From positions 62,001 through 126,000 of the forward strand of contig NZ_FOPZ01000001.1 in the NCBI RefSeq assembly GCF_900113615.1: a stretch of DNA of 64,000 bases, read 5' to 3'. Positions within the stretch are counted from its first letter, which is position 1, and the number at the start of each line of letters is the position of its first letter. Source of the stretch: Halorubrum aquaticum (GTDB taxonomy: Archaea; Halobacteriota; Halobacteria; Halobacteriales; Haloferacaceae). Position numbers and translations under genes: made by a program. Of the stretch, positions 1 through 64,000 are shown piece by piece. The notes below the pieces were generated by a model that saw nothing but the letters and a program-made list of their open reading frames with translations, made no database searches and had not been told where the DNA came from.

Positions 1-1087
1 GGCTCCCCAAGATCCCGTTTTGAACCAGGTCGTAGGACATCACCAACCCCTTCTCGTGGCGGTCCTCCGGGACGAACGCCATGCCTCGGTCGATGTGTTC
101 CCGACGGGTCGCGCCGGCCATCGACTCGCCGAGGTACTCGATCGACCCCGACGTCGGCTTCCGCATCCCCGTGATCGCCTCGACGAGCTGTGACTGTCCG
201 TTCCCGTCGACGCCGGCGATCCCGAGCACCTCGCCCGCGCGGAGCTCGAAGGAGATCCCCGAGACCGCCTCGACGCCGCGGTCGTCCTCGACACGGAGGT
301 CCGTCACGCCGAGCACGCGGTCGCCGGGCTCCTGCGGCGTCGTCGCCGGCTCCATCAGCACCTCGCGGCCGACCATCATCTCCGCGAGCTCCTCGCGGGT
401 CACGTCTCCCGAGGCGACGGTGCCGACGTTGACGCCGTTGCGCAGGACCGTGATCTCGTCGGCGGCCGAGAGCGCCTCGCCGAGCTTGTGCGAGATGAAG
501 ATTATCGTCTTGCCCTGGTCTGTCAGCTCCTCGAAGACGCCGTACAGCTCCTCGACTTCCTGGGGGGTCAACACCGCGGTCGGCTCGTCCATGATCAGGA
601 CCTCCGCGCCCCGGTACAGCGCCTTCAGGATCTCGACGCGCTGTTGTTCGCCCACCGAGACGTCCGCGATGGTCGCGTCGGGGTCGACGTCGAAGCCGTA
701 GCGCTCGCTCAGTTCGACCACCGCCTCGCGGGCGGCCTCCTCGTCGACGCGGAGTCCGCCCCACGTCCGCGGCTCGTTGCCCAAGACGACGTTCTCCCAC
801 ACCGTCATGGGGTCGACGAGCATGAAGTGCTGGTGGATCATGCCGATCCCGGCGTCGATCGCGTCGCGCGGGGACGCGAACGAGCGCGGTTCGCCGTCGA
901 CGACGACCGTTCCCTCCGTCGGGCGGTAGAGGCCGTACAACACGTTCATCAGCGTGGTCTTGCCGGCCCCGTTCTCGCCGAGTAAGGCGTGGACGCTCCC
1001 CCGCTCTATCGCGAGGTCCACGTCGTCGTTGGCGACGACCCCGGGGAACCGCTTCGTGATACCGTCAAGGTGGACCGCCGGGTTCAT
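1..1087 (-). CDS. BMP-type nucleoside/purine ABC transporter, double ATPase subunit (partial, C-terminus cut off)
   Basis: Energises ATP-driven uptake at the cytoplasmic face of the membrane. The visible 362 residues hold one full nucleotide-binding domain (Walker A GENGAGKTT near residue 37-45, signature VSVGEQQR, Walker B LIMDEP) and most of a second one, whose Walker A is the degenerate GVDGNGQ typical of the second half of fused sugar/nucleoside ATPases (RbsA/YufO/NupB type). The gene starts ATG AAC CCG at 1087 and runs off the left edge in the second domain. The likely partner is the BMP-family lipoprotein at 2405-3562, same strand, but an opposed MFS gene lies between. Substrate (nucleosides or purines) is inferred from the BMP pairing. 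Permease genes would be expected left of the window. Confidence 0.93.
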   Translation of the reverse strand, partial: MNPAVHLDGITKRFPGVVANDDVDLAIERGSVHALLGENGAGKTTLMNVLYGLYRPTEGTVVVDGEPRSFASPRDAIDAGIGMIHQHFMLVDPMTVWENVVLGNEPRTWGGLRVDEEAAREAVVELSERYGFDVDPDATIADVSVGEQQRVEILKALYRGAEVLIMDEPTAVLTPQEVEELYGVFEELTDQGKTIIFISHKLGEALSAADEITVLRNGVNVGTVASGDVTREELAEMMVGREVLMEPATTPQEPGDRVLGVTDLRVEDDRGVEAVSGISFELRAGEVLGIAGVDGNGQSQLVEAITGMRKPTSGSIEYLGESMAGATRREHIDRGMAFVPEDRHEKGLVMSYDLVQNGILGS

Positions 1088-1195
1088 TCACCCGTATCTC
1101 CGTGTGCGAGGCAAAAAGACCGCGGGTTCGTCTCCGAACCGGTCGTACGTCGCCGACACACGTACCGTTATCCATCCGGCAGCCGAGGCCGCCGT

Positions 1196-2362
1196 ATGGT
1201 CTCGCGATTCTGGCGTATCGTGGCGGCCGTGACGGTCTGGCACGTCGCCGCCAGCGTCTGTTATTACACGGTGTACGCCGGGACCCCGCTCTTTCAGGAC
1301 GCCTTCGATCTGACGGGGCTGGAGGTCGGAATCGTGATCGCCGCGTTGACGCTCGGCTACGCCGTCTCGCTTCTCCCCTTCGGGATCGCGACCGACCGGT
1401 TCGGCGAGAGACGCACGCTGACCGTCGGACTCGTCGGACTCTCCGTCGGCGTCTTCGGGGTCGCGATCGCGCCGACGTATCCGCTGTTGCTGATCGCCGC
1501 CTTCCTCCTCGGATCGATGTACGGGAGCGCGACGCCGGGGACGAACAAGGCGATCTTCGACCGGATCGACCCGGGGAGACAACACCGCGCGATCGGGATC
1601 AAACAGATCGGCCCGACGATCGGGAGCGCGGTCGGCGCGCTCTTAGTGACCGGAACCGCCGGCGTCCTCTTCCCGCGGTTCGGCTTTCTGGTCGCCGCCG
1701 CGGTCGGTTCCCTGGTCGCCGTCGTCTTCTTCAGCGTGTACCGCCGCGAGAGCCCGGGCGAGGCGACGTCCCCCGACTTCCGCGCGCTGTCGTCCAACTC
1801 GGCGTACCTCGTCCTGCTGCTCTCGGGGGTGTGTCTCGGGGCCGCGTTCTACACGACGACCGGCTACGTCACCCTCTTCGTCGGCGAGTCGATCGGCGCG
1901 TCCGTCGCGGTCGCCGGCGCGGTCCTCGCGTCCATGCAGGTCGTCAGCAGCGCCGGAAAGGTCGCCGTGGGGACGCTGGCGGACGTGCTTCCCGGATCGG
2001 CTCGAACGCGGACGGGCGGGATCCTCGCCGTTCAGGCGGCCGGTGGCGGGGTCCTTTACTTCGTGCTTCCGGCCTCGGAGTCCGTGCTCGCCGCCGGCGT
2101 CGTCTTCGCCGGGATCGGGGCGCTCGTCCTCGGGTCGACCGGCCTCTACTACTCCTGTCTCTCCACGCTCGTCGACGACGACGAACTCGGGGCCGCCTCG
2201 GCCGCCGGCCAGCTGGCGGTGACCGCGAGCGGACTGTTCGCGCCCCCGACGTTCGGCTACCTCGTCGACGTGAGCGGGTACTCGGCCGCCTGGTCCTTCC
2301 TCGGCGTCCTGTCGCTCGCCGCGGCCGGGCTCACGCTCGTCGTCGTCACCGACGCCGTGTAA
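1196..2362 (+). CDS. MFS transporter
   Basis: A 388-residue major facilitator superfamily permease of the inner membrane. It has about 12 hydrophobic segments and the family loop 2-3 motif DRFGERR after the second helix. Start chosen at ATG 1196: a TATA-like TTATCC lies about 27 bases upstream, and the frame further upstream reads into the divergent ABC gene and has no membrane character. The substrate cannot be told from sequence. It sits on the opposite strand between two genes of one ABC transporter and converges on the BMP lipoprotein gene (42-base gap). Good helix pattern and length for a complete MFS protein. Confidence 0.9.
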   Translation: MVSRFWRIVAAVTVWHVAASVCYYTVYAGTPLFQDAFDLTGLEVGIVIAALTLGYAVSLLPFGIATDRFGERRTLTVGLVGLSVGVFGVAIAPTYPLLLIAAFLLGSMYGSATPGTNKAIFDRIDPGRQHRAIGIKQIGPTIGSAVGALLVTGTAGVLFPRFGFLVAAAVGSLVAVVFFSVYRRESPGEATSPDFRALSSNSAYLVLLLSGVCLGAAFYTTTGYVTLFVGESIGASVAVAGAVLASMQVVSSAGKVAVGTLADVLPGSARTRTGGILAVQAAGGGVLYFVLPASESVLAAGVVFAGIGALVLGSTGLYYSCLSTLVDDDELGAASAAGQLAVTASGLFAPPTFGYLVDVSGYSAAWSFLGVLSLAAAGLTLVVVTDAV

Positions 2363-2404
2363 ACCGCGGTGCCGGCCGGGGACCACCGACCGTCGTCGCC
2401 GCGA

Positions 2405-3562
2405 TCAGGTGTCGCCGGGCTCCGTCGGCACGTCGATGTCGCCGGCGATGATCGCGTCGCGGGCGTCCGAGACCGCGGTCACGATGTCGTCGGGGACCTC
2501 GCCGCCGATCTCGTCGCCGTAGACGCACTCGACCCCGTTGGACTCGAGTCCGAGCGCGATCGACTCGCCGCCCTGGTGGTCGTCGTCGATCACGTTCGAG
2601 ACGGACTCGTAGACCGCGGTGTCGACGCGTTTCACCATCGACGCCAGGATCACGTCGGAGAACTCGGGCTCGGTGATCGACTGGTCGAGGTCGACGCCGA
2701 AGGCGAACCGGCCCTCCTCCTGTGCCGCCTGGAACACGCCGACGCCCGTCGCGCCCGAGGCGTGATAGACGATGTCCGCGCCGCTCTGGTACATCGAGAG
2801 CGCCGCCTCCTGTCCGCCCGAGGGGTCGGCGTAGCTGCCGACGTAGCTCGTGGTGACGTCGACGTCGTCGGCCGCGTAGTCGACGCCGGCCTCGAAGCCG
2901 GCTTGGAACCGGCGGATGACCGGGCTGTCGACGCCGCCGACGAACCCGAGGTTCGTCGAGTCGGGGTCCGTCGAGCCGGCCCCGGCGGAGAAGTCGGTCT
3001 CGGTCAGGTGTGCGGCGAGCACGCCCATCAGGAACGAGCCCTCGTGCTCGCGGAAGACGTAGCTCGCGACGTTGTCCTCCTCGACGACGGAGTCGACGAG
3101 CATGAAGTCCTGGTCGGGGAACTGCGGGGCGTTCTCCGCGAGGGCGTCGGTCTGGTTGAAGCCGATACACGACACCAGGTCGTAGTCGGGGTCCGTCGAG
3201 CTGGCGTACCGCTGCTGGAAGTCGCCGAACTCGCCGGTCCCCTCCGGCTGGGACTCGTCGTACTCGATGCCGAAGTCCTCCTCGGCCTGGATGAGACCCT
3301 GCTGGGCGGCGTCGTTGAACGAGTTGTCCCCGAGCCCGCCGTCGGAGTAGACGATCCCCACGGTCGCCGGGACGTCGCCGGACCCGTCGCCACTCGAGCC
3401 GTCGTCGGACCCGTCCGAGCCGTCGTCATCGGACCCGTCGCCGCTCGAGCCGTCGTCTCCAGAACCGCCGTCGCTCGGTCCGCCGCTACAACCCGCGAGA
3501 CCGACGAGGCCCGCCGCACTCGCCGCCTTCAGGAACCGCCGCCGTTCGATGTCGGACGTCAT
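2405..3562 (-). CDS. BMP-family substrate-binding lipoprotein (Tat-exported)
   Basis: A 385-residue extracellular binding protein for an ABC importer. The N-terminus has a twin-arginine signal (RRRFLKAASAAG) ending in lipobox LAGC, then a Gly/Ser/Asp linker to about residue 70. The mature domain opens GIVYSDGGLGDNSFN, the hallmark of the BMP/PnrA family, which binds nucleosides and related purines. Start set at ATG 3562; a GTG two codons upstream is possible. It lies 95 bases downstream of the phosphoglucosamine mutase gene and is probably the receptor for the ATPase at 1-1087, despite the intervening opposed MFS gene. Family assignment is secure; ligand is inferred. Confidence 0.93.
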   Translation of the reverse strand: MTSDIERRRFLKAASAAGLVGLAGCSGGPSDGGSGDDGSSGDGSDDDGSDGSDDGSSGDGSGDVPATVGIVYSDGGLGDNSFNDAAQQGLIQAEEDFGIEYDESQPEGTGEFGDFQQRYASSTDPDYDLVSCIGFNQTDALAENAPQFPDQDFMLVDSVVEEDNVASYVFREHEGSFLMGVLAAHLTETDFSAGAGSTDPDSTNLGFVGGVDSPVIRRFQAGFEAGVDYAADDVDVTTSYVGSYADPSGGQEAALSMYQSGADIVYHASGATGVGVFQAAQEEGRFAFGVDLDQSITEPEFSDVILASMVKRVDTAVYESVSNVIDDDHQGGESIALGLESNGVECVYGDEIGGEVPDDIVTAVSDARDAIIAGDIDVPTEPGDT

Positions 3563-3657
3563 AATCACCTACATACCCGGGCGAGCGGGGCATAAACGCG
3601 TCGCTCTCCGTTCCGACGTGTCCTTCCGAGGTCGACGGCCGGTCGCCGAGCCGGGAG

Positions 3658-5133
3658 TCAGCTCTCGGCTTCGGCGACCGCGGTCTCGACGACCTCGCGG
3701 ACCGATTCGACCAGCTCGTCGACCGCGTCGCTCTCGGCGTACACCCTGACGTACGGCTCGGTCCCGGAGGGCCGGACCAGCGTCCACGACGCGTCGGGGA
3801 ACTCCAAGCGGACCCCGTGGTCGGTGTCGACGGTCGCGTCCCCGAACGCCGCCGGGAGCCGATCGGTCAGTCGCTCCATGACCCGCTCCTTCCGGTCGTC
3901 GGGACAGTCGACGCTGACCTTCCGGTACGGGCGCTCCGTGACCGGCTCGCGGAGCGACTCGAGCCCCTCGGCCGCGACGAGTTCGGCGATCACCGCCGCC
4001 GAACAGACGCCGTCGATCCAGCCGCCGAAGGCGGTGTGGACGTGCTTCCACGGCTCCGCGGCGAAGACGACCTCCGTATCCTTGGCGTCCGCCTCCGCGC
4101 GAACCGCCGCGATCCCCTCGTGGAGCGCGCCGAGGCGGACGCGCTCGACGCGCCCGCCGGCCTCGCGGACGCGCTCGTCGATCCGGCCGGAGGCGTTCGG
4201 GGTCGTCACCACGACCGGGTCGGCGGCGTCGCTGGTCCGGACGTACCGCTCGGCGAGGACCGCTAAGACGGTGTCCTCGTGGACGACCTCCCCGTCGGCG
4301 TCGACGACGACGATCCGGTCCGCGTCGCCGTCGTGGCCGATCCCGAAGGCGTACCCCTCGCCGTCGCGGCCGGGCTCGTCGACGCCCTCGTTCGCGTCGG
4401 CCACGAACGCCCGCAGGTCCCGCAGCGTCTCCGGCGTGGGCTTGCTCCCGCGGCCGGGGAAGTGGCCGTCGACGTTCCCGTTGAGGGTGACGACGGTCGC
4501 GCCGAGCTCGCGGAGCACCGTCGGCGTCGCCGGGGCGGACATCCCGTTGCCGCAGTCGACGGCGATCCGGAGCCCGTCGAGGGAGCCGCCGGAGTCGTCG
4601 CCGGCGTCGGCGCCGTCGACCTCGAAGCCCGCCGCGTACTCGCGAACGTCCGCGAGGTACCCGTCGAGGGTGTCGACCCGATCGGGTTCGGTCCACGCGT
4701 CCCACGCCGCCGGCGGCTCCTCGGCCTCGACGCGCGCTTCCACGGCGAGTTCCAGCTCGCGGTCGAACTCGACGCCGTCGCGGAAGAGCTTGATCCCGTT
4801 GTCGGACGGCGGGTTGTGCGAGGCGGTGAGCATGACGCCGTACCGTCCCCGCGAGGCGTGTGCCAACGCCGGCGTCGGGAGCCGGCCCGCCCGGGAGACC
4901 TTCGCGCCGCCGGAGGCGAGCCCGGCCTCCGTCGCGGCCGCGATCGCCGGTCCGCTCACCCGTCCGTCGCGGGCGAGGACGACCTCCGGCGGGCCGGCCG
5001 GTCCGTCGGTTCCGCTCCCGGCCTCCAGTTCCCGCGCTTCCGCCGCCACCGCGCGACCGACCGCCAGCGCGAGTTCGGGCGTCACCCGTTCCTCGACGCG
5101 GCCGCGCACTCCCGCGGTTCCGAACAGTTCCAT
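3658..5133 (-). CDS. glmM: phosphoglucosamine/phosphomanno-mutase family protein
   Basis: Interconverts hexose 6- and 1-phosphates in the cytoplasm; the archaeal branch usually makes glucosamine-1-phosphate or mannose-1-phosphate for surface glycans. 491 residues, somewhat longer than typical 445-460-residue homologues because of acidic inserts (near residues 175-182 and 250-260). The phosphoserine loop TASHNPPSDNG has the catalytic Ser at 105, the Mg2+ loop DGDADR is at 268-273, and the phosphate-binding RPSGTEPYVRVY is near the C-terminus. The opening ELFGTAGVRG is typical. Divergent from the histidine kinase gene (211-base gap). Which hexose is preferred cannot be settled by sequence alone. 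Confidence 0.9.
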   Translation of the reverse strand: MELFGTAGVRGRVEERVTPELALAVGRAVAAEARELEAGSGTDGPAGPPEVVLARDGRVSGPAIAAATEAGLASGGAKVSRAGRLPTPALAHASRGRYGVMLTASHNPPSDNGIKLFRDGVEFDRELELAVEARVEAEEPPAAWDAWTEPDRVDTLDGYLADVREYAAGFEVDGADAGDDSGGSLDGLRIAVDCGNGMSAPATPTVLRELGATVVTLNGNVDGHFPGRGSKPTPETLRDLRAFVADANEGVDEPGRDGEGYAFGIGHDGDADRIVVVDADGEVVHEDTVLAVLAERYVRTSDAADPVVVTTPNASGRIDERVREAGGRVERVRLGALHEGIAAVRAEADAKDTEVVFAAEPWKHVHTAFGGWIDGVCSAAVIAELVAAEGLESLREPVTERPYRKVSVDCPDDRKERVMERLTDRLPAAFGDATVDTDHGVRLEFPDASWTLVRPSGTEPYVRVYAESDAVDELVESVREVVETAVAEAES

Positions 5134-5344
5134 GTCGCCCCGATCGACCGCCGGTCGTTAGTACCCGTCGGTCCGGACGGCGGTCGATCCCGGCGGCCGT
5201 CGTCTGGATTGACGCCGAGTCCATCGATCTCGGTGGGGGTCCCGACGGAGGACCGCCATCAGAACGCCGCTTCGCGGGTCCGTGATTCTCGAGATCCGGT
5301 GAGAGAGGTCGGTGTTTATCTTCTCCCCGTGTGTTTCTGCTGGT

Positions 5345-6403
5345 ATGAGTAACGCTTCGCTCGGGAAACGTCGCGACTTCCGGGCGTTGTTTGATCACCT
5401 CGACGGGGTCGCGCTTTGGGCGGCCACCGAACCTGGGACGTTCGATTACGTCAGCGACGGCTTCGAAGGGATTTGGGGGATCCCGTCCGAGGAGATCGAG
5501 GACGACGTCGACGAACTGCTCGCCACCATCCACCCGGAGGACCGCGACCGAGTACGGGCGAACATCGAGGGTTCGGACCAGGCGACCGCCGAGAACGCGT
5601 ATGAGGGACGTGTCGTTCGACCGGACGGATCGATACGATGGGTGCTGACCAGACAGGTCCTCCTCCGGGATGACGAGGGTATCCCGACCGAGGCCATCGG
5701 CATCTGTACGGACATCACGGAACAGAAGCGTCGAGAACAGGAGCTCGAAATTCTGAACCGTCTCGTCCGACACGACATCAGGAACGACTTGGCGGTGGTC
5801 CTCGGCTGGATCGAGATACTCGAGGACCACGTCGACGACGAAGGACGGGGGTATCTCGAGAAAGTCCTCCACAGCGGCGAGCACGTCATCGAGCTGACGG
5901 AGATCGCTCGCGACTACGTGGAGATGACCGTCTCGAACGGAGATCTCGCCGTCGAGCCAACCCCGCTCTCGTCCGTCCTCGCGACCGAGGTCGCGCTTCG
6001 CGAGGAGTCCTTCCCGGACGCGGAGTTCGTGGTCCACGACCCGCTCCCCGAGGTCGACGTGGCCGCCAACGGCATGCTCGGCTCCGTGTTTCGGAACCTC
6101 CTGAACAACGCCGTCCAACACAACGACAAGGACGTCCCCGTCGTCGAGGTCTCCTGTGAGTCGCGGGACGAGGACGTGGAGGTCAGGATCGCGGACAACG
6201 GTCCGGGGATTCCGGACGACCGGAAGAACGAGGTCTTCGGGAAGGGGGAGAGGGACTTCGACAGCCCCGGGACCGGGATCGGACTCTACCTCGTTTACAC
6301 GCTGGTCACGCAGTACGGCGGCGAGGTATGGGCCGAAGACGACGATCCGACCGGGACGGTCTTCGTCGTCCGACTGCCGAAAGCCACGGCGACGGGTGCG
6401 TGA
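5345..6403 (+). CDS. PAS domain sensor histidine kinase
   Basis: A 352-residue soluble sensor kinase with no membrane segments. Residues about 10-128 form a PAS domain, ending with the PAC-like GICTDITEQKRR. A HisKA-type helix follows with phospho-acceptor His143 in LVRHDIRNDLA. The ATPase domain (about 245-345) shows N box NLLNNAVQHND, G1 DNGPGIPDD and G2 GTGIGLYLVY. The H-box form VRHDIRND is the common haloarchaeal one. A TATA-like TTTATC about 30 bases before ATG 5345 supports this start. No response regulator lies next to it, so signal and partner are unknown. Confidence 0.93.
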   Translation: MSNASLGKRRDFRALFDHLDGVALWAATEPGTFDYVSDGFEGIWGIPSEEIEDDVDELLATIHPEDRDRVRANIEGSDQATAENAYEGRVVRPDGSIRWVLTRQVLLRDDEGIPTEAIGICTDITEQKRREQELEILNRLVRHDIRNDLAVVLGWIEILEDHVDDEGRGYLEKVLHSGEHVIELTEIARDYVEMTVSNGDLAVEPTPLSSVLATEVALREESFPDAEFVVHDPLPEVDVAANGMLGSVFRNLLNNAVQHNDKDVPVVEVSCESRDEDVEVRIADNGPGIPDDRKNEVFGKGERDFDSPGTGIGLYLVYTLVTQYGGEVWAEDDDPTGTVFVVRLPKATATGA

Positions 6404-6552
6404 CTGCGGAGTCGTCGATCGCCTGCGAGCCGAACGTGTCGTCGGTCTGGAAGACGTAGCAGGTCCCCCCGCGGACGGTCTCCTCGGAAACTGGGGGAGC
6501 GAGGCCACCCGAGAGAACTGGCAGGGGATCGATGGAGGAGTCGAGCGGGCTC

Positions 6553-7290
6553 CTACGGGTCGAGAAGCTTCGATTCGGCCTTCCGGAGGTGTTCGAGCAT
6601 CGTCGTCTTCGAGACGCCCAGGTCGTCGGCGAGTTCGCGCGTGGACGCCCCGCGGGGCCACTCGTAGTATCCCTGCTCGCGGGCGTGCTCGTACACCTCC
6701 CGCTGGGTCGTCGTGAGCGTGTCGAGGCGGTGTTCGCGGGCGGTCTTCTGGCCGGCTCCCGAGGACGACATCGACTCGATGCTCACCTCGGCGTCGGCCG
6801 TCTCGCGGACCGCGTCGAGCGACTCGCGGATCCCCGACCGCTCGCCGACGAAACACACCTGCCACTCCTCGTGGCCGTCCTCGATCCGGACCGGGGCGCT
6901 GTGGACGAACCCGTTCTCGAGGAGGGTCGGACACACCATGTCCGTCGGGTCGTACTCCACGAAGAACTCGCGGACCACGTTGCCCGGGGCGTCGCGTGCG
7001 CGACCGAACCGCTGTTGGAGCTCCATCAGGTCCCCCGAGTGTTCCGAGGCACGGATCGCGTCCAGCAACGCCTCCACCTCCTCGTTCGTGTCCGCGAAGG
7101 CGGTGAAGAGGCCGTTCACCGTGTTCGGGGTCTCGCCGTCCGTCTTCGGCGAGTTGTAGATCGCGTGAGCGAGGACGCCGCCGTCGGTTCGGCTCGTCGC
7201 CTCGATCGCCCAGCAGTTCGGGTGCCACAGGTCGAGCGTCAGCCGGGTCCCCGACCACCCGTCGGCATCGTTCGCCTCGAGCGCAGACAT
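6553..7290 (-). CDS. HTH_10 (bacterio-opsin activator type) transcriptional regulator
   Basis: A 245-residue haloarchaeal regulator. The C-terminal 55 residues form the HTH_10 domain: LDTLTTTQREVYEHAREQG, then GASTRELADDLGVSKTTMLEHLRKAESKLL. The N-terminal 170 residues resemble the non-DNA-binding sensor part of Bat-like regulators, with no recognised cofactor motif. It is divergent from the aldehyde dehydrogenase gene with 86 bases between starts, so control of that gene is plausible but inferred. The ATG at 7290 directly follows a short AT-richer stretch (7310-7322) that could hold promoter elements for either gene. Confidence 0.88.
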   Translation of the reverse strand: MSALEANDADGWSGTRLTLDLWHPNCWAIEATSRTDGGVLAHAIYNSPKTDGETPNTVNGLFTAFADTNEEVEALLDAIRASEHSGDLMELQQRFGRARDAPGNVVREFFVEYDPTDMVCPTLLENGFVHSAPVRIEDGHEEWQVCFVGERSGIRESLDAVRETADAEVSIESMSSSGAGQKTAREHRLDTLTTTQREVYEHAREQGYYEWPRGASTRELADDLGVSKTTMLEHLRKAESKLLDP

Positions 7291-7376
7291 GGATCCTCCT
7301 AGACCCCCCTACGGTAAAGAATCTCCCGACCATGGTAGGGTGGGGAATTTGGCGTCCGGGGAGGAAAGGAACGCCC

Positions 7377-8894
7377 ATGGCAGACGCCTACAAACACTAC
7401 ATCGACGGCGAGTGGGTCGAAGGCGAGGGAACGGAGACCTTCGAGAGCGAGAACCCCGCGACCGGCGAGACGCTCGGCGAGTTCCGGAAGGGGACGCCCG
7501 CCGACGTCGACCGCGCGGTCGACGCCGCCGACGAGGCGTTCGAGGAGTGGCGCGAACTCTCCCGGATCGACCGAGCGGAGTACCTCTGGGACGTCTACCA
7601 CGAGCTCCGCGAGCGCACCGACGAGCTCGGCGAGATCGTCACCAAGGAGTGCGGCAAGGAGATAAGCGAGGGCAAAGCCGACGTGGTCGAGGCCGCCCAC
7701 ATGGTCGAATGGGCCGCCGGCGACGCCCGCCACCCCAAGGGCGACATCGTCCCCTCGGAGATCCCCGCGAAGGACGCCTACATGCGCCGGAAACCCCGCG
7801 GCGTCACCGGCTGTATCACGCCGTGGAACTTCCCCGTCGCCATCCCGTACTGGCACATGGCCATCGCGCTGGTCGAGGGGAACACGGTCGTGTTCAAGCC
7901 GGCCGAGCAGACCCCGTGGTGTGCGCAGGTCATCGCGGAGATGTTCGAGGACGCGGGCATCCCCGACGGCGTCTTCAACATGGTCCAGGGATACGGCGAC
8001 GCCGGCAACGCGATCGTCGAGAACGACGACGTCGACACCGTCATCTTCACCGGATCGGCCGAGGTCGGCCACCTGATCCAGGACAAGCTCGGCGGCGTCG
8101 CCGGCAAGCGCGCGGCCTGTGAGATGGGCGGCAAGAACGCCATCGTGATCACCGAGGAGGCCGACCTCGACATCGCGGTCCACTCGGCGGTCATGTCATC
8201 CTTTAAGACCACCGGCCAGCGCTGTGTCTCCTCCGAGCGATTGATCGTCCACACGGACGTGTACGACGAGTTCAAGGAGCGCTTCGTCGAGGTCGCGGAG
8301 AGCGTCTCGGTCGGCGACCCGCTCGACGAGAACACCTTCATGGGCCCGCTCATCGAGGAGGAACACCACGAGAAGGTCACCCGGAACAACGAGCAGGCCC
8401 GGGAGGAGGGCGTGAACGTGCTCGTCGACCGGACCGAACTCGACGACGAGGAGATCCCGGACGGCCACGAGGACGGCTACTGGGTCGGTCCGTTCGTCTA
8501 CGAGGCCGACGCCCACGCCGACCTGACGTGTACCCACGAGGAGGTCTTCGGCCCCCACGTCGCGCTCATGGAGTACGACGGCGACATCGAGGAGGCCGTC
8601 GAGATCCAGAACGACACCGACTACGGGCTCGCCGGCGCGATCATCTCGGAGGACTACCGTCAGATCAACTACTACCGCGACCGCGCCGAGATCGGCTTGG
8701 CGTACGGCAACCTGCCGTGTATCGGCGCGGAGGTCCAGTTGCCCTTCGGCGGCGTCAAGAAGTCCGGCAACGGGTACCCCTCCGCGCGTGAGGCCATCGA
8801 GGCCGTCACCGACCGAACCGCCTGGACGCTGAACAACTCCAAGGAGATCGAGATGGCACAGGGCCTCTCGGCGGACATCAAGACCGACGACTGA
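7377..8894 (+). CDS. NAD(P)-dependent aldehyde dehydrogenase
   Basis: Oxidises an aldehyde to a carboxylate. 505 residues, full length for the superfamily: PWNFP at 149-153, cofactor Lys174 in FKPAEQTP, FTGSAEVG, general-base Glu249 in CEMGGKN and catalytic Cys283 in TTGQRCVSSE. Start chosen at ATG 7377 because GGAGGAAAGG lies just upstream; an in-frame ATG at 7332 adds 15 residues unlike the family. Haloarchaeal relatives include alpha-ketoglutarate semialdehyde dehydrogenases of pentose oxidation, and a sugar-acid dehydratase candidate lies at 26885-28123, but the substrate is not shown by the sequence. Divergent HTH_10 gene upstream. Confidence 0.93.
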   Translation: MADAYKHYIDGEWVEGEGTETFESENPATGETLGEFRKGTPADVDRAVDAADEAFEEWRELSRIDRAEYLWDVYHELRERTDELGEIVTKECGKEISEGKADVVEAAHMVEWAAGDARHPKGDIVPSEIPAKDAYMRRKPRGVTGCITPWNFPVAIPYWHMAIALVEGNTVVFKPAEQTPWCAQVIAEMFEDAGIPDGVFNMVQGYGDAGNAIVENDDVDTVIFTGSAEVGHLIQDKLGGVAGKRAACEMGGKNAIVITEEADLDIAVHSAVMSSFKTTGQRCVSSERLIVHTDVYDEFKERFVEVAESVSVGDPLDENTFMGPLIEEEHHEKVTRNNEQAREEGVNVLVDRTELDDEEIPDGHEDGYWVGPFVYEADAHADLTCTHEEVFGPHVALMEYDGDIEEAVEIQNDTDYGLAGAIISEDYRQINYYRDRAEIGLAYGNLPCIGAEVQLPFGGVKKSGNGYPSAREAIEAVTDRTAWTLNNSKEIEMAQGLSADIKTDD

Positions 8895-8987
8895 TCGGCC
8901 GGAAAACGTGGAAACGCTCGGGAGATCCGGGCATCGTCGGCGAAACGTTCGGAACCTGTCTCGGTTCGACGATTCCCTGCCGCGGTC

Positions 8988-9338
8988 CTAGACGATGCTC
9001 GGCGTGTACGGGTACTCGTACACCTCGCCGTTGTTGGCTTTCACCGTGGCGATGAGCACCAGTACGAGGTCGATGATCGCGAAGATCGGGAGCAACAGGA
9101 GGCCGACGAGCACGATCGTCAGGATTCCGGAGACCACGAACGCGACGAACATCACGATCTGGAAGTTCAACGAGTTCTTCGCGTTCTCTCTCACCAGCTC
9201 GTCGTCGTCGTCCGCGAGCACCAGGAACAGGACAGGCCCGAGTATCGACGCAACGAGCGCCGATGCGTGTGCCAACGCCGCCAGGGTCGTGTCACCCTCG
9301 ACCGTCCGAGACTCGCCGTCGTTGGATTCGACTGACAT
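8988..9338 (-). CDS. DUF4870-family small membrane protein
   Basis: A 116-residue protein with three hydrophobic segments (about 22-43, 60-82, 83-103). The pattern ALAHASALVASILGP, an acidic loop, then VRENAKNSLNFQ is the hallmark of DUF4870 (Tic20-like fold). No enzymatic residues are evident and the function is unknown. A TATA-like ATATTTATC lies about 30 bases upstream of ATG 9338, suggesting a leaderless or nearly leaderless transcript. Confidence 0.85.
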   Translation of the reverse strand: MSVESNDGESRTVEGDTTLAALAHASALVASILGPVLFLVLADDDDELVRENAKNSLNFQIVMFVAFVVSGILTIVLVGLLLLPIFAIIDLVLVLIATVKANNGEVYEYPYTPSIV

Positions 9339-9422
9339 GTGTTCACCGATCAGACACGGCCCTGATAAATATTGCGTCGATATCCCTTCGATGCGGGATC
9401 TTTCGCAGCGTTCCCGCCGTTT

Positions 9423-10163
9423 TCAGGACTCCTCAGGCGGTTCGAGCATCCCGTTCTCCCACATCCAGCGGGCGACCAGGATCGTTCCGAAGACGGACAC
9501 GATGATCACCACGTAGAGCGGGTATCCCGGCAGGAACCCGAGGAACCCTCCCTCGAGCAGCATCGTCATCGCCAGCGCCAGCACGAACCCGACGCCGGCC
9601 ACCTTCGGGTAGTCCCGACCGAACTGCGCGAAGATCGCTCCGAACACCGCCGGAACGAGATACGACCCGAGCGCGGTCCGCCACAGCTCGGGAAGCGCCT
9701 GGAACGCGGACACGAGGGCGAACGCGCCCACGCCGAGAAGCGTCGTGTTGACGCCGATGGAGGCGGCGATCGCGATCGTCGAGATGATGCTCCCCTCCGA
9801 GGTCCCGGTCTGGACGTCGGCGCTCTCCTGTGCCGCGGCAGCGCAGGGGAGCCGAAGGTTCGAGATGTTCCCGGAGAGGAACGCCATGTACGTTCCCGGG
9901 ATCCCCAACACGGGGTAGTACGATATCGGCTCGATGAACCAGAAGATGCCGTACGTCGCCGCGACCGCGACGAACGCGCTCGTGACGGCCTCCGTCGGCG
10001 GGGCGATGTCGAACACCGTCAACAGGACCACCGCGGGCCCGAACGAGAGCGCCACCGCGAGGAGGTTCGTCCTCCGGCCCCAGGCGTTGACGTACGGGAT
10101 GAAACTGTCCTCGTAGACGTTCGTGCCGCCGTCGGTGGACGCGTGTGACTCGTTTCCGGACAT
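9423..10163 (-). CDS. multi-pass membrane protein, partner of the DUF5058 protein
   Basis: A 246-residue protein with about six to seven hydrophobic segments and short loops. I do not recognise a named enzyme or transporter family. The intramembrane loop EPISYYPVLGIPGTYMAFLSGN, split across two helices, is Gly/Pro rich and may re-enter the membrane. Its ATG (10163) directly abuts the TAG of the DUF5058 gene upstream, so the two are almost certainly cotranscribed and translationally coupled. A two-subunit transporter or channel is the natural inference, but no substrate can be named. Confidence 0.75.
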   Translation of the reverse strand: MSGNESHASTDGGTNVYEDSFIPYVNAWGRRTNLLAVALSFGPAVVLLTVFDIAPPTEAVTSAFVAVAATYGIFWFIEPISYYPVLGIPGTYMAFLSGNISNLRLPCAAAAQESADVQTGTSEGSIISTIAIAASIGVNTTLLGVGAFALVSAFQALPELWRTALGSYLVPAVFGAIFAQFGRDYPKVAGVGFVLALAMTMLLEGGFLGFLPGYPLYVVIIVSVFGTILVARWMWENGMLEPPEES

Positions 10164-10904
10164 CTACCACCAACTCCCTACCGTTACCTGGAGTGCCACG
10201 CCGACGACGAGGCCGACGATCATCGCGGTTCCGAGCGCCCACTCCCGGAGCCACTGGACGTCCCGCTCGTCCGCTATCCGTAACAGGATCAACATCACGA
10301 TCCCTCCGGTCGCGACCGATCCGGTCTCGGGCGTTCCCGCCGCGACCTCCCCCGTCAGGAAGTACGCGAACGCGCCGAGCATCGCCGCGGAACTGATGAC
10401 GGGAATGAGCTTCTCCCGGCCGTTCCCCATCTTCTGTCGCAGCTTTTCCATGTGAGGCGTCCCGAAGGCGGAGAACAGCAACCAGCCGGTTCCACCCAGG
10501 GTCATCGTCCAGACCGCCGTCGCGTACGCGGTCTCGGATATGTTCTCGTCGCCCAGGCTGTATCCGAACTGGCTCACGCCCAACTCGGCCGCCGGGAGCT
10601 CGAACGCGACCGACCCGATCACGGAGAGACGCATCCACGCGACCGGACCGCCGACGGTGGCGATCAGCGCCAACATCCCGACCAGCACCGCGACGGCGGG
10701 TCCGATCGCCGATATCACGCCCGTCTTGAATCCCGATCTCAACTGCTCTTCGGACAGTCCCATCTCCTTTCCGTCGCTCCACGCCCGTCGGAGGAAGATC
10801 GATGCCTGTAACAGAACGACCAGAACGACCGGAAGCGTCGAGAGCCACAACCAGTGGCTGTTGGCGACGTCCAGATACGCCGGGGTACTTGCCAGCGATA
10901 GCAT
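10164..10904 (-). CDS. DUF5058-family membrane protein
   Basis: A 246-residue protein with about seven hydrophobic segments. The N-terminus (NSHWLWLSTLPVVLVVLLQ) and the following RRAWSDGKEMGL match my memory of DUF5058, a family of unknown function also found in Firmicutes. Start set at ATG 10904; TTTTATA about 30 bases upstream supports it. It is the first gene of a two-gene unit with the membrane protein at 9423-10163: stop and next start touch (TAGATG). No soluble domain, ATPase or kinase is nearby, so a secondary transporter or channel is inferred. Confidence 0.8.
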   Translation of the reverse strand: MLSLASTPAYLDVANSHWLWLSTLPVVLVVLLQASIFLRRAWSDGKEMGLSEEQLRSGFKTGVISAIGPAVAVLVGMLALIATVGGPVAWMRLSVIGSVAFELPAAELGVSQFGYSLGDENISETAYATAVWTMTLGGTGWLLFSAFGTPHMEKLRQKMGNGREKLIPVISSAAMLGAFAYFLTGEVAAGTPETGSVATGGIVMLILLRIADERDVQWLREWALGTAMIVGLVVGVALQVTVGSWW

Positions 10905-11083
10905 TCTCGACCCTGAGACTCTCGTATCCTCATATAAAATCAGCGAGGATCGCGGCACTCGCCGTCTCCTCCGATCGTGCGGGCTCCGACGCCGAATCGA
11001 CGCGATGTCGAACGGGATCCGACCCCGAACCGACCGCGCCCACACCGCCGTTTTTACCCGATGACGGGGCGAACCCCTGCCGT

Positions 11084-11362
11084 ATGTCGTCACGAACGCG
11101 AGCACACGTGTACGTCTCCGGACGCGTTCAGGGCGTCTTCTACCGCGCGACGACGCGGGACACCGCCCGCGAGCGAGGCGTCGACGGCTGGGTCCGAAAC
11201 CTCGACGACGGGCGCGTCGAGGCCGTCTTCGAGGGACCCGAGTCCGCCGTCGAGGCGATGGTCGAGTGGTGTCACACGGGAAGCCCGGCCGCCGAGGTCG
11301 ACGACGTCGACGCGACCTACGGGGAGCCGGAGGGGATAGACGGGTTCGAGGTCCGCCGGTGA
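11084..11362 (+). CDS. acyP: acylphosphatase
   Basis: Hydrolyses acyl phosphates in the cytoplasm. 92 residues, the usual size. The signature loop GRVQGVFYR contains the phosphate-binding Arg, and GWVRNLDDGRVEAVFEG contains the catalytic Asn. ATG 11084 is preceded at about 30 bases by TTTTTA, consistent with a leaderless transcript. Monocistronic between the divergent DUF5058 gene and a convergent VOC gene. Confidence 0.95.
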   Translation: MSSRTRAHVYVSGRVQGVFYRATTRDTARERGVDGWVRNLDDGRVEAVFEGPESAVEAMVEWCHTGSPAAEVDDVDATYGEPEGIDGFEVRR

Positions 11363-11384
11363 GCGGCGTCCGGAAGCCCCGATC

Positions 11385-11777
11385 TCAGACCCGCTCTTTG
11401 AGTTCGATCCGGTAGCCGAACGGGTCCCGGACGTACGCGGCCACAGCCTCTCCGGTCGCGCCGAGCGGCGACTCCAGCGTCCGCTCGAGTTCGACGCCGG
11501 CCTCGGCGAGTTCCGCTTCGATCGCCTCGAGCGACTCCTCGACGACGACGCAGACGTGGTCGTAGTTCGTCGCCTCCGGCGGGTCGAACTCCGCGGTCGG
11601 CCAGAGGTGGATCACGCCGGTCGCCGAGAGCCGCACGTCGAAGAAGGGCTTCTCGTCCGCCCGGAACGGCGCGTCCTCGATCCCGAAGCCGAGCCGATCG
11701 CCGTAGAACTCCCGGGCCGTCTCGACGCCGTCCTCGGGGATCCGGAGGTTGACGTGGTCGATGTGTCGTGCCTTCAC
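11385..11777 (-). CDS. VOC-superfamily (glyoxalase/bleomycin-resistance fold) protein
   Basis: A 130-residue protein made of two beta-alpha-beta-beta-beta units. His in HIDHVNLRIP and the final Glu in DPFGYRIEL fit the usual metal sites of vicinal-oxygen-chelate enzymes. The GTG at 11777 is used as start since it precedes the conserved first strand; longer forms would overlap the purQ end region without family similarity. The gene is convergent with acyP (22-base gap). The reaction (lyase, dioxygenase or binding) cannot be assigned. Confidence 0.8.
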   Translation of the reverse strand: MKARHIDHVNLRIPEDGVETAREFYGDRLGFGIEDAPFRADEKPFFDVRLSATGVIHLWPTAEFDPPEATNYDHVCVVVEESLEAIEAELAEAGVELERTLESPLGATGEAVAAYVRDPFGYRIELKERV

Positions 11778-11844
11778 GGACGAGGGTTCGGGACCGAGTC
11801 GCAAAAACCGTGGGGCCGAGAGCGTTCGGACCGAGTCACGGGGC

Positions 11845-12522
11845 TCAGGCGAACGCCTCGAGCATCCCCGCACCGTCGGTGCTCGTCGCCACGTCGGGCA
11901 GCGTCGCGCGCTCCGGATGGGGCATCAACACCGCGACCGTCTCGCGCTCGCCGAGGACGCCGGCGACGTTGTCGGTCGAGCCGTTCGGATTCGCCGCGTC
12001 GGTGACCGCCCCGGTCTCGTCGCAGTAGCGGAAGAGCACCCGGTTCTCGGCGACGAGCTCGTCGTGGGCGTCGGCCTCGATCTCGAAGCGCCCCTCACCG
12101 TGGGCGATCGGGACCTCGATGGTGTCGCCCTCGTCGTAGGCGGCGGTCCAGGGGGTGTCCGCGCGCTCGACGCGGAGGTGGACGGGCTCACACTGGAACC
12201 GCGCGGAGGCGTTGGTCGTGAACGCGCCGGGCGTGAGTCCGGACTCCGAACCGATCTGCGCGCCGTTACAGACGCCGAGCACGGGGACGCCCGACTCGGC
12301 CGCCTCCCGAACTTCCTCCATGACCGGCGCGCGCGCGGCCATCGCGCCCGCCCGGAGGTAGTCGCCGTACGAGAAGCCGCCCGGAAGGACGATCCCGTCG
12401 GGCTCGGCGGGGAGGCCGTCCTCGTGCCAGACGCGCTCGGCGTCGATCCCGAGGTGTCGGAGGGCGCGGACCGCGTCGCGGTCGCAGTTGGACCCGCCGA
12501 ACTGGACGACGGAAACCGTCAT
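11845..12522 (-). CDS. purQ: phosphoribosylformylglycinamidine synthase, glutaminase subunit
   Basis: Supplies ammonia from glutamine for the fourth step of purine synthesis, working with PurS and PurL. 225 residues, class I glutamine amidotransferase. N-terminal VVQFGGSNCDRD, oxyanion GGFSYGDYLR and nucleophile Cys in GVCNGAQIG are all present; the catalytic His/Glu are in the C-terminal MPHPERA. The start overlaps the purS stop by 4 bases (ATGA), so the two are translationally coupled. purL is not in the window. Confidence 0.97.
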   Translation of the reverse strand: MTVSVVQFGGSNCDRDAVRALRHLGIDAERVWHEDGLPAEPDGIVLPGGFSYGDYLRAGAMAARAPVMEEVREAAESGVPVLGVCNGAQIGSESGLTPGAFTTNASARFQCEPVHLRVERADTPWTAAYDEGDTIEVPIAHGEGRFEIEADAHDELVAENRVLFRYCDETGAVTDAANPNGSTDNVAGVLGERETVAVLMPHPERATLPDVATSTDGAGMLEAFA

Positions 12523-12770
12523 CGCTCCGAGACCGCGACGTCGTAGTCGTGGATCGTGGGGTTCGCGAGCAGCCGCTCGGCCATCTCTTCGGCTCGCGCC
12601 TCGGCCGCGGCGGCGTCCTCGGCCTCGAGGTCGAGCTCGAACCGGTCGGCCGAGCGGAGCGCGGAGAGCTCGAACCCGAGGCGTTCGAGCGCCTGCTTCG
12701 TCGTCTCGGCCTCCGGGTCGAGCACCCCCCGTTTCAGCCGGACCGTCACGGTCGCGGTGAATTCGGTCAT
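12519..12770 (-). CDS. purS: phosphoribosylformylglycinamidine synthase, PurS subunit
   Basis: Small bridging subunit of the FGAM synthase complex, 83 residues as usual. It starts with TATVTVRLKRGVLDPEAETTKQAL-type sequence and contains the conserved acidic helix before the last strand. ATG 12770 is preceded at about 27 bases by TTTTTA (12795-12800 on the reverse strand), typical of a leaderless haloarchaeal transcript. First gene of the purS-purQ unit, with a 4-base overlap. Confidence 0.95.
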   Translation of the reverse strand: MTEFTATVTVRLKRGVLDPEAETTKQALERLGFELSALRSADRFELDLEAEDAAAAEARAEEMAERLLANPTIHDYDVAVSER

Positions 12771-12949
12771 CGCGTGAGAGTGCGGAGTCGTGTGTAAAAA
12801 CCGTTTTGGAACGCCTCGTCTATACACGAGCATGGATCTATTTCGGTCGATCGTCGGAAACCACGGCGGGACGGAACGAAAGGGGCAAACCCCTCCGTGG
12901 CTTGGCGTGAGTGTATGCCACCGTTCGAACCGGCGGAGGTGATCGGCGC

Positions 12950-13930
12950 ATGACCCGCGAACTGACCGAGATCACGGTCGTCGGAGGAGACGAGACGGGA
13001 CTCATCGCGCGGGTCACGTCCCTGCTGTTCGAGCGGGGGATCAACATCGAGGGGCTCGACCAGGCGGTCCGCGACGGCGTCTTCCGGATGACCACCCGGG
13101 TCGACGCCGCGGAGATGACCACCTCACGCGGCGAGCTTCGTCGCGCGCTCGCCGACCTCGGCCGCGACCTCGACGTCGACATCCAGGTGCGGTTCCCGAG
13201 CGACCGGGACGCCCGACGGGTCGCGCTGCTCGTCACGAAGGAGACCCACGTCCCCGAGGCGATGCTGGAGGCGGAGGCGAACGGCGAGCTCGCCGAGGAC
13301 GGCGAGGCCGAGATCCCGGTCGTGATCGGCAACCGCGGCGACCTGCGCTCGCTCGCCGAGCGCTACGACAAGCCCTTCTACGACGTGGGCGACGGGAGCG
13401 GCAACACCGACGAGGGTCGGCTGCTCGACCTGTTGGCCGAGTACGACGTGGACCTGCTCGCGCTGGCCCGCTACATGCGCATCCTCTCGCCGGAGGTCGT
13501 CTTCCGCTACGAGGGTCGGATCGTCAACGTCCACCCCTCGCTCCTGCCGGCCTTCCCCGGCGCGGAGGCGTACCGGCAGGCGAAGGACGCCGGCGTCCGG
13601 ATCGCGGGCGTCACCTCCCACTACGTGACGACCGACCTCGATCAGGGGCCGGTCATCGCCCAGCGCGCCTTCGACGTGCCCGACGGCGCGACCGTCGAGG
13701 AGATCAAACGCCGCGGGCAACCCCTCGAGGCCGAGGTCCTCTTGGAGGCGGTCCGGCTCCACCTGGCGGACGCGATCGCGGTCCACCGCGGCACCGTTCA
13801 CGTGCGCGAGGGGACCGACGCGGAGCCGGACCTCGGGCTCCCCGCGGTCGCGAGCGAGGCCAACCCGGACGAGCCGGTCGACGGCGAGCCGCTGACGCGG
13901 CCCGACCCGCCGACGCCCGGATCCGACTGA
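12950..13930 (+). CDS. PurU-like protein: ACT domain plus formyltransferase domain
   Basis: A 326-residue protein. Residues about 1-80 form an ACT-like regulatory domain (ITVVGGDETGLIARVTSLLF). Residues about 95-290 form a formyl-tetrahydrofolate hydrolase/transferase domain with NVHPSLLPAFPGAEAY and the catalytic-type GVTSHYVTTDLDQGP. This layout is that of PurU (10-formyl-THF deformylase). Haloarchaeal members might instead act in purine formyl transfer, since purS and purQ are divergent neighbours; that is inference. A strong GGAGGTGATC ribosome-binding site 7 bases before ATG 12950 fixes the start. The last 30 residues are an acidic, low-complexity tail. Confidence 0.88.
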   Translation: MTRELTEITVVGGDETGLIARVTSLLFERGINIEGLDQAVRDGVFRMTTRVDAAEMTTSRGELRRALADLGRDLDVDIQVRFPSDRDARRVALLVTKETHVPEAMLEAEANGELAEDGEAEIPVVIGNRGDLRSLAERYDKPFYDVGDGSGNTDEGRLLDLLAEYDVDLLALARYMRILSPEVVFRYEGRIVNVHPSLLPAFPGAEAYRQAKDAGVRIAGVTSHYVTTDLDQGPVIAQRAFDVPDGATVEEIKRRGQPLEAEVLLEAVRLHLADAIAVHRGTVHVREGTDAEPDLGLPAVASEANPDEPVDGEPLTRPDPPTPGSD

Positions 13931-14017
13931 GGGCGGATCGCTCGCCGCCCGGGCGATCCGATGTGCGACCCTGAACGACCACGGCGTTTTTATCCGCGAT
14001 GTCGCCTACATCCACCG

Positions 14018-14206
14018 ATGCGTGGACGTGACGGCGACCGACCGCTCGCGAACGACGCCCGAGCGACGATCCGGACCGACGACCGCGTGATCGTCGTCCT
14101 TCTCGTTCTCCTGTCGGCCGTCGTCCTCGTCGTCCTGCTCTACTACACCGTCTTCGTGCTCGAGGGGCTTCCGGAGGTTCCGCCCGGCGTCCTCGGCCTC
14201 GCGTGA
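14018..14206 (+). CDS. small single-pass membrane protein
   Basis: A 62-residue protein with a hydrophilic charged N-terminus, one strong transmembrane segment (VIVVLLVLLSAVVLVVLLYY, about residues 24-43) and a short Pro-rich tail. ATG 14018 follows TTTTTAT at about 30 bases, which argues that it is a real, leaderless gene. I do not recognise the family. It converges on the Lhr helicase gene with 28 bases between. Confidence 0.65.
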   Translation: MRGRDGDRPLANDARATIRTDDRVIVVLLVLLSAVVLVVLLYYTVFVLEGLPEVPPGVLGLA

Positions 14207-14234
14207 CCTCGGTGACGGGTCCGACTCGTCCGCC

Positions 14235-17129
14235 TCACTCCTCCCCGATCGCAGCCATCACGCTGGCGTGATACTCCCGGAGCACCGTCGACTCGTCCTC
14301 TTCGATCACCGCGTCGGAGTCGACGAGCGTCGCCAACCCGAACGACAGCGGCGTCGGGGAGTCCGTCGTGTGGTGGACGACCCGGATCCTCCCGCTCTCG
14401 ATCCCCTCGAGCACGTCGCGGATCCCGGCCGCGTCGAGGTCGTCCTCCAGGAGTTCGCGGTAGGTCTCCTCCATCACGGCGAAGTCCTTGAGGTCGGCGA
14501 CGAACGGGAGCAGCATCTCCGCGGATACTTGCTGTTGGGCGGCGGTCTTCTCGCGACCCTTGTAGCGTTTCAACAGCATGAGCGCCCGGCCGGCGACGAT
14601 CCGGAAGGTGCGTTTCAGGAGGTCGGTCCCCTCGAGCGCGTCCCGGAGGTCCTTCCGGACCTCGGTCGGGTCGAGGTCCTCGAGGACGCCCGCCACGTCG
14701 ACCTTGCGGTTCAACGGGACGGCGAGGCTGAACCCGGCGTCGTCGACCGCGCGGACGACGTCGGTATCGGTCCGGCGCGAGCACTCGGCGGCGACCAGCC
14801 GCGAGAGGCCCTCGGTGAACCGCCTGCCGTAGGGCGCGTGGACGTAGAACCGCCGCTTGTACGCCTCCCGATCGAGCTCCTCCTCGACGACGACCCGCGA
14901 GGGCGTCGGAACGCTCTCGACGCCGGCGTACCGCACCTGTTCGTCGTACATGCGGGCGATCGCTCGGACCGAGTTCCCGTCGAGGGAGTGCCCGCGGAGC
15001 CACGCGCGGACCGCTGGCGGGCCGCCGTCCTCCAACCGGTCGAGCAGCTCCTCCCGGAACGCGAGCACCTCGCGGGCGAGGTCGGCCGACAGCGGGAGCC
15101 GCTCGGCGTACCAGGTGGGGACCGTCGCCCGCTCCTCGGTCCGGTCGACGTACACCTTCGAGCCGCGGCGGTAGCGAAAGGCGAACCGCTCGCCGCCGAG
15201 CGCGAACACGTCGCCGGGCCCGATCGTGTCGAGGAACGCCTCGTCGAGGGTCCCGACCCGCTCGTCTCCACCGGCGTACACGTCGCAGCTGAACGAATCG
15301 GGGATGGTCCCGACGTTGGTCATGTAGATGACGCGGGCGAGCCGGCCGCGCTTGCCGACGAGCGTCTCGCCGACCGGGAACCCCTCGTGGTGGTGGTCGC
15401 CTCCCGGCGGGTCGTTCGCGTCCCGCCACACCTTCGGGTAGACGTTCCGGTCGATCAGCCCCTCGTAGTCCGCGGTGAGGTACCGCATCAGCGACTCGTA
15501 GCGCTCCGCGTCGAAGTTCCGGAAGGGCCACGCTCGCCGGAGAACCTCACGGATCTCCCGGTCGGGACGGATCCGGTTTATCGCCATCCCGTACACGTGT
15601 TGGGCGGCGACATCGGCGGCGTTCTCGGGGACGACGACCCGGTCGACGAACCCCGCCTCCGCGCGGGCGACCGTTGCCGCACACTCCACCAGCTCGTCGC
15701 GATCGAGCGCGAACACCCGTCCAGTGACGGTCTCGCCCGGACTGTGGCCCGCCCGCCCGACCCGCTGGAGGAGCGCCGCGACCGACTTCGGCGACCCGAC
15801 CTGGACGACCAGATCGAGGTGGGGCATGTCGATGCCGAGTTCGAGGCTGGTCGAGGTGGTGACCACGTCGAGGTCGCCGGTCTTCAGTCCCCCCTCGATC
15901 CGGAGCCGCTGGGCCTCCCCGAGGCTCCCGTGGTGACAGCCGGAGTCCGACTCGTCGTAGTCGAACCGCTCCCTGAGCTCCCTGAGGACGCGTTCGGCTC
16001 CCGACCGGGAGTTCGTGAACACGAGGGTGTTCTCGTGGCCCTCGATCAGCTCCCGGAGCTCCGCGTAGAACCGGTCGGTGACGACCGACCGCGGCGTGTG
16101 GACGAGGTCGGCGGCCGGCGTCCGAAGCTCGAGGTCGAACTCCCGGCCGAACCGCGCGTCGACGACCTCGCACTCGCGGGCCGTGAACCCGTCGGGGTCG
16201 CCGACCGCGCCGGCGACCCGCTCGCGGCCGACGAGGAACTCCGCGACCCCCTCCAGGGGATCGACCGTCGCCGAACAGCCGATCCGGGTCGGCGAGCCGT
16301 CGGCGAGGGCTTCCAGGCGCTCGAGCGAGACGGAGAGGTGCGTCCCGCGTTCGTTCGCCGCCAGCGAGTGGATCTCGTCGACGATCACGTACTCGACGGT
16401 GCGGAGCTTCTCCTTGAACTTCGGCGCGTTGAGCAGGATCGCGAGGGTCTCCGGCGTGGTGTTGAGGACGTGCGGGGTCTCCTCGAGCATCGCCCGGCGG
16501 TCGGCGTCGTCGGTGTCGCCGTGGCGTATCGCCTGGCGCACGTCCGGCTCGCCGTCGTGGTCGTCGCTGCCGGCGGCGTCGTCGCCGTCGTCACGGTCGT
16601 CGTGGCCATCACGGCCGTCGCCCGCCGCGATCCGTTCCGAAAGCTCCGCGAGGGGCGTCTCGAGGTTGCGCTCGATGTCGTTCGCGAGGGACTTGAGCGG
16701 CGAGACGTACAGACAGTACACCGAGTTCTCCAGGTCGCCGGCGCGGTCGCGCGCGAAGAGGTCGTCGAGGACGGCGGTGAACGCCGCCAACGTCTTCCCG
16801 CTGCCCGTCGGTGCGGCCACGAGACAGTTCCGGTCGGCGGCGACGTGCGGGATCGCCCCGCGCTGTGGCGGGGTGAAGAGCCCGCCGTTCCCCGCGACGT
16901 ACGCGCCGAACGTCTCGACCCACCACCGGCGAACGACGGGCGAGAGGTGCTCGAGGACGGCCGCGTCGTCGATCGGGACCGTCTCCGGGTCGAACGGCCA
17001 GTCCCGGTCCGCTCCGATCTCCCGAAGGAGCCGCCTCGCCCTCGCCTCGGCGTCGGATCCGGTCGCCTCATCGGCGGCTTCGGTCGCTTCGGGACTGGAT
17101 CCTCCCGTCCCGCCCGCGTCGTCGGTCAC
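14235..17129 (-). CDS. lhr: Lhr-family ATP-dependent helicase
   Basis: A 964-residue superfamily 2 helicase of the Lhr type, acting on DNA or RNA-DNA in repair. Motif I APTGSGKT at 106-113, Ia SPLKSLANDI, II DEIH at 251-254, then ATVDP, a HelC domain with FTNSRSGAE and QRVGRAGHSPG. The winged-helix and Lhr-specific C-terminal domains follow, with the expected length. An Asp/Gly/His-rich insert at residues 170-197 sits between motifs Ia and Ib and is not in the core fold. Start is GTG 17129. The RarA-C-like gene lies 69 bases upstream on the same strand and may be cotranscribed. Confidence 0.95.
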   Translation of the reverse strand: MTDDAGGTGGSSPEATEAADEATGSDAEARARRLLREIGADRDWPFDPETVPIDDAAVLEHLSPVVRRWWVETFGAYVAGNGGLFTPPQRGAIPHVAADRNCLVAAPTGSGKTLAAFTAVLDDLFARDRAGDLENSVYCLYVSPLKSLANDIERNLETPLAELSERIAAGDGRDGHDDRDDGDDAAGSDDHDGEPDVRQAIRHGDTDDADRRAMLEETPHVLNTTPETLAILLNAPKFKEKLRTVEYVIVDEIHSLAANERGTHLSVSLERLEALADGSPTRIGCSATVDPLEGVAEFLVGRERVAGAVGDPDGFTARECEVVDARFGREFDLELRTPAADLVHTPRSVVTDRFYAELRELIEGHENTLVFTNSRSGAERVLRELRERFDYDESDSGCHHGSLGEAQRLRIEGGLKTGDLDVVTTSTSLELGIDMPHLDLVVQVGSPKSVAALLQRVGRAGHSPGETVTGRVFALDRDELVECAATVARAEAGFVDRVVVPENAADVAAQHVYGMAINRIRPDREIREVLRRAWPFRNFDAERYESLMRYLTADYEGLIDRNVYPKVWRDANDPPGGDHHHEGFPVGETLVGKRGRLARVIYMTNVGTIPDSFSCDVYAGGDERVGTLDEAFLDTIGPGDVFALGGERFAFRYRRGSKVYVDRTEERATVPTWYAERLPLSADLAREVLAFREELLDRLEDGGPPAVRAWLRGHSLDGNSVRAIARMYDEQVRYAGVESVPTPSRVVVEEELDREAYKRRFYVHAPYGRRFTEGLSRLVAAECSRRTDTDVVRAVDDAGFSLAVPLNRKVDVAGVLEDLDPTEVRKDLRDALEGTDLLKRTFRIVAGRALMLLKRYKGREKTAAQQQVSAEMLLPFVADLKDFAVMEETYRELLEDDLDAAGIRDVLEGIESGRIRVVHHTTDSPTPLSFGLATLVDSDAVIEEDESTVLREYHASVMAAIGEE

Positions 17130-17198
17130 GACCTGATCCGTGGTGACGCGGCCTGAAAGCGGTTGTGTCGGGTTCCGGATCGAACCCCTTCCGTCACG

Positions 17199-18119
17199 CT
17201 ACTCAGAGAAGTCGGTCAGGGATCCCGTCGTGCTCGCGTCGCCCTCGTCGTTCGTCGTGCCGTCGTCCGCCGTGCCGTCGCCGCCCGTCTCGTCCTCGTC
17301 GTCTCCCGTCCCGTCACTCCCGTGACCCATCCCGTCGTCGCTACCGATCTCCTCGGGCTCCGTCCACGGGTCGTCAGGATCCACCGGCGCGACGGCGTGA
17401 TCCAGTTCGGCGGCCGAGTAGTCGACGTCGTCGTCGAGCGACATCGCGAGCCGCTGCCAGCGGGCGCTCGTCTCCGCTTCGCCCTCGGGTCCGACGCGCG
17501 CGCCACGGGTCTTGAAGAAGCGCGTCCCGCGGTCGCGTTTGGCCCCCTCGCCGGTGTGGCCGTCGAGGGCGACGTCGAACTCGCCGCCGGCCTCGAGGTC
17601 GCCGGCGGGGAAGTCGTCGTCGGGTTCCTCGCCGCGTTCGCGGGCCTCGGCGCGCTCCTCGGCAACCGCCGAGAAGTAGGCGTCGGCGTTGCTCGCCTCG
17701 CGGGTCGATCGAGCGCGGGCGGCCGCGAGCGCGCCGTGGACCGCACACAGCCGGCCGCGCCACCCGTCGGGTTCCCAGCGCTCGGTGGCGAGTTCCTCGT
17801 AGCGCTCGATCGTCAGGGCGACCTCGCTTCCCGCACGGAGGTCCTCGACGACGTAGAGGTTCAGCCGGTCCCAGAGGTTCCAGGCGTATCCCGAGCGGGC
17901 GAGCTCCCAGGCGGCCCACGCCGCGACTTCCTCGTCGGAGCGGCGAACCGCCTTCTGGAGGAGGCTGGAGACGGCGTACCGGCTGTAGCCGCCGTCGGTC
18001 TCGTTTTCGGCCTTCCGCCCGCCGAAGTCGTTCTCGCCGGTCGCCTCCGGCGTGGTGTCGGTCTCGAGGCTGCCGTCGGCCCCGAAGGTGGCCTGTCGCT
18101 CCGGTCCGTCGTCGCTCAT
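17199..18119 (-). CDS. protein resembling the RarA/MgsA C-terminal (clamp-loader-like) region
   Basis: A 306-residue acidic protein. Residues about 45-100 (GGYSRYAVSSLLQKAVRRSDE, then AAWAAWELARSGYAWNLWDR and LYVVEDLR, shown in pieces) recall the RarA/MgsA C-terminal module, where a KA-RxSD turn and an ED precede helices of the oligomerisation domain. No Walker A or B motif exists, so the AAA+ ATPase half is absent. The last 60 residues are Asp/Gly/Thr-rich low complexity. Start at ATG 18119, preceded by GGAG at a good spacing; GTG 18125 is an alternative. It lies upstream of lhr. Similarity is by pattern, so a separate haloarchaeal family remains possible. Confidence 0.6.
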   Translation of the reverse strand: MSDDGPERQATFGADGSLETDTTPEATGENDFGGRKAENETDGGYSRYAVSSLLQKAVRRSDEEVAAWAAWELARSGYAWNLWDRLNLYVVEDLRAGSEVALTIERYEELATERWEPDGWRGRLCAVHGALAAARARSTREASNADAYFSAVAEERAEARERGEEPDDDFPAGDLEAGGEFDVALDGHTGEGAKRDRGTRFFKTRGARVGPEGEAETSARWQRLAMSLDDDVDYSAAELDHAVAPVDPDDPWTEPEEIGSDDGMGHGSDGTGDDEDETGGDGTADDGTTNDEGDASTTGSLTDFSE

Positions 18120-18251
18120 GTACACCGCTCCAGCCGCGACCGACTTAACGACGGCGCGCCGCGTTCGTGGTCGCGATCACGTGAGGAGTACGGTCGCCGC
18201 GGCGCTTCCGGCGTGCGATACTCCGGCCCGCACCGGCGTCGAAAGGGAACC

Positions 18252-18257
18252 CTTAAG
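18252..18257 (+). promoter_or_regulatory. TATA-like box of tRNA-Tyr
   Basis: CTTAAG, centred about 30 bases before the first base of the mature tRNA, in a G+C-rich setting; typical haloarchaeal tRNA promoter position. Confidence 0.6.
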
Positions 18258-18284
18258 TCGGATCCAGCGGCTAGAATTCAGTGA

Positions 18285-18358
18285 CCGCCCTTAGCTCAGC
18301 CTGGTAGAGCAGCCGACTGTAGATCGGCTTGTCCCCCGTTCAATTCGGGGAGGGCGGA
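18285..18358 (+). tRNA. tRNA-Tyr (anticodon GTA)
   Basis: A full cloverleaf can be drawn: acceptor CCGCCCT pairs with AGGGCGG, D stem GCTC/GAGC, anticodon stem GCCGA/TCGGC with loop CTGTAGA, T stem CCCCG/CGGGG around TTCAATT, discriminator A at 18358. The anticodon GTA is at 18319-18321. There is no intron and no encoded CCA. Confidence 0.96.
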
Positions 18359-18362
18359 CTTC

Positions 18363-18441
18363 CTCACGTAACGGATTGCAGCCGAGATGATCACGGGACA
18401 GCGCAGCGTCTCTCGTGTAATTACCGCAATCCGTCCGTGAG
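18363..18441. repeat. imperfect inverted repeat just downstream of tRNA-Tyr
   Basis: The left arm 18363-18379 (CTCACGTAACGGATTGC) matches the reverse complement of the right arm 18426-18441 (GCAATCCGTCCGTGAG) except at a small internal bulge. The loop is about 46 bases. It might be a transcript-end hairpin, a small RNA, or an element end. Nothing else is seen in 18359-18571. Confidence 0.6.
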
Positions 18442-18571
18442 TTGAACAGCTGACCAAGCTCGAGGTGTGTCACTCGCCGTCGGTGTTTATCGAGACCGGA
18501 AGTGCGTTCTTTCACTCTGCTGAACTCCCCAGCCGATGACAGAATCGGCGTGCGAGATACAGAGGACGTAG

Positions 18572-19297
18572 TTAGTTGACGGCCTTCGAGAGTTCGGCAC
18601 CCGCCTTGAATTTGACCACGGACTTCGCCGCGATCTGGATCTCCTTTCCGGTCTGCGGGTTCCGTCCGGTCCGGGCAGACCGCTTCGAGATGCTGAACGT
18701 GCCGAACCCCCTATTCTCGTCCTCTCTCCCACCCACCGACAGCCGATCACCTTTCTTCAGAGCCTTCGTCGTCACGTTGATGAACGCCTCGAGCGCCCGC
18801 TTCGCGTCGTCCTCCGATAACCCCTCGTGCGACCTGCGCCCAGTTTCACTCGCGATGTACTCCGCGTCGATCACCACGTCGGCGTCCCGGCACTTGGCGC
18901 TGGCCTCGTCACCCTTGCCGGGGTTGAGATCGAGGGCGGCCGCGAACTCCGGGCAGGCGTCGAACGTCACCGGCGAGTCGTCTACAGGCCCGTTTCGGGA
19001 CCTCGGATTTCGCCCCGTCCGAGCGGAGCGCTTCGAGATACTGAACGACCCGAATCCGACTAGTACGGCGCTATCGCCCTTCTCCAAGGCTTTCGTCGTC
19101 GTGTCGGTGAACGCGTCGAGCGCCCGCTTCGCGTCCGACTTGCTCAGTCCGGACTCACTCGCCATCGACTCGATCAGTTCCGCTTTGTTCATCGCCGCGG
19201 TCTGACCGGTCATCGTTAACACGCCCAGCCCGAGGGACGTCGAGAGGATGGCACCCCTCCGCAGTACGGTTCGCCGCGAGAGATCGTTTTGGGACAT
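18572..19297 (-). CDS. Tat-exported tandem HU-family DNA-binding protein
   Basis: A 241-residue protein with two HU/IHF modules behind a Tat signal. Residues 1-35 contain twin-arginine SRRTVLRRG, a hydrophobic stretch and a QTAA cleavage-type end with no lipobox Cys, so the product would be released. The mature chain would begin MNKAELIES, exactly the canonical HU start. HU1 is about 36-125, with arm motif GRNP at 95-98 but a degenerate second arm strand. HU2 is about 143-241, with GRNPQTGKEI (211-220) and ending KFKAGAELSKAVN as in bacterial HU. Both share FSISKRSARTGRNP. ATG 19297 is used; GTG 19312 is also plausible given the TATA position. HU is mostly bacterial, so transfer is likely. 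Confidence 0.87.
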   Translation of the reverse strand: MSQNDLSRRTVLRRGAILSTSLGLGVLTMTGQTAAMNKAELIESMASESGLSKSDAKRALDAFTDTTTKALEKGDSAVLVGFGSFSISKRSARTGRNPRSRNGPVDDSPVTFDACPEFAAALDLNPGKGDEASAKCRDADVVIDAEYIASETGRRSHEGLSEDDAKRALEAFINVTTKALKKGDRLSVGGREDENRGFGTFSISKRSARTGRNPQTGKEIQIAAKSVVKFKAGAELSKAVN

Positions 19298-19627
19298 GAT
19301 ACCTTTACTCACAGTCTTCTGATGCTCTATAACTATATAAACATATTTAAAATTTCACTTTAGTGTTATCATATTGTATCCTACATTTAGCTAACATCGA
19401 GCACGGACCGGAACGTTCTCCGTGGAACGGGGACACTCCGCGAAAACATACTTCACACCGGCACCGAGTTCACCCGGCGTACTAACCGATCCAAATCGAT
19501 GACATCGTGCGTCGAACTGGTGACCGATACGCCCGCTGTATTCTATAGAATCGTTGAAACGTAACACGAGAGGAGAACGTACGGAAGGCCCACAGCCCTT
19601 ATCAGTCAGGTGTCAGAACAGGTCGTA
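19298..19627. other. AT-rich intergenic region between two divergent Tat-protein genes
   Basis: No gene seen. It contains the promoter of the HU gene (TATA-like TTTATATAG, reverse strand, 19333-19341) in an unusually AT-rich stretch (19320-19390). It also has a perfect 12-base palindrome ATTCTATAGAAT at 19540-19551 and a TATA-like CTTATC at 19598-19603 serving the lipoprotein gene. The AT content contrasts sharply with the surrounding chromosome. Confidence 0.7.
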
Positions 19628-20452
19628 ATGACTGGTCTACCGCACACGCGTCCCCTTGGTCGCCGAACCGTACTGGGACTATCGGTGACGGGAGTAGCCG
19701 CACTTGCTGGCTGTGGAGGCACGAACCACGCTGAGGAACCGAGCGAATCGGGTCCAGATAACAGTGAGGAGTCTACCGAATCGGAGACGGAGGACGAGGT
19801 GGTACGGGAACGGGACTCGACCGGACCGGACAGTGACGCGAAGCGCTCAGATGCGAGCACGTTGTTGGACATCAGAGAGACGCTCGACACCGATCATCCG
19901 TTGTTCGATCCGCAGAGTAAGACGTTCACTAGTGACGCCTCGGCCGGCATAGATGACGTTCCACTTCGATCGGCACTCACGGTCGTCGCGTTTGAACACG
20001 ATGGTGAGGACGACTTCATCGTAGAGACTGATGGCTCGGTAGGAGGACTCGTAGTCAACAGCCCTGCTACGACCGGAGCCGCTTGCTTTGCGGCCGATAG
20101 CGGGGACTACGACTTCGCCGTTGCAACCGAAAGAGACTGGTCGATGACGGTCGGGCAGCCGTTTGCGCCGCCGGAGGAGATCCGGACCCCGAGCGTCAGT
20201 GCCGGTGGCGACGGACACGCAGTAGTCGGACCGGTCGAGCTCACGGAGACGACGACGTTTATCGGCGAGCACGAGTCTGACGGCGGGAATTTCGTCGTCG
20301 AGGTCTACAACCAAAACGCCAGCGGTGGGTCTCCGGACGAGGTCGTGTTCAATCAGATCGGCGAGTTCTCCGGCGAATCGCGTGCGGATCCGGCCGGCGT
20401 TGCGTGGATCGAGATCGAGGCTGACGGTGTCTGGCGGCTGGAGATCGAATAG
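19628..20452 (+). CDS. Tat-exported lipoprotein with two beta-rich modules
   Basis: A 274-residue protein: twin-arginine GRRTVLGLSVTG, lipobox LAGC, then an acidic Ser/Glu/Asp linker to about residue 75. Two similar beta-rich modules follow, each ending in a Trp strand (DWSMTVGQP; DGVWRLEIE). The pattern resembles haloarchaeal domains in which a central xxVWRIxI strand closes a small beta-sandwich, possibly ligand or ion binding; no catalytic residues are seen. ATG 19628 is favoured by CTTATC 28 bases upstream; a GTG at 19610 is less well placed. Function unknown. Divergent from the HU gene and convergent with the beta-propeller gene. Confidence 0.75.
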   Translation: MTGLPHTRPLGRRTVLGLSVTGVAALAGCGGTNHAEEPSESGPDNSEESTESETEDEVVRERDSTGPDSDAKRSDASTLLDIRETLDTDHPLFDPQSKTFTSDASAGIDDVPLRSALTVVAFEHDGEDDFIVETDGSVGGLVVNSPATTGAACFAADSGDYDFAVATERDWSMTVGQPFAPPEEIRTPSVSAGGDGHAVVGPVELTETTTFIGEHESDGGNFVVEVYNQNASGGSPDEVVFNQIGEFSGESRADPAGVAWIEIEADGVWRLEIE

Positions 20453-20521
20453 CGGAGACACCCGTTCACCACGGCGGTTCCGTTCCGGACACTCCACGTC
20501 GCTAACTGCTCTTCGTACCCG

Positions 20522-21739
20522 TCACAGCTCCGCGATCGCGTACACGTCGCCGGGCTCCGTCGCAACGTACACGACACCATCGACTACGGCCGGACCGTCG
20601 ACGACTCCGACGCGAGTGTAGTCCCCGAACAAGACGCTCCGCGTCTCGACGCGCCAGTTTTCCGTTCCGTCAGCTGCTGTGAGAGCGAGGACCGTTCCGT
20701 CGCTTCGGGACCCCACGTAGACGGTGTCGCCGGCCACCGTCGGTGAGCCGAGTCGTCTGACGTCGTCAAATTGCCGTTCCCACTCGATCGTCCCGTCTAC
20801 AGTCGAGAGACGCGTTACGGTTCCGTCGGCCCCGGCCGCGAAGACCGCATCGGGCGTGGCCGCGACGGTCTCCTCCGACTCGTGACTGAGTCTCGTACGC
20901 CATCGTGGTTCCCCGTCCTCGGCACGGAGCGCGGTCGCTTCGCCGTCTCGTGAGCCGAAATACACCGTCCCATCGACGACGACCGGGGAACCGGACGTTC
21001 TGACAAACGTCGGCCGTCGCCACTCCTCGTCGCCCGTTTCGCCGTCGATGGCACACACCGTCCCGTCCTCGTCGACGAGATAGACGGTGTCGTCGGCGAC
21101 CGCGAGCGGCGACCGGATCGAACCGACCTCGTCTCGGTCGGGAGTCCACCGCCACTCCTCTTCACCCGTTCCGACATCGATCGCATACACGAGCGGCCGT
21201 CCGAGTTTCCCCAGAACGTACGCCGTCTCGTTCGCGACGGTCACTCCCCCCAGTCCACCGGACCGTGAGTCGGGCTCGAACGTCCAATCGAGCTCGCCGG
21301 TCGCGGCGTCTCGTCCCTCGAGGTCGAACGTGGGAACGAAGAGCGTCCCGTCGGCGACTGTTGGAGTGCTCGTGTGGCCACCCCACTCCCCGCCGATCCG
21401 CTGGCCGGTCTCCCCGTCAAGGACTAATCCGCCGGCATACACTTGCTCGCCGGCAACAACGACGCCCGACTCCGCCTCAGTATGGGCACTGTACCGCCAA
21501 GCGACTGTAGCGTCATCTCTCGGACCCGAGACGCCGGGATCGTACCCGGTGTTGCGAGCATCACGCCTGTAACTCGGCCATGACGCCGTCGAATCGAGAG
21601 TGACGTCCGACTCGTGAAGCGTTCGTCCGGTCTCGTTCTCTTCGCCTTCCTCGTCTTGAGAGAATACACATCCCGCAAGACACGCCGTCGCTGTGACGAG
21701 ACCGCCGCGGAGGACTCGGCGTCTCGAGCGAGAAGACAT
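20522..21739 (-). CDS. PQQ-like beta-propeller lipoprotein (Tat-exported)
   Basis: A 405-residue protein. The signal is RSRRRVLRGG with lipobox LAGC. From about residue 55 there are seven to eight repeats of the blade motif, an Asp/Gly-rich turn followed by WRxx (GTGEEEWRW, GETGDEEWRR, TVDGTIEWER, ADGTENWRVE). This is the PQQ/BamB-like eight-bladed fold. In haloarchaea such proteins are usually extracellular scaffolds rather than quinoprotein dehydrogenases, and no quinone-site residues are identifiable. ATG 21739 precedes the Tat signal directly. It is convergent with the lipoprotein at 19628-20452. Confidence 0.9.
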   Translation of the reverse strand: MSSRSRRRVLRGGLVTATACLAGCVFSQDEEGEENETGRTLHESDVTLDSTASWPSYRRDARNTGYDPGVSGPRDDATVAWRYSAHTEAESGVVVAGEQVYAGGLVLDGETGQRIGGEWGGHTSTPTVADGTLFVPTFDLEGRDAATGELDWTFEPDSRSGGLGGVTVANETAYVLGKLGRPLVYAIDVGTGEEEWRWTPDRDEVGSIRSPLAVADDTVYLVDEDGTVCAIDGETGDEEWRRPTFVRTSGSPVVVDGTVYFGSRDGEATALRAEDGEPRWRTRLSHESEETVAATPDAVFAAGADGTVTRLSTVDGTIEWERQFDDVRRLGSPTVAGDTVYVGSRSDGTVLALTAADGTENWRVETRSVLFGDYTRVGVVDGPAVVDGVVYVATEPGDVYAIAEL

Positions 21740-21958
21740 ACGTGATGGCTTCGATCGGTCCGGTATAGGCTTTGTCTGTGAGAGGGGAAAAACGGGTGTC
21801 TCTGAACTCTCCACAGTGGTTCACACGGTAACGCTCCGTCGGATACGCGCCCCGTATTCAGCACACCCACGGAACTCCATCACCGATTGCGGGTCTCAAC
21901 GAGGCCGGTCTTCCGAACCTGACGGTCGCTCGCTCGTCGAGCGGCTGAAGTTGTCGAA

Positions 21959-22333
21959 CTACTCGGCGTCCGCGAGGTCGCGGGCGAGCGCCTCGGCGAT
22001 GGAGACGTCCGCGTCCTCGACGAAGCGCGCGAGTTCCTCGCCGTCGGCGTCCTCGACGACGACCGTCGGGATCAGGTCGACGCCGTACTCCTCGACGCCG
22101 GGACCCTCCTTCCCGTTCGGCCCTTTGGTCACCGCGAACGACTCGATCCGGTCGTCGGGGACGCCCGCGGCCTCGAGCGCGGCCCCGAACGCCGGAAGCT
22201 GTCGCTGACAGTCGCCACACCAGTCTCCGCCCCACACCTTGTACCGGTAGTCGCCCGCGAGGGCGTCGAGAACGGTCGGATCGTGGGTATCGGGGTCGAA
22301 CGACGAGTCGGGCGCGAGCGTTTCGAGGGTCAT
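21959..22333 (-). CDS. thioredoxin-family protein
   Basis: A 124-residue cytoplasmic thiol-disulfide protein. The active-site motif WCGDC sits in GGDWCGDCQRQLPAF and the cis-proline is in LIPTVVVED. The motif CGDC rather than CGPC suggests a thioredoxin-like reductant of altered potential. No signal peptide. Divergent from cysteine synthase with 152 bases between; whether it serves sulfur metabolism is inferred from position only. Confidence 0.9.
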   Translation of the reverse strand: MTLETLAPDSSFDPDTHDPTVLDALAGDYRYKVWGGDWCGDCQRQLPAFGAALEAAGVPDDRIESFAVTKGPNGKEGPGVEEYGVDLIPTVVVEDADGEELARFVEDADVSIAEALARDLADAE

Positions 22334-22485
22334 GCCCCCGTGTTGGGCGGCGAGGGTTATGAACGGCGCGGCGGCGGCGACGATGGCCGCGCTCGCCGAT
22401 CGAACCCGACGGCTCGACCGTGACCGCCCGAGGACCTTGCCGGAGTCCGTCGGGCATTTGAGTCGTCGCGCCCTCCGGGAACACG

Positions 22486-23400
22486 ATGGACGAGGACATC
22501 CTGGAGGGGCTCGGGTCGCCGCTGGTCCGAGTGGATTCGCCCCCGGGGACGACGGTCGCAGCGAAGGTCGAGTCGCGCAATCCGGGCGGGTCCGCGAAGG
22601 ACCGCCCGGCGCTGTACATGATCGAGGCCGCGGAGCGGGACGGCGAGCTCGACCCGGGAGACGGCATCGTCGAGCCCACCTCGGGGAACACGGGCATCGG
22701 CATGGCGATGGTCGGCGCGGTGAAGGGATACGACGTGACCCTCGTGATCCCCGCGGGCAAGTCCGTCGAGCGCCGCCGGCTGATGCGGGCGTACGGCGCG
22801 ACCGTCGAGGTCGTCGACGGCGACATCTCCGCGGCGAAGGCGCGCGCGGACGAACTCGAACGCGAGGAGGGAATGGTCCAGCTCCGGCAGTTCGAGAACC
22901 CCGCGAACCCGCGGGCCCACTACGAGACCACCGGCCCCGAGGTGGCGGAGCAGGTCGGCGACCGCACCGTCGACGCGTTCGTCGCCGGCGTCGGCACCGG
23001 CGGGACGCTCTCGGGGACCGGCCGTCACCTGTGCGAGACGTTCCCCGACGTGCGGATCGACGCGGTCGAGCCGGCCGGCAGCGCGGTCCTCTCCGGCGAG
23101 GAGGTCACCGGCGACGAGTTCCAGGGGATGGGACCGGGGTTCGTCGCGGAGAACCTCGACCGGGAGCTGATCGACGACGTCCACGTCGTCGACCTCGAGG
23201 CGGCCGAAGCCGAATGCCGCCGGCTGGCACGCGAGGAGGGGATCCTCGTCGGACAGTCCTCCGGCGGGTCGAACCTCGCCGCGAAGTCGGTCGCCGAGGA
23301 ACTCCGCGAGTCGGAGGAGTACGCGGGCGACGAGCCGCTCGTGGTCACCGTCTTCTGGGACAGCGGGGAGCGATATCTCACTGCCGGGACGTTCGATTAG
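22486..23400 (+). CDS. cysK: cysteine synthase (PLP-dependent)
   Basis: Replaces the acetyl (or phosphate) group of an activated serine with sulfide. 304 residues. The PLP lysine is in NPGGSAKDRPA, the substrate loop is PTSGNTGIG, and the phosphate-binding loop is GVGTGGTLSGTG. The C-terminal QSSGGSN is usual for this fold. Cystathionine beta-synthase activity cannot be ruled out from sequence, as the catalytic cores are alike, but no haem or CBS domain is present. Start ATG 22486 opens with the family-typical short helix. Confidence 0.93.
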   Translation: MDEDILEGLGSPLVRVDSPPGTTVAAKVESRNPGGSAKDRPALYMIEAAERDGELDPGDGIVEPTSGNTGIGMAMVGAVKGYDVTLVIPAGKSVERRRLMRAYGATVEVVDGDISAAKARADELEREEGMVQLRQFENPANPRAHYETTGPEVAEQVGDRTVDAFVAGVGTGGTLSGTGRHLCETFPDVRIDAVEPAGSAVLSGEEVTGDEFQGMGPGFVAENLDRELIDDVHVVDLEAAEAECRRLAREEGILVGQSSGGSNLAAKSVAEELRESEEYAGDEPLVVTVFWDSGERYLTAGTFD

Positions 23401-23597
23401 CCGAGCGGCACGGTCGGTGAGCCGGGTCGATCCCGACGCGATCCGGTAGAGCGGTTCGATCGACTAGGAGACGACGGTCGGTTCGGCCGCTAGCCGACGG
23501 TTTATTACTGGGTCTCGGTACGACCAACGTAGAGCGTGACCCGTATACTCGTCCCGTCGGACCGATCGGATCGACGGACCCGGAGGAACCGGAGGCA

Positions 23598-24779
23598 GTG
23601 GTCGCCGTGAACTGGCGATACCGCCACACGGTCCTGACGCTGTGTATGCTCGCCTTCTTCGTGACGTACTTCGCCCGGCTGGCGATCAGTCCGGTCGTTC
23701 CCTTCATCACCGCCGACTTCGCCGTCTCGAACACCGCGGTCGGCGTGGCGCTCTCGGGGATGTGGCTCGCCTACGGGATCTCGCAGTTCCCGAGCGGGAT
23801 CCTGGCCGACCGGTACGGCGAGCGACGGGTGATCCTCGTCGCCGTCGGCGGGACGACGACGGCGAGCCTCCTGCTCGCGTTCGCGCCGGTCTTTCCCGCG
23901 TTCGTGCTGATCGCGTTCCTCCTCGGGCTCGTCGCCGGGCTCCACTACGCGGTGGCGACGACGCTGCTCTCGCGGACGTTCGACGACCTCGGCACCGCGG
24001 TGGGGCTCCACTCGATCGGCGGCCCGCTGGCGGGGCTCGTCGCGCCGGTCGCCGCCGCGTGGGTCGGCGTTCGGTACGGCTGGCGGCCGGGCGTGGCGCT
24101 CGCGGCGCTCGTCGGCGTCCCCATCTTCGTGCTGTTCGCCTGGCGTATCCGGCCGACCGAGCCGCGACGGCCCGAGCAGCCCATGCGCGACCGGTTGCGG
24201 CTCGGTCCGCTCGTCGAACTCCTCTCGCGGCCGAGCGTCCTCCTCCCGCTCGCGATCGCGACGATCGGCACCTACGTGGCGCAGGGCGTCATCTCGTTTC
24301 TGCCGACGTTCCTCGTCGACTTCCGGGGCTACTCGCCGTCGTTCGCGGGCGGCGTCTTCTCGGCGTTCTTCGTCGTCCGGGCGGGCGCACAGGTCGTCAT
24401 CGGACGGGTTTCGGACCGGGCCGGCCGCGACGGCGCGATCGGGGCCGCGATGCTCTCCGGGGCCCTCGGTGCGGCCGGCTTCGTGGCGCTGCCCGGATAC
24501 GCCGGCCTCGCGGTCGCCGTCCTGCTCGCGGGCTTCGGTTCGAGTTTCTTCTCCGCCATCGACCCGCGGTTCATGGACGCCATGAACGAGGCCGAGCGGG
24601 GCGCCGGATTCGGGCTCGTCCGAACCGTCTACACCGTCATCGGCTCCGCGGGGTCGGTCGGCGTCGGCCTCACCGCCGACCTGTTCGGCTGGGCGGTCTC
24701 CTTCGGCGTGCTCGCCGGCCTCTTCGCCGTCGCGTTCCTCGTCATCGCCGGCAACGCGGCCCTCGGGACCGGGTACTGA
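23598..24779 (+). CDS. MFS transporter
   Basis: A 393-residue permease with about 12 hydrophobic segments. The loop motif after helix 2 is ADRYGERRV. GTG 23598 is given as start; GTG 23607 (three codons later) is equally plausible because a 24-codon open frame starting at GTG 23536 ends in a TGA overlapping it (GTGA). A TATA-like TTTATTAC at about 23500 lies well upstream of either start, so the transcript likely has a leader. Substrate unknown. Confidence 0.9.
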   Translation: MVAVNWRYRHTVLTLCMLAFFVTYFARLAISPVVPFITADFAVSNTAVGVALSGMWLAYGISQFPSGILADRYGERRVILVAVGGTTTASLLLAFAPVFPAFVLIAFLLGLVAGLHYAVATTLLSRTFDDLGTAVGLHSIGGPLAGLVAPVAAAWVGVRYGWRPGVALAALVGVPIFVLFAWRIRPTEPRRPEQPMRDRLRLGPLVELLSRPSVLLPLAIATIGTYVAQGVISFLPTFLVDFRGYSPSFAGGVFSAFFVVRAGAQVVIGRVSDRAGRDGAIGAAMLSGALGAAGFVALPGYAGLAVAVLLAGFGSSFFSAIDPRFMDAMNEAERGAGFGLVRTVYTVIGSAGSVGVGLTADLFGWAVSFGVLAGLFAVAFLVIAGNAALGTGY

Positions 24780-24804
24780 GCCCGCCGGTCCCCGCCCCCG
24801 ACGC

Positions 24805-25827
24805 TCACGCCTCCGGGAAGATGCTCTCGGGGATGTACGCCGAGACGGTCCAGTTCGGCGCGTCGACGACCTCGCTCACCTTCAGGTCCATCGCGGCCGA
24901 ACAGAGGATGTACGCCTCCCCGCGCGTGAGGTCGCGGTGCTCCGCAAGGTGGTCGATCATGTGTCGGGTCGCCTTCTTCGTCGCCTCCATCAGGTCGTCG
25001 CTGATCCCCGTCGTGCCGTACATCGGCTCGTCGTGACCGGTGGGGGTGAACGGCCCGGTCGTCTCGAACTGCGGCTGCTCGATCGACATGTCCTCCCTGA
25101 GCGTGAACCGCGCCGTGACGAACATCGGTGCCTCGACGCCGGTGACGCACACCTCGCCGTCGCCCTGGGCGGCGTGACAGTCGGCCGTCGAGAAGAGCCC
25201 GCCGGCGACCTCGACTGGGAGGTACACCGTCGACCCCGCGGTCATGTGTTTCACGTCCATGTTCCCGCCGACGGACCGCGGCGGGAGGGTGTCGTGTTCG
25301 CCGTCCTCGCCCGGGGCGAGGCCGATGACGCCCGGGAAGGGATCGAGCGGCACCTCGATCCCGTTCACGAAGTGGCCCACGTCGCCCTGGAGGTCCCAGA
25401 CGTGGAGGTCGGCGTCGGGGAAGTCCTCGGGGAGCAGTCCGAGGCCCATCTCCCCCGGCATGAAGCCGGTGTACCCCCATCCCTTGTGCTGGAAGTCGAG
25501 GAGATCCACCTGGATCACGTCGCCCGGCTCCGCGCCCTCGACGGCGACGGGGCCCGTGAGGGGGTGGACCGGATCGAAGCTCACGTTCGCGAAGTCCTCG
25601 GCGGTCGACTCCGTGTCGAGCTGGCGGTCGACCGCGTCGCGGCACTCGAACCGGACCACGTCGCCGTCGGAGACCGTCAGGATCGGGTCCAGCGAGTTGT
25701 CCCAGACCCGGTGGACGTTCTCCTCGGCGTCCGAGAGGTGGTGGTCGATCGTGTACTCGCGTTTCTCGCTTCCGCCGTCGGTTCGCGCGCCGTCGCTCTC
25801 GCCGTCGCCGCCGTCCGTGCGTGTCAT
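24805..25827 (-). CDS. acetamidase/formamidase family protein
   Basis: Hydrolyses short amides such as formamide or acetamide. 340 residues, FmdA/AmdA family: residues 90-130 carry PGDVIQVDLLDFQHKGWGY, followed by GGNMDVKHMTAG and the metal-site region DCHAAQGDGEVC. The N-terminal 25 residues are charged low complexity. TTTTAAG about 26 bases before ATG 25827 indicates a leaderless transcript. Divergent from the PHP gene. No amide transporter or nitrogen regulator is adjacent. Confidence 0.92.
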   Translation of the reverse strand: MTRTDGGDGESDGARTDGGSEKREYTIDHHLSDAEENVHRVWDNSLDPILTVSDGDVVRFECRDAVDRQLDTESTAEDFANVSFDPVHPLTGPVAVEGAEPGDVIQVDLLDFQHKGWGYTGFMPGEMGLGLLPEDFPDADLHVWDLQGDVGHFVNGIEVPLDPFPGVIGLAPGEDGEHDTLPPRSVGGNMDVKHMTAGSTVYLPVEVAGGLFSTADCHAAQGDGEVCVTGVEAPMFVTARFTLREDMSIEQPQFETTGPFTPTGHDEPMYGTTGISDDLMEATKKATRHMIDHLAEHRDLTRGEAYILCSAAMDLKVSEVVDAPNWTVSAYIPESIFPEA

Positions 25828-25944
25828 ACACTATCGGAATTATTGCCGATCGACTTAAAATCGACCGACTCCGCGCACCCCGAGCGGGTCTCCGCGCCGC
25901 GGCGTCACCGCAAGGTACGTGTCTCCCGCCGCCCCACCTCCGGC

Positions 25945-26718
25945 ATGTACGACTACCACGTCCACTCGACGTACTCGGACGGGTCGTTCCTCGAGGCGAT
26001 GGTCTCTGCGGCGGAGACCGCCGGGCTGGACGGGATCGGGATCGCCGACCACTGCTCCGTGATCCCCGAGGAGGGCGCACGTCGACGGAAACGGCTGCTC
26101 GGGTTCAACCTCGACGCGACCTACGAGCGTCGCCGGGAGGCGATCGACGTCGCCCGCGACCGCGCCGGGATCCCCGTCTTCGACGCCGTCGAGATGGACT
26201 ACCATCCCGACCACGAGGACGCCATCCGGACGTTCCTCGAGGAGGCGGGGTTCGACTACGCGATCGGGAGCGTCCACGACCTCGAGGGCGTCAACGTCCA
26301 CGCGCGGTCGTACTTCGCGGAACGTTCGGCGGCCGAGCGCCGCGACCTCGTCGACCGCTACTTCGAGAAGCTGGTCGCGCTGGTCGACGCCGAGCTGTTC
26401 GCGATCGCGGCACACCCCGACCTGATCGAGCGGAACCCCCACTTGCGCGGGTTCGCGACGGTGGAGCACTACGAGCGGGTCGCGGCCGCCTTCGAGCGAT
26501 CCCGGACGGTGCCGGAGATCAACGCGGGTCGGCTGCTCGACGAGTACGGCGAGTTCCACCCCGCGCCGGCGTTCCTCGACGCGCTCGTCGATCACGGGAT
26601 CGAGGTAACCGTCGGGACGGACAGCCACGATCCGGACGCGATCGACCCGCGGGCGGTCGGGACCCGCGAGGAGCTCGACGACCGCGGGCTCGAACCGGTC
26701 GAGATCGACGCTCGGTGA
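25945..26718 (+). CDS. PHP-domain phosphoesterase (HisK-like)
   Basis: A 257-residue metal-dependent phosphoesterase. N-terminal HVHSTYSDGS and IADHCS give the first metal ligands, AVEMDYHPDHE and GSVHD the central ones, and TVGTDSHD the last. Histidinol-phosphatase activity is possible; other PHP proteins act on nucleotides, so the substrate is unsettled. ATG 25945 begins the first strand directly. No other histidine genes are adjacent. Confidence 0.87.
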   Translation: MYDYHVHSTYSDGSFLEAMVSAAETAGLDGIGIADHCSVIPEEGARRRKRLLGFNLDATYERRREAIDVARDRAGIPVFDAVEMDYHPDHEDAIRTFLEEAGFDYAIGSVHDLEGVNVHARSYFAERSAAERRDLVDRYFEKLVALVDAELFAIAAHPDLIERNPHLRGFATVEHYERVAAAFERSRTVPEINAGRLLDEYGEFHPAPAFLDALVDHGIEVTVGTDSHDPDAIDPRAVGTREELDDRGLEPVEIDAR

Positions 26719-26755
26719 GGCGGTCTCGACTTCGGCTTACGCCTCGTCGAACGAC

Positions 26756-26822
26756 GCAGCGCTCCGCGCTGCTGGCTCGACTTCGCTTCGCTCAGTCGAA
26801 CACCGCCTGACTCCGTCAGGCG
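26756..26822. terminator. pair of TCC-loop hairpins between convergent genes
   Basis: Two perfect hairpins lie between the PHP gene and the dehydratase gene: GCAGCGC-TCC-GCGCTGC at 26756-26772 and CGCCTGAC-TCC-GTCAGGCG at 26804-26822. Between and after them lie degenerate repeats of a GACTTCGCT...CTCAGTC(G/A)AACACCG phrase, the last copy overlapping the dehydratase C-terminal codons. They probably end transcription on both strands. Confidence 0.6.
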
Positions 26823-26884
26823 AGCTTGACTTCGCTACCGCTCAGTCAAACACCGGAAATCAGAGATCTCCGAGCCCGACGAAG

Positions 26885-28123
26885 CTACGCCTCGTCAAAC
26901 AACTCCTCGCCCTCGACCATGTGCTCCTCGACGGCGTCCATGTCCAGCGTGACGCCGAGACCGGGCTCCTCGGGCACCTCGATGTACCCGTCCTCGATGA
27001 CGTCCTCCTCGACGAGGTCGCTCCACCAGCCGAGCTCGTAGGAGTGGTACTCGACGGCGAGCGAGTTCGGGATGGACGCGCCGACGTGGGCGGCCGCCAT
27101 CGTCGCGACCGGCGAGGCGACGTTGTGCATCGCGACCGGCACGTAGTACTGGTTCGCCACGTCCGCGATCTTCCGCGTCTCGCGCATCCCGCCGACCTTC
27201 GGCAGGTCCGGCGCGACGATGTCGACCGCCTGGTTCTCGATGAGCCGGCGGAGCTCGGTGACGCGGTAGCGGTTCTCGCCCACCGCGATCGGCGTGGTCG
27301 TGTTCTTCGTGACCTCCTCTTGAACCTCCAGGTTCTCCGGCGGGACGGGGTCCTCGAGCCACCAGACGTCGTACTCCTCGATGGCGTCCGCCAGCCGCTT
27401 CGCGGAGCCGCCCGAGAACGTCCAGTGACAGTCGAAGGAGACGTCGGCCTCGTCCTTCACGCGCTCCGTGACCTTCTCGACGATCTCCGCCTTGTGGCGG
27501 ATCTCCCCGGGACGGAGGTGGCGGTTCGCGCGGTCCTTCTCGAGCCCCGACGGAACGTCGAGGTCGAACTTGAGCGCGTCGTAGCCGAGCTCGTCGACGA
27601 CGCGTTCGGCCTCGTCGGCACACGCCTCGGGGTCGGCCTCCTCCTCGGTGTGGCAGTCGCAGTAGACGCGCATCCGGTCGCGGTACTTCCCGCCGAGCAG
27701 CTGGTAGGCGGGCACCTCGAGGACCTTGCCCGCGAGGTCGTGAAGCGCCACCTCGATCCCGGAGATGGCCGTGACGGTGACACCCTCGACGGACCCCTCG
27801 CCGGACATCTTCTGGATCAGGTGCTCGTAGAGGCGGTCGATGTCGAGCGGGTTCTCGCCGACGACGAACGGCTTCATCCGCTCGATCAGCTCGGGTACGC
27901 CCGCGCCCCAGTAGGCCTCGCCGGTCCCGACCACGCCCGCGTCGGTGTAGACGCGCACGAGCGTCCACGGGAAGTTGCCGTCGACCATCGTCGTCTGGAC
28001 GTCCGTGATCTCGAGGTCGCGACCGCCGCCGCGCGAACGGGTTGCGTCCATCGTCTCGGCGGAGAGCTCCCGCATCGTGTACTCCGCGTTCGGGTCGTGA
28101 AGCGACTCGTAGTTCCTGCTCAT
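26885..28123 (-). CDS. enolase-superfamily sugar-acid dehydratase
   Basis: A 412-residue mandelate racemase/muconate lactonising type enzyme. The N-terminal capping domain runs to about residue 150; the barrel has Lys in LKFDLD, metal ligands Asp in VSFDCHW, Glu in WWLEDPVPP and Glu in VGENRYR, and catalytic-type His in AMHNVASP. Haloarchaeal relatives are D-gluconate and D-xylonate dehydratases of the semi-phosphorylative Entner-Doudoroff and pentose-oxidation routes, so sugar-acid dehydration is likely but the substrate is open. A CTTACTG element about 26 bases before ATG 28123 suggests a leaderless transcript. Confidence 0.87.
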   Translation of the reverse strand: MSRNYESLHDPNAEYTMRELSAETMDATRSRGGGRDLEITDVQTTMVDGNFPWTLVRVYTDAGVVGTGEAYWGAGVPELIERMKPFVVGENPLDIDRLYEHLIQKMSGEGSVEGVTVTAISGIEVALHDLAGKVLEVPAYQLLGGKYRDRMRVYCDCHTEEEADPEACADEAERVVDELGYDALKFDLDVPSGLEKDRANRHLRPGEIRHKAEIVEKVTERVKDEADVSFDCHWTFSGGSAKRLADAIEEYDVWWLEDPVPPENLEVQEEVTKNTTTPIAVGENRYRVTELRRLIENQAVDIVAPDLPKVGGMRETRKIADVANQYYVPVAMHNVASPVATMAAAHVGASIPNSLAVEYHSYELGWWSDLVEEDVIEDGYIEVPEEPGLGVTLDMDAVEEHMVEGEELFDEA

Positions 28124-28291
28124 GCCGAGACGTTAATTCGGATCACAGTAAGCGTTTATGCTCCGTGTCGAACGCGGGCGTTCGCACCGGGAGCGAACGA
28201 ACCGGCGGCTCGAGAAGCAACGGAAAAAAAGAGGCGCGTTTCCGGAGAAACGAAGGGGAGCGTTTTCCTTAACCCCCCGCGAACGGGTCGT

Positions 28292-28747
28292 ATGGTCGAA
28301 ATAACCGAGTCGCTCACCTGTCTGTTCACCGCGGAGCTGGAAGCCGACGGCGAGGGCGGCTACGTGGTGTCCGTACCGAAACGCGAGATCGAACACGGGG
28401 CCGTGACGGCCGGCGAGACGTACCGCGTCGCGGTGATCGAGCGCGACCGGCGGGGCACGGACGGCGGGACCGGCACGCGGACCTCGTCGGACTCGGACGG
28501 ATCCCCCCGGTCGAACGGCGGAAGCGCCGGACCCGGAGCCGGGCACACCGCGTCCGGGCCGCCCGTCGAGGAGGGCGAGGTCCGTGACGTGACGATCGAG
28601 ACGCTCGGCGACAAGGGCGACGGAATCGCGAAGATCGAGCGCGGGTACGTCGTCATCGTCCCCGACGCCGGGCTCGGCGACGAGGTCACGGTGGAGATCA
28701 CGAGCGTCCGCGAGAACGTCTCGTTCGCGTCCGTTCTCGACGACTGA
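28292..28747 (+). CDS. TRAM-domain protein
   Basis: A 151-residue protein. The C-terminal 60 residues (VEEGEVRDVTIETLGDKG, then GDGIAKIERGYVVIVPDA and GDEVTVEITSV) form a TRAM domain, an RNA-binding beta-barrel. The first 50 residues are a separate small beta domain, joined by a Gly/Ser/Asp linker (about 55-88). Small archaeal TRAM proteins are proposed RNA chaperones; the exact role here is unknown. ATG 28292 lies about 28 bases after the TATA-like TTCCTTAA. Confidence 0.88.
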   Translation: MVEITESLTCLFTAELEADGEGGYVVSVPKREIEHGAVTAGETYRVAVIERDRRGTDGGTGTRTSSDSDGSPRSNGGSAGPGAGHTASGPPVEEGEVRDVTIETLGDKGDGIAKIERGYVVIVPDAGLGDEVTVEITSVRENVSFASVLDD

Positions 28748-28777
28748 CGCCTTTTCCCCCGAAGCCACGGAGGCTCG

Positions 28778-29860
28778 TCAGGAGAACAGCCGCCGGAGGT
28801 GCTCGCGCGAGAAGAACGACGACGGTCGGTCCATGTGGACGCCGATCTCGCCCGAGAGCGCCCGCAACCCGAGGTGTTGTATCGGCTCGGGAAGCGAGTA
28901 GCACGCCCGGACGAGCTTTCCGAGGCGGATCTCGGTCGCCAGTTCGTCGCGCCAGCCCACTTCGTAGTCGGCGAGCGTTTCCGGCTCCGCGGGATCGACG
29001 GTCGCCGCGGCGACGTCCGCGGCGGTCATCCCGTAGAGGATCCCGCCGCCGGTGAACGGCTTGGTCTGGGCCGCGGCGTCGCCGATCAGGAAGACCCGAT
29101 CGGTCGTCACCGACCCCGGTGGGCCGATCGGGATCGCCCCGGAACAGAAGCGTTCGGTCTCGACCCCGTAGGCCTCGGTCAGTCGGTTGAACCGGGCCGA
29201 CACGTCCTCGCCCGGCGGAGCCGCGAGCCCGTACTCGACGCCGGCGTCCCCGCGCGGGATCCGCCACGCGAAGAAGCGCGGCGCGGTGAGGTGGACGTCG
29301 ACGTAGTCGCGGTCGTCCGGCTCCGGATCGAACGCGAGCACGCCGTGGAGGAGTTCCTCCGGCTCGTCGATCCCGACGGCGCGGCGAACGCGCGATGTCG
29401 GCCCGTCACAGCCCGCGACCATCCGCGCCTCGACCGTTTCGGTTCCGCCGCCGGCGACGCTGACCTCGACGACGACGCGGTCCGCGCGCTCCTCGATACC
29501 CGTGACGGTGTGGCCCTCCCGGACGTCCGCGCCCGCGTCGCGGGCGCAGTCGGCGAGCGCGCGGTCGAGTCCGACCCGGTCGATGACGTTCGAGACCGCC
29601 TCGCGCTTGTAGAACCGGTACGGTTTCGATCCCGGTCCGCCGACGTGGAAGCGCGCGCCGAACACCCGGTTTTGAAACAGCTCGTCCCTCGTGCCCTCGG
29701 GAACGTAGTCCCAGACGTCGGTCGAGACGTGTCCGGAGCAGGCCAGCGGCTCGCCGACCTCGCCCTTCTCGAAGGCGACCACGTCGTACCCGTTCTCGGC
29801 CGCCCGGTGAGCGAACCGGGACCCGGGCGGTCCCGCGCCGACGACGACGAAGTCGTACAT
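28778..29860 (-). CDS. geranylgeranyl reductase family flavoprotein
   Basis: A 360-residue FAD-dependent oxidoreductase. The N-terminal Rossmann motif is GAGPPGSRFAHRA, with a GxxPxxCxG-type ACSGHVS loop, and the second FAD motif is FLIGDAAAQTKPFTGGGI. Members saturate isoprenoid chains of archaeal lipids or menaquinone side chains; which one this copy acts on cannot be told. It lies 25 bases upstream of the HAD gene's stop on the same strand, so it follows that gene in a likely operon. Confidence 0.9.
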   Translation of the reverse strand: MYDFVVVGAGPPGSRFAHRAAENGYDVVAFEKGEVGEPLACSGHVSTDVWDYVPEGTRDELFQNRVFGARFHVGGPGSKPYRFYKREAVSNVIDRVGLDRALADCARDAGADVREGHTVTGIEERADRVVVEVSVAGGGTETVEARMVAGCDGPTSRVRRAVGIDEPEELLHGVLAFDPEPDDRDYVDVHLTAPRFFAWRIPRGDAGVEYGLAAPPGEDVSARFNRLTEAYGVETERFCSGAIPIGPPGSVTTDRVFLIGDAAAQTKPFTGGGILYGMTAADVAAATVDPAEPETLADYEVGWRDELATEIRLGKLVRACYSLPEPIQHLGLRALSGEIGVHMDRPSSFFSREHLRRLFS

Positions 29861-29885
29861 GTCCGTGATGACGCCGCCCGCGTAT

Positions 29886-31286
29886 TTAATTAGGTGGTCG
29901 TCGATCGCGCGTCACGGCCGCCGGGCGCCCGCTTACGGAATCGCCTTCGAGATCCGCGAGGCGGTTCAACGCGTGGACGGTTCGAAGGATCTCGGCCGCC
30001 TGTCTGCGCCCGTAGACGAGTTCGTCGCCCCCGCGGACGTGAGCGAGGACGTCCGCGGAGGCGTGCTCCGGCGCGGCGGCGATCCCGGCGGCGTTCTCGG
30101 CAGCCCACTCCATCACGCGCAGGTCCGACTTGCTGTCGCCCATCACGAGCACGAACGGGTCCTCGACGCCGAGCACGTCGAGTGCCGCCTCCACGCCGGC
30201 GGCTTTGTTCAGCTCCAACGAGCCGATCTCGGCCGCGTCGGCGCGGTAGTACCCGACGTCGATCCCGTCGAACAGCGCCCGGACCGCCTCCGGGATCGAC
30301 CCGATGTCGACGTCCGGGACTGGGGTGTTGTCGTCCGGGACCGTGTCGGTGCCGTCGTCCGGGACCGTGTCGGTGCCGTCGTCCGAACCGGCAGCGTTCG
30401 ACGCCAGCACCTCGCGGATCTCCGGATCGGCCGCCGCGTAGTGAGCGCGTGCCCACGCGGCTCCGTCACCGGCCGACGCGTCGTCCGTCCCGCTCGCTCC
30501 GGCGTCGCCGGCGATCGTCCCGATGACGGCCTCGCCGAGGAGGTCGATCAGGTGGACCAACCCGTCATCGATCACCGTTTCGGCGGCGTCGCTACCGGTC
30601 TCGAAGTTCGGCTTCAGGGTGACGTTGAACTCGTTGCCCTGGAGGTGACTGCCGCGGCGGACGTTCCGCGGGGCCGTCGGCAGCACGCGTGAGCGCACCT
30701 CGTCGAACACCGTTCGGACGTCCTCGCCGAGGTCCTCGTAGAGCAACCGTTTCGTGCGCGAGCCGTGCCCGGGCGTGAACACGCCGTTGCCGGCCTCGTA
30801 GACGATCGACAGCGTGCCGGAGTGGACGAGTTCGTTGCCGAGGCCCTGGATCGCGAACCCCTTGACGTTCTCGAGGGTCTGTCCCGTACAGACGACGATC
30901 GGGACGCCGGACTCGTGGAGCTTTCCCAGCACGTGGAGCGTCTCGCGCGGGATCTCGTTGTCCGTCCCGCCCGCCGATCGAAGCGTCTCGTCGACGTCGA
31001 GCACGAGCGCGTCCACCGCGCGACCGTACCGGTTCAGCAGGTCGAGGGCGGTGAACGCGGTCTCGCGATCGGCGTACGACGCCACCTCCGCGAACGTCTC
31101 GCCGTGTGGAATCGCGTCGGCGATCGCCGTCTTCCGCCGGGTCAGCTCCTCGCTCGCGTCCTCCCAGTGATCGAGCGCGACGCGGGAGTCGACCGGCGGA
31201 AACAGGTCGACGAACGACTGGTGCTCCCGGAGTGCCGCCGTGTCGAACTCGTCGTACAGTCGATAGAGGAGGTCGTACCGCTTCAT
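29886..31286 (-). CDS. HAD-superfamily phosphatase with repeat insert
   Basis: A 466-residue protein. The nucleophile motif is LDVDETLRS, motif II is VVCTGQT, and the C-terminal motif is VLVMGDSKSDLRVMEWA with a conserved basic residue (LNKAAG) before it; this is the HAD type IIB (Cof/sucrose-phosphatase) layout. About 95 N-terminal residues form an extra helical domain. Between the cap and the C-terminal motif is a low-complexity insert with two exact copies of DDGTDTVP, encoded by a 24-base direct repeat near 30337-30385. Substrate unknown. Upstream of the flavoprotein gene. Confidence 0.83.
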   Translation of the reverse strand: MKRYDLLYRLYDEFDTAALREHQSFVDLFPPVDSRVALDHWEDASEELTRRKTAIADAIPHGETFAEVASYADRETAFTALDLLNRYGRAVDALVLDVDETLRSAGGTDNEIPRETLHVLGKLHESGVPIVVCTGQTLENVKGFAIQGLGNELVHSGTLSIVYEAGNGVFTPGHGSRTKRLLYEDLGEDVRTVFDEVRSRVLPTAPRNVRRGSHLQGNEFNVTLKPNFETGSDAAETVIDDGLVHLIDLLGEAVIGTIAGDAGASGTDDASAGDGAAWARAHYAAADPEIREVLASNAAGSDDGTDTVPDDGTDTVPDDNTPVPDVDIGSIPEAVRALFDGIDVGYYRADAAEIGSLELNKAAGVEAALDVLGVEDPFVLVMGDSKSDLRVMEWAAENAAGIAAAPEHASADVLAHVRGGDELVYGRRQAAEILRTVHALNRLADLEGDSVSGRPAAVTRDRRPPN

Positions 31287-31368
31287 ACCCGTCCCGGATC
31301 GCTCGACCCGTTAAGCGCGTTCGATCGTCGGGTGGAAACCGTCCGTCGCGGCGATCCCGGCGATGGCG

Positions 31369-33576
31369 TCACTCGCGGTCCGCGAGCCACTCGAGCGCCG
31401 CGTCGAGGTCGGTCTCGGGGGGCGAGCACGTGAACCCCTCACAGACGTAGACGGTCGGCTCGTCGCCCTCGGCGTCGCGTCCCTTCCAGATCGGCGGCGC
31501 GTCCTCGAGGCCCAGCCGATCGAGCCACTCGTCGAGCCCGTCCTGCGTGGGCGGACGACGCGCGATGACGGCTCCCGGGAGGTACCGGTCCGCGAGCGTC
31601 TCCTCCCATCCGGAGGGGATCTCCTCGGCCGCCACCGTCACCTCGATCCCGCCGGCCTCGACGCGCTCGGCCGCGCGGACCAGCGAGACGTGCTCGAGCG
31701 GGCTCGCGCGGATCCGGTCGGAGTGGGTAGTCACCACTCGCTCAGCGATCTCGCGGAACCGGTCGTCGGTTCGGAACCCGTCGAGGATCGCGAGCGTCTC
31801 CGCGGCGATCCCCAGACTCGACGGCGTCGATCGGTCCGTGAACTCCTGTGGCCGGGCGAAGAGCGTTCCGTCGCCGGCACCCGCCACGTCCGCATCATCC
31901 GCCTCCCTCGCCGCGTCGCCGTCGGGATCGCGGGTGAAGTAGATGGTTCCCGCGTCCGGGTCGTAGAAGTGGTCGACGAGCGCCTCCGCCAGCTCCAGCG
32001 CGAACGCGAGCGCGTCGACGTCGCCGGTGGCGGAGTACACGTCGAACGCGCCGCGCGCGAGGAACGCGTAGTCGTCGAGGTAGCCGGGCCCGGCCACGTC
32101 GCCGTCGAGCCACCGCCGGTCGAGCCGCCCCTCGTCGGCGTCGTACAGCCGCTCCCGACAGAACTCCAGCGCCTCGTCGGCCAAGTCGGCGTACGACTCG
32201 CCCAGCACGGTCCCCGCGGCCGCGAACGCCGATATCGCCCGACCGTTCCACGACGCCAGTACCTTCTCGTCGCGATCGGGTCGGGGACGTTCCTCGCGGG
32301 CCTCGAAGAGCGCCGTGCGCACCGTCACGAGGACCTCCTCGATCTCCTCGACCGGTCGGTCGTGTTCCGCGGCGAGCTCCTCGACCGAGGCCGACAGCGT
32401 CGGGACCGTCGTCCCGCGCTCGAAGTTCCCGCCGGGCTCGATCCCGTACCGGGACCGCGCGATCGACGCCGCGGGCTCGTCGAGGACGGCGTCGACCTCC
32501 GCCGGCGTCCACGCGTAGAACGTGCCCTCGACCCGCTCGTCGGGGTCGTCCCCGGCGCGACTCGCCGTCGGCGGACTCCGGGCGTCGAGCGTGCTGAAGA
32601 ACCCGCCCTCGGGATGGCGAAGCTCGCGTTCGAGAAACGCCAGCGACTCGGCGGCCACGCGGGCGTATCCGGCGTCGTCAGTGAGCCGGCATCCGTCGAG
32701 ATAGACCATCGGCAGCTCGGCGTTGTCGTACAGCATCTTCTCGAAGTGGGGGATCGTCCACTCGCGGTCGACCGCGTAGCGATGAAAGCCCCCGCCTATC
32801 TGGTCGTACATCCCTCCCCCCGCCATCCCGTCGAGGGTCCGCGTTGCCGCCCGCAGGAGTTCCTCGCGGCCGGTCCGTGCGGCCGCCCGGAACAGGAGGT
32901 CGACCCGACCCGGCATCGGGAACTTCGGGCCGCTGGAACCGAACCCGCCGTGCTCCTCGTCGACGCTCCGCATCGCGGTCGCGGCCGCCTCGTCGAGGAG
33001 TCCCGAACCGGGCGGGTCGCTCGCGTCGGACGGATCCGGGTCGGGGACGGACTCGAGTTCGTCCCGCGCGCTCGCGGTCCACTGCTCGGCGCGGCGCTCC
33101 ATCTCCTCGCGCTGTTCGGGGTCGCTCCAGGAGTCGGCGATCCGGCGACAGAGCCCCGGGAACGAGGGGTGGTTCCCCCGCGGCTCCGGCGGGAAGTACG
33201 TCCCGACGTAGAACGGCTTCCCGTCCGGCGTACACCACGCCGAGAGCGGCCAGCCGCCCCCGCCGGTGACGAGCTGTGAGACCGTCATGAACGTGCTGTC
33301 GACGTCGGGACGCTCCTCGCGGTCGACCTTGATCGGGACGAACGACTCGTTGAGCAGCGCCGCCGTCTCCTCGTCGGCGAAGCTCTCCTCCTCCATCACG
33401 TGACACCAGTGACACGCGGAGTAGCCGATGGAGACGAACACCGGCACGTCGTGGTCGCGGGCGCGCTCGAACGCCTCCTCGCCCCACGGCTGCCAGTTGA
33501 CCGGGTTGTCGGCGTGCTGTCGGAGGTACGGGCTCGCCTCCTCGTCGAGCCGGTTTCGGTCGGTCGGCTGTGACAT
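31369..33576 (-). CDS. DUF255 thioredoxin-domain protein (YyaL/SPATA20 type)
   Basis: A 735-residue cytoplasmic protein. It opens with the family phrase [17 protein letters not shown], then a thioredoxin fold with [14 protein letters not shown] and a conserved [10 protein letters not shown]. Residues from about 180 form an alpha/alpha toroid as in glycoside hydrolases of the N-acylglucosamine epimerase type. The family is widespread yet its reaction is unknown; redox or sugar-related roles are only proposed. Full length for the family, complete at both ends. Confidence 0.92.
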
Positions 33577-33754
33577 GGTCGAGGTTGGCTCGCGCGTCGG
33601 AAAAACCCCGCTACACGGAGCCGAGTAAGACGGTACGAGCGACCCGACGTGCTCGATCCGTCATTCACGGCACGGTCCTCGGACACCACGATAATGGATC
33701 GATCGTCGGATCGAGAGGGCAAGACTTACACTACGATGCGGATATCCGTCGCGC

Positions 33755-35038
33755 ATGACGGAGACCGTGGTCCTGATCGGCGGCGGCGGACGCGAACACG
33801 CGATCGCCCGGGCGCTCGCCGACGACTGTTCGCTGTACGCCTGTGCGAGCAACCGAAACCCCGGGATCCGCCGGCTCGCGGACGGGTTCGAGACGGTCGA
33901 GGAGACCGACGCGGACGCGATCGTCGCGTTCGCGACCGACGTGGGCGCGGACCTCGCGGTCATCGGTCCCGAGTCGGCGCTCGAAGCCGGCGTCGCGGAC
34001 GCCCTCGACGACGCCGGCGTGTACGCGTTCGGTCCGCGAGAGGCGGAGGCACGCTTGGAGACCGACAAGGCGTACCAGCGCCGGTTCATGCGCGAGGCGG
34101 ACGTGCCCGGCTGCCCGGACTTCGAGGTGTTCGACGACATGGATGCCGCCTGCGCGTACATCGACGAGTACGACGGCGACCTCGCGGTGAAACCCGCCGG
34201 TCTCACCGGCGGCAAGGGCGTCAAGGTGATCGGCGACCAGGTCACCGCCGAGGAGGCGAAGGCGTACCTGCGGGACGCCGAGTACGACCGCGTCGTTCTC
34301 GAGGAGCGGCTGGTCGGCGAGGAGTTCACGATCCAGGCGTTCGTCGCCGACGGCGAGTTCCGCGCGACGCCGGCCGTTCAGGACCACAAGCGCGCCTACG
34401 AGGGAGACGAGGGGCCGAACACCGGCGGGATGGGATCGTACTCCGACACCGGATCCTCGCTCCCGTTCATGGAAGCCGGCGACTACGAGGCCGCCCTCGA
34501 CGTGCTCGACGCCGTCGTCGACGCGCTCCCCGAGTACAAGGGCGTCCTCTACGGGCAGTTCATGCTGACCGCGGCGGGACCGAAGGTGGTCGAGTTCAAC
34601 GCGCGCTTCGGCGACCCGGAGGCGATGAACACGCTTCCGGTCCTCGAGACGCCCTTCATCGACGTGCTAACCGCCGCTCGCGACGGCGACTCGCTGCCGG
34701 ACCTCGAGTTCTCCGGCGAGGCGACGGTGTGTAAGTACGCCGTCCCCGACGGGTATCCGACCGACCCGGACGGCGGGGCGCGGATCACGGTCGACGAGGA
34801 GAGCGTCGGTGGCGCGCTGCTCTACTACGCGAGCGTCGACGAGCGCGAGGACGGTCTCTACACGACCACGTCGCGATCGTTCGCGGTCGTCGGCCGCGGC
34901 GACTCCATCGCGGCCGCGGAGGCCGAGGCGGACGCGGCGCTGTCGGCGGCCGGCGACCGCGTCCGGGTCCGCCACGACATCGGGAAGGCCGACCTCCTCG
35001 AGCGGCGTGTCGAGCACATGGCCGAACTCCGCGAGTAG
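33755..35038 (+). CDS. purD: phosphoribosylamine-glycine ligase
   Basis: Second step of purine synthesis: joins glycine to phosphoribosylamine with ATP. 427 residues. The N-terminal VVLIGGGGREHAIA, the PurD signature AVKPAGLTGGKGVKV and the ATP-grasp pieces QDHKRAYEGDEGPNTGGMG are plain. CTTACA about 28 bases before ATG 33755 suggests a leaderless transcript. Not in an operon with purS/purQ (20 kb away). Confidence 0.97.
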   Translation: MTETVVLIGGGGREHAIARALADDCSLYACASNRNPGIRRLADGFETVEETDADAIVAFATDVGADLAVIGPESALEAGVADALDDAGVYAFGPREAEARLETDKAYQRRFMREADVPGCPDFEVFDDMDAACAYIDEYDGDLAVKPAGLTGGKGVKVIGDQVTAEEAKAYLRDAEYDRVVLEERLVGEEFTIQAFVADGEFRATPAVQDHKRAYEGDEGPNTGGMGSYSDTGSSLPFMEAGDYEAALDVLDAVVDALPEYKGVLYGQFMLTAAGPKVVEFNARFGDPEAMNTLPVLETPFIDVLTAARDGDSLPDLEFSGEATVCKYAVPDGYPTDPDGGARITVDEESVGGALLYYASVDEREDGLYTTTSRSFAVVGRGDSIAAAEAEADAALSAAGDRVRVRHDIGKADLLERRVEHMAELRE

Positions 35039-35265
35039 TCGGAACCGTCGGTGGAGAACGACGCCGTGGATCGAGCGGAACGAAGTGGCGAACAGGCGGT
35101 CTCGTCTCCTCACGGCGGTCGACCGCACACCCGCCCGGGCCGGCCGTGAGCCGTCGACGTGTCGTGGGGGGGCTGGATCCCCCATCGGATTTGAACCCTC
35201 GCCACGACGGCGACGGGATCCGGCGAGCTCGGCGGTGGCCCTTGCGGCGACCTCGGCAGCGAGCC

Positions 35266-35272
35266 TTTTAAT
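35266..35272 (+). promoter_or_regulatory. TATA-like box of the acyltransferase gene
   Basis: TTTTAAT, centred about 26 bases before GTG 35295. This places transcription start at or near the start codon and supports choosing that GTG rather than one at 35281, which is out of frame. Confidence 0.6.
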
Positions 35273-35294
35273 CCCGCCCCGTGAACGGACGAGC

Positions 35295-35930
35295 GTGAGC
35301 GACGAGGACACGACCGACGGGGGAAACGCCGGGGCCGGCGAGAACGGCCCGAGTGCGGGATACGACACGCGCGCCGACGGGCTGGAACGTCACCGGACGG
35401 GCGGCGTTCGGAACTCGCTGTGGTCCTGGCCCGACGCGAAGTCGCCGCTCGTCGTCGTGCGCAACTACCTCGTGATCGTCCTCGCGCGGATCTGTCCGAG
35501 CCTCCGGCTCAAGAACCGGCTGCTCTCGTGGATCGGCGTGACGGTCGGAGCGGGCGTCTCGTGGGGGCTCGAATCGACGCCCGACGTGTTCTGGCCCGAG
35601 CGGATCACCGTCGGCAACGACGCGATCGTCGGCTACGACGCCACTCTGCTGTGCCACGAGTTCCTCCAGGACGAGTACCGCCTCGGCGACGTGGTGATCG
35701 AGGACCGCGCGATGATCGGCGCGGGCGCGGTCGTCCTGCCGGGCGTCACGGTCGGCGAGGGGGCACGCGTCGCCGCCAACTCGCTCGTTGCGGAGGACGT
35801 CCCGCCGCGGACGACGGTCGCGGGCGTGCCCGCGGAGGTCGTCTCACGAGCGGATGATACGCACTCGGACGACACGCACTCGAACGACGCGCGCTCCGAC
35901 GACGGCGGATCCACGCCGTCGTCCGAGTAG
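35295..35930 (+). CDS. left-handed beta-helix acyltransferase
   Basis: A 211-residue acyltransferase of the hexapeptide-repeat class (maltose/galactoside O-acetyltransferase type). The repeats appear as ITVGNDAIVGYDATLL, VVIEDRAMIGAGAVVL, PGVTVGEGARVAANSLV and the closing PPRTTVAGVPAEVV; the catalytic-type His is in LLCHEFLQ. Both ends are acidic low complexity, the tail carrying DDTHSDDTHSND repeats. Start GTG 35295 is backed by the TATA box. Acceptor unknown; surface-sugar acetylation is a guess. Confidence 0.87.
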   Translation: MSDEDTTDGGNAGAGENGPSAGYDTRADGLERHRTGGVRNSLWSWPDAKSPLVVVRNYLVIVLARICPSLRLKNRLLSWIGVTVGAGVSWGLESTPDVFWPERITVGNDAIVGYDATLLCHEFLQDEYRLGDVVIEDRAMIGAGAVVLPGVTVGEGARVAANSLVAEDVPPRTTVAGVPAEVVSRADDTHSDDTHSNDARSDDGGSTPSSE

Positions 35931-35954
35931 CGGTCGTCTCGAGCAGTCGCGGTC

Positions 35955-36278
35955 TCAGTTCCCGTCCGCCTCGGTCTCGGAGCCGTCGGGCCCATCGGCC
36001 TCGGATCGGCCGTCCTCGTCGGCCGCGGCTTCGGCCTCGACGATGTGTGCCTCCGTGCTCACACTGTCGAGGTCGACGCCGACCTCCTCCGCGACCGCGT
36101 CGAGGACCGCGCGCTGTTCGGCCATCTCGTTTTCGAGCGCCTGGACGCGCTCCGAGGTGTCGAGAACCGTCGTCTGCGTCTCCTCGACCTCCGTCCGGAG
36201 TTCGTTGATCTTCTGGTAGGTCCGTTCCGCCTTGTCGGCGAGCGTCTGGATGCGCTTCGCCGTGTCGCCGAATCCCAT
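35955..36278 (-). CDS. small coiled-coil protein (DUF5798-like)
   Basis: A 107-residue, highly acidic protein. Residues 8-65 show heptad hydrophobics (IQTLADKAERTYQKINEL, LDTSERVQALENEM), then an acidic tail. It matches my memory of the haloarchaeal DUF5798 group, function unknown. ATG 36278 begins with MGFGDTAKRIQ, a conserved-looking N-terminus. Convergent with the acyltransferase gene, 24 bases apart. Confidence 0.72.
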   Translation of the reverse strand: MGFGDTAKRIQTLADKAERTYQKINELRTEVEETQTTVLDTSERVQALENEMAEQRAVLDAVAEEVGVDLDSVSTEAHIVEAEAAADEDGRSEADGPDGSETEADGN

Positions 36279-36421
36279 ACCGACTCATCGCGCCCGCGAC
36301 ACCTGTGTTTTTCCGTTCGTTGGCGGCGGTCTCCGTCCGCTGTGGAGCGGGTCGAGTCGGGCTCCCTCGCGAGCCTCTGACGCGACGATGGACTTTTCTC
36401 CGGACCCGACCAGCGTACGGT

Positions 36422-37207
36422 GTGAGCGCCGATCGGATCCTGTTGACGAACGACGACGGCATCGACGCCGTCGGCCTCCGAGCCCTCCGTGACGCCCTCG
36501 CGGACGACTACGATGTCGTGACGGTGGCCCCGACCGGCGACCGCTCGTCGGTCGGTCGGGCGCTGTCGGACGACGTGACCGTCTCGGAGCACGAACTCGG
36601 CTACGCGGTCGACGGGACGCCCGTCGACTGCGTCGTCGCGGGGCTGGACGAACTCGTCCCCGACGCGGACTGCGTCGTCGCCGGCTGTAACGAGGGCGCG
36701 AACCTCGGCTCGTACGTCCTCGGCCGCTCCGGGACCGTCTCGGCCGCGGTGGAGGCCGCGTTCTTCGGCGTTCCGGCGGTGGCGACGTCGATGTACGTTC
36801 CGGGCGGCGAGGACTGGTGGAAGACCGATCTGGAGCGAGACCAGTTCGGTCACGCCGCCCGCGCCACGCGATACCTCGTCGACAACGCCTTCGACGCCGG
36901 CGTCTTCGAGGCGGTCGACTACCTCAACGTGAACGCGCCGATCGCGGAGGGCGATACGGCTCGGATGCGGGTGACCCGTCCGTCGGACTGGTACGGCATG
37001 ACCGCCGAGCACGACGGGAACGGTGGCGTCACCTTCGACGACCCGATCTGGGGGCGGATGACCGAGGCGGACGTGCCCGACCCGGTCGGCACCGACCGGC
37101 GCGCGGTGGTCGACGGCGAGGTGTCGGTCTCGCCGCTGGTCGTCCCGCACGGCGTCGCGTCGGACGGCGCGCTCGACGGACTCGCGGAGCGGTACGGGGA
37201 TCAGTGA
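36422..37207 (+). CDS. surE: 5'/3'-nucleotidase SurE
   Basis: Dephosphorylates nucleoside monophosphates. 261 residues. The metal-binding N-terminus LLTNDDGIDAVGL, SSVGRA, and CNEGANLGSYVLGRSGTVSAA give the characteristic Asp/Asp/Ser/Asn set. GTG 36422 is chosen because the family's first strand starts four codons later. Convergent with grpE, 25 bases apart. Confidence 0.93.
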   Translation: MSADRILLTNDDGIDAVGLRALRDALADDYDVVTVAPTGDRSSVGRALSDDVTVSEHELGYAVDGTPVDCVVAGLDELVPDADCVVAGCNEGANLGSYVLGRSGTVSAAVEAAFFGVPAVATSMYVPGGEDWWKTDLERDQFGHAARATRYLVDNAFDAGVFEAVDYLNVNAPIAEGDTARMRVTRPSDWYGMTAEHDGNGGVTFDDPIWGRMTEADVPDPVGTDRRAVVDGEVSVSPLVVPHGVASDGALDGLAERYGDQ

Positions 37208-37232
37208 CTCGGCGAACGCTCCCGTCGCGAGG

Positions 37233-37874
37233 TCACTCGCCGCCGTTGCTGACCGTCACCTGCGCCTCGCTGATGACGCGGTCGCCCATCTCGTAGCCGG
37301 GCTCGTACACCTCGTGGACGGTGCCGTCGGGCTGGTCGCTGTCGACCCGGAGCATGACCTGGTGGCGCGCCGGGTCGACCTCCTCGCCGGGCTCCGGCTC
37401 GATCGGCTCGACGCCCTCCTCGTCGAGCACCTCGTCGAACTTCTCGAGGGTCGACTCCACGCCGGGGCGGATGTCGCTACCGTCCTCCTGATCGAGCGCC
37501 CGGACGAGGTCGTTTCGAACCGGAGCGATCCGTTCAACGAGCGATTCCGAGGCTCGCTCGCGGATCTCCTCGCGCTTGCGCTTGGCCCGCTGCTTGTAGT
37601 TGCTGAAGTCGGCACGGACGCGCGCGAGCTTGCTCGTCAGCTCGTCGACCTCCTCGCGGCGTTCCTCGAGTTCCGACTCGAGGTCGGCCACCTCCTCGGC
37701 GAGCGCCTCGTCGTGTTCGGCGACGCGGTCGGCGAGGGCGGGCTCCGCGTCCGTCCCGTCGGTTCCGGCTTCCTCGGCCGTGTCGGCGGTATCGGCCGTC
37801 TCACTCGCGTCGGCGTCGGCGGTCGCGTCGGGTTCGCCCGGCGACTCGACCTCGACGGCGTCGTCTTCGCTCAT
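37233..37874 (-). CDS. grpE: nucleotide exchange factor GrpE
   Basis: Exchanges ADP for ATP on DnaK. 213 residues: a 60-residue acidic Ala/Asp/Thr leader, the long coiled coil (about 65-130, with RADFSNYKQRAKRKREE), a four-helix segment and the beta domain ending GDRVISEAQVTVSNG. ATG 37874 gives the full acidic leader. No dnaK or dnaJ lies next to it: neighbours are surE (convergent) and menD (divergent). Confidence 0.94.
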   Translation of the reverse strand: MSEDDAVEVESPGEPDATADADASETADTADTAEEAGTDGTDAEPALADRVAEHDEALAEEVADLESELEERREEVDELTSKLARVRADFSNYKQRAKRKREEIRERASESLVERIAPVRNDLVRALDQEDGSDIRPGVESTLEKFDEVLDEEGVEPIEPEPGEEVDPARHQVMLRVDSDQPDGTVHEVYEPGYEMGDRVISEAQVTVSNGGE

Positions 37875-38044
37875 GTCCGATCGGAGGCCGTGGGCGTGTA
37901 TAAGCGTTGTAGAACGCGGCCGAACCCGCGTCCCCGACGAGTCGATCCGACCGGCGGGGAGCGCAGTCACGGGGAGTGACCGCGCTCCTCGAACGCGACC
38001 GCGACCTGCCGGGTTACTTAATCCGGCACGGCCTACGTCCGGTG

Positions 38045-39925
38045 ATGACCGCACCGAACCGGAACACGCTGTGGGCGCGGGCGATGATCGACGAGCTCGT
38101 CGCCACGGGCGTGGACGCTGTCGTCGTCTCGCCCGGCAGTCGCTCGACGCCGTTGACGGTGGCCGCCGCGCGCCACGAGGAGCTCCACCTGTTCTCTCAG
38201 CTCGACGAGCGGTCGGCGGCCTACTTCGCGCTGGGGCGCGCGCGCCGGACCGGCCGCGTGACGCCGCTGATCTGTACGTCCGGCACCGCCGCAGCCAACT
38301 ACCATCCGGCGGTGATGGAGGCCGACAACGCCCGGGTGCCGTTGCTCGCGCTCACCGCCGACCGGCCGACGGAGCTCCGTGACTCCGGCGCGAACCAGAC
38401 CGCGGACCAGGAGAAGCTCTACGGCGACGCGGTCCGCCTCTACAAGGACCTCCCCGAGCCGGCGGCGAACGACCGCGCGCTCCGGTCGCTCCGGACGACG
38501 GTCGACCGCGCGGTGGCGACCGCGGAGGGCGCGGACGCCGGCCCGGTCCACCTCAACGTCCCGTTCGCGAAGCCGCTCGAGCCGACGCCGGTCGAGGGCG
38601 ACGTGCCCGACGACCTCGATCCGACCGCGGCGACCGGTCGCGAGGGACCGTACGTCGACGTGACGCCCGGATCGCCGGAGCCGGAGGAGACGGCGCTCCG
38701 CGAACTCGCGGAGGCGTGCTCCGCGGACCGCGGGCTGATCGTCGCCGGTCCCGCCGATCCGCCGGGACTCGATCCGGAGGCCGTCACCGCGCTTTCCCAC
38801 GCCACCGGCTACCCGGTGCTCGCCGACCCGCTCTCGGGCCTCCGGTTCGGCGGCCACACGCGGGTCGCGCCGATGATCGGGGCCTACGATGCGTACCTGT
38901 CGGCGGCGGTTGCGGGCGATGGCGGGGCGGACGACGAGCCGCCCGTCGCGGACGGCTGGACCGACCCCGAGGTCGTGATCCGCCTCGGCGCGTCGCCGAC
39001 CTCGAAGCGGCTCCGGAAGTACCTCGCGGCGACGGGCGCGGACCAGTACGCGGTCGACCCCGCCGGGGAGTGGCGCGAGGCGGAGTTCGCCGCGACGGAC
39101 CTCGTCGTCGCCGAACCGAACCGGCTCTGTGCTCGCCTCTCACGGCTCGTCGCCGGCGGAGGGGATCCGGAGTGGCGCGATCAGTGGGAGACGGCCGACC
39201 GGGTCGCCCGCGAGTTCCACCGGGGCGATCGGGGGGCTGGAACGGACGGAAACGGAGGGGAAAAAAGCGACGACGGGACCGACGGGTTCCACGAGGGCGA
39301 CGTGCTCCGGGTCGTCGCCGGGGAGGCCCCGGACCCGTCGACGCTGTTCGTCTCGAACTCGATGCCGGTCCGCGACCTCGACCGGTTCGTCGCGCCGTCG
39401 ACGACGAACGTCACCGCTCTCGGCAACCGCGGCGTCTCCGGGATCGACGGGATCGTCTCGAGCGCGCTCGGCGCGGGTTCGGCGACCACCGACGACCTCA
39501 CGCTCGTCGTCGGCGACCTCGCGCTGTACCACGACACGAACGGCCTGCTCGCGGTCGCCCGCTGTGACGTCGACGTCACGGTCGTGCTCCTCAACAACGA
39601 CGGCGGCGGGATCTTCCACGCGCTCCCGATCGAGTCGTTCGACCCGCCCTTTACCGCCGAGTTCAAGACGCCGCACGGGCTCGAGTTCGAGCCGGTGGCC
39701 GACCTTCACGGGCTCGAGTACGCTCGGATCGACGCCCGACCCGGGTCGGAGACCACAGACGGATCAGGGACGACGGACCCGACCGACGCGCTCGCGGCCG
39801 CGTATCGCCGCGCCCGCGACGCGGACGGCTCCCACCTGATCGAGGTCCGGACCGACGCCGAGTCGAGCCACCGGACGCGAGAGCGGCTGGCGGCGGCGGT
39901 CGAGTGCGCGGTTCACGGCGAGTGA
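38045..39925 (+). CDS. menD: 2-succinyl-5-enolpyruvyl-6-hydroxy-3-cyclohexene-1-carboxylate synthase
   Basis: Thiamine-diphosphate enzyme of menaquinone synthesis. 626 residues. N-terminal VVVSPGSRSTPLTVAAA and the cofactor-activating Glu55 in SQLDERSAAYFALG are characteristic; the ThDP motif is GDLALYHDTNG...VVLLNNDGGGIF. A Gly/Asn/Lys-rich insert lies near residues 395-420. CTTAAT at 38017-38022, 26 bases before ATG 38045, indicates a leaderless transcript. No other men genes are adjacent. Confidence 0.96.
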   Translation: MTAPNRNTLWARAMIDELVATGVDAVVVSPGSRSTPLTVAAARHEELHLFSQLDERSAAYFALGRARRTGRVTPLICTSGTAAANYHPAVMEADNARVPLLALTADRPTELRDSGANQTADQEKLYGDAVRLYKDLPEPAANDRALRSLRTTVDRAVATAEGADAGPVHLNVPFAKPLEPTPVEGDVPDDLDPTAATGREGPYVDVTPGSPEPEETALRELAEACSADRGLIVAGPADPPGLDPEAVTALSHATGYPVLADPLSGLRFGGHTRVAPMIGAYDAYLSAAVAGDGGADDEPPVADGWTDPEVVIRLGASPTSKRLRKYLAATGADQYAVDPAGEWREAEFAATDLVVAEPNRLCARLSRLVAGGGDPEWRDQWETADRVAREFHRGDRGAGTDGNGGEKSDDGTDGFHEGDVLRVVAGEAPDPSTLFVSNSMPVRDLDRFVAPSTTNVTALGNRGVSGIDGIVSSALGAGSATTDDLTLVVGDLALYHDTNGLLAVARCDVDVTVVLLNNDGGGIFHALPIESFDPPFTAEFKTPHGLEFEPVADLHGLEYARIDARPGSETTDGSGTTDPTDALAAAYRRARDADGSHLIEVRTDAESSHRTRERLAAAVECAVHGE

Positions 39926-40003
39926 GACGAGTGCGAGCGCCTCCGTGTGAAAACGGGCAGGTTAGTCCGGCTGCGCGTCACCGTTGCTGACATCGAGATC
40001 CGC

Positions 40004-40346
40004 TCAGGCGGATATGTAGCCGATCGTTCGTGTCGCCACGTCCTCGGTACGTTCGTCGGTGAGAGAAGTCATGTGGAGTTCGACCTCCGTTGCGCTGTTG
40101 AGGGTCGCGAGCGACCACGGGAGGACGTGACTCCGTTTCCCGAGCGGGTCGCCCTCGTAGTCGTCGTCTCGAAGCGTGAGCGACTCCTCGTGGTAGGCCT
40201 TCGTGGAGATCGGGACCGTGACGAGTTGGGGGCCGTGATTAGGGAACCGAGGAGCCCTCCAAAACGAGCATCGGGCGGCCTTTCTCGGAGAGCGGATCGG
40301 TCGCCCAGACGACGTCGCCGCGTTCCAGTTCACCGAACGCGGTCAC
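40004..40346 (-). pseudogene. PemK/MazF-family toxin, frame broken by one base (CCC-TAA)
   Basis: GTG 40346 overlaps the upstream antitoxin stop by 4 bases (GTGA). The first 35 codons read GELERGDVVWATDP and GRPMLVLEGSSVP, then stop at TAA 40241-40239. Skipping the T at 40241 restores NHGPQLVTVPISTKAYHEE and on to the TGA at 40004, giving 113 residues, the normal MazF length, with the typical RGDVVW start and PWSLAT centre. Either a single-base indel inactivated an endoribonuclease toxin, or the CCC-T slippery site allows +1 frameshifting. No other damage is visible in either half. Confidence 0.8.
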
Positions 40347-40729
40347 CGTACCTTCTCCATGTCGTCGGTCCGCAGATCCTCGAGGCGCTCCTCGCCGTAC
40401 CGTTCGTCCGCGGTCTCGTGGTGTCGGTGTAGTCGATAGGCCGATCGGAGGCGTTCCTCGTCGTCCGTGATCGCCCAGTACGGACGTTTGTGTCGCACGA
40501 GACCGCGTTCTTTCAGTCGCGAGAGGATCGCACTGACGGCGTCCGTATCCAACCCGAGCCGATCGGCGATCGTCGCCGCCTTCCACGCGCGGTCGTCGTT
40601 CTCGTCGAGAAACGAGACGATCCGCTCGGTATCGTTTCGCCCCTCGAACTCGTCGACATCGGCGTTCTCGAACTCGCTGATATCGATGGTTTCGCCCGAC
40701 ATGGACGGTTGTTGGTTCCGTTGGACCAT
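40343..40729 (-). CDS. MarR-like winged-helix antitoxin/repressor
   Basis: A 128-residue protein. Residues about 38-95 form a winged helix: TERIVSFLDENDDRAWKAAT, IADRLGLDTDAVSAILSRL and KERGLVRHKRPYWAI. The C-terminal helix region is Arg/Glu rich and could mask the toxin. In haloarchaea such proteins are the usual partner of MazF-like toxins. ATG 40729 is favoured since CTTAACC lies 28 bases upstream (leaderless); ATG 40702 is an alternative. The stop overlaps the toxin start. It probably represses its own operon. Confidence 0.82.
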   Translation of the reverse strand: MVQRNQQPSMSGETIDISEFENADVDEFEGRNDTERIVSFLDENDDRAWKAATIADRLGLDTDAVSAILSRLKERGLVRHKRPYWAITDDEERLRSAYRLHRHHETADERYGEERLEDLRTDDMEKVR

Positions 40730-40753
40730 AGCTATTTGGGGTGTTTGTTAGTT

Positions 40754-40760
40754 GGTTAAG
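40754..40760 (-). promoter_or_regulatory. TATA-like box of the toxin-antitoxin operon
   Basis: CTTAACC on the reverse strand, centred 28 bases before ATG 40729. The opposed DUF2797 gene has its own TTATTA at 40788-40793, so the two promoters are back to back. Confidence 0.55.
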
Positions 40761-40817
40761 GGTAGTTTCCTCCCAGCGGTGCGAACGTTATTAGTCGCCG
40801 ACTCCCCTATCTCGGCC

Positions 40818-41630
40818 GTGCAGGTCGTCGGGTACGAGACGGGTGGCGTCGATGACGGAAACGGGTCCGGGAGCGGCGCGGCCGGGTCCGAAAGCGCCAC
40901 TGCCGGCGGGTTCTACGTCGCCGTCGACGGCGAGGTGGAGTACGTCGACGCCGCGCCCGGTACCGAACTCGCCTACGGGCTCGGCGACCGCCGGTGTGCC
41001 GGGACGGTCCACGAGGGCGGTCACGTCCCCTGTGACGCCGCCGACGCCCCCTACTGTGAGGCGCACTCGAGCGTCTGGGTCTGTGCGCGGTGTACCGGGT
41101 CGTGTCTCAAAGACGAGATGGACTGCCACGAGGAGCACGCGATGTACCTCGCGGCGTTCGCGCCCGACACGTTCAAGGTGGGCGTCACGCGGCTGTGGCG
41201 GCTCGAAACCCGCCTCCGCGAGCAGGGGGCCGACCGGGCGGCCCACGTCCGGACGTTCCCCGACGGCCGGGTCGCCCGCGAGGTCGAGGCCGAACTCGCG
41301 AGCGGCGAGGGACTCGTCGACCGCGTCCGGGTGCCGACGAAGCTCGACGGCTTCGGCCGGGACGTCGACCGCGGGGCGTGGGAGGATCTGGTCGGCCGGT
41401 TCGACCCGGTCGAGCGGTTCGCGTTCGACTACGGGCTCGACCTCTCGGAGCGGCCGGTCGCGGAGACGATGGCGGCCGGGACGGTTCGGGGCTGGAAGGG
41501 ACGGGTACTGGTGCTCGACCGCAACGGCTCCACGTACGCGGTCGACGCCCGGTCGCTGGTCGGGTACGAACTGACAGAGGAGGTGCCCGACCGAGACCTC
41601 CAGTCGAGTCTGGGCGCGTTCGGCGAATAA
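40818..41630 (+). CDS. DUF2797-family protein with Cys-rich zinc-site region
   Basis: A 270-residue protein. Residues about 60-110 hold several Cys/His (CAGTVHEGGHVPCD, YCEAHSSVWVCARCTGSC, DCHEEHAMYLA), probably one or two zinc sites, followed by the DUF2797 core (FKVGVTRLWRLETRLREQGA). The family has no known reaction. An acidic Gly/Ser segment occupies residues 10-32. GTG 40818 is 28 bases after TTATTA, consistent with a leaderless transcript. Confidence 0.88.
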   Translation: MQVVGYETGGVDDGNGSGSGAAGSESATAGGFYVAVDGEVEYVDAAPGTELAYGLGDRRCAGTVHEGGHVPCDAADAPYCEAHSSVWVCARCTGSCLKDEMDCHEEHAMYLAAFAPDTFKVGVTRLWRLETRLREQGADRAAHVRTFPDGRVAREVEAELASGEGLVDRVRVPTKLDGFGRDVDRGAWEDLVGRFDPVERFAFDYGLDLSERPVAETMAAGTVRGWKGRVLVLDRNGSTYAVDARSLVGYELTEEVPDRDLQSSLGAFGE

Positions 41631-41822
41631 GTCTCGTATATCGGAGTGGATGAGGTTTCTAACACCCAGGTCGTTCGATCAGATGACGTGAGAGACGTGA
41701 CTGCGGAGAACGTCTCCAAAGCCCCAGCCGCGACGACTCGCGCGACGCGTTGCGGTCCTCAGTCAGTCGTTTCACTCCTTCCTTGCGGTCCTTACATCGT
41801 CGGGCTTCGTCCTCGCGACAGC

Positions 41823-41865
41823 GAGGCGCTCCGCGCCTCTGGCAGCCGGCGGCAGAGCCGCCGGC
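41823..41865. terminator. two adjacent perfect hairpins
   Basis: GAGGCGC-TCC-GCGCCTC at 41823-41839 and GCCGGCGGC-AGA-GCCGCCGGC at 41845-41865. The first has the same TCC loop as the hairpins at 26756 and 26804. They lie about 190 bases after the DUF2797 gene, so they may be a distal terminator or a structured RNA. Confidence 0.55.
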
Positions 41866-41900
41866 GACTGCCCCTTTGAGTCCCACCCCGCCCCACGACT

Positions 41901-41992
41901 GCCCCGCACCTCACGCCTCCCCAGCCCCGCACCTCACGCCTTCCCAGCCCCGCACCTCACGCCTCCCCAGCCCCGCACCTCACTCCTCCCCA
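41901..41992. repeat. four tandem copies of a 23-base repeat
   Basis: Units begin at 41901, 41924, 41947 and 41970; the core is GCACCTCACGCCTCCCCAG, with one or two substitutions in copies 2 and 4. A further related copy lies at 49016-49036 in another intergenic region, so the phrase is dispersed. Confidence 0.85.
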
Positions 41993-42142
41993 GCCTCGCG
42001 GCTCGCGACTCGCGGCTTCGCCGCTCGCCCCGCTCGCCGCGTCCCTCGCGTTCCGGTCGCGGGCCGAAGGCCCGCTCCCGGGCGCGCCACCGCAGTCCGA
42101 TCTATAAAGCATCGTCGCCGTCGTCACCTCGCTCCGGGACCT

Positions 42143-43189
42143 TCACTCCCCGATCCCGTTCTCGGTGATGAACCGCCGGACGCCGAGGTACGCCACGGCC
42201 GCGAGCGCGGCGTAGACGATGACCGTGAGCGTCGTCGCGGGGGTGGCGCTGTCGATCGCGAGCCGTGCGACCGCGTTCGTCGGGCCGCCGGCCATCGCGG
42301 TCGCGCCGCCGAAGAGCACGAGCACGGCGACCGAGTAGAGGAACTGCGCGGCCCGGCGGTCGGGCGCGACCGCCGCGATCCCCGCGGCGACCCCGACGAC
42401 GAGCGTCGTCAGCGCGGTCATCAGGAGGAGGACCGTCGGGACGTTGGCGACGGGCGTCCCGTTGAGTTCGAGCAGCAGGAGCCAGAGCAGGGCCTGTCCG
42501 GGGGCGATCGCGACCGCCGCGAGCGCCTTCCCGTCGACGATCTCGCCGATCGTCACCGGCGCGACCCGCAGTAGCTCGAGCGTTCCCCGGTCCAGCTCCT
42601 CGGTGATCGAGTCGACGACGAGCGACCCCGAGATGAAGACGGGGAGGAACACCAACACGGGGATCAACACCGTGTACGTGAACGTGAAGTACGGACTCGA
42701 CCCGGTCGAGTCGGGCAGTGGAAGCGGGGGACGACTCAGCGAGTCCGCCCGCTCGACGCGCTCGACGCGCTCGTAGGTGCGCAGCAGGTCCCGGAGCTGG
42801 ACGACGATCACCGTCGTTTCGACGGTGGCGTCGGGCGCGGTCACCGCGATGGATGTCTTCCCCGTGTCCTCTCGAGTCGCTATCGCCACCGCGTCGGCGG
42901 CGTTGCGGTCGAAGGCCGTTCGCGCCGCGGCCGGGTCCTCGTAGGGCGTCACCGACGCGCCCGGCACCTCCGCGGCGACACGTTCGAGGTCCGCGACCGC
43001 GTCGCCGGCGGCCGCGACCTCGACCTCCGCGCCGTCGAGCGCGCCGGGGTCGTACATCGAGACGAGCCCGACGACGAGGAACGAGGAGAACGCGGCGATG
43101 AACAGCTGGATGCCGATCGCGAGCAGGATCGTCTTCTCCGCCCGCAACCCGGCGATCTCCCGTTTCGCGACCGTCAGTCGGCTACCCAT
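42143..43189 (-). CDS. ABC-2 type exporter permease
   Basis: A 348-residue membrane subunit. One N-terminal transmembrane helix (about 21-43), a 120-residue extracytoplasmic loop, then five C-terminal helices with the ABC-2 phrase SGSLVVDSITEELDRGTLELLRVAPV. This is NatB-like organisation. The ATG 43189 overlaps the end of the permease-protease gene upstream by 8 bases, so the three genes (ATPase, fusion permease, this permease) form one operon. Substrate unknown; Na+ or drug export is suggested only by family. Confidence 0.9.
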   Translation of the reverse strand: MGSRLTVAKREIAGLRAEKTILLAIGIQLFIAAFSSFLVVGLVSMYDPGALDGAEVEVAAAGDAVADLERVAAEVPGASVTPYEDPAAARTAFDRNAADAVAIATREDTGKTSIAVTAPDATVETTVIVVQLRDLLRTYERVERVERADSLSRPPLPLPDSTGSSPYFTFTYTVLIPVLVFLPVFISGSLVVDSITEELDRGTLELLRVAPVTIGEIVDGKALAAVAIAPGQALLWLLLLELNGTPVANVPTVLLLMTALTTLVVGVAAGIAAVAPDRRAAQFLYSVAVLVLFGGATAMAGGPTNAVARLAIDSATPATTLTVIVYAALAAVAYLGVRRFITENGIGE

Positions 43190-45326
43190 GGAGGCTCACC
43201 ACCCCGAAGTTGTACGCGGCGTGAAGCAGCGTCGCGGCCGCGAGCGCGAGGGCGTACTTCGTCCGGTCCCGCCGCGCGCCGACGGCCGACAGCGTCGCCG
43301 TGACTCCGTGGAGCACGAGCGGCGCGAAAAAGAGCCCGGCGAGGACGAGCGGGGAGAGCCCCGAGACGCCCGCGACGGAGCCGAAGGCGGCCCGTCCGAC
43401 GTACAGCTCCGTGAGCCCGACCGCCTGGACGACCGCGGTCGCCTTCTCCGCGAGGAAGAAGCCGAGCCCGGAGGCGAGCCCGACCGCGAGCGCGACCCGG
43501 TCGGTCCGCGCGAGGACGCCGCGTTCGAACCCGGCGTAGAGGTGGACGCTCTTGGCGAGCTCTTCGACGAACGCGATGACGACGAGCAGGACGGGGATCG
43601 AGACGGTGACGGGCAGCGCGAACAGCACCGCGACGGCGAGCAACTCCGCGACGAAGACGAACGGGATCGTACACGCCGTGAGGAACGCGACCGCCGCGAG
43701 CCCGCGGATCCGTCCCGGGATCCGGGCCGCGATCCCCGTCGGCGGCGACTCGCGGACGCTCTCGCCGACCGCCGAGAGCCGGACCGCGAGCGCGTCGAGG
43801 AACTTGCGCGTCACCGGCTTCTGGGTGAACAGGTCCTCCTCGCGGTAGACGCCGAGCCCGAGCCCGAAGAGGAGGACGGCGGCGATCGCGGTCGGCCCCG
43901 TCGCGAACAGGAACTCCCCGACCGAGATCGCCTCTCCTTGGAGGTCGAAGACGACGAGCGTGAGCGGCGAGATCAGCGCCACCGGCGTCACGTTCGTGAA
44001 TATCGCGGGGACGAACGCGTAGGAGGTGAGGAGAACGCTCACCGCGACCGTGACGAAGGTGAGTTCCTTGAACGACCGCGCGAACACCGCGCCGACGAAG
44101 GTGGCGGCGAGGAACGTCGCCGCGATCGGGAGCACCGCGAGCACGGAGACCGGTCCGCCGCCCACGACGAGCGCGATGAGCGCCGTCACCGCGGCCGCGA
44201 CTGCGACGTAGGGAAGCGTCTTTCCCGCGACGATCTCCGTCGGCGACAGCGGCGTGACGAGAAGCGGCTCGCCCCGCCGGTTGGTTCGTTCCTCGAGAAC
44301 CGAGGAGCCGTACGCCTGCGCGAGGAAGTTCATCGGCACGAGGAAGGCGAACGCCAACACGAGCGACGCGAACGGGAACGGCGGCGTGATCGACCCGGGC
44401 GATCCGGCCGTGTCCGCGCCGAACGCGCCGCCGCCGATCGAGGGGACGGCGATACCGCTCGACCCGTCCCCGTCGCCGAGGGGCCACCAGCCGCCGTCGC
44501 CGCCATCGAAGGGCCACCAGCCGCCGTCGCTGCTGCCGTCACTCGCCCCGCCGTCGCCGGTCGCAGCGTCGTTCCCGCCGGCGGTTCCGTCACCGCTCGC
44601 GTCGCCATCGTTTCCGGCTCCACCGCTGCCGTCATCGGTGGACCCGCTCGTATCGGTGGTTCCGGAATCGGATGAATCACCGCCCTCGGCGTCCGATACG
44701 CCGGATCCGTCGGTACCGCCTCCATCCCCGTCACTCACGTCGCCGGCGTCCGATCCCGAACCGCCGAACGTCGCTCCGTCGTCGAGCGCCGATCCGCGGG
44801 CCGCGTATCGGAGCGTGACGGTGACCGGGAAGGCCGCGGTGTCGTTCGGCTCCGCGGCCATCAGCCGCTCGTTGTGGGCCTCGACCGCCTCCCGGAACGA
44901 CGCGGCGGCCGCCTCGCCCTTCGGCGTGTCGACCGCGCGGACGAGGACGCCGGCGGGATCGCCGGCCGGACCGTCCCCGCCGCCGGCTCGAACCTCCCGA
45001 ACGATCAGGTCGGCCGTCGATCCGAGCGTCGCCTCCTCGGCCGGCACGGCGGTCAGGGCGGGCTCGGCCTCGACCGCGTCCGCGTACGGCGACGCCGGGT
45101 CGACGCCGACCCGATAGACGTCGCGGTCCACGTCGAGCCCGACGACGTCGGTCGCGGCCCCCGCGCCGAGGACGCCGCCCGCGACGATCAAGAGCGCGAG
45201 CGCGGCCAAAAGCGTGCGCCGATCGACGCCGCCCGCCGCCCGCGACGCCTCCCATCGGGCGACTCGACCGACCCGCCGAGAGCGACGAACGACCCGCCGG
45301 AGCCGTCGGCTCGCGCGTCGGATCAC
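43182..45326 (-). CDS. ABC-2 permease fused to PrsW-like intramembrane protease
   Basis: A 714-residue membrane protein. Residues 1-490 are an ABC-2 permease with a first helix near 42-60, an extracytoplasmic loop containing a Gly/Asp/Ser/Thr region (about 190-300) with WWPFDGG and WWPLGDG repeats, and helices around VLEERTNRRGEPLLVTPLS. Residues 560-714 are PrsW-like: EE at 588-589 with K592 (FVEELAKS), GLGFFLAEKA, H673 in VLHGVTAT and H702 in LLHAAYNF. Start GTG 45326 abuts the ATPase stop (TGAGTG). Proteolytic activity is inferred from the conserved Glu/His. Confidence 0.87.
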   Translation of the reverse strand: MIRRASRRLRRVVRRSRRVGRVARWEASRAAGGVDRRTLLAALALLIVAGGVLGAGAATDVVGLDVDRDVYRVGVDPASPYADAVEAEPALTAVPAEEATLGSTADLIVREVRAGGGDGPAGDPAGVLVRAVDTPKGEAAAASFREAVEAHNERLMAAEPNDTAAFPVTVTLRYAARGSALDDGATFGGSGSDAGDVSDGDGGGTDGSGVSDAEGGDSSDSGTTDTSGSTDDGSGGAGNDGDASGDGTAGGNDAATGDGGASDGSSDGGWWPFDGGDGGWWPLGDGDGSSGIAVPSIGGGAFGADTAGSPGSITPPFPFASLVLAFAFLVPMNFLAQAYGSSVLEERTNRRGEPLLVTPLSPTEIVAGKTLPYVAVAAAVTALIALVVGGGPVSVLAVLPIAATFLAATFVGAVFARSFKELTFVTVAVSVLLTSYAFVPAIFTNVTPVALISPLTLVVFDLQGEAISVGEFLFATGPTAIAAVLLFGLGLGVYREEDLFTQKPVTRKFLDALAVRLSAVGESVRESPPTGIAARIPGRIRGLAAVAFLTACTIPFVFVAELLAVAVLFALPVTVSIPVLLVVIAFVEELAKSVHLYAGFERGVLARTDRVALAVGLASGLGFFLAEKATAVVQAVGLTELYVGRAAFGSVAGVSGLSPLVLAGLFFAPLVLHGVTATLSAVGARRDRTKYALALAAATLLHAAYNFGVVSLHG

Positions 45327-46445
45327 TCAGGCCTCCTCGCTCGTCGCCGCCCCCGCGCGTTCCTCGCGCTCGTCGTCGTGGTCGCGGCGGCCGGCTTCGG
45401 ACGTATCGGCGTCCCCGCCGGCGTCGGCCGCGGCGGCTCCACCGACCGCGTCGCCCTCGTCGATCCCGGGGGTCCCGTCTCCCTCGTCGATCCCGGCACC
45501 GCCCCGGCGACCGGGCATCGGTCGTCCCACGAGGTCGAGGAACACGTCCTCGAGGCTCGGCTCCCGAGTGCGGATGTCGACGACGGTTCCGCCGGCCTCC
45601 GAGGCGGCCGTTCGAACCCGCTCGACCGCGTCCATCGACGGGACGACCGTGCGGTAGCGGTCGCCGACCTCCTCCGTCCCGCCGAACGCTTCCGGGTCGG
45701 TTCCGTTGCCCTCCGCGTCGGCCCCGTCCTCCGCCGCGCCGGCCTCCGGCGGCACGTCGGTGTACACGTGGTAGGTCGTCTCGCCGTGTCGCTCGCGGAT
45801 CCCGTCGACGGTGCCGCGGGCGACGATCCGGCCCTCGTTCATGACCGCGACGCGGTCGCAGACGGACTCGACGTGATACAGGTTGTGCGCGGAGAACACG
45901 ACGGTCTTGCCGGCCGCCCTGAGTTCGCGGGTGAACTCCAGCACCGAGTTCGTCGTCACCGGATCGAGTCCGGAGGCCGGCTCGTCGTACACCAACACGT
46001 CGGGATCGTTCACCAGCGACCGCGCGATGGCGACCTTCCGTTTCATCCCCTTCGAGACGTCCCCGAGCCGCCGGTCGCGGTGGTCGAGGTCCAGCCGATC
46101 GAGCGCGCGTTCGATGCGCTCGTCGGCGACGGACCGGGGGACCTCGTAGAGGTCGGCGAAGAAGCGGAGGTACGACGTCGCCGTCATCTCCTCGTACAGC
46201 GGCGACTCCTCGGGGAGGAAGCCGAGGTGGTGGCGCATCGCCGACTCGGTGGAGTCGTAGCCCGCCACGCGTGCCTCGCCCGAGGTGGGCTCGATCAGCC
46301 CGGCGAGGACCTTCAGCGTCGTCGTCTTGCCCGCGCCGTTCGGACCGACGATCCCGAACACCTCCCCCTCCTCGACGGAGAAGGTGCTGTCGACGACCGC
46401 CGCGAACCCGCCGTACGTCTTCTCGAGGCCCGCGACCTCTATCAT
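45327..46445 (-). CDS. ABC exporter ATPase
   Basis: Powers the ABC-2 permeases downstream. 372 residues: Walker A GPNGAGKTTT, signature DVSKGMKRKVAIARS, Walker B VLVYDEPASGLDP and switch His in VFSAHN. The 110 C-terminal residues are an extra beta-alpha domain plus an acidic, partly repetitive tail (GIDEGDGTPGIDEGD) of unknown role. The operon order is ATPase, permease-protease fusion, permease. Confidence 0.94.
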   Translation of the reverse strand: MIEVAGLEKTYGGFAAVVDSTFSVEEGEVFGIVGPNGAGKTTTLKVLAGLIEPTSGEARVAGYDSTESAMRHHLGFLPEESPLYEEMTATSYLRFFADLYEVPRSVADERIERALDRLDLDHRDRRLGDVSKGMKRKVAIARSLVNDPDVLVYDEPASGLDPVTTNSVLEFTRELRAAGKTVVFSAHNLYHVESVCDRVAVMNEGRIVARGTVDGIRERHGETTYHVYTDVPPEAGAAEDGADAEGNGTDPEAFGGTEEVGDRYRTVVPSMDAVERVRTAASEAGGTVVDIRTREPSLEDVFLDLVGRPMPGRRGGAGIDEGDGTPGIDEGDAVGGAAAADAGGDADTSEAGRRDHDDEREERAGAATSEEA

Positions 46446-46532
46446 GGGCTCGGGTCCGGCAGGGACCGGGTTAAACCCACGCCCGTGGGTATCAACCGCG
46501 AGAACGTCCGGCGGATCCCCTCGTCGCCTTTC

Positions 46533-47597
46533 CTAGTCGTCGGCCCAGGCGTCGCCGTGTGCGCGATAGCCGTCGAACTCGCCGCGGTCGATCTCCCGTT
46601 CGATCTCGAGTTTCGTCTCGCGGTCCAACTCGAGGAGGTGACAGAGCGGGTGGCCGGGGGCGGCCACCGGGTTCTCGAGCGCCCCGAGGATCAGCCCGTC
46701 GAAGGGCGCACGGACGACGTGCTCCTCGGTCTTGAAGTGGTTCGTCACCGTACAGATCGCGTCGCCCTCGTGGACGAGCGGATAGGGTCCCCACTCCATC
46801 TCGACGAGCCCGCCGGCGTCCGCGCGGATCCATCGCTTGGTGGCGTCGGCGGCGGTCGACTCGTACCACCCCGGCCAGTGGACCGGCTCGCCCGGGAGGA
46901 CGCCGTACTCGGCGAGCACGCTCTCGACGCCCTGAAGCGCCTTCTCGATCAGGACGCGCTGGAAGCGGTGTGCCCGCCCCATCTCGACGGTGACCGTCGG
47001 GATCCCGTCCGCGGTCGCCACGGCGCGGAGCGAGCCGGCGTCGCCCTCGCCGTAGAGGACCACGTTGGTGGCGAACGCGCGGGCGAGCCGCGAGACGTCG
47101 GGGTCCTCGAGGTCGGCGCGCGCGTGATAGATCGTCGTCCGGTTCCGGGTCGACGTGTGGAAGTCGAGCCCGAGGTCACACGGCGAGACGAACCGGCGGT
47201 AGATCTCGTGGGCCATCCGCTCGGTCGTGTTCGCGCCCTCTCGTCCCGGGAACGACCGGTTCATGTCCTGGTCGTAGATCGGCGTGTACCGCTGTTGGGC
47301 CTCGAAGGCCGGGACGTTACACGCGTGGAGACAGACGAGCGTCCCGTGGAGTTCGCCCGGCTCGTACCGGTCCGCGATCTCCTGGACGACCTTGACGCCG
47401 TTGAGCTCGTCGCCGTGGATCCCGGCGCTGAAGAACACGGTCGGGCCGCCGCCCTCGCCGTTGATCACGGTGACCGGGACGCGGATCGGGTCGCCGAGGT
47501 AGGTCTCGCCGACCTCGTAGCGGACGTGACGCTTCTCGCCCGGGTCGACCTCGGCGTCGTAGCGGAACGGCTCCGGCTCGGCACGCGAGTCGTTCAT
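46533..47597 (-). CDS. succinylglutamate desuccinylase/aspartoacylase family protein
   Basis: A 354-residue zinc-dependent deacylase-like protein. Zinc ligands: His/Glu in AGIHGDELNGV and His in DFHTSTRNR; catalytic Glu probably in TVTVEMGRAHRFQ. The 90 C-terminal residues form a beta-barrel (AGGLVEMEWGPYPLV, VVRAPFDGLILGA), as in carboxypeptidase-like M14 deacylases. Amino-acid deacylation is inferred; the true substrate is unknown. ATG 47597 starts an acidic leader of about 20 residues. Confidence 0.87.
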   Translation of the reverse strand: MNDSRAEPEPFRYDAEVDPGEKRHVRYEVGETYLGDPIRVPVTVINGEGGGPTVFFSAGIHGDELNGVKVVQEIADRYEPGELHGTLVCLHACNVPAFEAQQRYTPIYDQDMNRSFPGREGANTTERMAHEIYRRFVSPCDLGLDFHTSTRNRTTIYHARADLEDPDVSRLARAFATNVVLYGEGDAGSLRAVATADGIPTVTVEMGRAHRFQRVLIEKALQGVESVLAEYGVLPGEPVHWPGWYESTAADATKRWIRADAGGLVEMEWGPYPLVHEGDAICTVTNHFKTEEHVVRAPFDGLILGALENPVAAPGHPLCHLLELDRETKLEIEREIDRGEFDGYRAHGDAWADD

Positions 47598-47708
47598 GCC
47601 GGCGAGTCTCGGGGACGGGAGAAAACTGCTGGGTCGAGGGCGGGTCGTCGTCGGTTCGTCGCCGACCCGGCGGTAGCCTTACGGCATCGCTTCGAGAACG
47701 AACCCCGT

Positions 47709-48695
47709 ATGAGCGAGGGACCGTCGGGAGACGAGGAGTCGGAGCCGGGCGTCGCCGCCGACTCCGACCCGGTTCACGGCTCCGAGGGCGACTCGGCTCC
47801 CCGCTCCGACATCGATCCCGCGGTCGCCGCGGCCGCCCGCGAGGAGTTGCGGACGACGTTCACCTATCAGGTCGAACGCCTCCGCGAGATCGACACCAAG
47901 GCCATCGAGATCCTCAAGGCCAACCTCGTGCTCATCGGGATCGTCGTCACCGGCGGGTCGATCGTGGTCCAGACGGAGTTCGACCTCGGCGGGTTCCTCA
48001 ACCCCTTCACGCTCGCCGGCGGGGTGCTGCTCCTCGTCTCCACGGGACTGGCCGCGGTCACGTACACGGCCTCGGACCTCCGCGGCGGGTTGAGCATCGC
48101 GGACGTGGACGCGGTGATCGTGGCCGAACACGAGCGAACGCGCGTGGAAGGGGCCGCGGGTGACGCGACCACAGAATCGACCTCTCCCGGGTTCGACGAG
48201 CGCCTGCTCCGCAGCTACGCCGAGTGGATCGACTACAACGCCCGAGTCACCGCGGTCAACGACCTGCTCGCGACGGTGACGGTGCTTCTCGTCTTCCTCG
48301 CGTTCGTCTACGTGGTCGCCGGCGTCGCGGTCGGCGCGGCCGGGCTCTCGGCGGCGGAGTCGTGGCTCTCGTTCGCCGTCCTGACGGTCCTCGGCGGCGG
48401 GTTCACTTGGATCGCCGCGCACATGGACCACCTCGGTCCGGAGACGAGACACGCGGCGGCGTCCTTCGACGGCGTCCAGCTCTCGAAGGGGGCCGACAGG
48501 ACCGAGGCGTGGTCCTCGCTTCTGGCGATGCTCGGGAGGGAACCGCCCGTCGAGTCGTCGCCGTCGGCGGAACCGTCGGAACCGAGCGAGGAAAGGGTGG
48601 AGAGCGAACGAAAGGAGGACGTCGAAGGAAAGGAGGAGAGCGAACGAAAGGAGGAGAGAGAACAGAGGGAGGACGCGGAGAGCGACGACGACTGA
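47709..48695 (+). CDS. four-helix membrane protein with a 2TM-effector-like N-terminal half
   Basis: A 328-residue protein. Residues 40-70 (REELRTTFTYQVERLREIDTK, with D62-T-K-A65) lead into hydrophobic segments at about 72-88 and 99-119, then an acidic cytoplasmic stretch, a second pair of segments (188-210 and 221-237), and a C-terminal tail of Glu/Lys/Ser repeats (ERKEEREQREDAE). The DTKA helix before two transmembrane segments recalls Pycsar-TM/SLATT-like membrane effectors. No nucleotide cyclase or other defence gene is adjacent, so the resemblance is tentative. Confidence 0.65.
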   Translation: MSEGPSGDEESEPGVAADSDPVHGSEGDSAPRSDIDPAVAAAAREELRTTFTYQVERLREIDTKAIEILKANLVLIGIVVTGGSIVVQTEFDLGGFLNPFTLAGGVLLLVSTGLAAVTYTASDLRGGLSIADVDAVIVAEHERTRVEGAAGDATTESTSPGFDERLLRSYAEWIDYNARVTAVNDLLATVTVLLVFLAFVYVVAGVAVGAAGLSAAESWLSFAVLTVLGGGFTWIAAHMDHLGPETRHAAASFDGVQLSKGADRTEAWSSLLAMLGREPPVESSPSAEPSEPSEERVESERKEDVEGKEESERKEEREQREDAESDDD

Positions 48696-48818
48696 TTACT
48701 CCTCTTCTTCCTCCTCTTCGATCGGCCCTCGACCTCGTTCCCAGACGGCGCCCGCCGAGGTGTCGTTCGGGGCGGTGTGTGTGACGTCCTTCATCGTGTC
48801 GCGGTCGGCGTCGGTCAT
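48696..48818 (-). CDS. 40-residue acidic protein
   Basis: Starts at ATG 48818 with MTDADRDTMKDVTHTAPND, followed by a short Gly/Arg segment and an end of seven Glu in a row. TTAATA on the reverse strand centred about 29 bases upstream (48845-48850) supports expression. I do not recognise the family. It is immediately downstream of, and convergent with, the 2TM-like gene. Confidence 0.5.
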   Translation of the reverse strand: MTDADRDTMKDVTHTAPNDTSAGAVWERGRGPIEEEEEEE

Positions 48819-49183
48819 GGTGGCTTCGCTAGCGCGGATCGGCGTATTAACGCTTCGTGGAATGGTGTATGTAGACATTATATGATATAAGGTACCGTGG
48901 CACAGGAGGGATCTCGGTTTCACGTTCCCACGAGCGATCGGTAACCGCGTCGTTGCCGGCGCGGTGAGGGCTTCCAAAGGCCGCACAGCCCAACCCCGCA
49001 CAGCCCGCACAGCACCGCACCTCACGCCTCCCCAGCCTCGTCGGCTCGGCGTTTACGAACGCCGAGCCGACTCCCTCGCGCTCGATTCGCGTGCGCTTCG
49101 CGCCCGCTCACCGGGATCGCGCCACCGCACGGCGGGGCGGAGGGCTCTCTCCTCTCTCCGGTCGGAACGGGACCGAACCCCTT
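48819..49183. other. 365-base intergenic region with AT-rich patch and strong hairpin
   Basis: No gene seen. The stretch 48866-48893 is strikingly AT-rich and contains TATGATATAAGG; it might be an unassigned promoter. From 48985 the sequence turns to cgcac-rich simple repeats including a copy of the 23-base repeat phrase at 49016-49036, then a perfect 14-base-pair hairpin at 49040-49071. Confidence 0.7.
49040..49071. terminator. perfect 14-bp hairpin
   Basis: GTCGGCTCGGCGTT at 49040-49053 pairs with AACGCCGAGCCGAC at 49058-49071 around a TACG loop. It lies 113 bases past the end of the VOC gene, on its downstream side, so a terminator or structured RNA are both possible. Confidence 0.6.
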
Positions 49184-49666
49184 TCAGTTCCCGTAGCCCC
49201 GCTCGAACGGGTCGATCTCCTCGGATCCGGGCTCCTCCTCGTCGCGGGTGAACCCGGGACCGCCGGTCGCGAACTCGAAGACGAGCCCGTCGGGGTCGCT
49301 GAAGTAGATGCTCTTGAAGTAGGTGCGGTCCTTCACCTCGCTTACGTTGACGCCCTGCTCACGGAGGTGTTCCCGCCACTCGCGGAGCGTCTCCTCGTCG
49401 TCGACGCCGAACGCGAAGTGGTGGCTCGCGCCGGGTCCCGGGTTCCCCCGCGAGTCCGGATACTCGAAGTACGTGACGTTGGTGCCGGGTTCGCCCTCCG
49501 GCGTCGGCGAGAAGTAGTAGTGGGGCGTCCCGGGGTCGTCGTAGTTCTGGGTTCGCTTGACCGTGTGCCAGCCGAGGACGTCCTCGTAGAACGCGACGGT
49601 CTCGTCCATGTCCGTACAGATGTTCGTCACGTGGTGCAGTCCGGTGGTCGGTGGCGCGTCACCCAT
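49184..49666 (-). CDS. VOC-superfamily dioxygenase-like protein
   Basis: A 160-residue protein. The first module has the metal-site His in GLHHVTNICTD; the second has His in GASHHFAFGVDDE and the final Glu in PDGLVFEFATGG. This matches ring-cleaving dioxygenase and glyoxalase-type folds. The 25 C-terminal residues are acidic. Reaction unknown. Confidence 0.85.
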   Translation of the reverse strand: MGDAPPTTGLHHVTNICTDMDETVAFYEDVLGWHTVKRTQNYDDPGTPHYYFSPTPEGEPGTNVTYFEYPDSRGNPGPGASHHFAFGVDDEETLREWREHLREQGVNVSEVKDRTYFKSIYFSDPDGLVFEFATGGPGFTRDEEEPGSEEIDPFERGYGN

Positions 49667-49789
49667 ACCCGGACGTGAACGTCCTCCGTGAAAGGCGTTG
49701 GCAGGAACGAGGTCGGTTCGCGATCGACCGGACGTTCGGAGATCGGTCGGCGAGCGGTCAGTGAGCGGTCGGAAGCGTGGCGATCGGAC

Positions 49790-50239
49790 CTAGAACAGAC
49801 CGATGCCGAGCGCGTACGGCCACGCGGTCCCGCCGACGGCGAGCAGCGCGAGGGCCGCGCCGGCACCGTACAGGTTCTTGAGGAAGCTCGTCATCTCGCT
49901 CTGCTGTTCCTCGGGGTCGTCGGCCGTCCAGAAGTCGTGCATCGTCACCGCGGAGACGACGAGGAAGACCGCGAGCGCGCCCGCCGAGAGGACGGGGAAC
50001 GCGCCGAGGACGACTCCTAATCCGCCGAGAACGAGCAGCGCGCCCGAGGCGACGGTCGAGAAGCGCGGCGCGGGCAGTCCCTTGAACCCCGCGTAGCCGG
50101 CCATGTCGTCGACGTTCATGAAGTGGTTCAGCCCCATGAACGCGAGCACGCCGCCGAACAGCAGGCGACCGAGTAAGAACAGTTCGCCGGCGAACGGCGT
50201 ATCGAGCTGGAGCGGTAGCGTCGTGATTTCAGCTAACAT
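49790..50239 (-). CDS. DoxX-like membrane protein
   Basis: A 149-residue, four-helix membrane protein. The family phrase LLGRLLFGGVLAFMGLNHF and the later ALLVLGGLGVVLGAFP with HDFWTADDP are typical of DoxX/DoxD-like proteins, linked in bacteria to thiol or quinone redox balance. Start ATG 50239; an upstream in-frame M would run into the regulatory region. Divergent from an HxlR regulator that likely controls it. Confidence 0.87.
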   Translation of the reverse strand: MLAEITTLPLQLDTPFAGELFLLGRLLFGGVLAFMGLNHFMNVDDMAGYAGFKGLPAPRFSTVASGALLVLGGLGVVLGAFPVLSAGALAVFLVVSAVTMHDFWTADDPEEQQSEMTSFLKNLYGAGAALALLAVGGTAWPYALGIGLF

Positions 50240-50240
50240 C

Positions 50241-50306
50241 GTGTAACTACGTATACGAACGCAACCTATATATCGCTTCCCGGACAAAAGGGTTAGTAGG
50301 TAACAC
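50241..50306. promoter_or_regulatory. shared promoter/operator region of doxX-like and HxlR genes
   Basis: A single symmetric TATATA at 50267-50272 lies between the two starts. GTGTAACTAC (50241-50250) next to the doxX start and GTAGGTAACAC (50296-50306) next to the HxlR start are inverted near-copies of each other. They are good candidates for regulator binding sites covering both start regions; binding is inferred. Confidence 0.5.
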
Positions 50307-50308
50307 CG

Positions 50309-50683
50309 ATGTCATCACAGGACCTCACGGGCGCGGATCCGTCGCCGGAGACCACGGCCACGGACGAGACACCCGACACGCCGTGTCCGATCGTCGACTC
50401 CATCGAGCAGATCGGCTCACAGTGGCGGCTCGTCGTCCTCTACGAGCTACAGAACGGCGAGCGGCGGTTCAACGAGCTCAAACGCGAGACCGACGCGAAC
50501 GCTCGGACCCTCTCACGCGTGCTCGACGACCTCCAGGAGTCCGGATTCGTCGACCGCCGCATGGAGGAGGACGCGCCCGTCGCGACCTACTACAGCCTCA
50601 CCGAGAAGGGCGAGTCGCTCGGACCCGTCTTCGCGGAGATCGACGAGTGGGCCCACGAGTGGCTCGCCGAGTGTAACGCGTAG
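50309..50683 (+). CDS. HxlR-family transcriptional regulator
   Basis: A 124-residue winged-helix regulator. The conserved CPIVDSIEQIGSQWRLVVLYELQNGERRFNELKR opening (shown as pieces: CPIVDSIEQIGSQW and RRFNELKRETD) and the wing GFVDRRMEEDAPVATYYSLT are typical. The N-terminal Cys at the start of the domain is the redox-sensing position in several HxlR-type proteins such as HypR. Probably controls the divergent DoxX-like gene and itself. Confidence 0.93.
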   Translation: MSSQDLTGADPSPETTATDETPDTPCPIVDSIEQIGSQWRLVVLYELQNGERRFNELKRETDANARTLSRVLDDLQESGFVDRRMEEDAPVATYYSLTEKGESLGPVFAEIDEWAHEWLAECNA

Positions 50684-50797
50684 TCCGCCGATCTCGTCGA
50701 TTCGTCCGTCCTCCTTATATTCCTATTAGGACCTCCACCGTCACCCGGGTGACTATACGAAGTCTTGAAGTAAGGTTTCCAATTATGTGGAGACAAG

Positions 50798-51061
50798 ATG
50801 GCGAAGTCAAACAAGTTCACCGTCGTTTCCGAACAGAACGATCACGATCACGCCGCGGTACGTGCGCATCCGCGCAACGAGACGTACCACATCGTCGACT
50901 ACGCCGACGGGACCGCCCGCGAGCGCGTCGCCGACCTACCCGCCGGCTCCGTCGTCCGGATGGAACTCTCCCGTGCCGGTCGTCGGAGCAACGTCTGGTG
51001 TGCCGAGTCGGTCCACGTCGCGGAGACGGACGGCGGCATCGTCGAGACGGCGAAAAGGTGA
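50798..51061 (+). CDS. small conserved haloarchaeal protein
   Basis: An 87-residue protein with no membrane segment. It starts MAKSNKFTVVSEQNDHDHAA and contains a beta-rich core (RNETYHIVDYADG, SVVRMELSRAGRRSNVW). The length and beta pattern suggest a small barrel or RNA/DNA-binding fold; I do not know the family's function. GTGGAG upstream is a weak ribosome-binding site for ATG 50798. Convergent with ilvD. Confidence 0.68.
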   Translation: MAKSNKFTVVSEQNDHDHAAVRAHPRNETYHIVDYADGTARERVADLPAGSVVRMELSRAGRRSNVWCAESVHVAETDGGIVETAKR

Positions 51062-51080
51062 TCGGTCGGGCGGTCCGCGC

Positions 51081-52868
51081 CTACTCGTCGGGCGTGAGCC
51101 GCGGATTCGTCACCGCGCCGATCGACGCCGAGGAGAAGTCCCGGCCGTACTTCGCCAGCACGCCGCCCTCGTAGGGCGGCTCCGGCGCTTCCCAGCCCTC
51201 CGCGCGCTCGTCGAGTTCCTCCTCCGAGAGGTCGACCGTGAGGTCACGGTTCGGGATGTCGACCGTGACCCGATCGCCGTCCTCGAGGAAGCCGATCGGG
51301 CCGCCGACCGCCGCCTCGGGGGCGACGTGGCCGATCATCGGGCCGCGCGTCCCGCCCGAGAACCGCCCGTCGGTGAGGAGCGCCACGTCCTCCTCGTGGC
51401 CCGCGCCGACGACGGCGGCGGTCACGCCGAGCATCTCGCGCATGCCGGGCCCGCCCGTCGGCCCCTCGTTCCGGATGACGATCACGTCGCCGGACTCGAT
51501 CTCGCCGGACTGGACGTACTCCATGGCGTCCTCCTCGTTCTCGAAGACCCGCGCCGGACCCTCGTGGTAGAACGCGTCGTCGCCGGTCACCTTGAGGACC
51601 GCGCCGTCGGGCGCGAGGTTCCCGTCCAGGACCTTGATCGCGCCCTCCTCCTCCTTGGGGTCGTCGACGGAGTAGAGGAAGTCGGCGTCGATCGCGTCGT
51701 CGTCCGGGAGGTCGCCGTTCGCCTCGAGCTCGGCGAGTTCCTCCGCGATCGTGTTGCCGGTCACGGTCAGCTGGTCGCCGTGGAACAGGTCCGCCTCCAT
51801 CAGACGGCGGATCACGACCGGGACCCCGCCGATCTCGTGGAGGTCGTTCATCACGCGGGAGCCGCCGGGCTGGAGGTCCGCGATCTTCGGCGTCCGCCGC
51901 GATATCTCGTCGAAGTCCTCGATCGTGAGGTCGATGTCGGCCTCCGCGGCGAGCGCGAGCAGGTGTAACACGCCGTTCGTCGAGCCGCCGATCGCGGTCT
52001 GGAGGGCGATCGCGTTCTCGAAGGACTCCCGCGTCAGGAGGTCGGACGGGCGACGGTCGTTCTCGATGCAGTCCATGACGAGCTCGCCCGCCTCCGCGGC
52101 CACCTCGTAGCGCTCCTCGTCCTCCGCGGGCGCGGAGGCGGAGCCGAGCGGCGCGAGCCCGAGCGCCTCCGAGATCGACGCCATCGTGTTGGCGGTGAAC
52201 ATCCCGCCACAGGAGCCCGCGCCGGGACAGGCGTGTCGCTCCAGGTCGTCGAGCTCCTCGCCGCTCATGTCGCCCTCGGCGTAGGCGCCGACGCCCTCGA
52301 ACACCTGGACGATCGTCACGTCGCGGCCCTCGTGTTGACCGGGCATGATCGAGCCGCCGTAGAGGAAGACGCTGGGGAGGTCCGTCCGGATCGCCGCCAT
52401 CATCATCCCGGGCAGGTTCTTGTCACAGCCCGCGACGGTGACCAGGGCGTCCATCCGCTCGCCGAAGGAGACCAGCTCGACCGAGTCGGCGATCACTTCG
52501 CGTGAGATCAGGCTCGCCTTCATTCCCTCCGTGCCCATCGAGATGGCGTCGGAGATGGTGACCGTCCCGAACTCGATTGGCATCCCGCCGGCGGCGTCGA
52601 TCCCGTCGAGCGCGGCGTCGGCCACGTCGTCGAGATGGACGTTACACGGCGTGATGTCCGCGGCGGGGTTGGGCACCCCGACGATCGGCGAGGAGAGGTC
52701 CTCGTCGTCGAAGCCCATCGCGCGGAACATCGAGCGGTGGGGCGCGCGGTCGGCGCCCTCGGTCACGTCCCGGCTCCGGAGGTCCTCGTTCTTCTCGCCC
52801 GCGAATCGGTCCGCGTCGTCGCGCCCGCGGGATCGCTCCCCGTCGGATCGCGGCTGCTGTTCGCTCAT
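51081..52868 (-). CDS. ilvD: dihydroxy-acid dehydratase
   Basis: Dehydrates dihydroxy acids in valine, isoleucine and leucine synthesis; an iron-sulfur enzyme. 595 residues: the phrase [15 protein letters not shown] with the first cluster Cys, [15 protein letters not shown] with the next, then [19 protein letters not shown]. The 45-residue N-terminal leader is acidic and variable. Related sugar-acid dehydratases exist, but the motif set fits IlvD. Other branched-chain genes are not adjacent. Confidence 0.95.
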
Positions 52869-52923
52869 GTTCGTACCTGTCGCCCGGGGGTCTTAAACGA
52901 ACTCACCCGAACAAGTCCGTCCG

Positions 52924-52988
52924 GCTCTGTTGAACTTCTTGGGAACTGATAGGAAACGCTTGCTGGATACAGAGGGTGGACCCAGCAA
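52924..52988. other. possible insertion-sequence end remnant
   Basis: GGCTCTGTTGAACTTCTT at about 52923 resembles the terminal repeats of some insertion sequences (GGCTCTGTTG...), and a TTGCTGG/CCAGCAA pair follows at 52960-52988. No second end and no transposase were found, so this is a weak remnant call. Confidence 0.3.
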
Positions 52989-53052
52989 CCTGGTTCTGTT
53001 TGCTTCGGGTCCCCTGCGATGAGTCAGCCGGTCAAAAAGATCTGCGGAGTGG

Positions 53053-53367
53053 CTACTCGATTTCTAACTGACCACTTCCGCCACTCTCCTCGCCGTCATT
53101 CTCGTCCCATTCGAGTTCGAACTCGATACTTCGCTCAGTCATATTGCCAGCCGGGCCTTCGCGTTCAGCTTTGACCTCGAAGGTCGGTCGGGCAGGAGGA
53201 TTCAGTGTGACAGACTCGGAGCCTGCTTTCAGGCTGATAGCGTTTCCGCTGTCGAGATTATCCGCGACTTTCCGAAGGTATGCTGCGATCTCTTCTCGAC
53301 TCTGGTTGCTTTCCGATTTGAACAGGACTTCTTCAGGCATGACGTACGATACGTTGCCTGTACTCAT
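53053..53367 (-). CDS. amphi-Trp domain protein
   Basis: A 104-residue acidic protein. The central core YVMPEEVLFKSESNQSREEI followed by AAYLRKVADNLDSGNAISLK matches the small amphi-Trp domain common in halophiles, of unknown role. ATG 53367 is chosen because GAGGAG lies 6 bases before it; in-frame ATGs at 53391 and 53397 are less likely. The gene sits in a lower-G+C patch after a possible insertion-sequence remnant. Confidence 0.82.
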   Translation of the reverse strand: MSTGNVSYVMPEEVLFKSESNQSREEIAAYLRKVADNLDSGNAISLKAGSESVTLNPPARPTFEVKAEREGPAGNMTERSIEFELEWDENDGEESGGSGQLEIE

Positions 53368-53513
53368 AAGTGACTCCTCTGTGCTGACCATTGGCAATTG
53401 CCTCTAATCGGTAGTCCGGAATGCTGACTATGCGCGTTGTACTCAGCACGGCTACTGATACCTATCTCCTGTTGAGGATTTCAACGGAGCTGAATCGGCG
53501 TATCGTTCGGATA

Positions 53514-53966
53514 TCACGAGGGAGACGAGAGTTCGGAGGTGATTCGTGGGAGGATAACGCTTCCAATGAGAAGAGCAACGGAGGCGTTGCGACCGGCGTG
53601 TAGTATGACGGTTATCGTCCTGGAGTCCGGTTGCGGGACGACGAAGTAGAACAGACTGGAGGTAAACGGCGTCGAGATCAGGAACGCTAACCCGGCGAGG
53701 ACGGCGACCTGAACTCCTCGTTCCAACCGGCCGAACGGACGGTCGTCACGAAGAACCATCCAGAGCAGACGGAAAACGAGAACGGTGACGAGGACCTCAC
53801 CGGAGTGATCGATTCCGACGACCATGAACAGCCCGACGATGAGGCGTTCAACACCACCCAATGACTCGACGATCTCCCAGATCTGACGGCGTAGTAGCCG
53901 AACGATCCAACAGACGCCGGCAGCTATCGAGAGAGCGAGGACTCCACGTGGGACCTGATCGGACAC
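53514..53966 (-). CDS. four-helix membrane protein, unknown
   Basis: A 150-residue protein with about four hydrophobic segments (8-24, 40-66, 86-110, 122-143) and no recognisable family motif. A CTTAGTAC element on the reverse strand about 24 bases before ATG 53966 supports expression. Codon use is a little less G+C-rich than the neighbours, like the amphi-Trp gene, so the patch 52900-54000 may be accessory. Confidence 0.6.
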   Translation of the reverse strand: MSDQVPRGVLALSIAAGVCWIVRLLRRQIWEIVESLGGVERLIVGLFMVVGIDHSGEVLVTVLVFRLLWMVLRDDRPFGRLERGVQVAVLAGLAFLISTPFTSSLFYFVVPQPDSRTITVILHAGRNASVALLIGSVILPRITSELSSPS

Positions 53967-54087
53967 GGCAGTCGGTCACGTGGAGTGTACTAAGACCGTT
54001 TGATGGGTTAAATCGGTTTTTACCCCATCGGACGAACTGGATCCGATCCGTACTGAGCGATCGAAACCGTGTGATATGGGACCGGTC

Positions 54088-54945
54088 TCACGAGTCGTTC
54101 CCGTCCGTCTCGCCGTCGCCCGGCTCCGAATCGCCGGTCTCCAGTCGTCCCCCCTCCCGCTCCCACTCGGTCAGGCTCCCCTCGTAGAAGGCGATCTCCG
54201 GGTAGTCGAGCGCGCGGAGGACGGTGTAGGTGTGGCTGATGCGGCGCGCCGTGTTGCAGTAGAGTACGACCCGGTCGTCGGGGTCGATCCCGCGTTCCGC
54301 CAACAGCTCCCGCAGTTCCGCCTCGGGTCGGACCGTCCGGGCGTCGGCGTCGACGAGCTCGCGCCAGTCCAGCCGGACTGCGCCGGAGATGTGGCCCTCC
54401 TCGTACTCCCACTCCTCGCGGGTGTCGACGATCGTCGCGTCGGGGTCGTCGACCGCGGCCGCCATCGCCTCGCGGTCGATGAGCGGGCCGTCGGCGCGGA
54501 ACGCGGCGGGATAGGGTTCGGAGGACGCATCGTCGGCCGCAGCGGGTGTCCCGGGTTCGTCGGTCGTCGTCGGCTGCGAGCGGTTCCAGACGGAGTAGTC
54601 GCCGTCGAGGAGGTGGAGCCTCGCGGGGTCGTGGCCGTACAGTTCGGCGGTGACGAGAAAGCGCGCCGCGAAGACGCCGTGGGTGTCGTCGTAGGCGACG
54701 ATCTCGTCGTCGGGGGCGATCCCGGCCGACTCGGCGATCTCGGCGAAGGCGTCCGCGCCGGGGAGCATGCCGGCCTCGGCCGCGCCGTGTTCGTCGGCCC
54801 GGAACGTGTCGAACGGGACGTTGACCGCGCCGGGGACGTGGCCGATCCCCTCGTACTCCCAGGCGTCTCGCACGTCGACCACGACGACGTCCGGGGCGTC
54901 GAGTCGCTCTGCCACCCACTCCACGTCGACGATCCGGTCGTTCAT
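54088..54945 (-). CDS. thiosulfate/mercaptopyruvate sulfurtransferase (tandem rhodanese)
   Basis: A 285-residue protein with two rhodanese domains. The second is active, with nucleophile Cys in VVLYCNTARRISH; the first lacks it, as usual. An acidic Thr/Ala-rich linker joins the domains. Divergent from a second rhodanese gene at 55099-55968 with 153 bases between, so both may be controlled together for cyanide or sulfur handling. Confidence 0.92.
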   Translation of the reverse strand: MNDRIVDVEWVAERLDAPDVVVVDVRDAWEYEGIGHVPGAVNVPFDTFRADEHGAAEAGMLPGADAFAEIAESAGIAPDDEIVAYDDTHGVFAARFLVTAELYGHDPARLHLLDGDYSVWNRSQPTTTDEPGTPAAADDASSEPYPAAFRADGPLIDREAMAAAVDDPDATIVDTREEWEYEEGHISGAVRLDWRELVDADARTVRPEAELRELLAERGIDPDDRVVLYCNTARRISHTYTVLRALDYPEIAFYEGSLTEWEREGGRLETGDSEPGDGETDGNDS

Positions 54946-55098
54946 GTCTCGTCGTTCGGAGCCGTCGGCTTAACCCCTCCCTTCCGGACGGATCGTTTCG
55001 CCTCGCCAACCAGTAGATGTTGCCGGGATCGGCGAGGAGCGGCCGAGCGTGCCGTGACGGTGGGGGATATACGTGTCCCGTCCGTACGGATGGCCGTA

Positions 55099-55968
55099 AT
55101 GAGCGATTCCGATTACGCGAACGACGTGCTCGTCTCGGCCGACTGGGTCGAGGAGCGACTCGACGAGTTCGAGAGCGACGACCCCGACCTCCGCCTGGTG
55201 GAGGTCGACGTCGACACCGAGGCGTACGACGAGAGCCACGCCCCCGGGGGGATCGGCTTCAACTGGGAGACCGACCTCCAGGACCAGACCACCCGCGACA
55301 TCCTCGAGAAGGAGGACTTCGAGGCGCTGCTCGGCGACAACGGCGTCACCGAGGACTCGACGGTCGTGCTGTACGGCGACAACGCCAACTGGTTCGCGGC
55401 GTACACCTACTGGCAGTTCAAGTACTACGGCCACGACGACGTGAAGCTGCTCGACGGCGGCCGCGAGTACTGGCTCGAGAACGACTACCCGACGACCGAT
55501 GAGGTCCCCGAGTACTCCGCGGTCGAGTACGAGGCGTCCGGTCCGCGCGAGTCCATCCGCGCGTACCGCGAGGACGTGGAGAACGCGATCGACCGCGGGC
55601 TCCCGCTCGTCGACGTCCGCTCGCCCGAGGAGTTCAGCGGCGAGGTCCTCGCCCCGCCCGGACTCAACGAGACGGCCCAGCGCGGCGGCCACATCCCCGG
55701 CGCGCAGAACGTCTCCTGGTCCGTCGTCACGAACGACGACGGGACGTTCAAGACCGCCGAGGAGCTCGCGGACATCTACTCCGAGTACGGCATCGACGGC
55801 GACGAGACGACCGTCGCCTACTGCCGGATCGGCGAGCGCTCCTCGGTCGCGTGGTTCGCGCTCCACGAGCTGCTCGGCTACGACGACACCGTCAACTACG
55901 ACGGGTCGTGGACCGAGTGGGGTAACTTGGTCGGCGCGCCGATAGAGAAGGGCGAAGTCGACGACTGA
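55099..55968 (+). CDS. sulfurtransferase (tandem rhodanese)
   Basis: A 289-residue protein with two rhodanese domains. The active loop is TVAYCRIGERSSVAW, and GGHIPGAQNVSW marks the second domain. ATG 55099 is used; an in-frame ATG at 55090 adds three residues and is possible. Together with the divergent rhodanese it forms a thiosulfate sulfurtransferase pair often seen side by side in haloarchaea. Confidence 0.92.
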   Translation: MSDSDYANDVLVSADWVEERLDEFESDDPDLRLVEVDVDTEAYDESHAPGGIGFNWETDLQDQTTRDILEKEDFEALLGDNGVTEDSTVVLYGDNANWFAAYTYWQFKYYGHDDVKLLDGGREYWLENDYPTTDEVPEYSAVEYEASGPRESIRAYREDVENAIDRGLPLVDVRSPEEFSGEVLAPPGLNETAQRGGHIPGAQNVSWSVVTNDDGTFKTAEELADIYSEYGIDGDETTVAYCRIGERSSVAWFALHELLGYDDTVNYDGSWTEWGNLVGAPIEKGEVDD

Positions 55969-56001
55969 GCGCAGCGAAGGAGTGGACTTCGGAAGATCGA
56001 A

Positions 56002-56127
56002 CGGGGAGCAAAGCGACCCGTGAGAAGGGCGAGGCTGAGTGAGCAACGCGCTCTCGTAGCGAAGCGGGGAGCATAGCGACCCGCGGAGCAGGGCGAGGCC
56101 GAGAGAGCGAGGCGAACACACGCGGAC
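56002..56127. repeat. imperfect tandem repeat, period 63
   Basis: A block from 56002 recurs at 56065 with scattered differences; both contain a GGGAGCA(A/T)AGCGACCCG phrase followed by AGGGCGAGGC. It fills most of the gap between the rhodanese and ferritin-like genes. The two copies differ by about ten bases. Confidence 0.7.
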
Positions 56128-56179
56128 CCTTTCGACGCCGACCGCCGCATACAACTACTCTCCACCGCTATCCCGGGAC

Positions 56180-56806
56180 ATGGATCCAGAGGAGTTCATC
56201 GAGGCCGTTCGCGACGACAACGAGACCGCGCTCTCGCGGCTCGGTTCGTCGAAGTCGCTGTTCGCGGACACCGCGGGGGAGATGGAGCCGGAGGCGGTAC
56301 TGACCGCCGCGGCGACCGCCGAGCACCACGCCGCCGAGACGTACGAGTCGTGGGCGGAGAGCGAGGACGGCGACGTCGCCGAGGCGTTCGCGGAGACGGC
56401 CCGCGAGGAGCGAGGCCACTACGACACGGTCGCCGGCGAGCTCGACGCCCACGAGCCGGGCGAGGTCCCCGCGATCCAGTCGTACCTCCGCGGGCTCGAT
56501 GACACCGTCGAACGGCTCGGCGGGTTCGTCGGCCGGACGCTCGCCGCGGAGAAGTCGAAGACGCAGGTGACGGGCTTCTTCGTCGGCAACGCGGACCCGC
56601 AGACCGCGGGGCTGTTCCGCTCGATGGGCGACGACCTCGACGCGCAACTCGAACGAGCGGGCGACCTCCTCGCGGCCGAATGTGGCGACGACGAGGAAGC
56701 GTGGGAGCGCGCCCGCGAGGCCGCGGGCGGCGCGATCGGTGCGGCCTACGAGGAGTACACCGACGGCCTCGAGTCGATGGGCGTCAACCCGAAGCCGGTC
56801 TGTTGA
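56180..56806 (+). CDS. rubrerythrin/ferritin-like protein
   Basis: A 208-residue, all-helical protein. Candidate di-iron ligands are the Glu/His in TAEHHAAETYESW and Glu/His in REERGHYDTVAGE; a second pair is less clear in the C-terminal half. It may handle iron or peroxide. ATG 56180 begins MDPEEFIEAVRDDNE. No rubredoxin domain is fused. Confidence 0.8.
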   Translation: MDPEEFIEAVRDDNETALSRLGSSKSLFADTAGEMEPEAVLTAAATAEHHAAETYESWAESEDGDVAEAFAETAREERGHYDTVAGELDAHEPGEVPAIQSYLRGLDDTVERLGGFVGRTLAAEKSKTQVTGFFVGNADPQTAGLFRSMGDDLDAQLERAGDLLAAECGDDEEAWERAREAAGGAIGAAYEEYTDGLESMGVNPKPVC

Positions 56807-56879
56807 CGGCGGGCGATACCGGGCCATCGGGGCGACCGCGGATCAGCACGCCTTTTTCCGGCGGCCGCCGAGGGAGTCC

Positions 56880-57494
56880 ATGGAGACCAGCAGTCGGGGC
56901 GACGCGGAACGTGGCGGCTCGGAGCGCGTCGGCGTCGCGCTGTTCGTCGACGGACCGAACGTGTTGCGCGAGGAGTTCGACGTCGACCTCGACGACGTCC
57001 GCGAGGCGGCGGAGGCGGAGGGACAGCTCGTGACGACCCGGCTCTACCTGGACGAACACGCCACGCCCGGACTGATCCAGGCGGCGGAGGCGCGCGGATT
57101 CGAGGTCGTCGTGACGAGCGGCGACGTGGACGTGAAGCTCGCGGTCGACGCCGCCCGCTTCGCGGCCGAGGAGCGGATGGAGACGCTCGCCATCGCCTCG
57201 CGGGACACCGACTTCAAGCCCGTACTCGAGACGGCCAACGGGTACGGCATCCGGACGCTGGCGATCGCGCCCGGGGAGTTCGGCCGGTCGGACGCCCTCC
57301 GCAACGCCGCCAGCGATTCGGTGACGCTCGACGGGGACCTGTCGGAGACGGCGGGCGGCGACGGATCGGGCGACCCGGAGAGAACGGAGGGTCGAGAGGG
57401 AAACGGGGATCCGGAGGGAACCGAGGGTCCCGAGGGAAACGGGAACGGCGGCGTTGGTGGCGGTGATGCCGGCGATTCCGGCGACGCGGAGTAG
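56880..57494 (+). CDS. NYN-domain (PIN-like) nuclease-type protein
   Basis: A 204-residue protein. NYN/PIN acidic residues: Asp in ALFVDGPNVLR, Asp in TSGDVDVKLAVDA and Asp/Asp in IASRDTDFKPVL, fitting an RNase-type metal site. The last 45 residues are a Gly/Glu/Asn low-complexity tail with GNGDPEGTEG repeats. ATG 56880 begins a short variable leader. RNA target unknown. Confidence 0.87.
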   Translation: METSSRGDAERGGSERVGVALFVDGPNVLREEFDVDLDDVREAAEAEGQLVTTRLYLDEHATPGLIQAAEARGFEVVVTSGDVDVKLAVDAARFAAEERMETLAIASRDTDFKPVLETANGYGIRTLAIAPGEFGRSDALRNAASDSVTLDGDLSETAGGDGSGDPERTEGREGNGDPEGTEGPEGNGNGGVGGGDAGDSGDAE

Positions 57495-57531
57495 GTGATC
57501 GGCTTCGACGGTCCCGAACCGGCCGCGCTCG

Positions 57532-58323
57532 CTACCGAGGCGGCCGGCGCCCGCCCTTCCGGTCGTTCCGGGTGCGCCAGCCCTCGCGGACACGGCCGAC
57601 CAGGAACGCGCCGGTCCCGCTGACGAGCGAGACGGTGGCGACGATCCCGACGCCGGCCGGCACGACTCCGAACCGCGCGATCGCCGCGTCGACGCCGAGC
57701 TGGAGGAACCCGAGATAGGGGATCGAGAACAGCGCCTTGGCGTGGACGAGTTCCTCGTGGACGATCGGCGCGATCCCGGCGGTCTGGTCGTACTCGCCGT
57801 TCGCGTCGCCGTAGGTCACGTAGCCGTCGTAGGGAGCCGGACACGTCGCGATGTCGGTACAGTCGGCTCCCTCGAGGAGGTCCGGGTCGGCCCGATCGGT
57901 CCAGTCCTCGCCGGCGGTCACGCGGAACGCGACCCGGTGGAGGATCGGTCGGCGCGGATCGACCGGGGACGTGTAGACGACGACGTCGCCGGCCCCGTCC
58001 AGTCGCGTCGGCGGGTTCGTCGCGTCGCTGCCGACGGGATCGCCCCACGGGAACCGGTCGACCGCCGTCACGACGACGAGGTCGCCCCGCTCGACGGAGG
58101 GCTCCATGCTCCCGCTCTCCACGGCGACGAGCGGGGGCCACGTCCCGACGACCGTCACGAGGAGGAGGGCGACGACGAGGACGGCGGCGGCGGGCCCGAA
58201 CCGCTCTCTCGGACGGCGAATCACGTGTCGTATCGGGGCTGGATCGGACTTGAGGCTGTCGCCGATGAAACGGCGAGCCGTCGGCGAGCGGTCGGACGCC
58301 GGACCTCTCCGATGACAAGACAT
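57532..58323 (-). CDS. type I signal peptidase
   Basis: Cleaves Sec signal peptides at the outer face of the membrane. 263 residues: N-terminal helix near 44-64, catalytic Ser in VESGSMEPSVERGD, His in RRPILHRVAFRV in place of the bacterial Lys (archaeal/eukaryotic type), and Asp in TYGDANGEYDQ. A C-terminal helix near 220-240. ATG 58323 is used, but a GTG near 58226 gives a shorter N-terminus. Divergent from gcvT, 26 bases apart. Confidence 0.9.
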   Translation of the reverse strand: MSCHRRGPASDRSPTARRFIGDSLKSDPAPIRHVIRRPRERFGPAAAVLVVALLLVTVVGTWPPLVAVESGSMEPSVERGDLVVVTAVDRFPWGDPVGSDATNPPTRLDGAGDVVVYTSPVDPRRPILHRVAFRVTAGEDWTDRADPDLLEGADCTDIATCPAPYDGYVTYGDANGEYDQTAGIAPIVHEELVHAKALFSIPYLGFLQLGVDAAIARFGVVPAGVGIVATVSLVSGTGAFLVGRVREGWRTRNDRKGGRRPPR

Positions 58324-58349
58324 TAGGTACGCCCCGGAGTGGTGCCGGT

Positions 58350-59525
58350 ATGAGCGAACGGACTCCTCCGCTCCACGGCGTTCACGAGACGCGCGGCGCG
58401 ACGTTCACCGACTTCGGCGGGTGGCAGATGCCCGTCGAGTTCGACTCGATCCGCGAGGAGCACGCGGCGGTCCGCGAGGGCGTCGGCGCGTTCGACGTCT
58501 CCCACATGGGCGAGATCGAGGTGTCGGGTCCCGACGCGACGACCCTGATGGACCGGTTGACGACGAACGACGTGACGGCGCTCGATCCGGGCGACTCCCA
58601 GTACGCCGCGGTCACGAACGAGGAGGGGGTCATGCTCGATGACACGGTCGTCTATCGGCTCCCCGACGGGATCGAGGCCGGGTCCGCGACCGCGTCGCTG
58701 TCGGACCTCGACGAGGAGGCCGACGGTGACCTGGACGCGACGAGCGGCGACCCTGCGTACCTCCTCGTCCCCAACGCGGGCCACGACGAGGAGGCAATGG
58801 ACCGCTGGGTCGACTACCGCGACGAGCACGATTTCGACGCGGCGGTCGCGAACGCGACGGCGGACTGGGCGATGTTCGCGATCCAGGGGCCGGAGGCGGT
58901 CGACGCGATGGAGGCTGCGGCCGCCTCCCCCGAATCGGTCACGGGACTGTCGAAGTTCCAGGCAACGCTTGCGACGACCGGCGGCGTCGCGAGCTGGGTC
59001 GCGCGCACCGGCTACACCGGGGAGGACGGCTTCGAGGTGATGTGTCCCGCGGCCGACGCCGAGGCGGTCTGGTCGGCGTTCGACGTCCAGCCGTGCGGGC
59101 TCGGCGCGCGCGACACCCTCCGGATGGAGATGGGATTCCTGCTGTCGGGCCAGGACTTCGACCCCGAGGAGGAGCCGAGGACCCCCTATGAGGCCGGGAT
59201 CGGGTTCGTCGTCGACCTCGACACCGAGTTCGTCGGCCGCGACGCGCTGGCGGCCCGGCAGGAGGAGGGGGGACCGGACGAGACGTTCACCGGGATCAAG
59301 CTCCTTGAGCGCGGCGTGCCCCGCAACGGATACGCCGTCACCGACGGGGACCTGACCCGGATCGGCCACCTCACCTCGGGCACGATGAGCCCGACGCTCG
59401 GCGAGCCGATCGGGCTGGGCTACCTCCACGCGGAGCACGCCGAGCCCGGAACCGAGGTGAGCGTCGTCGTCCGCGGCGACGAGAAGCGCGCCGAGGTCGT
59501 CGCGCCGCCCTTCCTCGACCGCTGA
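58350..59525 (+). CDS. gcvT: glycine cleavage T protein (aminomethyltransferase)
   Basis: Transfers the methylene group from the lipoyl protein to tetrahydrofolate. 391 residues: FTDFGGWQMPVEF, AFDVSHMGEIEVSG, ARTGYTGEDGFEV and the folate-site GLGARDTLRMEMGF. An acidic insert lies near residues 110-135. gcvH and gcvP are absent immediately downstream; Elp3 follows instead. Confidence 0.95.
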   Translation: MSERTPPLHGVHETRGATFTDFGGWQMPVEFDSIREEHAAVREGVGAFDVSHMGEIEVSGPDATTLMDRLTTNDVTALDPGDSQYAAVTNEEGVMLDDTVVYRLPDGIEAGSATASLSDLDEEADGDLDATSGDPAYLLVPNAGHDEEAMDRWVDYRDEHDFDAAVANATADWAMFAIQGPEAVDAMEAAAASPESVTGLSKFQATLATTGGVASWVARTGYTGEDGFEVMCPAADAEAVWSAFDVQPCGLGARDTLRMEMGFLLSGQDFDPEEEPRTPYEAGIGFVVDLDTEFVGRDALAARQEEGGPDETFTGIKLLERGVPRNGYAVTDGDLTRIGHLTSGTMSPTLGEPIGLGYLHAEHAEPGTEVSVVVRGDEKRAEVVAPPFLDR

Positions 59526-59585
59526 GAAGGAGGGGGCCGCTCCGGCCCGACACGCTTAACCCTCGAACCCGCCGAACTGGGGGTA

Positions 59586-61319
59586 ATGAGTACCGACGCG
59601 CCGAGCGACGCGGAGTCCGGGTCCGGATCGGAGGCCGGCTCCGACGCCGAGCCCGAGGCGTTCGCGGACGCCTGCGAGCACCTCGTCGACCGGATCCTCG
59701 CGGGCGAGGTGGACCGCGAGAACCTCGAGTCCGCCAAGCTCGACGCCTGCTCCGAGTTCTCCTCGCCGAAGGTGCCGAAGAACACCGAGATACTCGACCA
59801 CGCCCCGAGCGAGGCCAGAGACGACGTGATCGAGGTGGTCCGCCGCAAGCCCGTCCGGACCGCCTCCGGGGTCTCCCCCGTGGCGATCATGACCTCGCCG
59901 AAACTGTGTCCCCACGGGAAGTGTCTCTACTGTCCCGGCGGCCCGGCCTCGGAGTTCTCCTCGGCGCAGTCGTACACGGGCCACGAGCCCGCCGCGGCCC
60001 GCGGCGAGCAGAACGACTACGACCCGTACGGACAGGTTACCCTGCGGCTCGAACAGCTCCGGAAGATCGGCCACCCGGTCGACAAGGTGGAGCTCATCCT
60101 GATGGGCGGGACGATGACCGCCCGGTCACACGACTACCAGGAGTGGTTCGTGAAGCGCGCACTTCAGGCGATGAACGACTACGACCTCGAGAAGGAGCCC
60201 GAGCCCGCCGAGGGAGAGTCGTTCGCGCCCGACCCCGAGGAGACCGAGTTCGCGTACCTCGAGGACGTGATCGCCGAGAACGAGACGAACGAGATCCGCA
60301 ACATCGGGACCACCTTCGAGACGAAGCCCGACTGGTGTGACCCCGAACAGATCGACCGGATGCTCGATCTGGGCGGCACCAAGGTGGAGGTGGGCGTCCA
60401 GACCACCTACGAGCGGATCAACCGCGAGATGCATCGCGGCCACGGCAACGAGGCCTCCCGCAACGCCAACCGCCGCCTCCGGGACGCCGCGTTCAAGGTC
60501 GGCTTCCACATGATGCCGGGCCAGCCGGGGATGACGAGGGAGATGTGTCTCGAGGACTTCCGCCAGCTGTTCGAGAACCCGGACTGGCGGCCCGACTATC
60601 TCAAGATCTACCCCACGCTCGTCGTCGGGGGGACCCGCGTCTACGACCGGTGGAAGCGGGACGAGTTCGAGCCGCTCTCGAACGAGGAGGCCGCCGATAT
60701 CGTGGCGGAGGTCATGGACGTCATCCCGAAGTACACCCGGCTCCAGCGCGTCCAGCGCGACATCCCGGCGGACTTCATCGAGGGGGGCGTCTGGAAGTCG
60801 AACCTCCGGCAGCTCGCCGACCGGCGGGCGGAGGAGAAGGGGATCGTCCAGCGGGACATCCGCGCGCGAGAGGTGGGCCACAACGACGCCGACCCCGATC
60901 CCGACGACGTCGAACTCGACGTGACGACCTACGAGGCGGGCGGCGGGACGGAGCACTTCATCTCGTTCGAGGACCCCGTCCGAGACCTGCTGGTCGGGTT
61001 CTGTCGCCTTCGGTTCCCCTCGTTCGCGCCGGACCAGCCCGGCGCGCCGGGCACCGAGGACGACGCGATCCGCCGCGAACTCGAGGACGCGGCCCTCGTT
61101 CGCGAGCTCCACGTGTACGGCAGCGAGGTCGCCATCGGCGGCGACGGCGACTGGCAGCATCAGGGATACGGCCGGAAGCTCATCGAGCGCGCCGAGGAGC
61201 TCGCCCGCGAGGCGGGCTACCGGAAGGTCGCCGTCATCTCGGGGATCGGCGCGCGCGAGTACTACCGGAACAAGCTGGGGTACCACCAGGACGGTCCGTA
61301 CGTCTCGAAGCGCCTCTGA
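59586..61319 (+). CDS. elp3: Elp3-family radical SAM/acetyltransferase (tRNA U34 modification)
   Basis: Adds the carboxymethyl group to wobble uridine. 577 residues: acidic leader (1-25), radical SAM cluster in CPHGKCLYC, and core with MGGTMTARS and GVQTTYERI. The C-terminal GNAT domain (about 480-577) has GYGRKLIERAEELA and VAVISGIGAREYYRNKLGY. ATG 59586 follows a CTTAACC box at about 27 bases. Confidence 0.95.
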   Translation: MSTDAPSDAESGSGSEAGSDAEPEAFADACEHLVDRILAGEVDRENLESAKLDACSEFSSPKVPKNTEILDHAPSEARDDVIEVVRRKPVRTASGVSPVAIMTSPKLCPHGKCLYCPGGPASEFSSAQSYTGHEPAAARGEQNDYDPYGQVTLRLEQLRKIGHPVDKVELILMGGTMTARSHDYQEWFVKRALQAMNDYDLEKEPEPAEGESFAPDPEETEFAYLEDVIAENETNEIRNIGTTFETKPDWCDPEQIDRMLDLGGTKVEVGVQTTYERINREMHRGHGNEASRNANRRLRDAAFKVGFHMMPGQPGMTREMCLEDFRQLFENPDWRPDYLKIYPTLVVGGTRVYDRWKRDEFEPLSNEEAADIVAEVMDVIPKYTRLQRVQRDIPADFIEGGVWKSNLRQLADRRAEEKGIVQRDIRAREVGHNDADPDPDDVELDVTTYEAGGGTEHFISFEDPVRDLLVGFCRLRFPSFAPDQPGAPGTEDDAIRRELEDAALVRELHVYGSEVAIGGDGDWQHQGYGRKLIERAEELAREAGYRKVAVISGIGAREYYRNKLGYHQDGPYVSKRL

Positions 61320-61371
61320 ACCGCGCTGACCCACCGGAAGGGATAACTCGGTGCTCGGCGATCGCTCCGGC

Positions 61372-62424
61372 ATGGCCCTCCACGCAGTCGAAGACATCGA
61401 ACGTGCGTTCGGCGTCACCCGGGAGTTCCTGACCCCGATCGAGGTTCGGCGCTGGCTGAAACTCGCCGTTATCGCCTTCTTCGTCGGGGGCGGCGTGAGC
61501 CTCCCGTCGGCACAGTTCAACGCCTCCACGCCGTCGGAGGAGGTCCCCGTGAGCGAGCTTCCGGATTCGTTCCAGAGCGCCTTTTCGGGAATCCTTCCTG
61601 CCGATCCCCTGCTGGTCGTCGCCGTGCTCGTCGGCGCGGCCGTCCTCCTCGGTGCGCTGTTCGCGTTCGTCGGCGCGGTCATGGAGTTCGTCCTGATCGA
61701 GTCGCTCCGGACCGGCGAGGTGTCGATCCGACGCCGCTGGCGTCGTCGATGGCGGCAGGGGCTCCGGCTGTTCGGCTTCCGGGTCGCGATCGGGCTCCCG
61801 ATGCTCGCGCTGGTCCTCGGCTGGCTCGCACTGCTCTTCGTCCCGCTTCTCACCGGACGCGACCTCGCGGTCCCGTTCGTGGCGTTCCTCGTCGGGATCC
61901 CGGTCCTGTTCGTCGTCGGCGTCGTCTACGGGCTGGTCTCGGGGTTCACGACCACCCTCGTCGTTCCCCTCATGATCCGGTTCGACTCGGGCGTTCTCGC
62001 GGCGTGGCGGCGGCTCTGGGGATCGATACGGGCCGCGTGGAAGCAGTATCTCGCGTACGCCGTGATCTCCTTTCTGTTGACGGTCGTCGTCGGGCTGGTC
62101 GCGTCCATCGCGGTGGGGTTGGTCGCGGTCCTGCTCGCCGTCCCGTTCGTCGTCGTCGCCGGGATCGTCCACTTCTCCGTCTCGTTCTCCTCGACGGTCG
62201 GGTTCGTCGCCCTCGTCGGACTCGTCGTCGTGTTCGGTCTGCTCATGCTCGCCGTCTGGGTGCTCGCGCAGGTCCCGGTCGTGACGTACCTCCGGTACTA
62301 CGCGCTCCTCGTCCTCGGCGACGTCGAGGAGTCGTTCGACCTCGTCTCCGAGTGGCGGGAGACGGAGGACGGAAACGCCCGAGCAGCCGTTCGCGACGAG
62401 GGATCGCCCGAGGACGATGGCTGA
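61372..62424 (+). CDS. multi-pass membrane protein (haloarchaeal, DUF7544-like)
   Basis: A 350-residue protein with about six hydrophobic segments and a conserved-looking cytoplasmic N-terminus (ALHAVEDIERAFGVTREFL). An Arg-rich loop (RRRWRRRWRQG) follows the second pair of helices. Family match is from memory; function unknown. Its stop overlaps the start of the CPBP gene by 8 bases, so they form an operon. Confidence 0.78.
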   Translation: MALHAVEDIERAFGVTREFLTPIEVRRWLKLAVIAFFVGGGVSLPSAQFNASTPSEEVPVSELPDSFQSAFSGILPADPLLVVAVLVGAAVLLGALFAFVGAVMEFVLIESLRTGEVSIRRRWRRRWRQGLRLFGFRVAIGLPMLALVLGWLALLFVPLLTGRDLAVPFVAFLVGIPVLFVVGVVYGLVSGFTTTLVVPLMIRFDSGVLAAWRRLWGSIRAAWKQYLAYAVISFLLTVVVGLVASIAVGLVAVLLAVPFVVVAGIVHFSVSFSSTVGFVALVGLVVVFGLLMLAVWVLAQVPVVTYLRYYALLVLGDVEESFDLVSEWRETEDGNARAAVRDEGSPEDDG

Positions 62425-63277
62425 CGGTCCTCGAACGACGACCGATCGGCCGCGAGGGTGGCGGGCGTCCGCCCGCGGTGCGGCGGCGCTGTTCGCGTTC
62501 GGAGCCCTCGGCGTCGTCGCGGTCGCGGTCGACGCCGCCCCGAGCCTCCGGGAGATCCCGGAACTCGCCTCCCTGTCGTTCCCGGCACTCGTGCTCCTCG
62601 CGGCCGTGAACTCGACCCTGCTGTTGGTCGTTTTCACGGCCCTCGGTTCGGCGGCCGCGCCGCGGGTCGGCCTCACGTCCCACGTCTTCGCGTGGGCGTC
62701 GGGCGGAACCCCGGACTGGACGGCCCTCCGGCGGTCGATCCCGATCGCGGTCGTGACGGGCGCGTCGCTGTTCGCCGTCGTCGCCGTCCTCGACGTCGCG
62801 TTCGCTCCGTTCGTCCGGCTGCCGGCCGGCGAGGTCGTCGCCGGCGCCGACGGCCTCGACGCGCTCACGCCGTCGATCCCGGTTCGGCTCCTCTACGGCG
62901 GGGTCACGGAGGAGATCCTGCTCCGATGGGGCCTCATGGCCCCGATCGCGTTCGTCCTGTGGCGGGTGCGGGCGGCGGTCGGCGACGGAACCGGGGCCGG
63001 CGCTGGGGCCGGGGCCGAGACGCCCTCGGAGACGACGACGTGGGTCGCGATCGTCGCGAGCGCGGTCGTCTTCGGTCTCGGCCACCTCCCGGCGCTGGCG
63101 TCCTCGTTCGGGCTCACGACCGCGCTGGTCGTTCGAACCGTCCTGTTGAACGCGATCGTCGGGGTCGCGCTCGGGTGGCTGTTCTGGCGGCGGTCGCTCG
63201 AGACCGCGATGGTCGCACACGCCGCCTTCCACGTCGCCCTCCTCGTCGTCAGCGCGGTCACGATCCGGTTGCTGTAG
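62417..63277 (+). CDS. CPBP-family intramembrane metalloprotease
   Basis: A 286-residue membrane protein. Motif 1 GGVTEEILLRWGLM (EExxxR), motif 2 FGLGHLPAL and motif 3 AHAAFH supply the Glu and His of the CPBP/Rce1-like active site. A Gly/Ala stretch near 190-205 interrupts a loop. Start ATG 62417 overlaps the upstream gene by 8 bases. Substrate unknown. Confidence 0.88.
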   Translation: MADGPRTTTDRPRGWRASARGAAALFAFGALGVVAVAVDAAPSLREIPELASLSFPALVLLAAVNSTLLLVVFTALGSAAAPRVGLTSHVFAWASGGTPDWTALRRSIPIAVVTGASLFAVVAVLDVAFAPFVRLPAGEVVAGADGLDALTPSIPVRLLYGGVTEEILLRWGLMAPIAFVLWRVRAAVGDGTGAGAGAGAETPSETTTWVAIVASAVVFGLGHLPALASSFGLTTALVVRTVLLNAIVGVALGWLFWRRSLETAMVAHAAFHVALLVVSAVTIRLL

Positions 63278-63373
63278 CCGTTGCTCGCCCGCGTCGACGG
63301 TCCGTTTCCGTCCGACCCGTTCCATCCGCCCGCACAACGACACGCCTTTTCCCGACCCGCGTGTGGGGCCCGT

Positions 63374-64000
63374 ATGGACCCGAAGCGGGAGCTATCGAGC
63401 ATCGACCTGAGCGCGCTCGTCACCGAGCTCGGCCGGTACGAGGGCGCGAAGGTCGACAAGGCGTACCTCTACGACGACGATCTGCTCCGGCTGAAGCTGC
63501 GCGACTTCGACCACGGCCGCGTCGAGCTCATGATCGAGGTCGGCGACGTGAAGCGCGCGCACGCCGCGGACCCCGAACACGTCGCCGACGCGCCCGGCCG
63601 GCCGCCGAACTTCGCGAAGATGCTGCGGAACCGCCTGTCGGGCGCGGACTTCGCGGGCGTCACCCAGTACGAGTTCGACCGGATCCTCACCTTCGAGTTC
63701 GAGCGCGAGGACGAGAACACGACGCTCGTCGCGGAGCTGTTCGGCCAGGGCAACGTGGCCGCGCTCGACGAGACCGGCGAGGTCGTCGGATCGCTCTCGA
63801 CGGTCCGGCTCAAGTCCCGTACCGTCGCGCCCGGCGCGCAGTACGAGTACCCGGCATCCCGGCTCAACCCCCTCGACGTGAGCTTCGACGCGTTCGCCCG
63901 CCACATGGACGAGTCCGACACCGACGTGGTCCGGACGCTCGCAACCCAACTCAACCTCGGCGGGCTCTACGCCGAGGAGGTGTGTACCCGCGCGGGCGTC
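63374..64000 (+). CDS. rqcH: NFACT-family ribosome rescue protein RqcH (partial)
   Basis: The first 209 residues of an Rqc2/FbpA homologue that adds C-terminal tails to stalled nascent chains on the large ribosomal subunit. The start MDPKRELSSIDLSALVTELG and the later PPNFAKMLRNRLSGA and NVAALDE are typical of the NFACT-N domain. The frame is open to the right edge, so the coiled coil and NFACT-R domain lie outside. ATG 63374 begins the domain directly. Confidence 0.92.
   Translation, partial: MDPKRELSSIDLSALVTELGRYEGAKVDKAYLYDDDLLRLKLRDFDHGRVELMIEVGDVKRAHAADPEHVADAPGRPPNFAKMLRNRLSGADFAGVTQYEFDRILTFEFEREDENTTLVAELFGQGNVAALDETGEVVGSLSTVRLKSRTVAPGAQYEYPASRLNPLDVSFDAFARHMDESDTDVVRTLATQLNLGGLYAEEVCTRAGV

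Follow-up and report, generated by a model that had tools for sequence, protein, structure and literature searches.

For MazF toxins, Makarova 2009 lists AbrB (MazE-like) and RHH antitoxins, among others (PMC2701414). Toxin-antitoxin (TA) loci can also be found in decay, and in Shigella flexneri the YacB toxin is frameshifted and its antitoxin retained, forming a degraded TA locus (PMC7354431). A frame change within a gene may on the other hand be part of its normal expression, as in the Listeria phages PSA, A118 and A500, which use programmed +1 frameshifting at CCC_UGA (PMC5009743). Literature searches found no study of the haloarchaeal PemK/winged-helix pair described here.

The window, which is the whole 64,000-nucleotide stretch of Halorubrum aquaticum DNA that was analysed, carries a PemK/MazF-type toxin gene on the minus strand (40346-40004) that is interrupted once, by one net extra base. 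Frame 0, which begins at a GTG start at 40346, reads VTAFGELERGDVVWATDPLSEKGRPMLVLEGSSVP and ends at the TAA at 40241-40239, while the +1 frame carries ...APRFPNHGPQLVTVPISTKAYHEESL... up to the stop at 40004. Codons 1-29 of the 5' part are genuine toxin and the EGSSVP that follows them is out-of-frame. The original prediction described a toxin of 113 residues split into two halves lying one extra base apart, with no other damage, an intact antitoxin and a 4-base overlap, and all of this is borne out by the reading frames of the window, in which no second lesion of the toxin occurs. The open reading frame of the antitoxin is extendable to an ATG at 40729, and the conserved start is at 40702. 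The module has the layout of a type II TA system, consisting of two small overlapping genes with the antitoxin first, and the pair is conserved among relatives. Coordinates of the features are given in Table 1.

Table 1. Features of the toxin-antitoxin locus, in coordinates of the window.
Feature	Position	Strand	Description
Toxin 5' part, frame 0	40239..40346	(-)	GTG to TAA, 35 codons
Toxin 3' part, +1 frame	40004..40255	(-)	Codons 31-113 + stop, undamaged
One-base insertion site	40256..40259	(-)	GAGG in place of one glycine codon (codon 30) of aligned intact relatives
CCC-TAA	40239..40244	(-)	First stop of the shifted frame, from ancestral F-P-N codons; lesion elsewhere
Antitoxin	40343..40702	(-)	Intact, 119 aa, winged helix-turn-helix, MarR_2 30.2 bits
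Antitoxin stop/toxin start overlap	40343..40346	(-)	GTGA, same in aligned relatives

The toxin was assigned to a family from Pfam matches only. Each of the 20 intact relatives tested has a match to PF02452 (PemK_toxin), with E-values of up to 0.1, in line with the earlier description of the gene as MazF-like. Two relatives scored singly fall on either side of the curated cut-off of 23.1 bits, L012 with 29.3 bits and L008 (L008/L034, a close intact relative) with 15.9 bits. Neither half of the window's toxin matches PF02452 alone, and the uninterrupted whole-toxin frame is absent from this copy, being broken at codon 30. Several copies on plasmids carry the annotation PemK-like toxin or PemK/MazF family toxin. 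A PDB sequence search gave no match, PADLOC and NCBIfam returned only weak HTH or CARF-type matches, to the antitoxin, and the phage records searched gave no relative. AlphaFold models were of low confidence, with a mean pLDDT of 44.9 for an intact relative of the toxin and 43.6 for the antitoxin. The genome of the window contains two more intact PF02452 genes, which adjoin each other on another contig (G000:C5:80383-81424).

The locus is very probably a haloarchaeal type II TA pair in which the toxin has recently been inactivated by insertion of one base in codon 30. In most of the intact relatives, which come from Halorubrum and other haloarchaeal genera, the sequence runs uninterrupted as MLVLG[AT]P[RQ][FL]PNHG. 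The window has APRFPNHG in the +1 frame already, ahead of the CCC-TAA, which places the extra base in the GAGG, five codons or about 12 nt upstream of the CCC-TAA. The residues A-P-R-F-P between the insertion and the stop agree with the relatives in the +1 frame, and the frame-0 residues E-G-S-S-V have no counterpart among the toxin relatives compared. Frame-aware protein-to-DNA alignment locates the +1 shift in codon 30 of the toxin, in the context GTTTTGGAGGGCT, and in a BLASTN comparison with the syntenic ortholog of a related-species genome (G001) the gene's only gap is at GGAGGG versus GG-GAG, in agreement with codon 30. The break had been predicted to lie exactly at CCC-TAA, through the T at 40241, and in this the prediction was mistaken, the T being part of the ancestral sequence (TTC CCT AAT = F-P-N). 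On these alignments CCC-TAA is merely the first stop reached in the wrong reading frame. How often such a stop arises by chance was examined by simulating one-base insertions in 70 intact relatives, where CCC preceded the first stop in 1.1% and any homopolymer codon did so in 8.0%. A CCC-stop after a one-base insertion is uncommon, but it is a feature that was chosen after the fact.

The prediction had also offered a second reading, that programmed +1 frameshifting at CCC-TAA gives a limited amount of full-length toxin, throttled relative to the antitoxin. We consider this highly improbable. Re-pairing of a P-site CCC on CCT is possible and the frame downstream is undamaged, CCC beside a stop is the known +1 site in the Listeria phage tail genes (CCC_UGA, PMC5009743), and +1 frameshifting has also been suggested for the haloarchaeal virus HSTV-2 (PMC8211752). 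The claimed geometry of known +1 sites has a precedent in Listeria, but the frame change in the window is not at the CCC, which is codon 35 of a frame already shifted, and the slip product would have Glu in place of Gly30, a glycine shared without exception by 20 intact relatives. No relative examined needs or keeps a shift here, and the 70 intact toxins read through; the other broken copies have differing lesions, in both shift directions, and none shares the lesion of the window. RNA downstream folds no better than shuffled sequences (z-score 0.53) and no stimulatory structure is predicted, although not every +1 frameshift site needs such a structure. At the bacterial prfB +1 site the Shine-Dalgarno sequence is closely spaced, unlike the GGAGG Shine-Dalgarno-like stretch found here 11 nt from the CCC. 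The grounds for rejecting programmed frameshifting at CCC-TAA are the place where the indel lies, the lack of conservation of the site, the diversity of lesions and the RNA folding. Unselected, adventitious frameshifting at a low level, leaking traces of a toxin with an altered loop, is permitted by the same geometry and by two toxin halves that are otherwise intact, but positive evidence for it is nil and the invariant glycine would be lost, and it appears just as remote.

The pair lies between menD and a gene encoding a 292-aa protein in both the window genome and G001. The G001 toxin is without the indel at codon 30 and has a TGA in place of Trp14, a residue that is invariant in 20 intact relatives and is kept in the window's toxin, so the two losses are independent. 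Between the window and G001, dN/dS is 0.12 in the 3' part of the toxin, 0.17 in the toxin as a whole and 0.08 in the antitoxin. The few nonsynonymous changes in the 3' half are consistent with a young lesion in a gene that was under selection until recently, although a low value would also be expected were some full-length toxin still produced. Synonymous divergence from G001 is 0.70 for the antitoxin and 0.42 for the toxin, compared with 0.26-0.29 for the flanking genes, which suggests recombination, separate acquisition or weaker codon constraint in the pair. Among the genomes checked, only the window genome and G001 have the cassette (39926-40751) between menD and the 292-aa gene. Several other Halorubrum genomes have no more than roughly 100 nt between these two genes, too little to accommodate the pair, and in many others up to about 1 kb of different sequence separates them.

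Genus- and class-wide searches yielded 97 distinct haloarchaeal loci, which were scored by frame-aware alignment. Both genes are intact in 68 of them, a broken or truncated toxin accompanies an intact antitoxin in 18, the reverse occurs in 2, and both genes are incomplete in 9. Disrupted toxins thus make up 18/86 of the loci with an intact antitoxin. The two loci with an intact toxin and an incomplete antitoxin comprise one in which the antitoxin enters N in the record and one with an in-frame deletion in a MAG, and in none of the 97 scored loci is an antitoxin adjoining an intact toxin clearly interrupted by a stop or frameshift. The 18:2 asymmetry between these two classes of loci has a binomial p of 0.00016. 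Broken toxins have stops at codons 14, 33, 33, 33 and 78, +1 indels at codons 15 and 30, and -1 indels at codons 6, 23, 31, 39, 39, 50 and 68, and the remainder of the 18 are truncated or replaced. On an antitoxin tree, which is poorly resolved, the 18 broken loci require 16 changes and are therefore mostly separate events. Loss can be seen within one species in Natrinema thermotolerans, where the toxin is intact in DSM 11552 (L030) and has a 1-nt deletion in strain A29 (L226), the sole indel between the two strains in about 1150 nt. Both the place of the lesion in the window and this survey support a fresh loss-of-function indel, which was one of the two alternatives first proposed.

Eight of the 18 toxin lesions fall within codons 29-42, the stretch after GRPMLVL (scan p about 0.03), and this cluster is not taken as a signal because it was the finding itself that drew attention to these codons. 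Two loci (L159 and L166) have a toxin or toxin fragments without an antitoxin, and the L159 toxin (codons 9-112) is open from unrelated sequence upstream.

Some individual lesions in the survey may be assembly errors, and the same could apply to the window, in which case the toxin would be intact in the living strain. The genome is a draft of 40 contigs, the insertion site is G-rich, and the relatives found to have an uninterrupted frame, as the prediction had asked for, are comparisons at the level of other species. Like lesions nevertheless recur in many independent assemblies, and they spare the equally long antitoxin, a pattern that random error would not give. A coarse check over about 200 kb compared with G001 gave no sign of an error-prone assembly, as the frame differences flagged there lay mostly in wrong-frame ORFs, at the edges of genes or in variable regions (o337 excepted). 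An assembly or sequencing error is accordingly judged unlikely.

If the insertion is real, translation of the toxin would run through 29 codons in the correct frame and about six out of frame before reaching the TAA, and the product would be without about 70% of the domain and probably inactive. The retained antitoxin has perhaps simply not yet decayed, or it may still repress its own promoter or neutralise related haloarchaeal plasmid toxins. Loss of a toxin would be tolerated and loss of an antitoxin beside a working toxin would not, so that broken toxins beside intact antitoxins are expected to accumulate repeatedly across the class. Inactivation of the toxin beside an intact antitoxin is ordinary for TA loci and occurs repeatedly. 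A more specific proposal, that PemK/wHTH loci are under recurrent selection for a toxin-off/antitoxin-on state that protects against addiction to copies carried on plasmids, is rather doubtful, and if it were true, toxin lesions would appear and be retained at a higher rate than under neutral decay.

Any upstream indel that shifts the frame can expose a stop next to a slippery-looking codon, and here the alignment of relatives revealed the true place of the frame change and corrected a tempting reading. The same alignments make the asymmetry between the two genes of this family countable, and the concentration of lesions in the toxin and not in the antitoxin suggests that this little-studied haloarchaeal pair acts as a toxin-antitoxin system.

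Compared with other haloarchaeal pairs of a PF02452 protein and a 'helix-turn-helix domain-containing protein', the locus has the same gene order, GTGA overlap and 113-aa toxin length, and differs in that its toxin copy is broken. It departs from the MazF pairs of PMC2701414 in its antitoxin, which is a MarR-like winged helix and not AbrB or RHH. The Listeria phage CCC_UGA sites share with it a CCC proline codon directly before a stop, but here the stop is TAA, the ancestral frame is lost upstream, and the site is without conservation or downstream structure. In Shigella flexneri YacB, as in the window, one frameshift leads to an early stop in the toxin and the antitoxin is kept, although the two cases differ in toxin family and domain of life.
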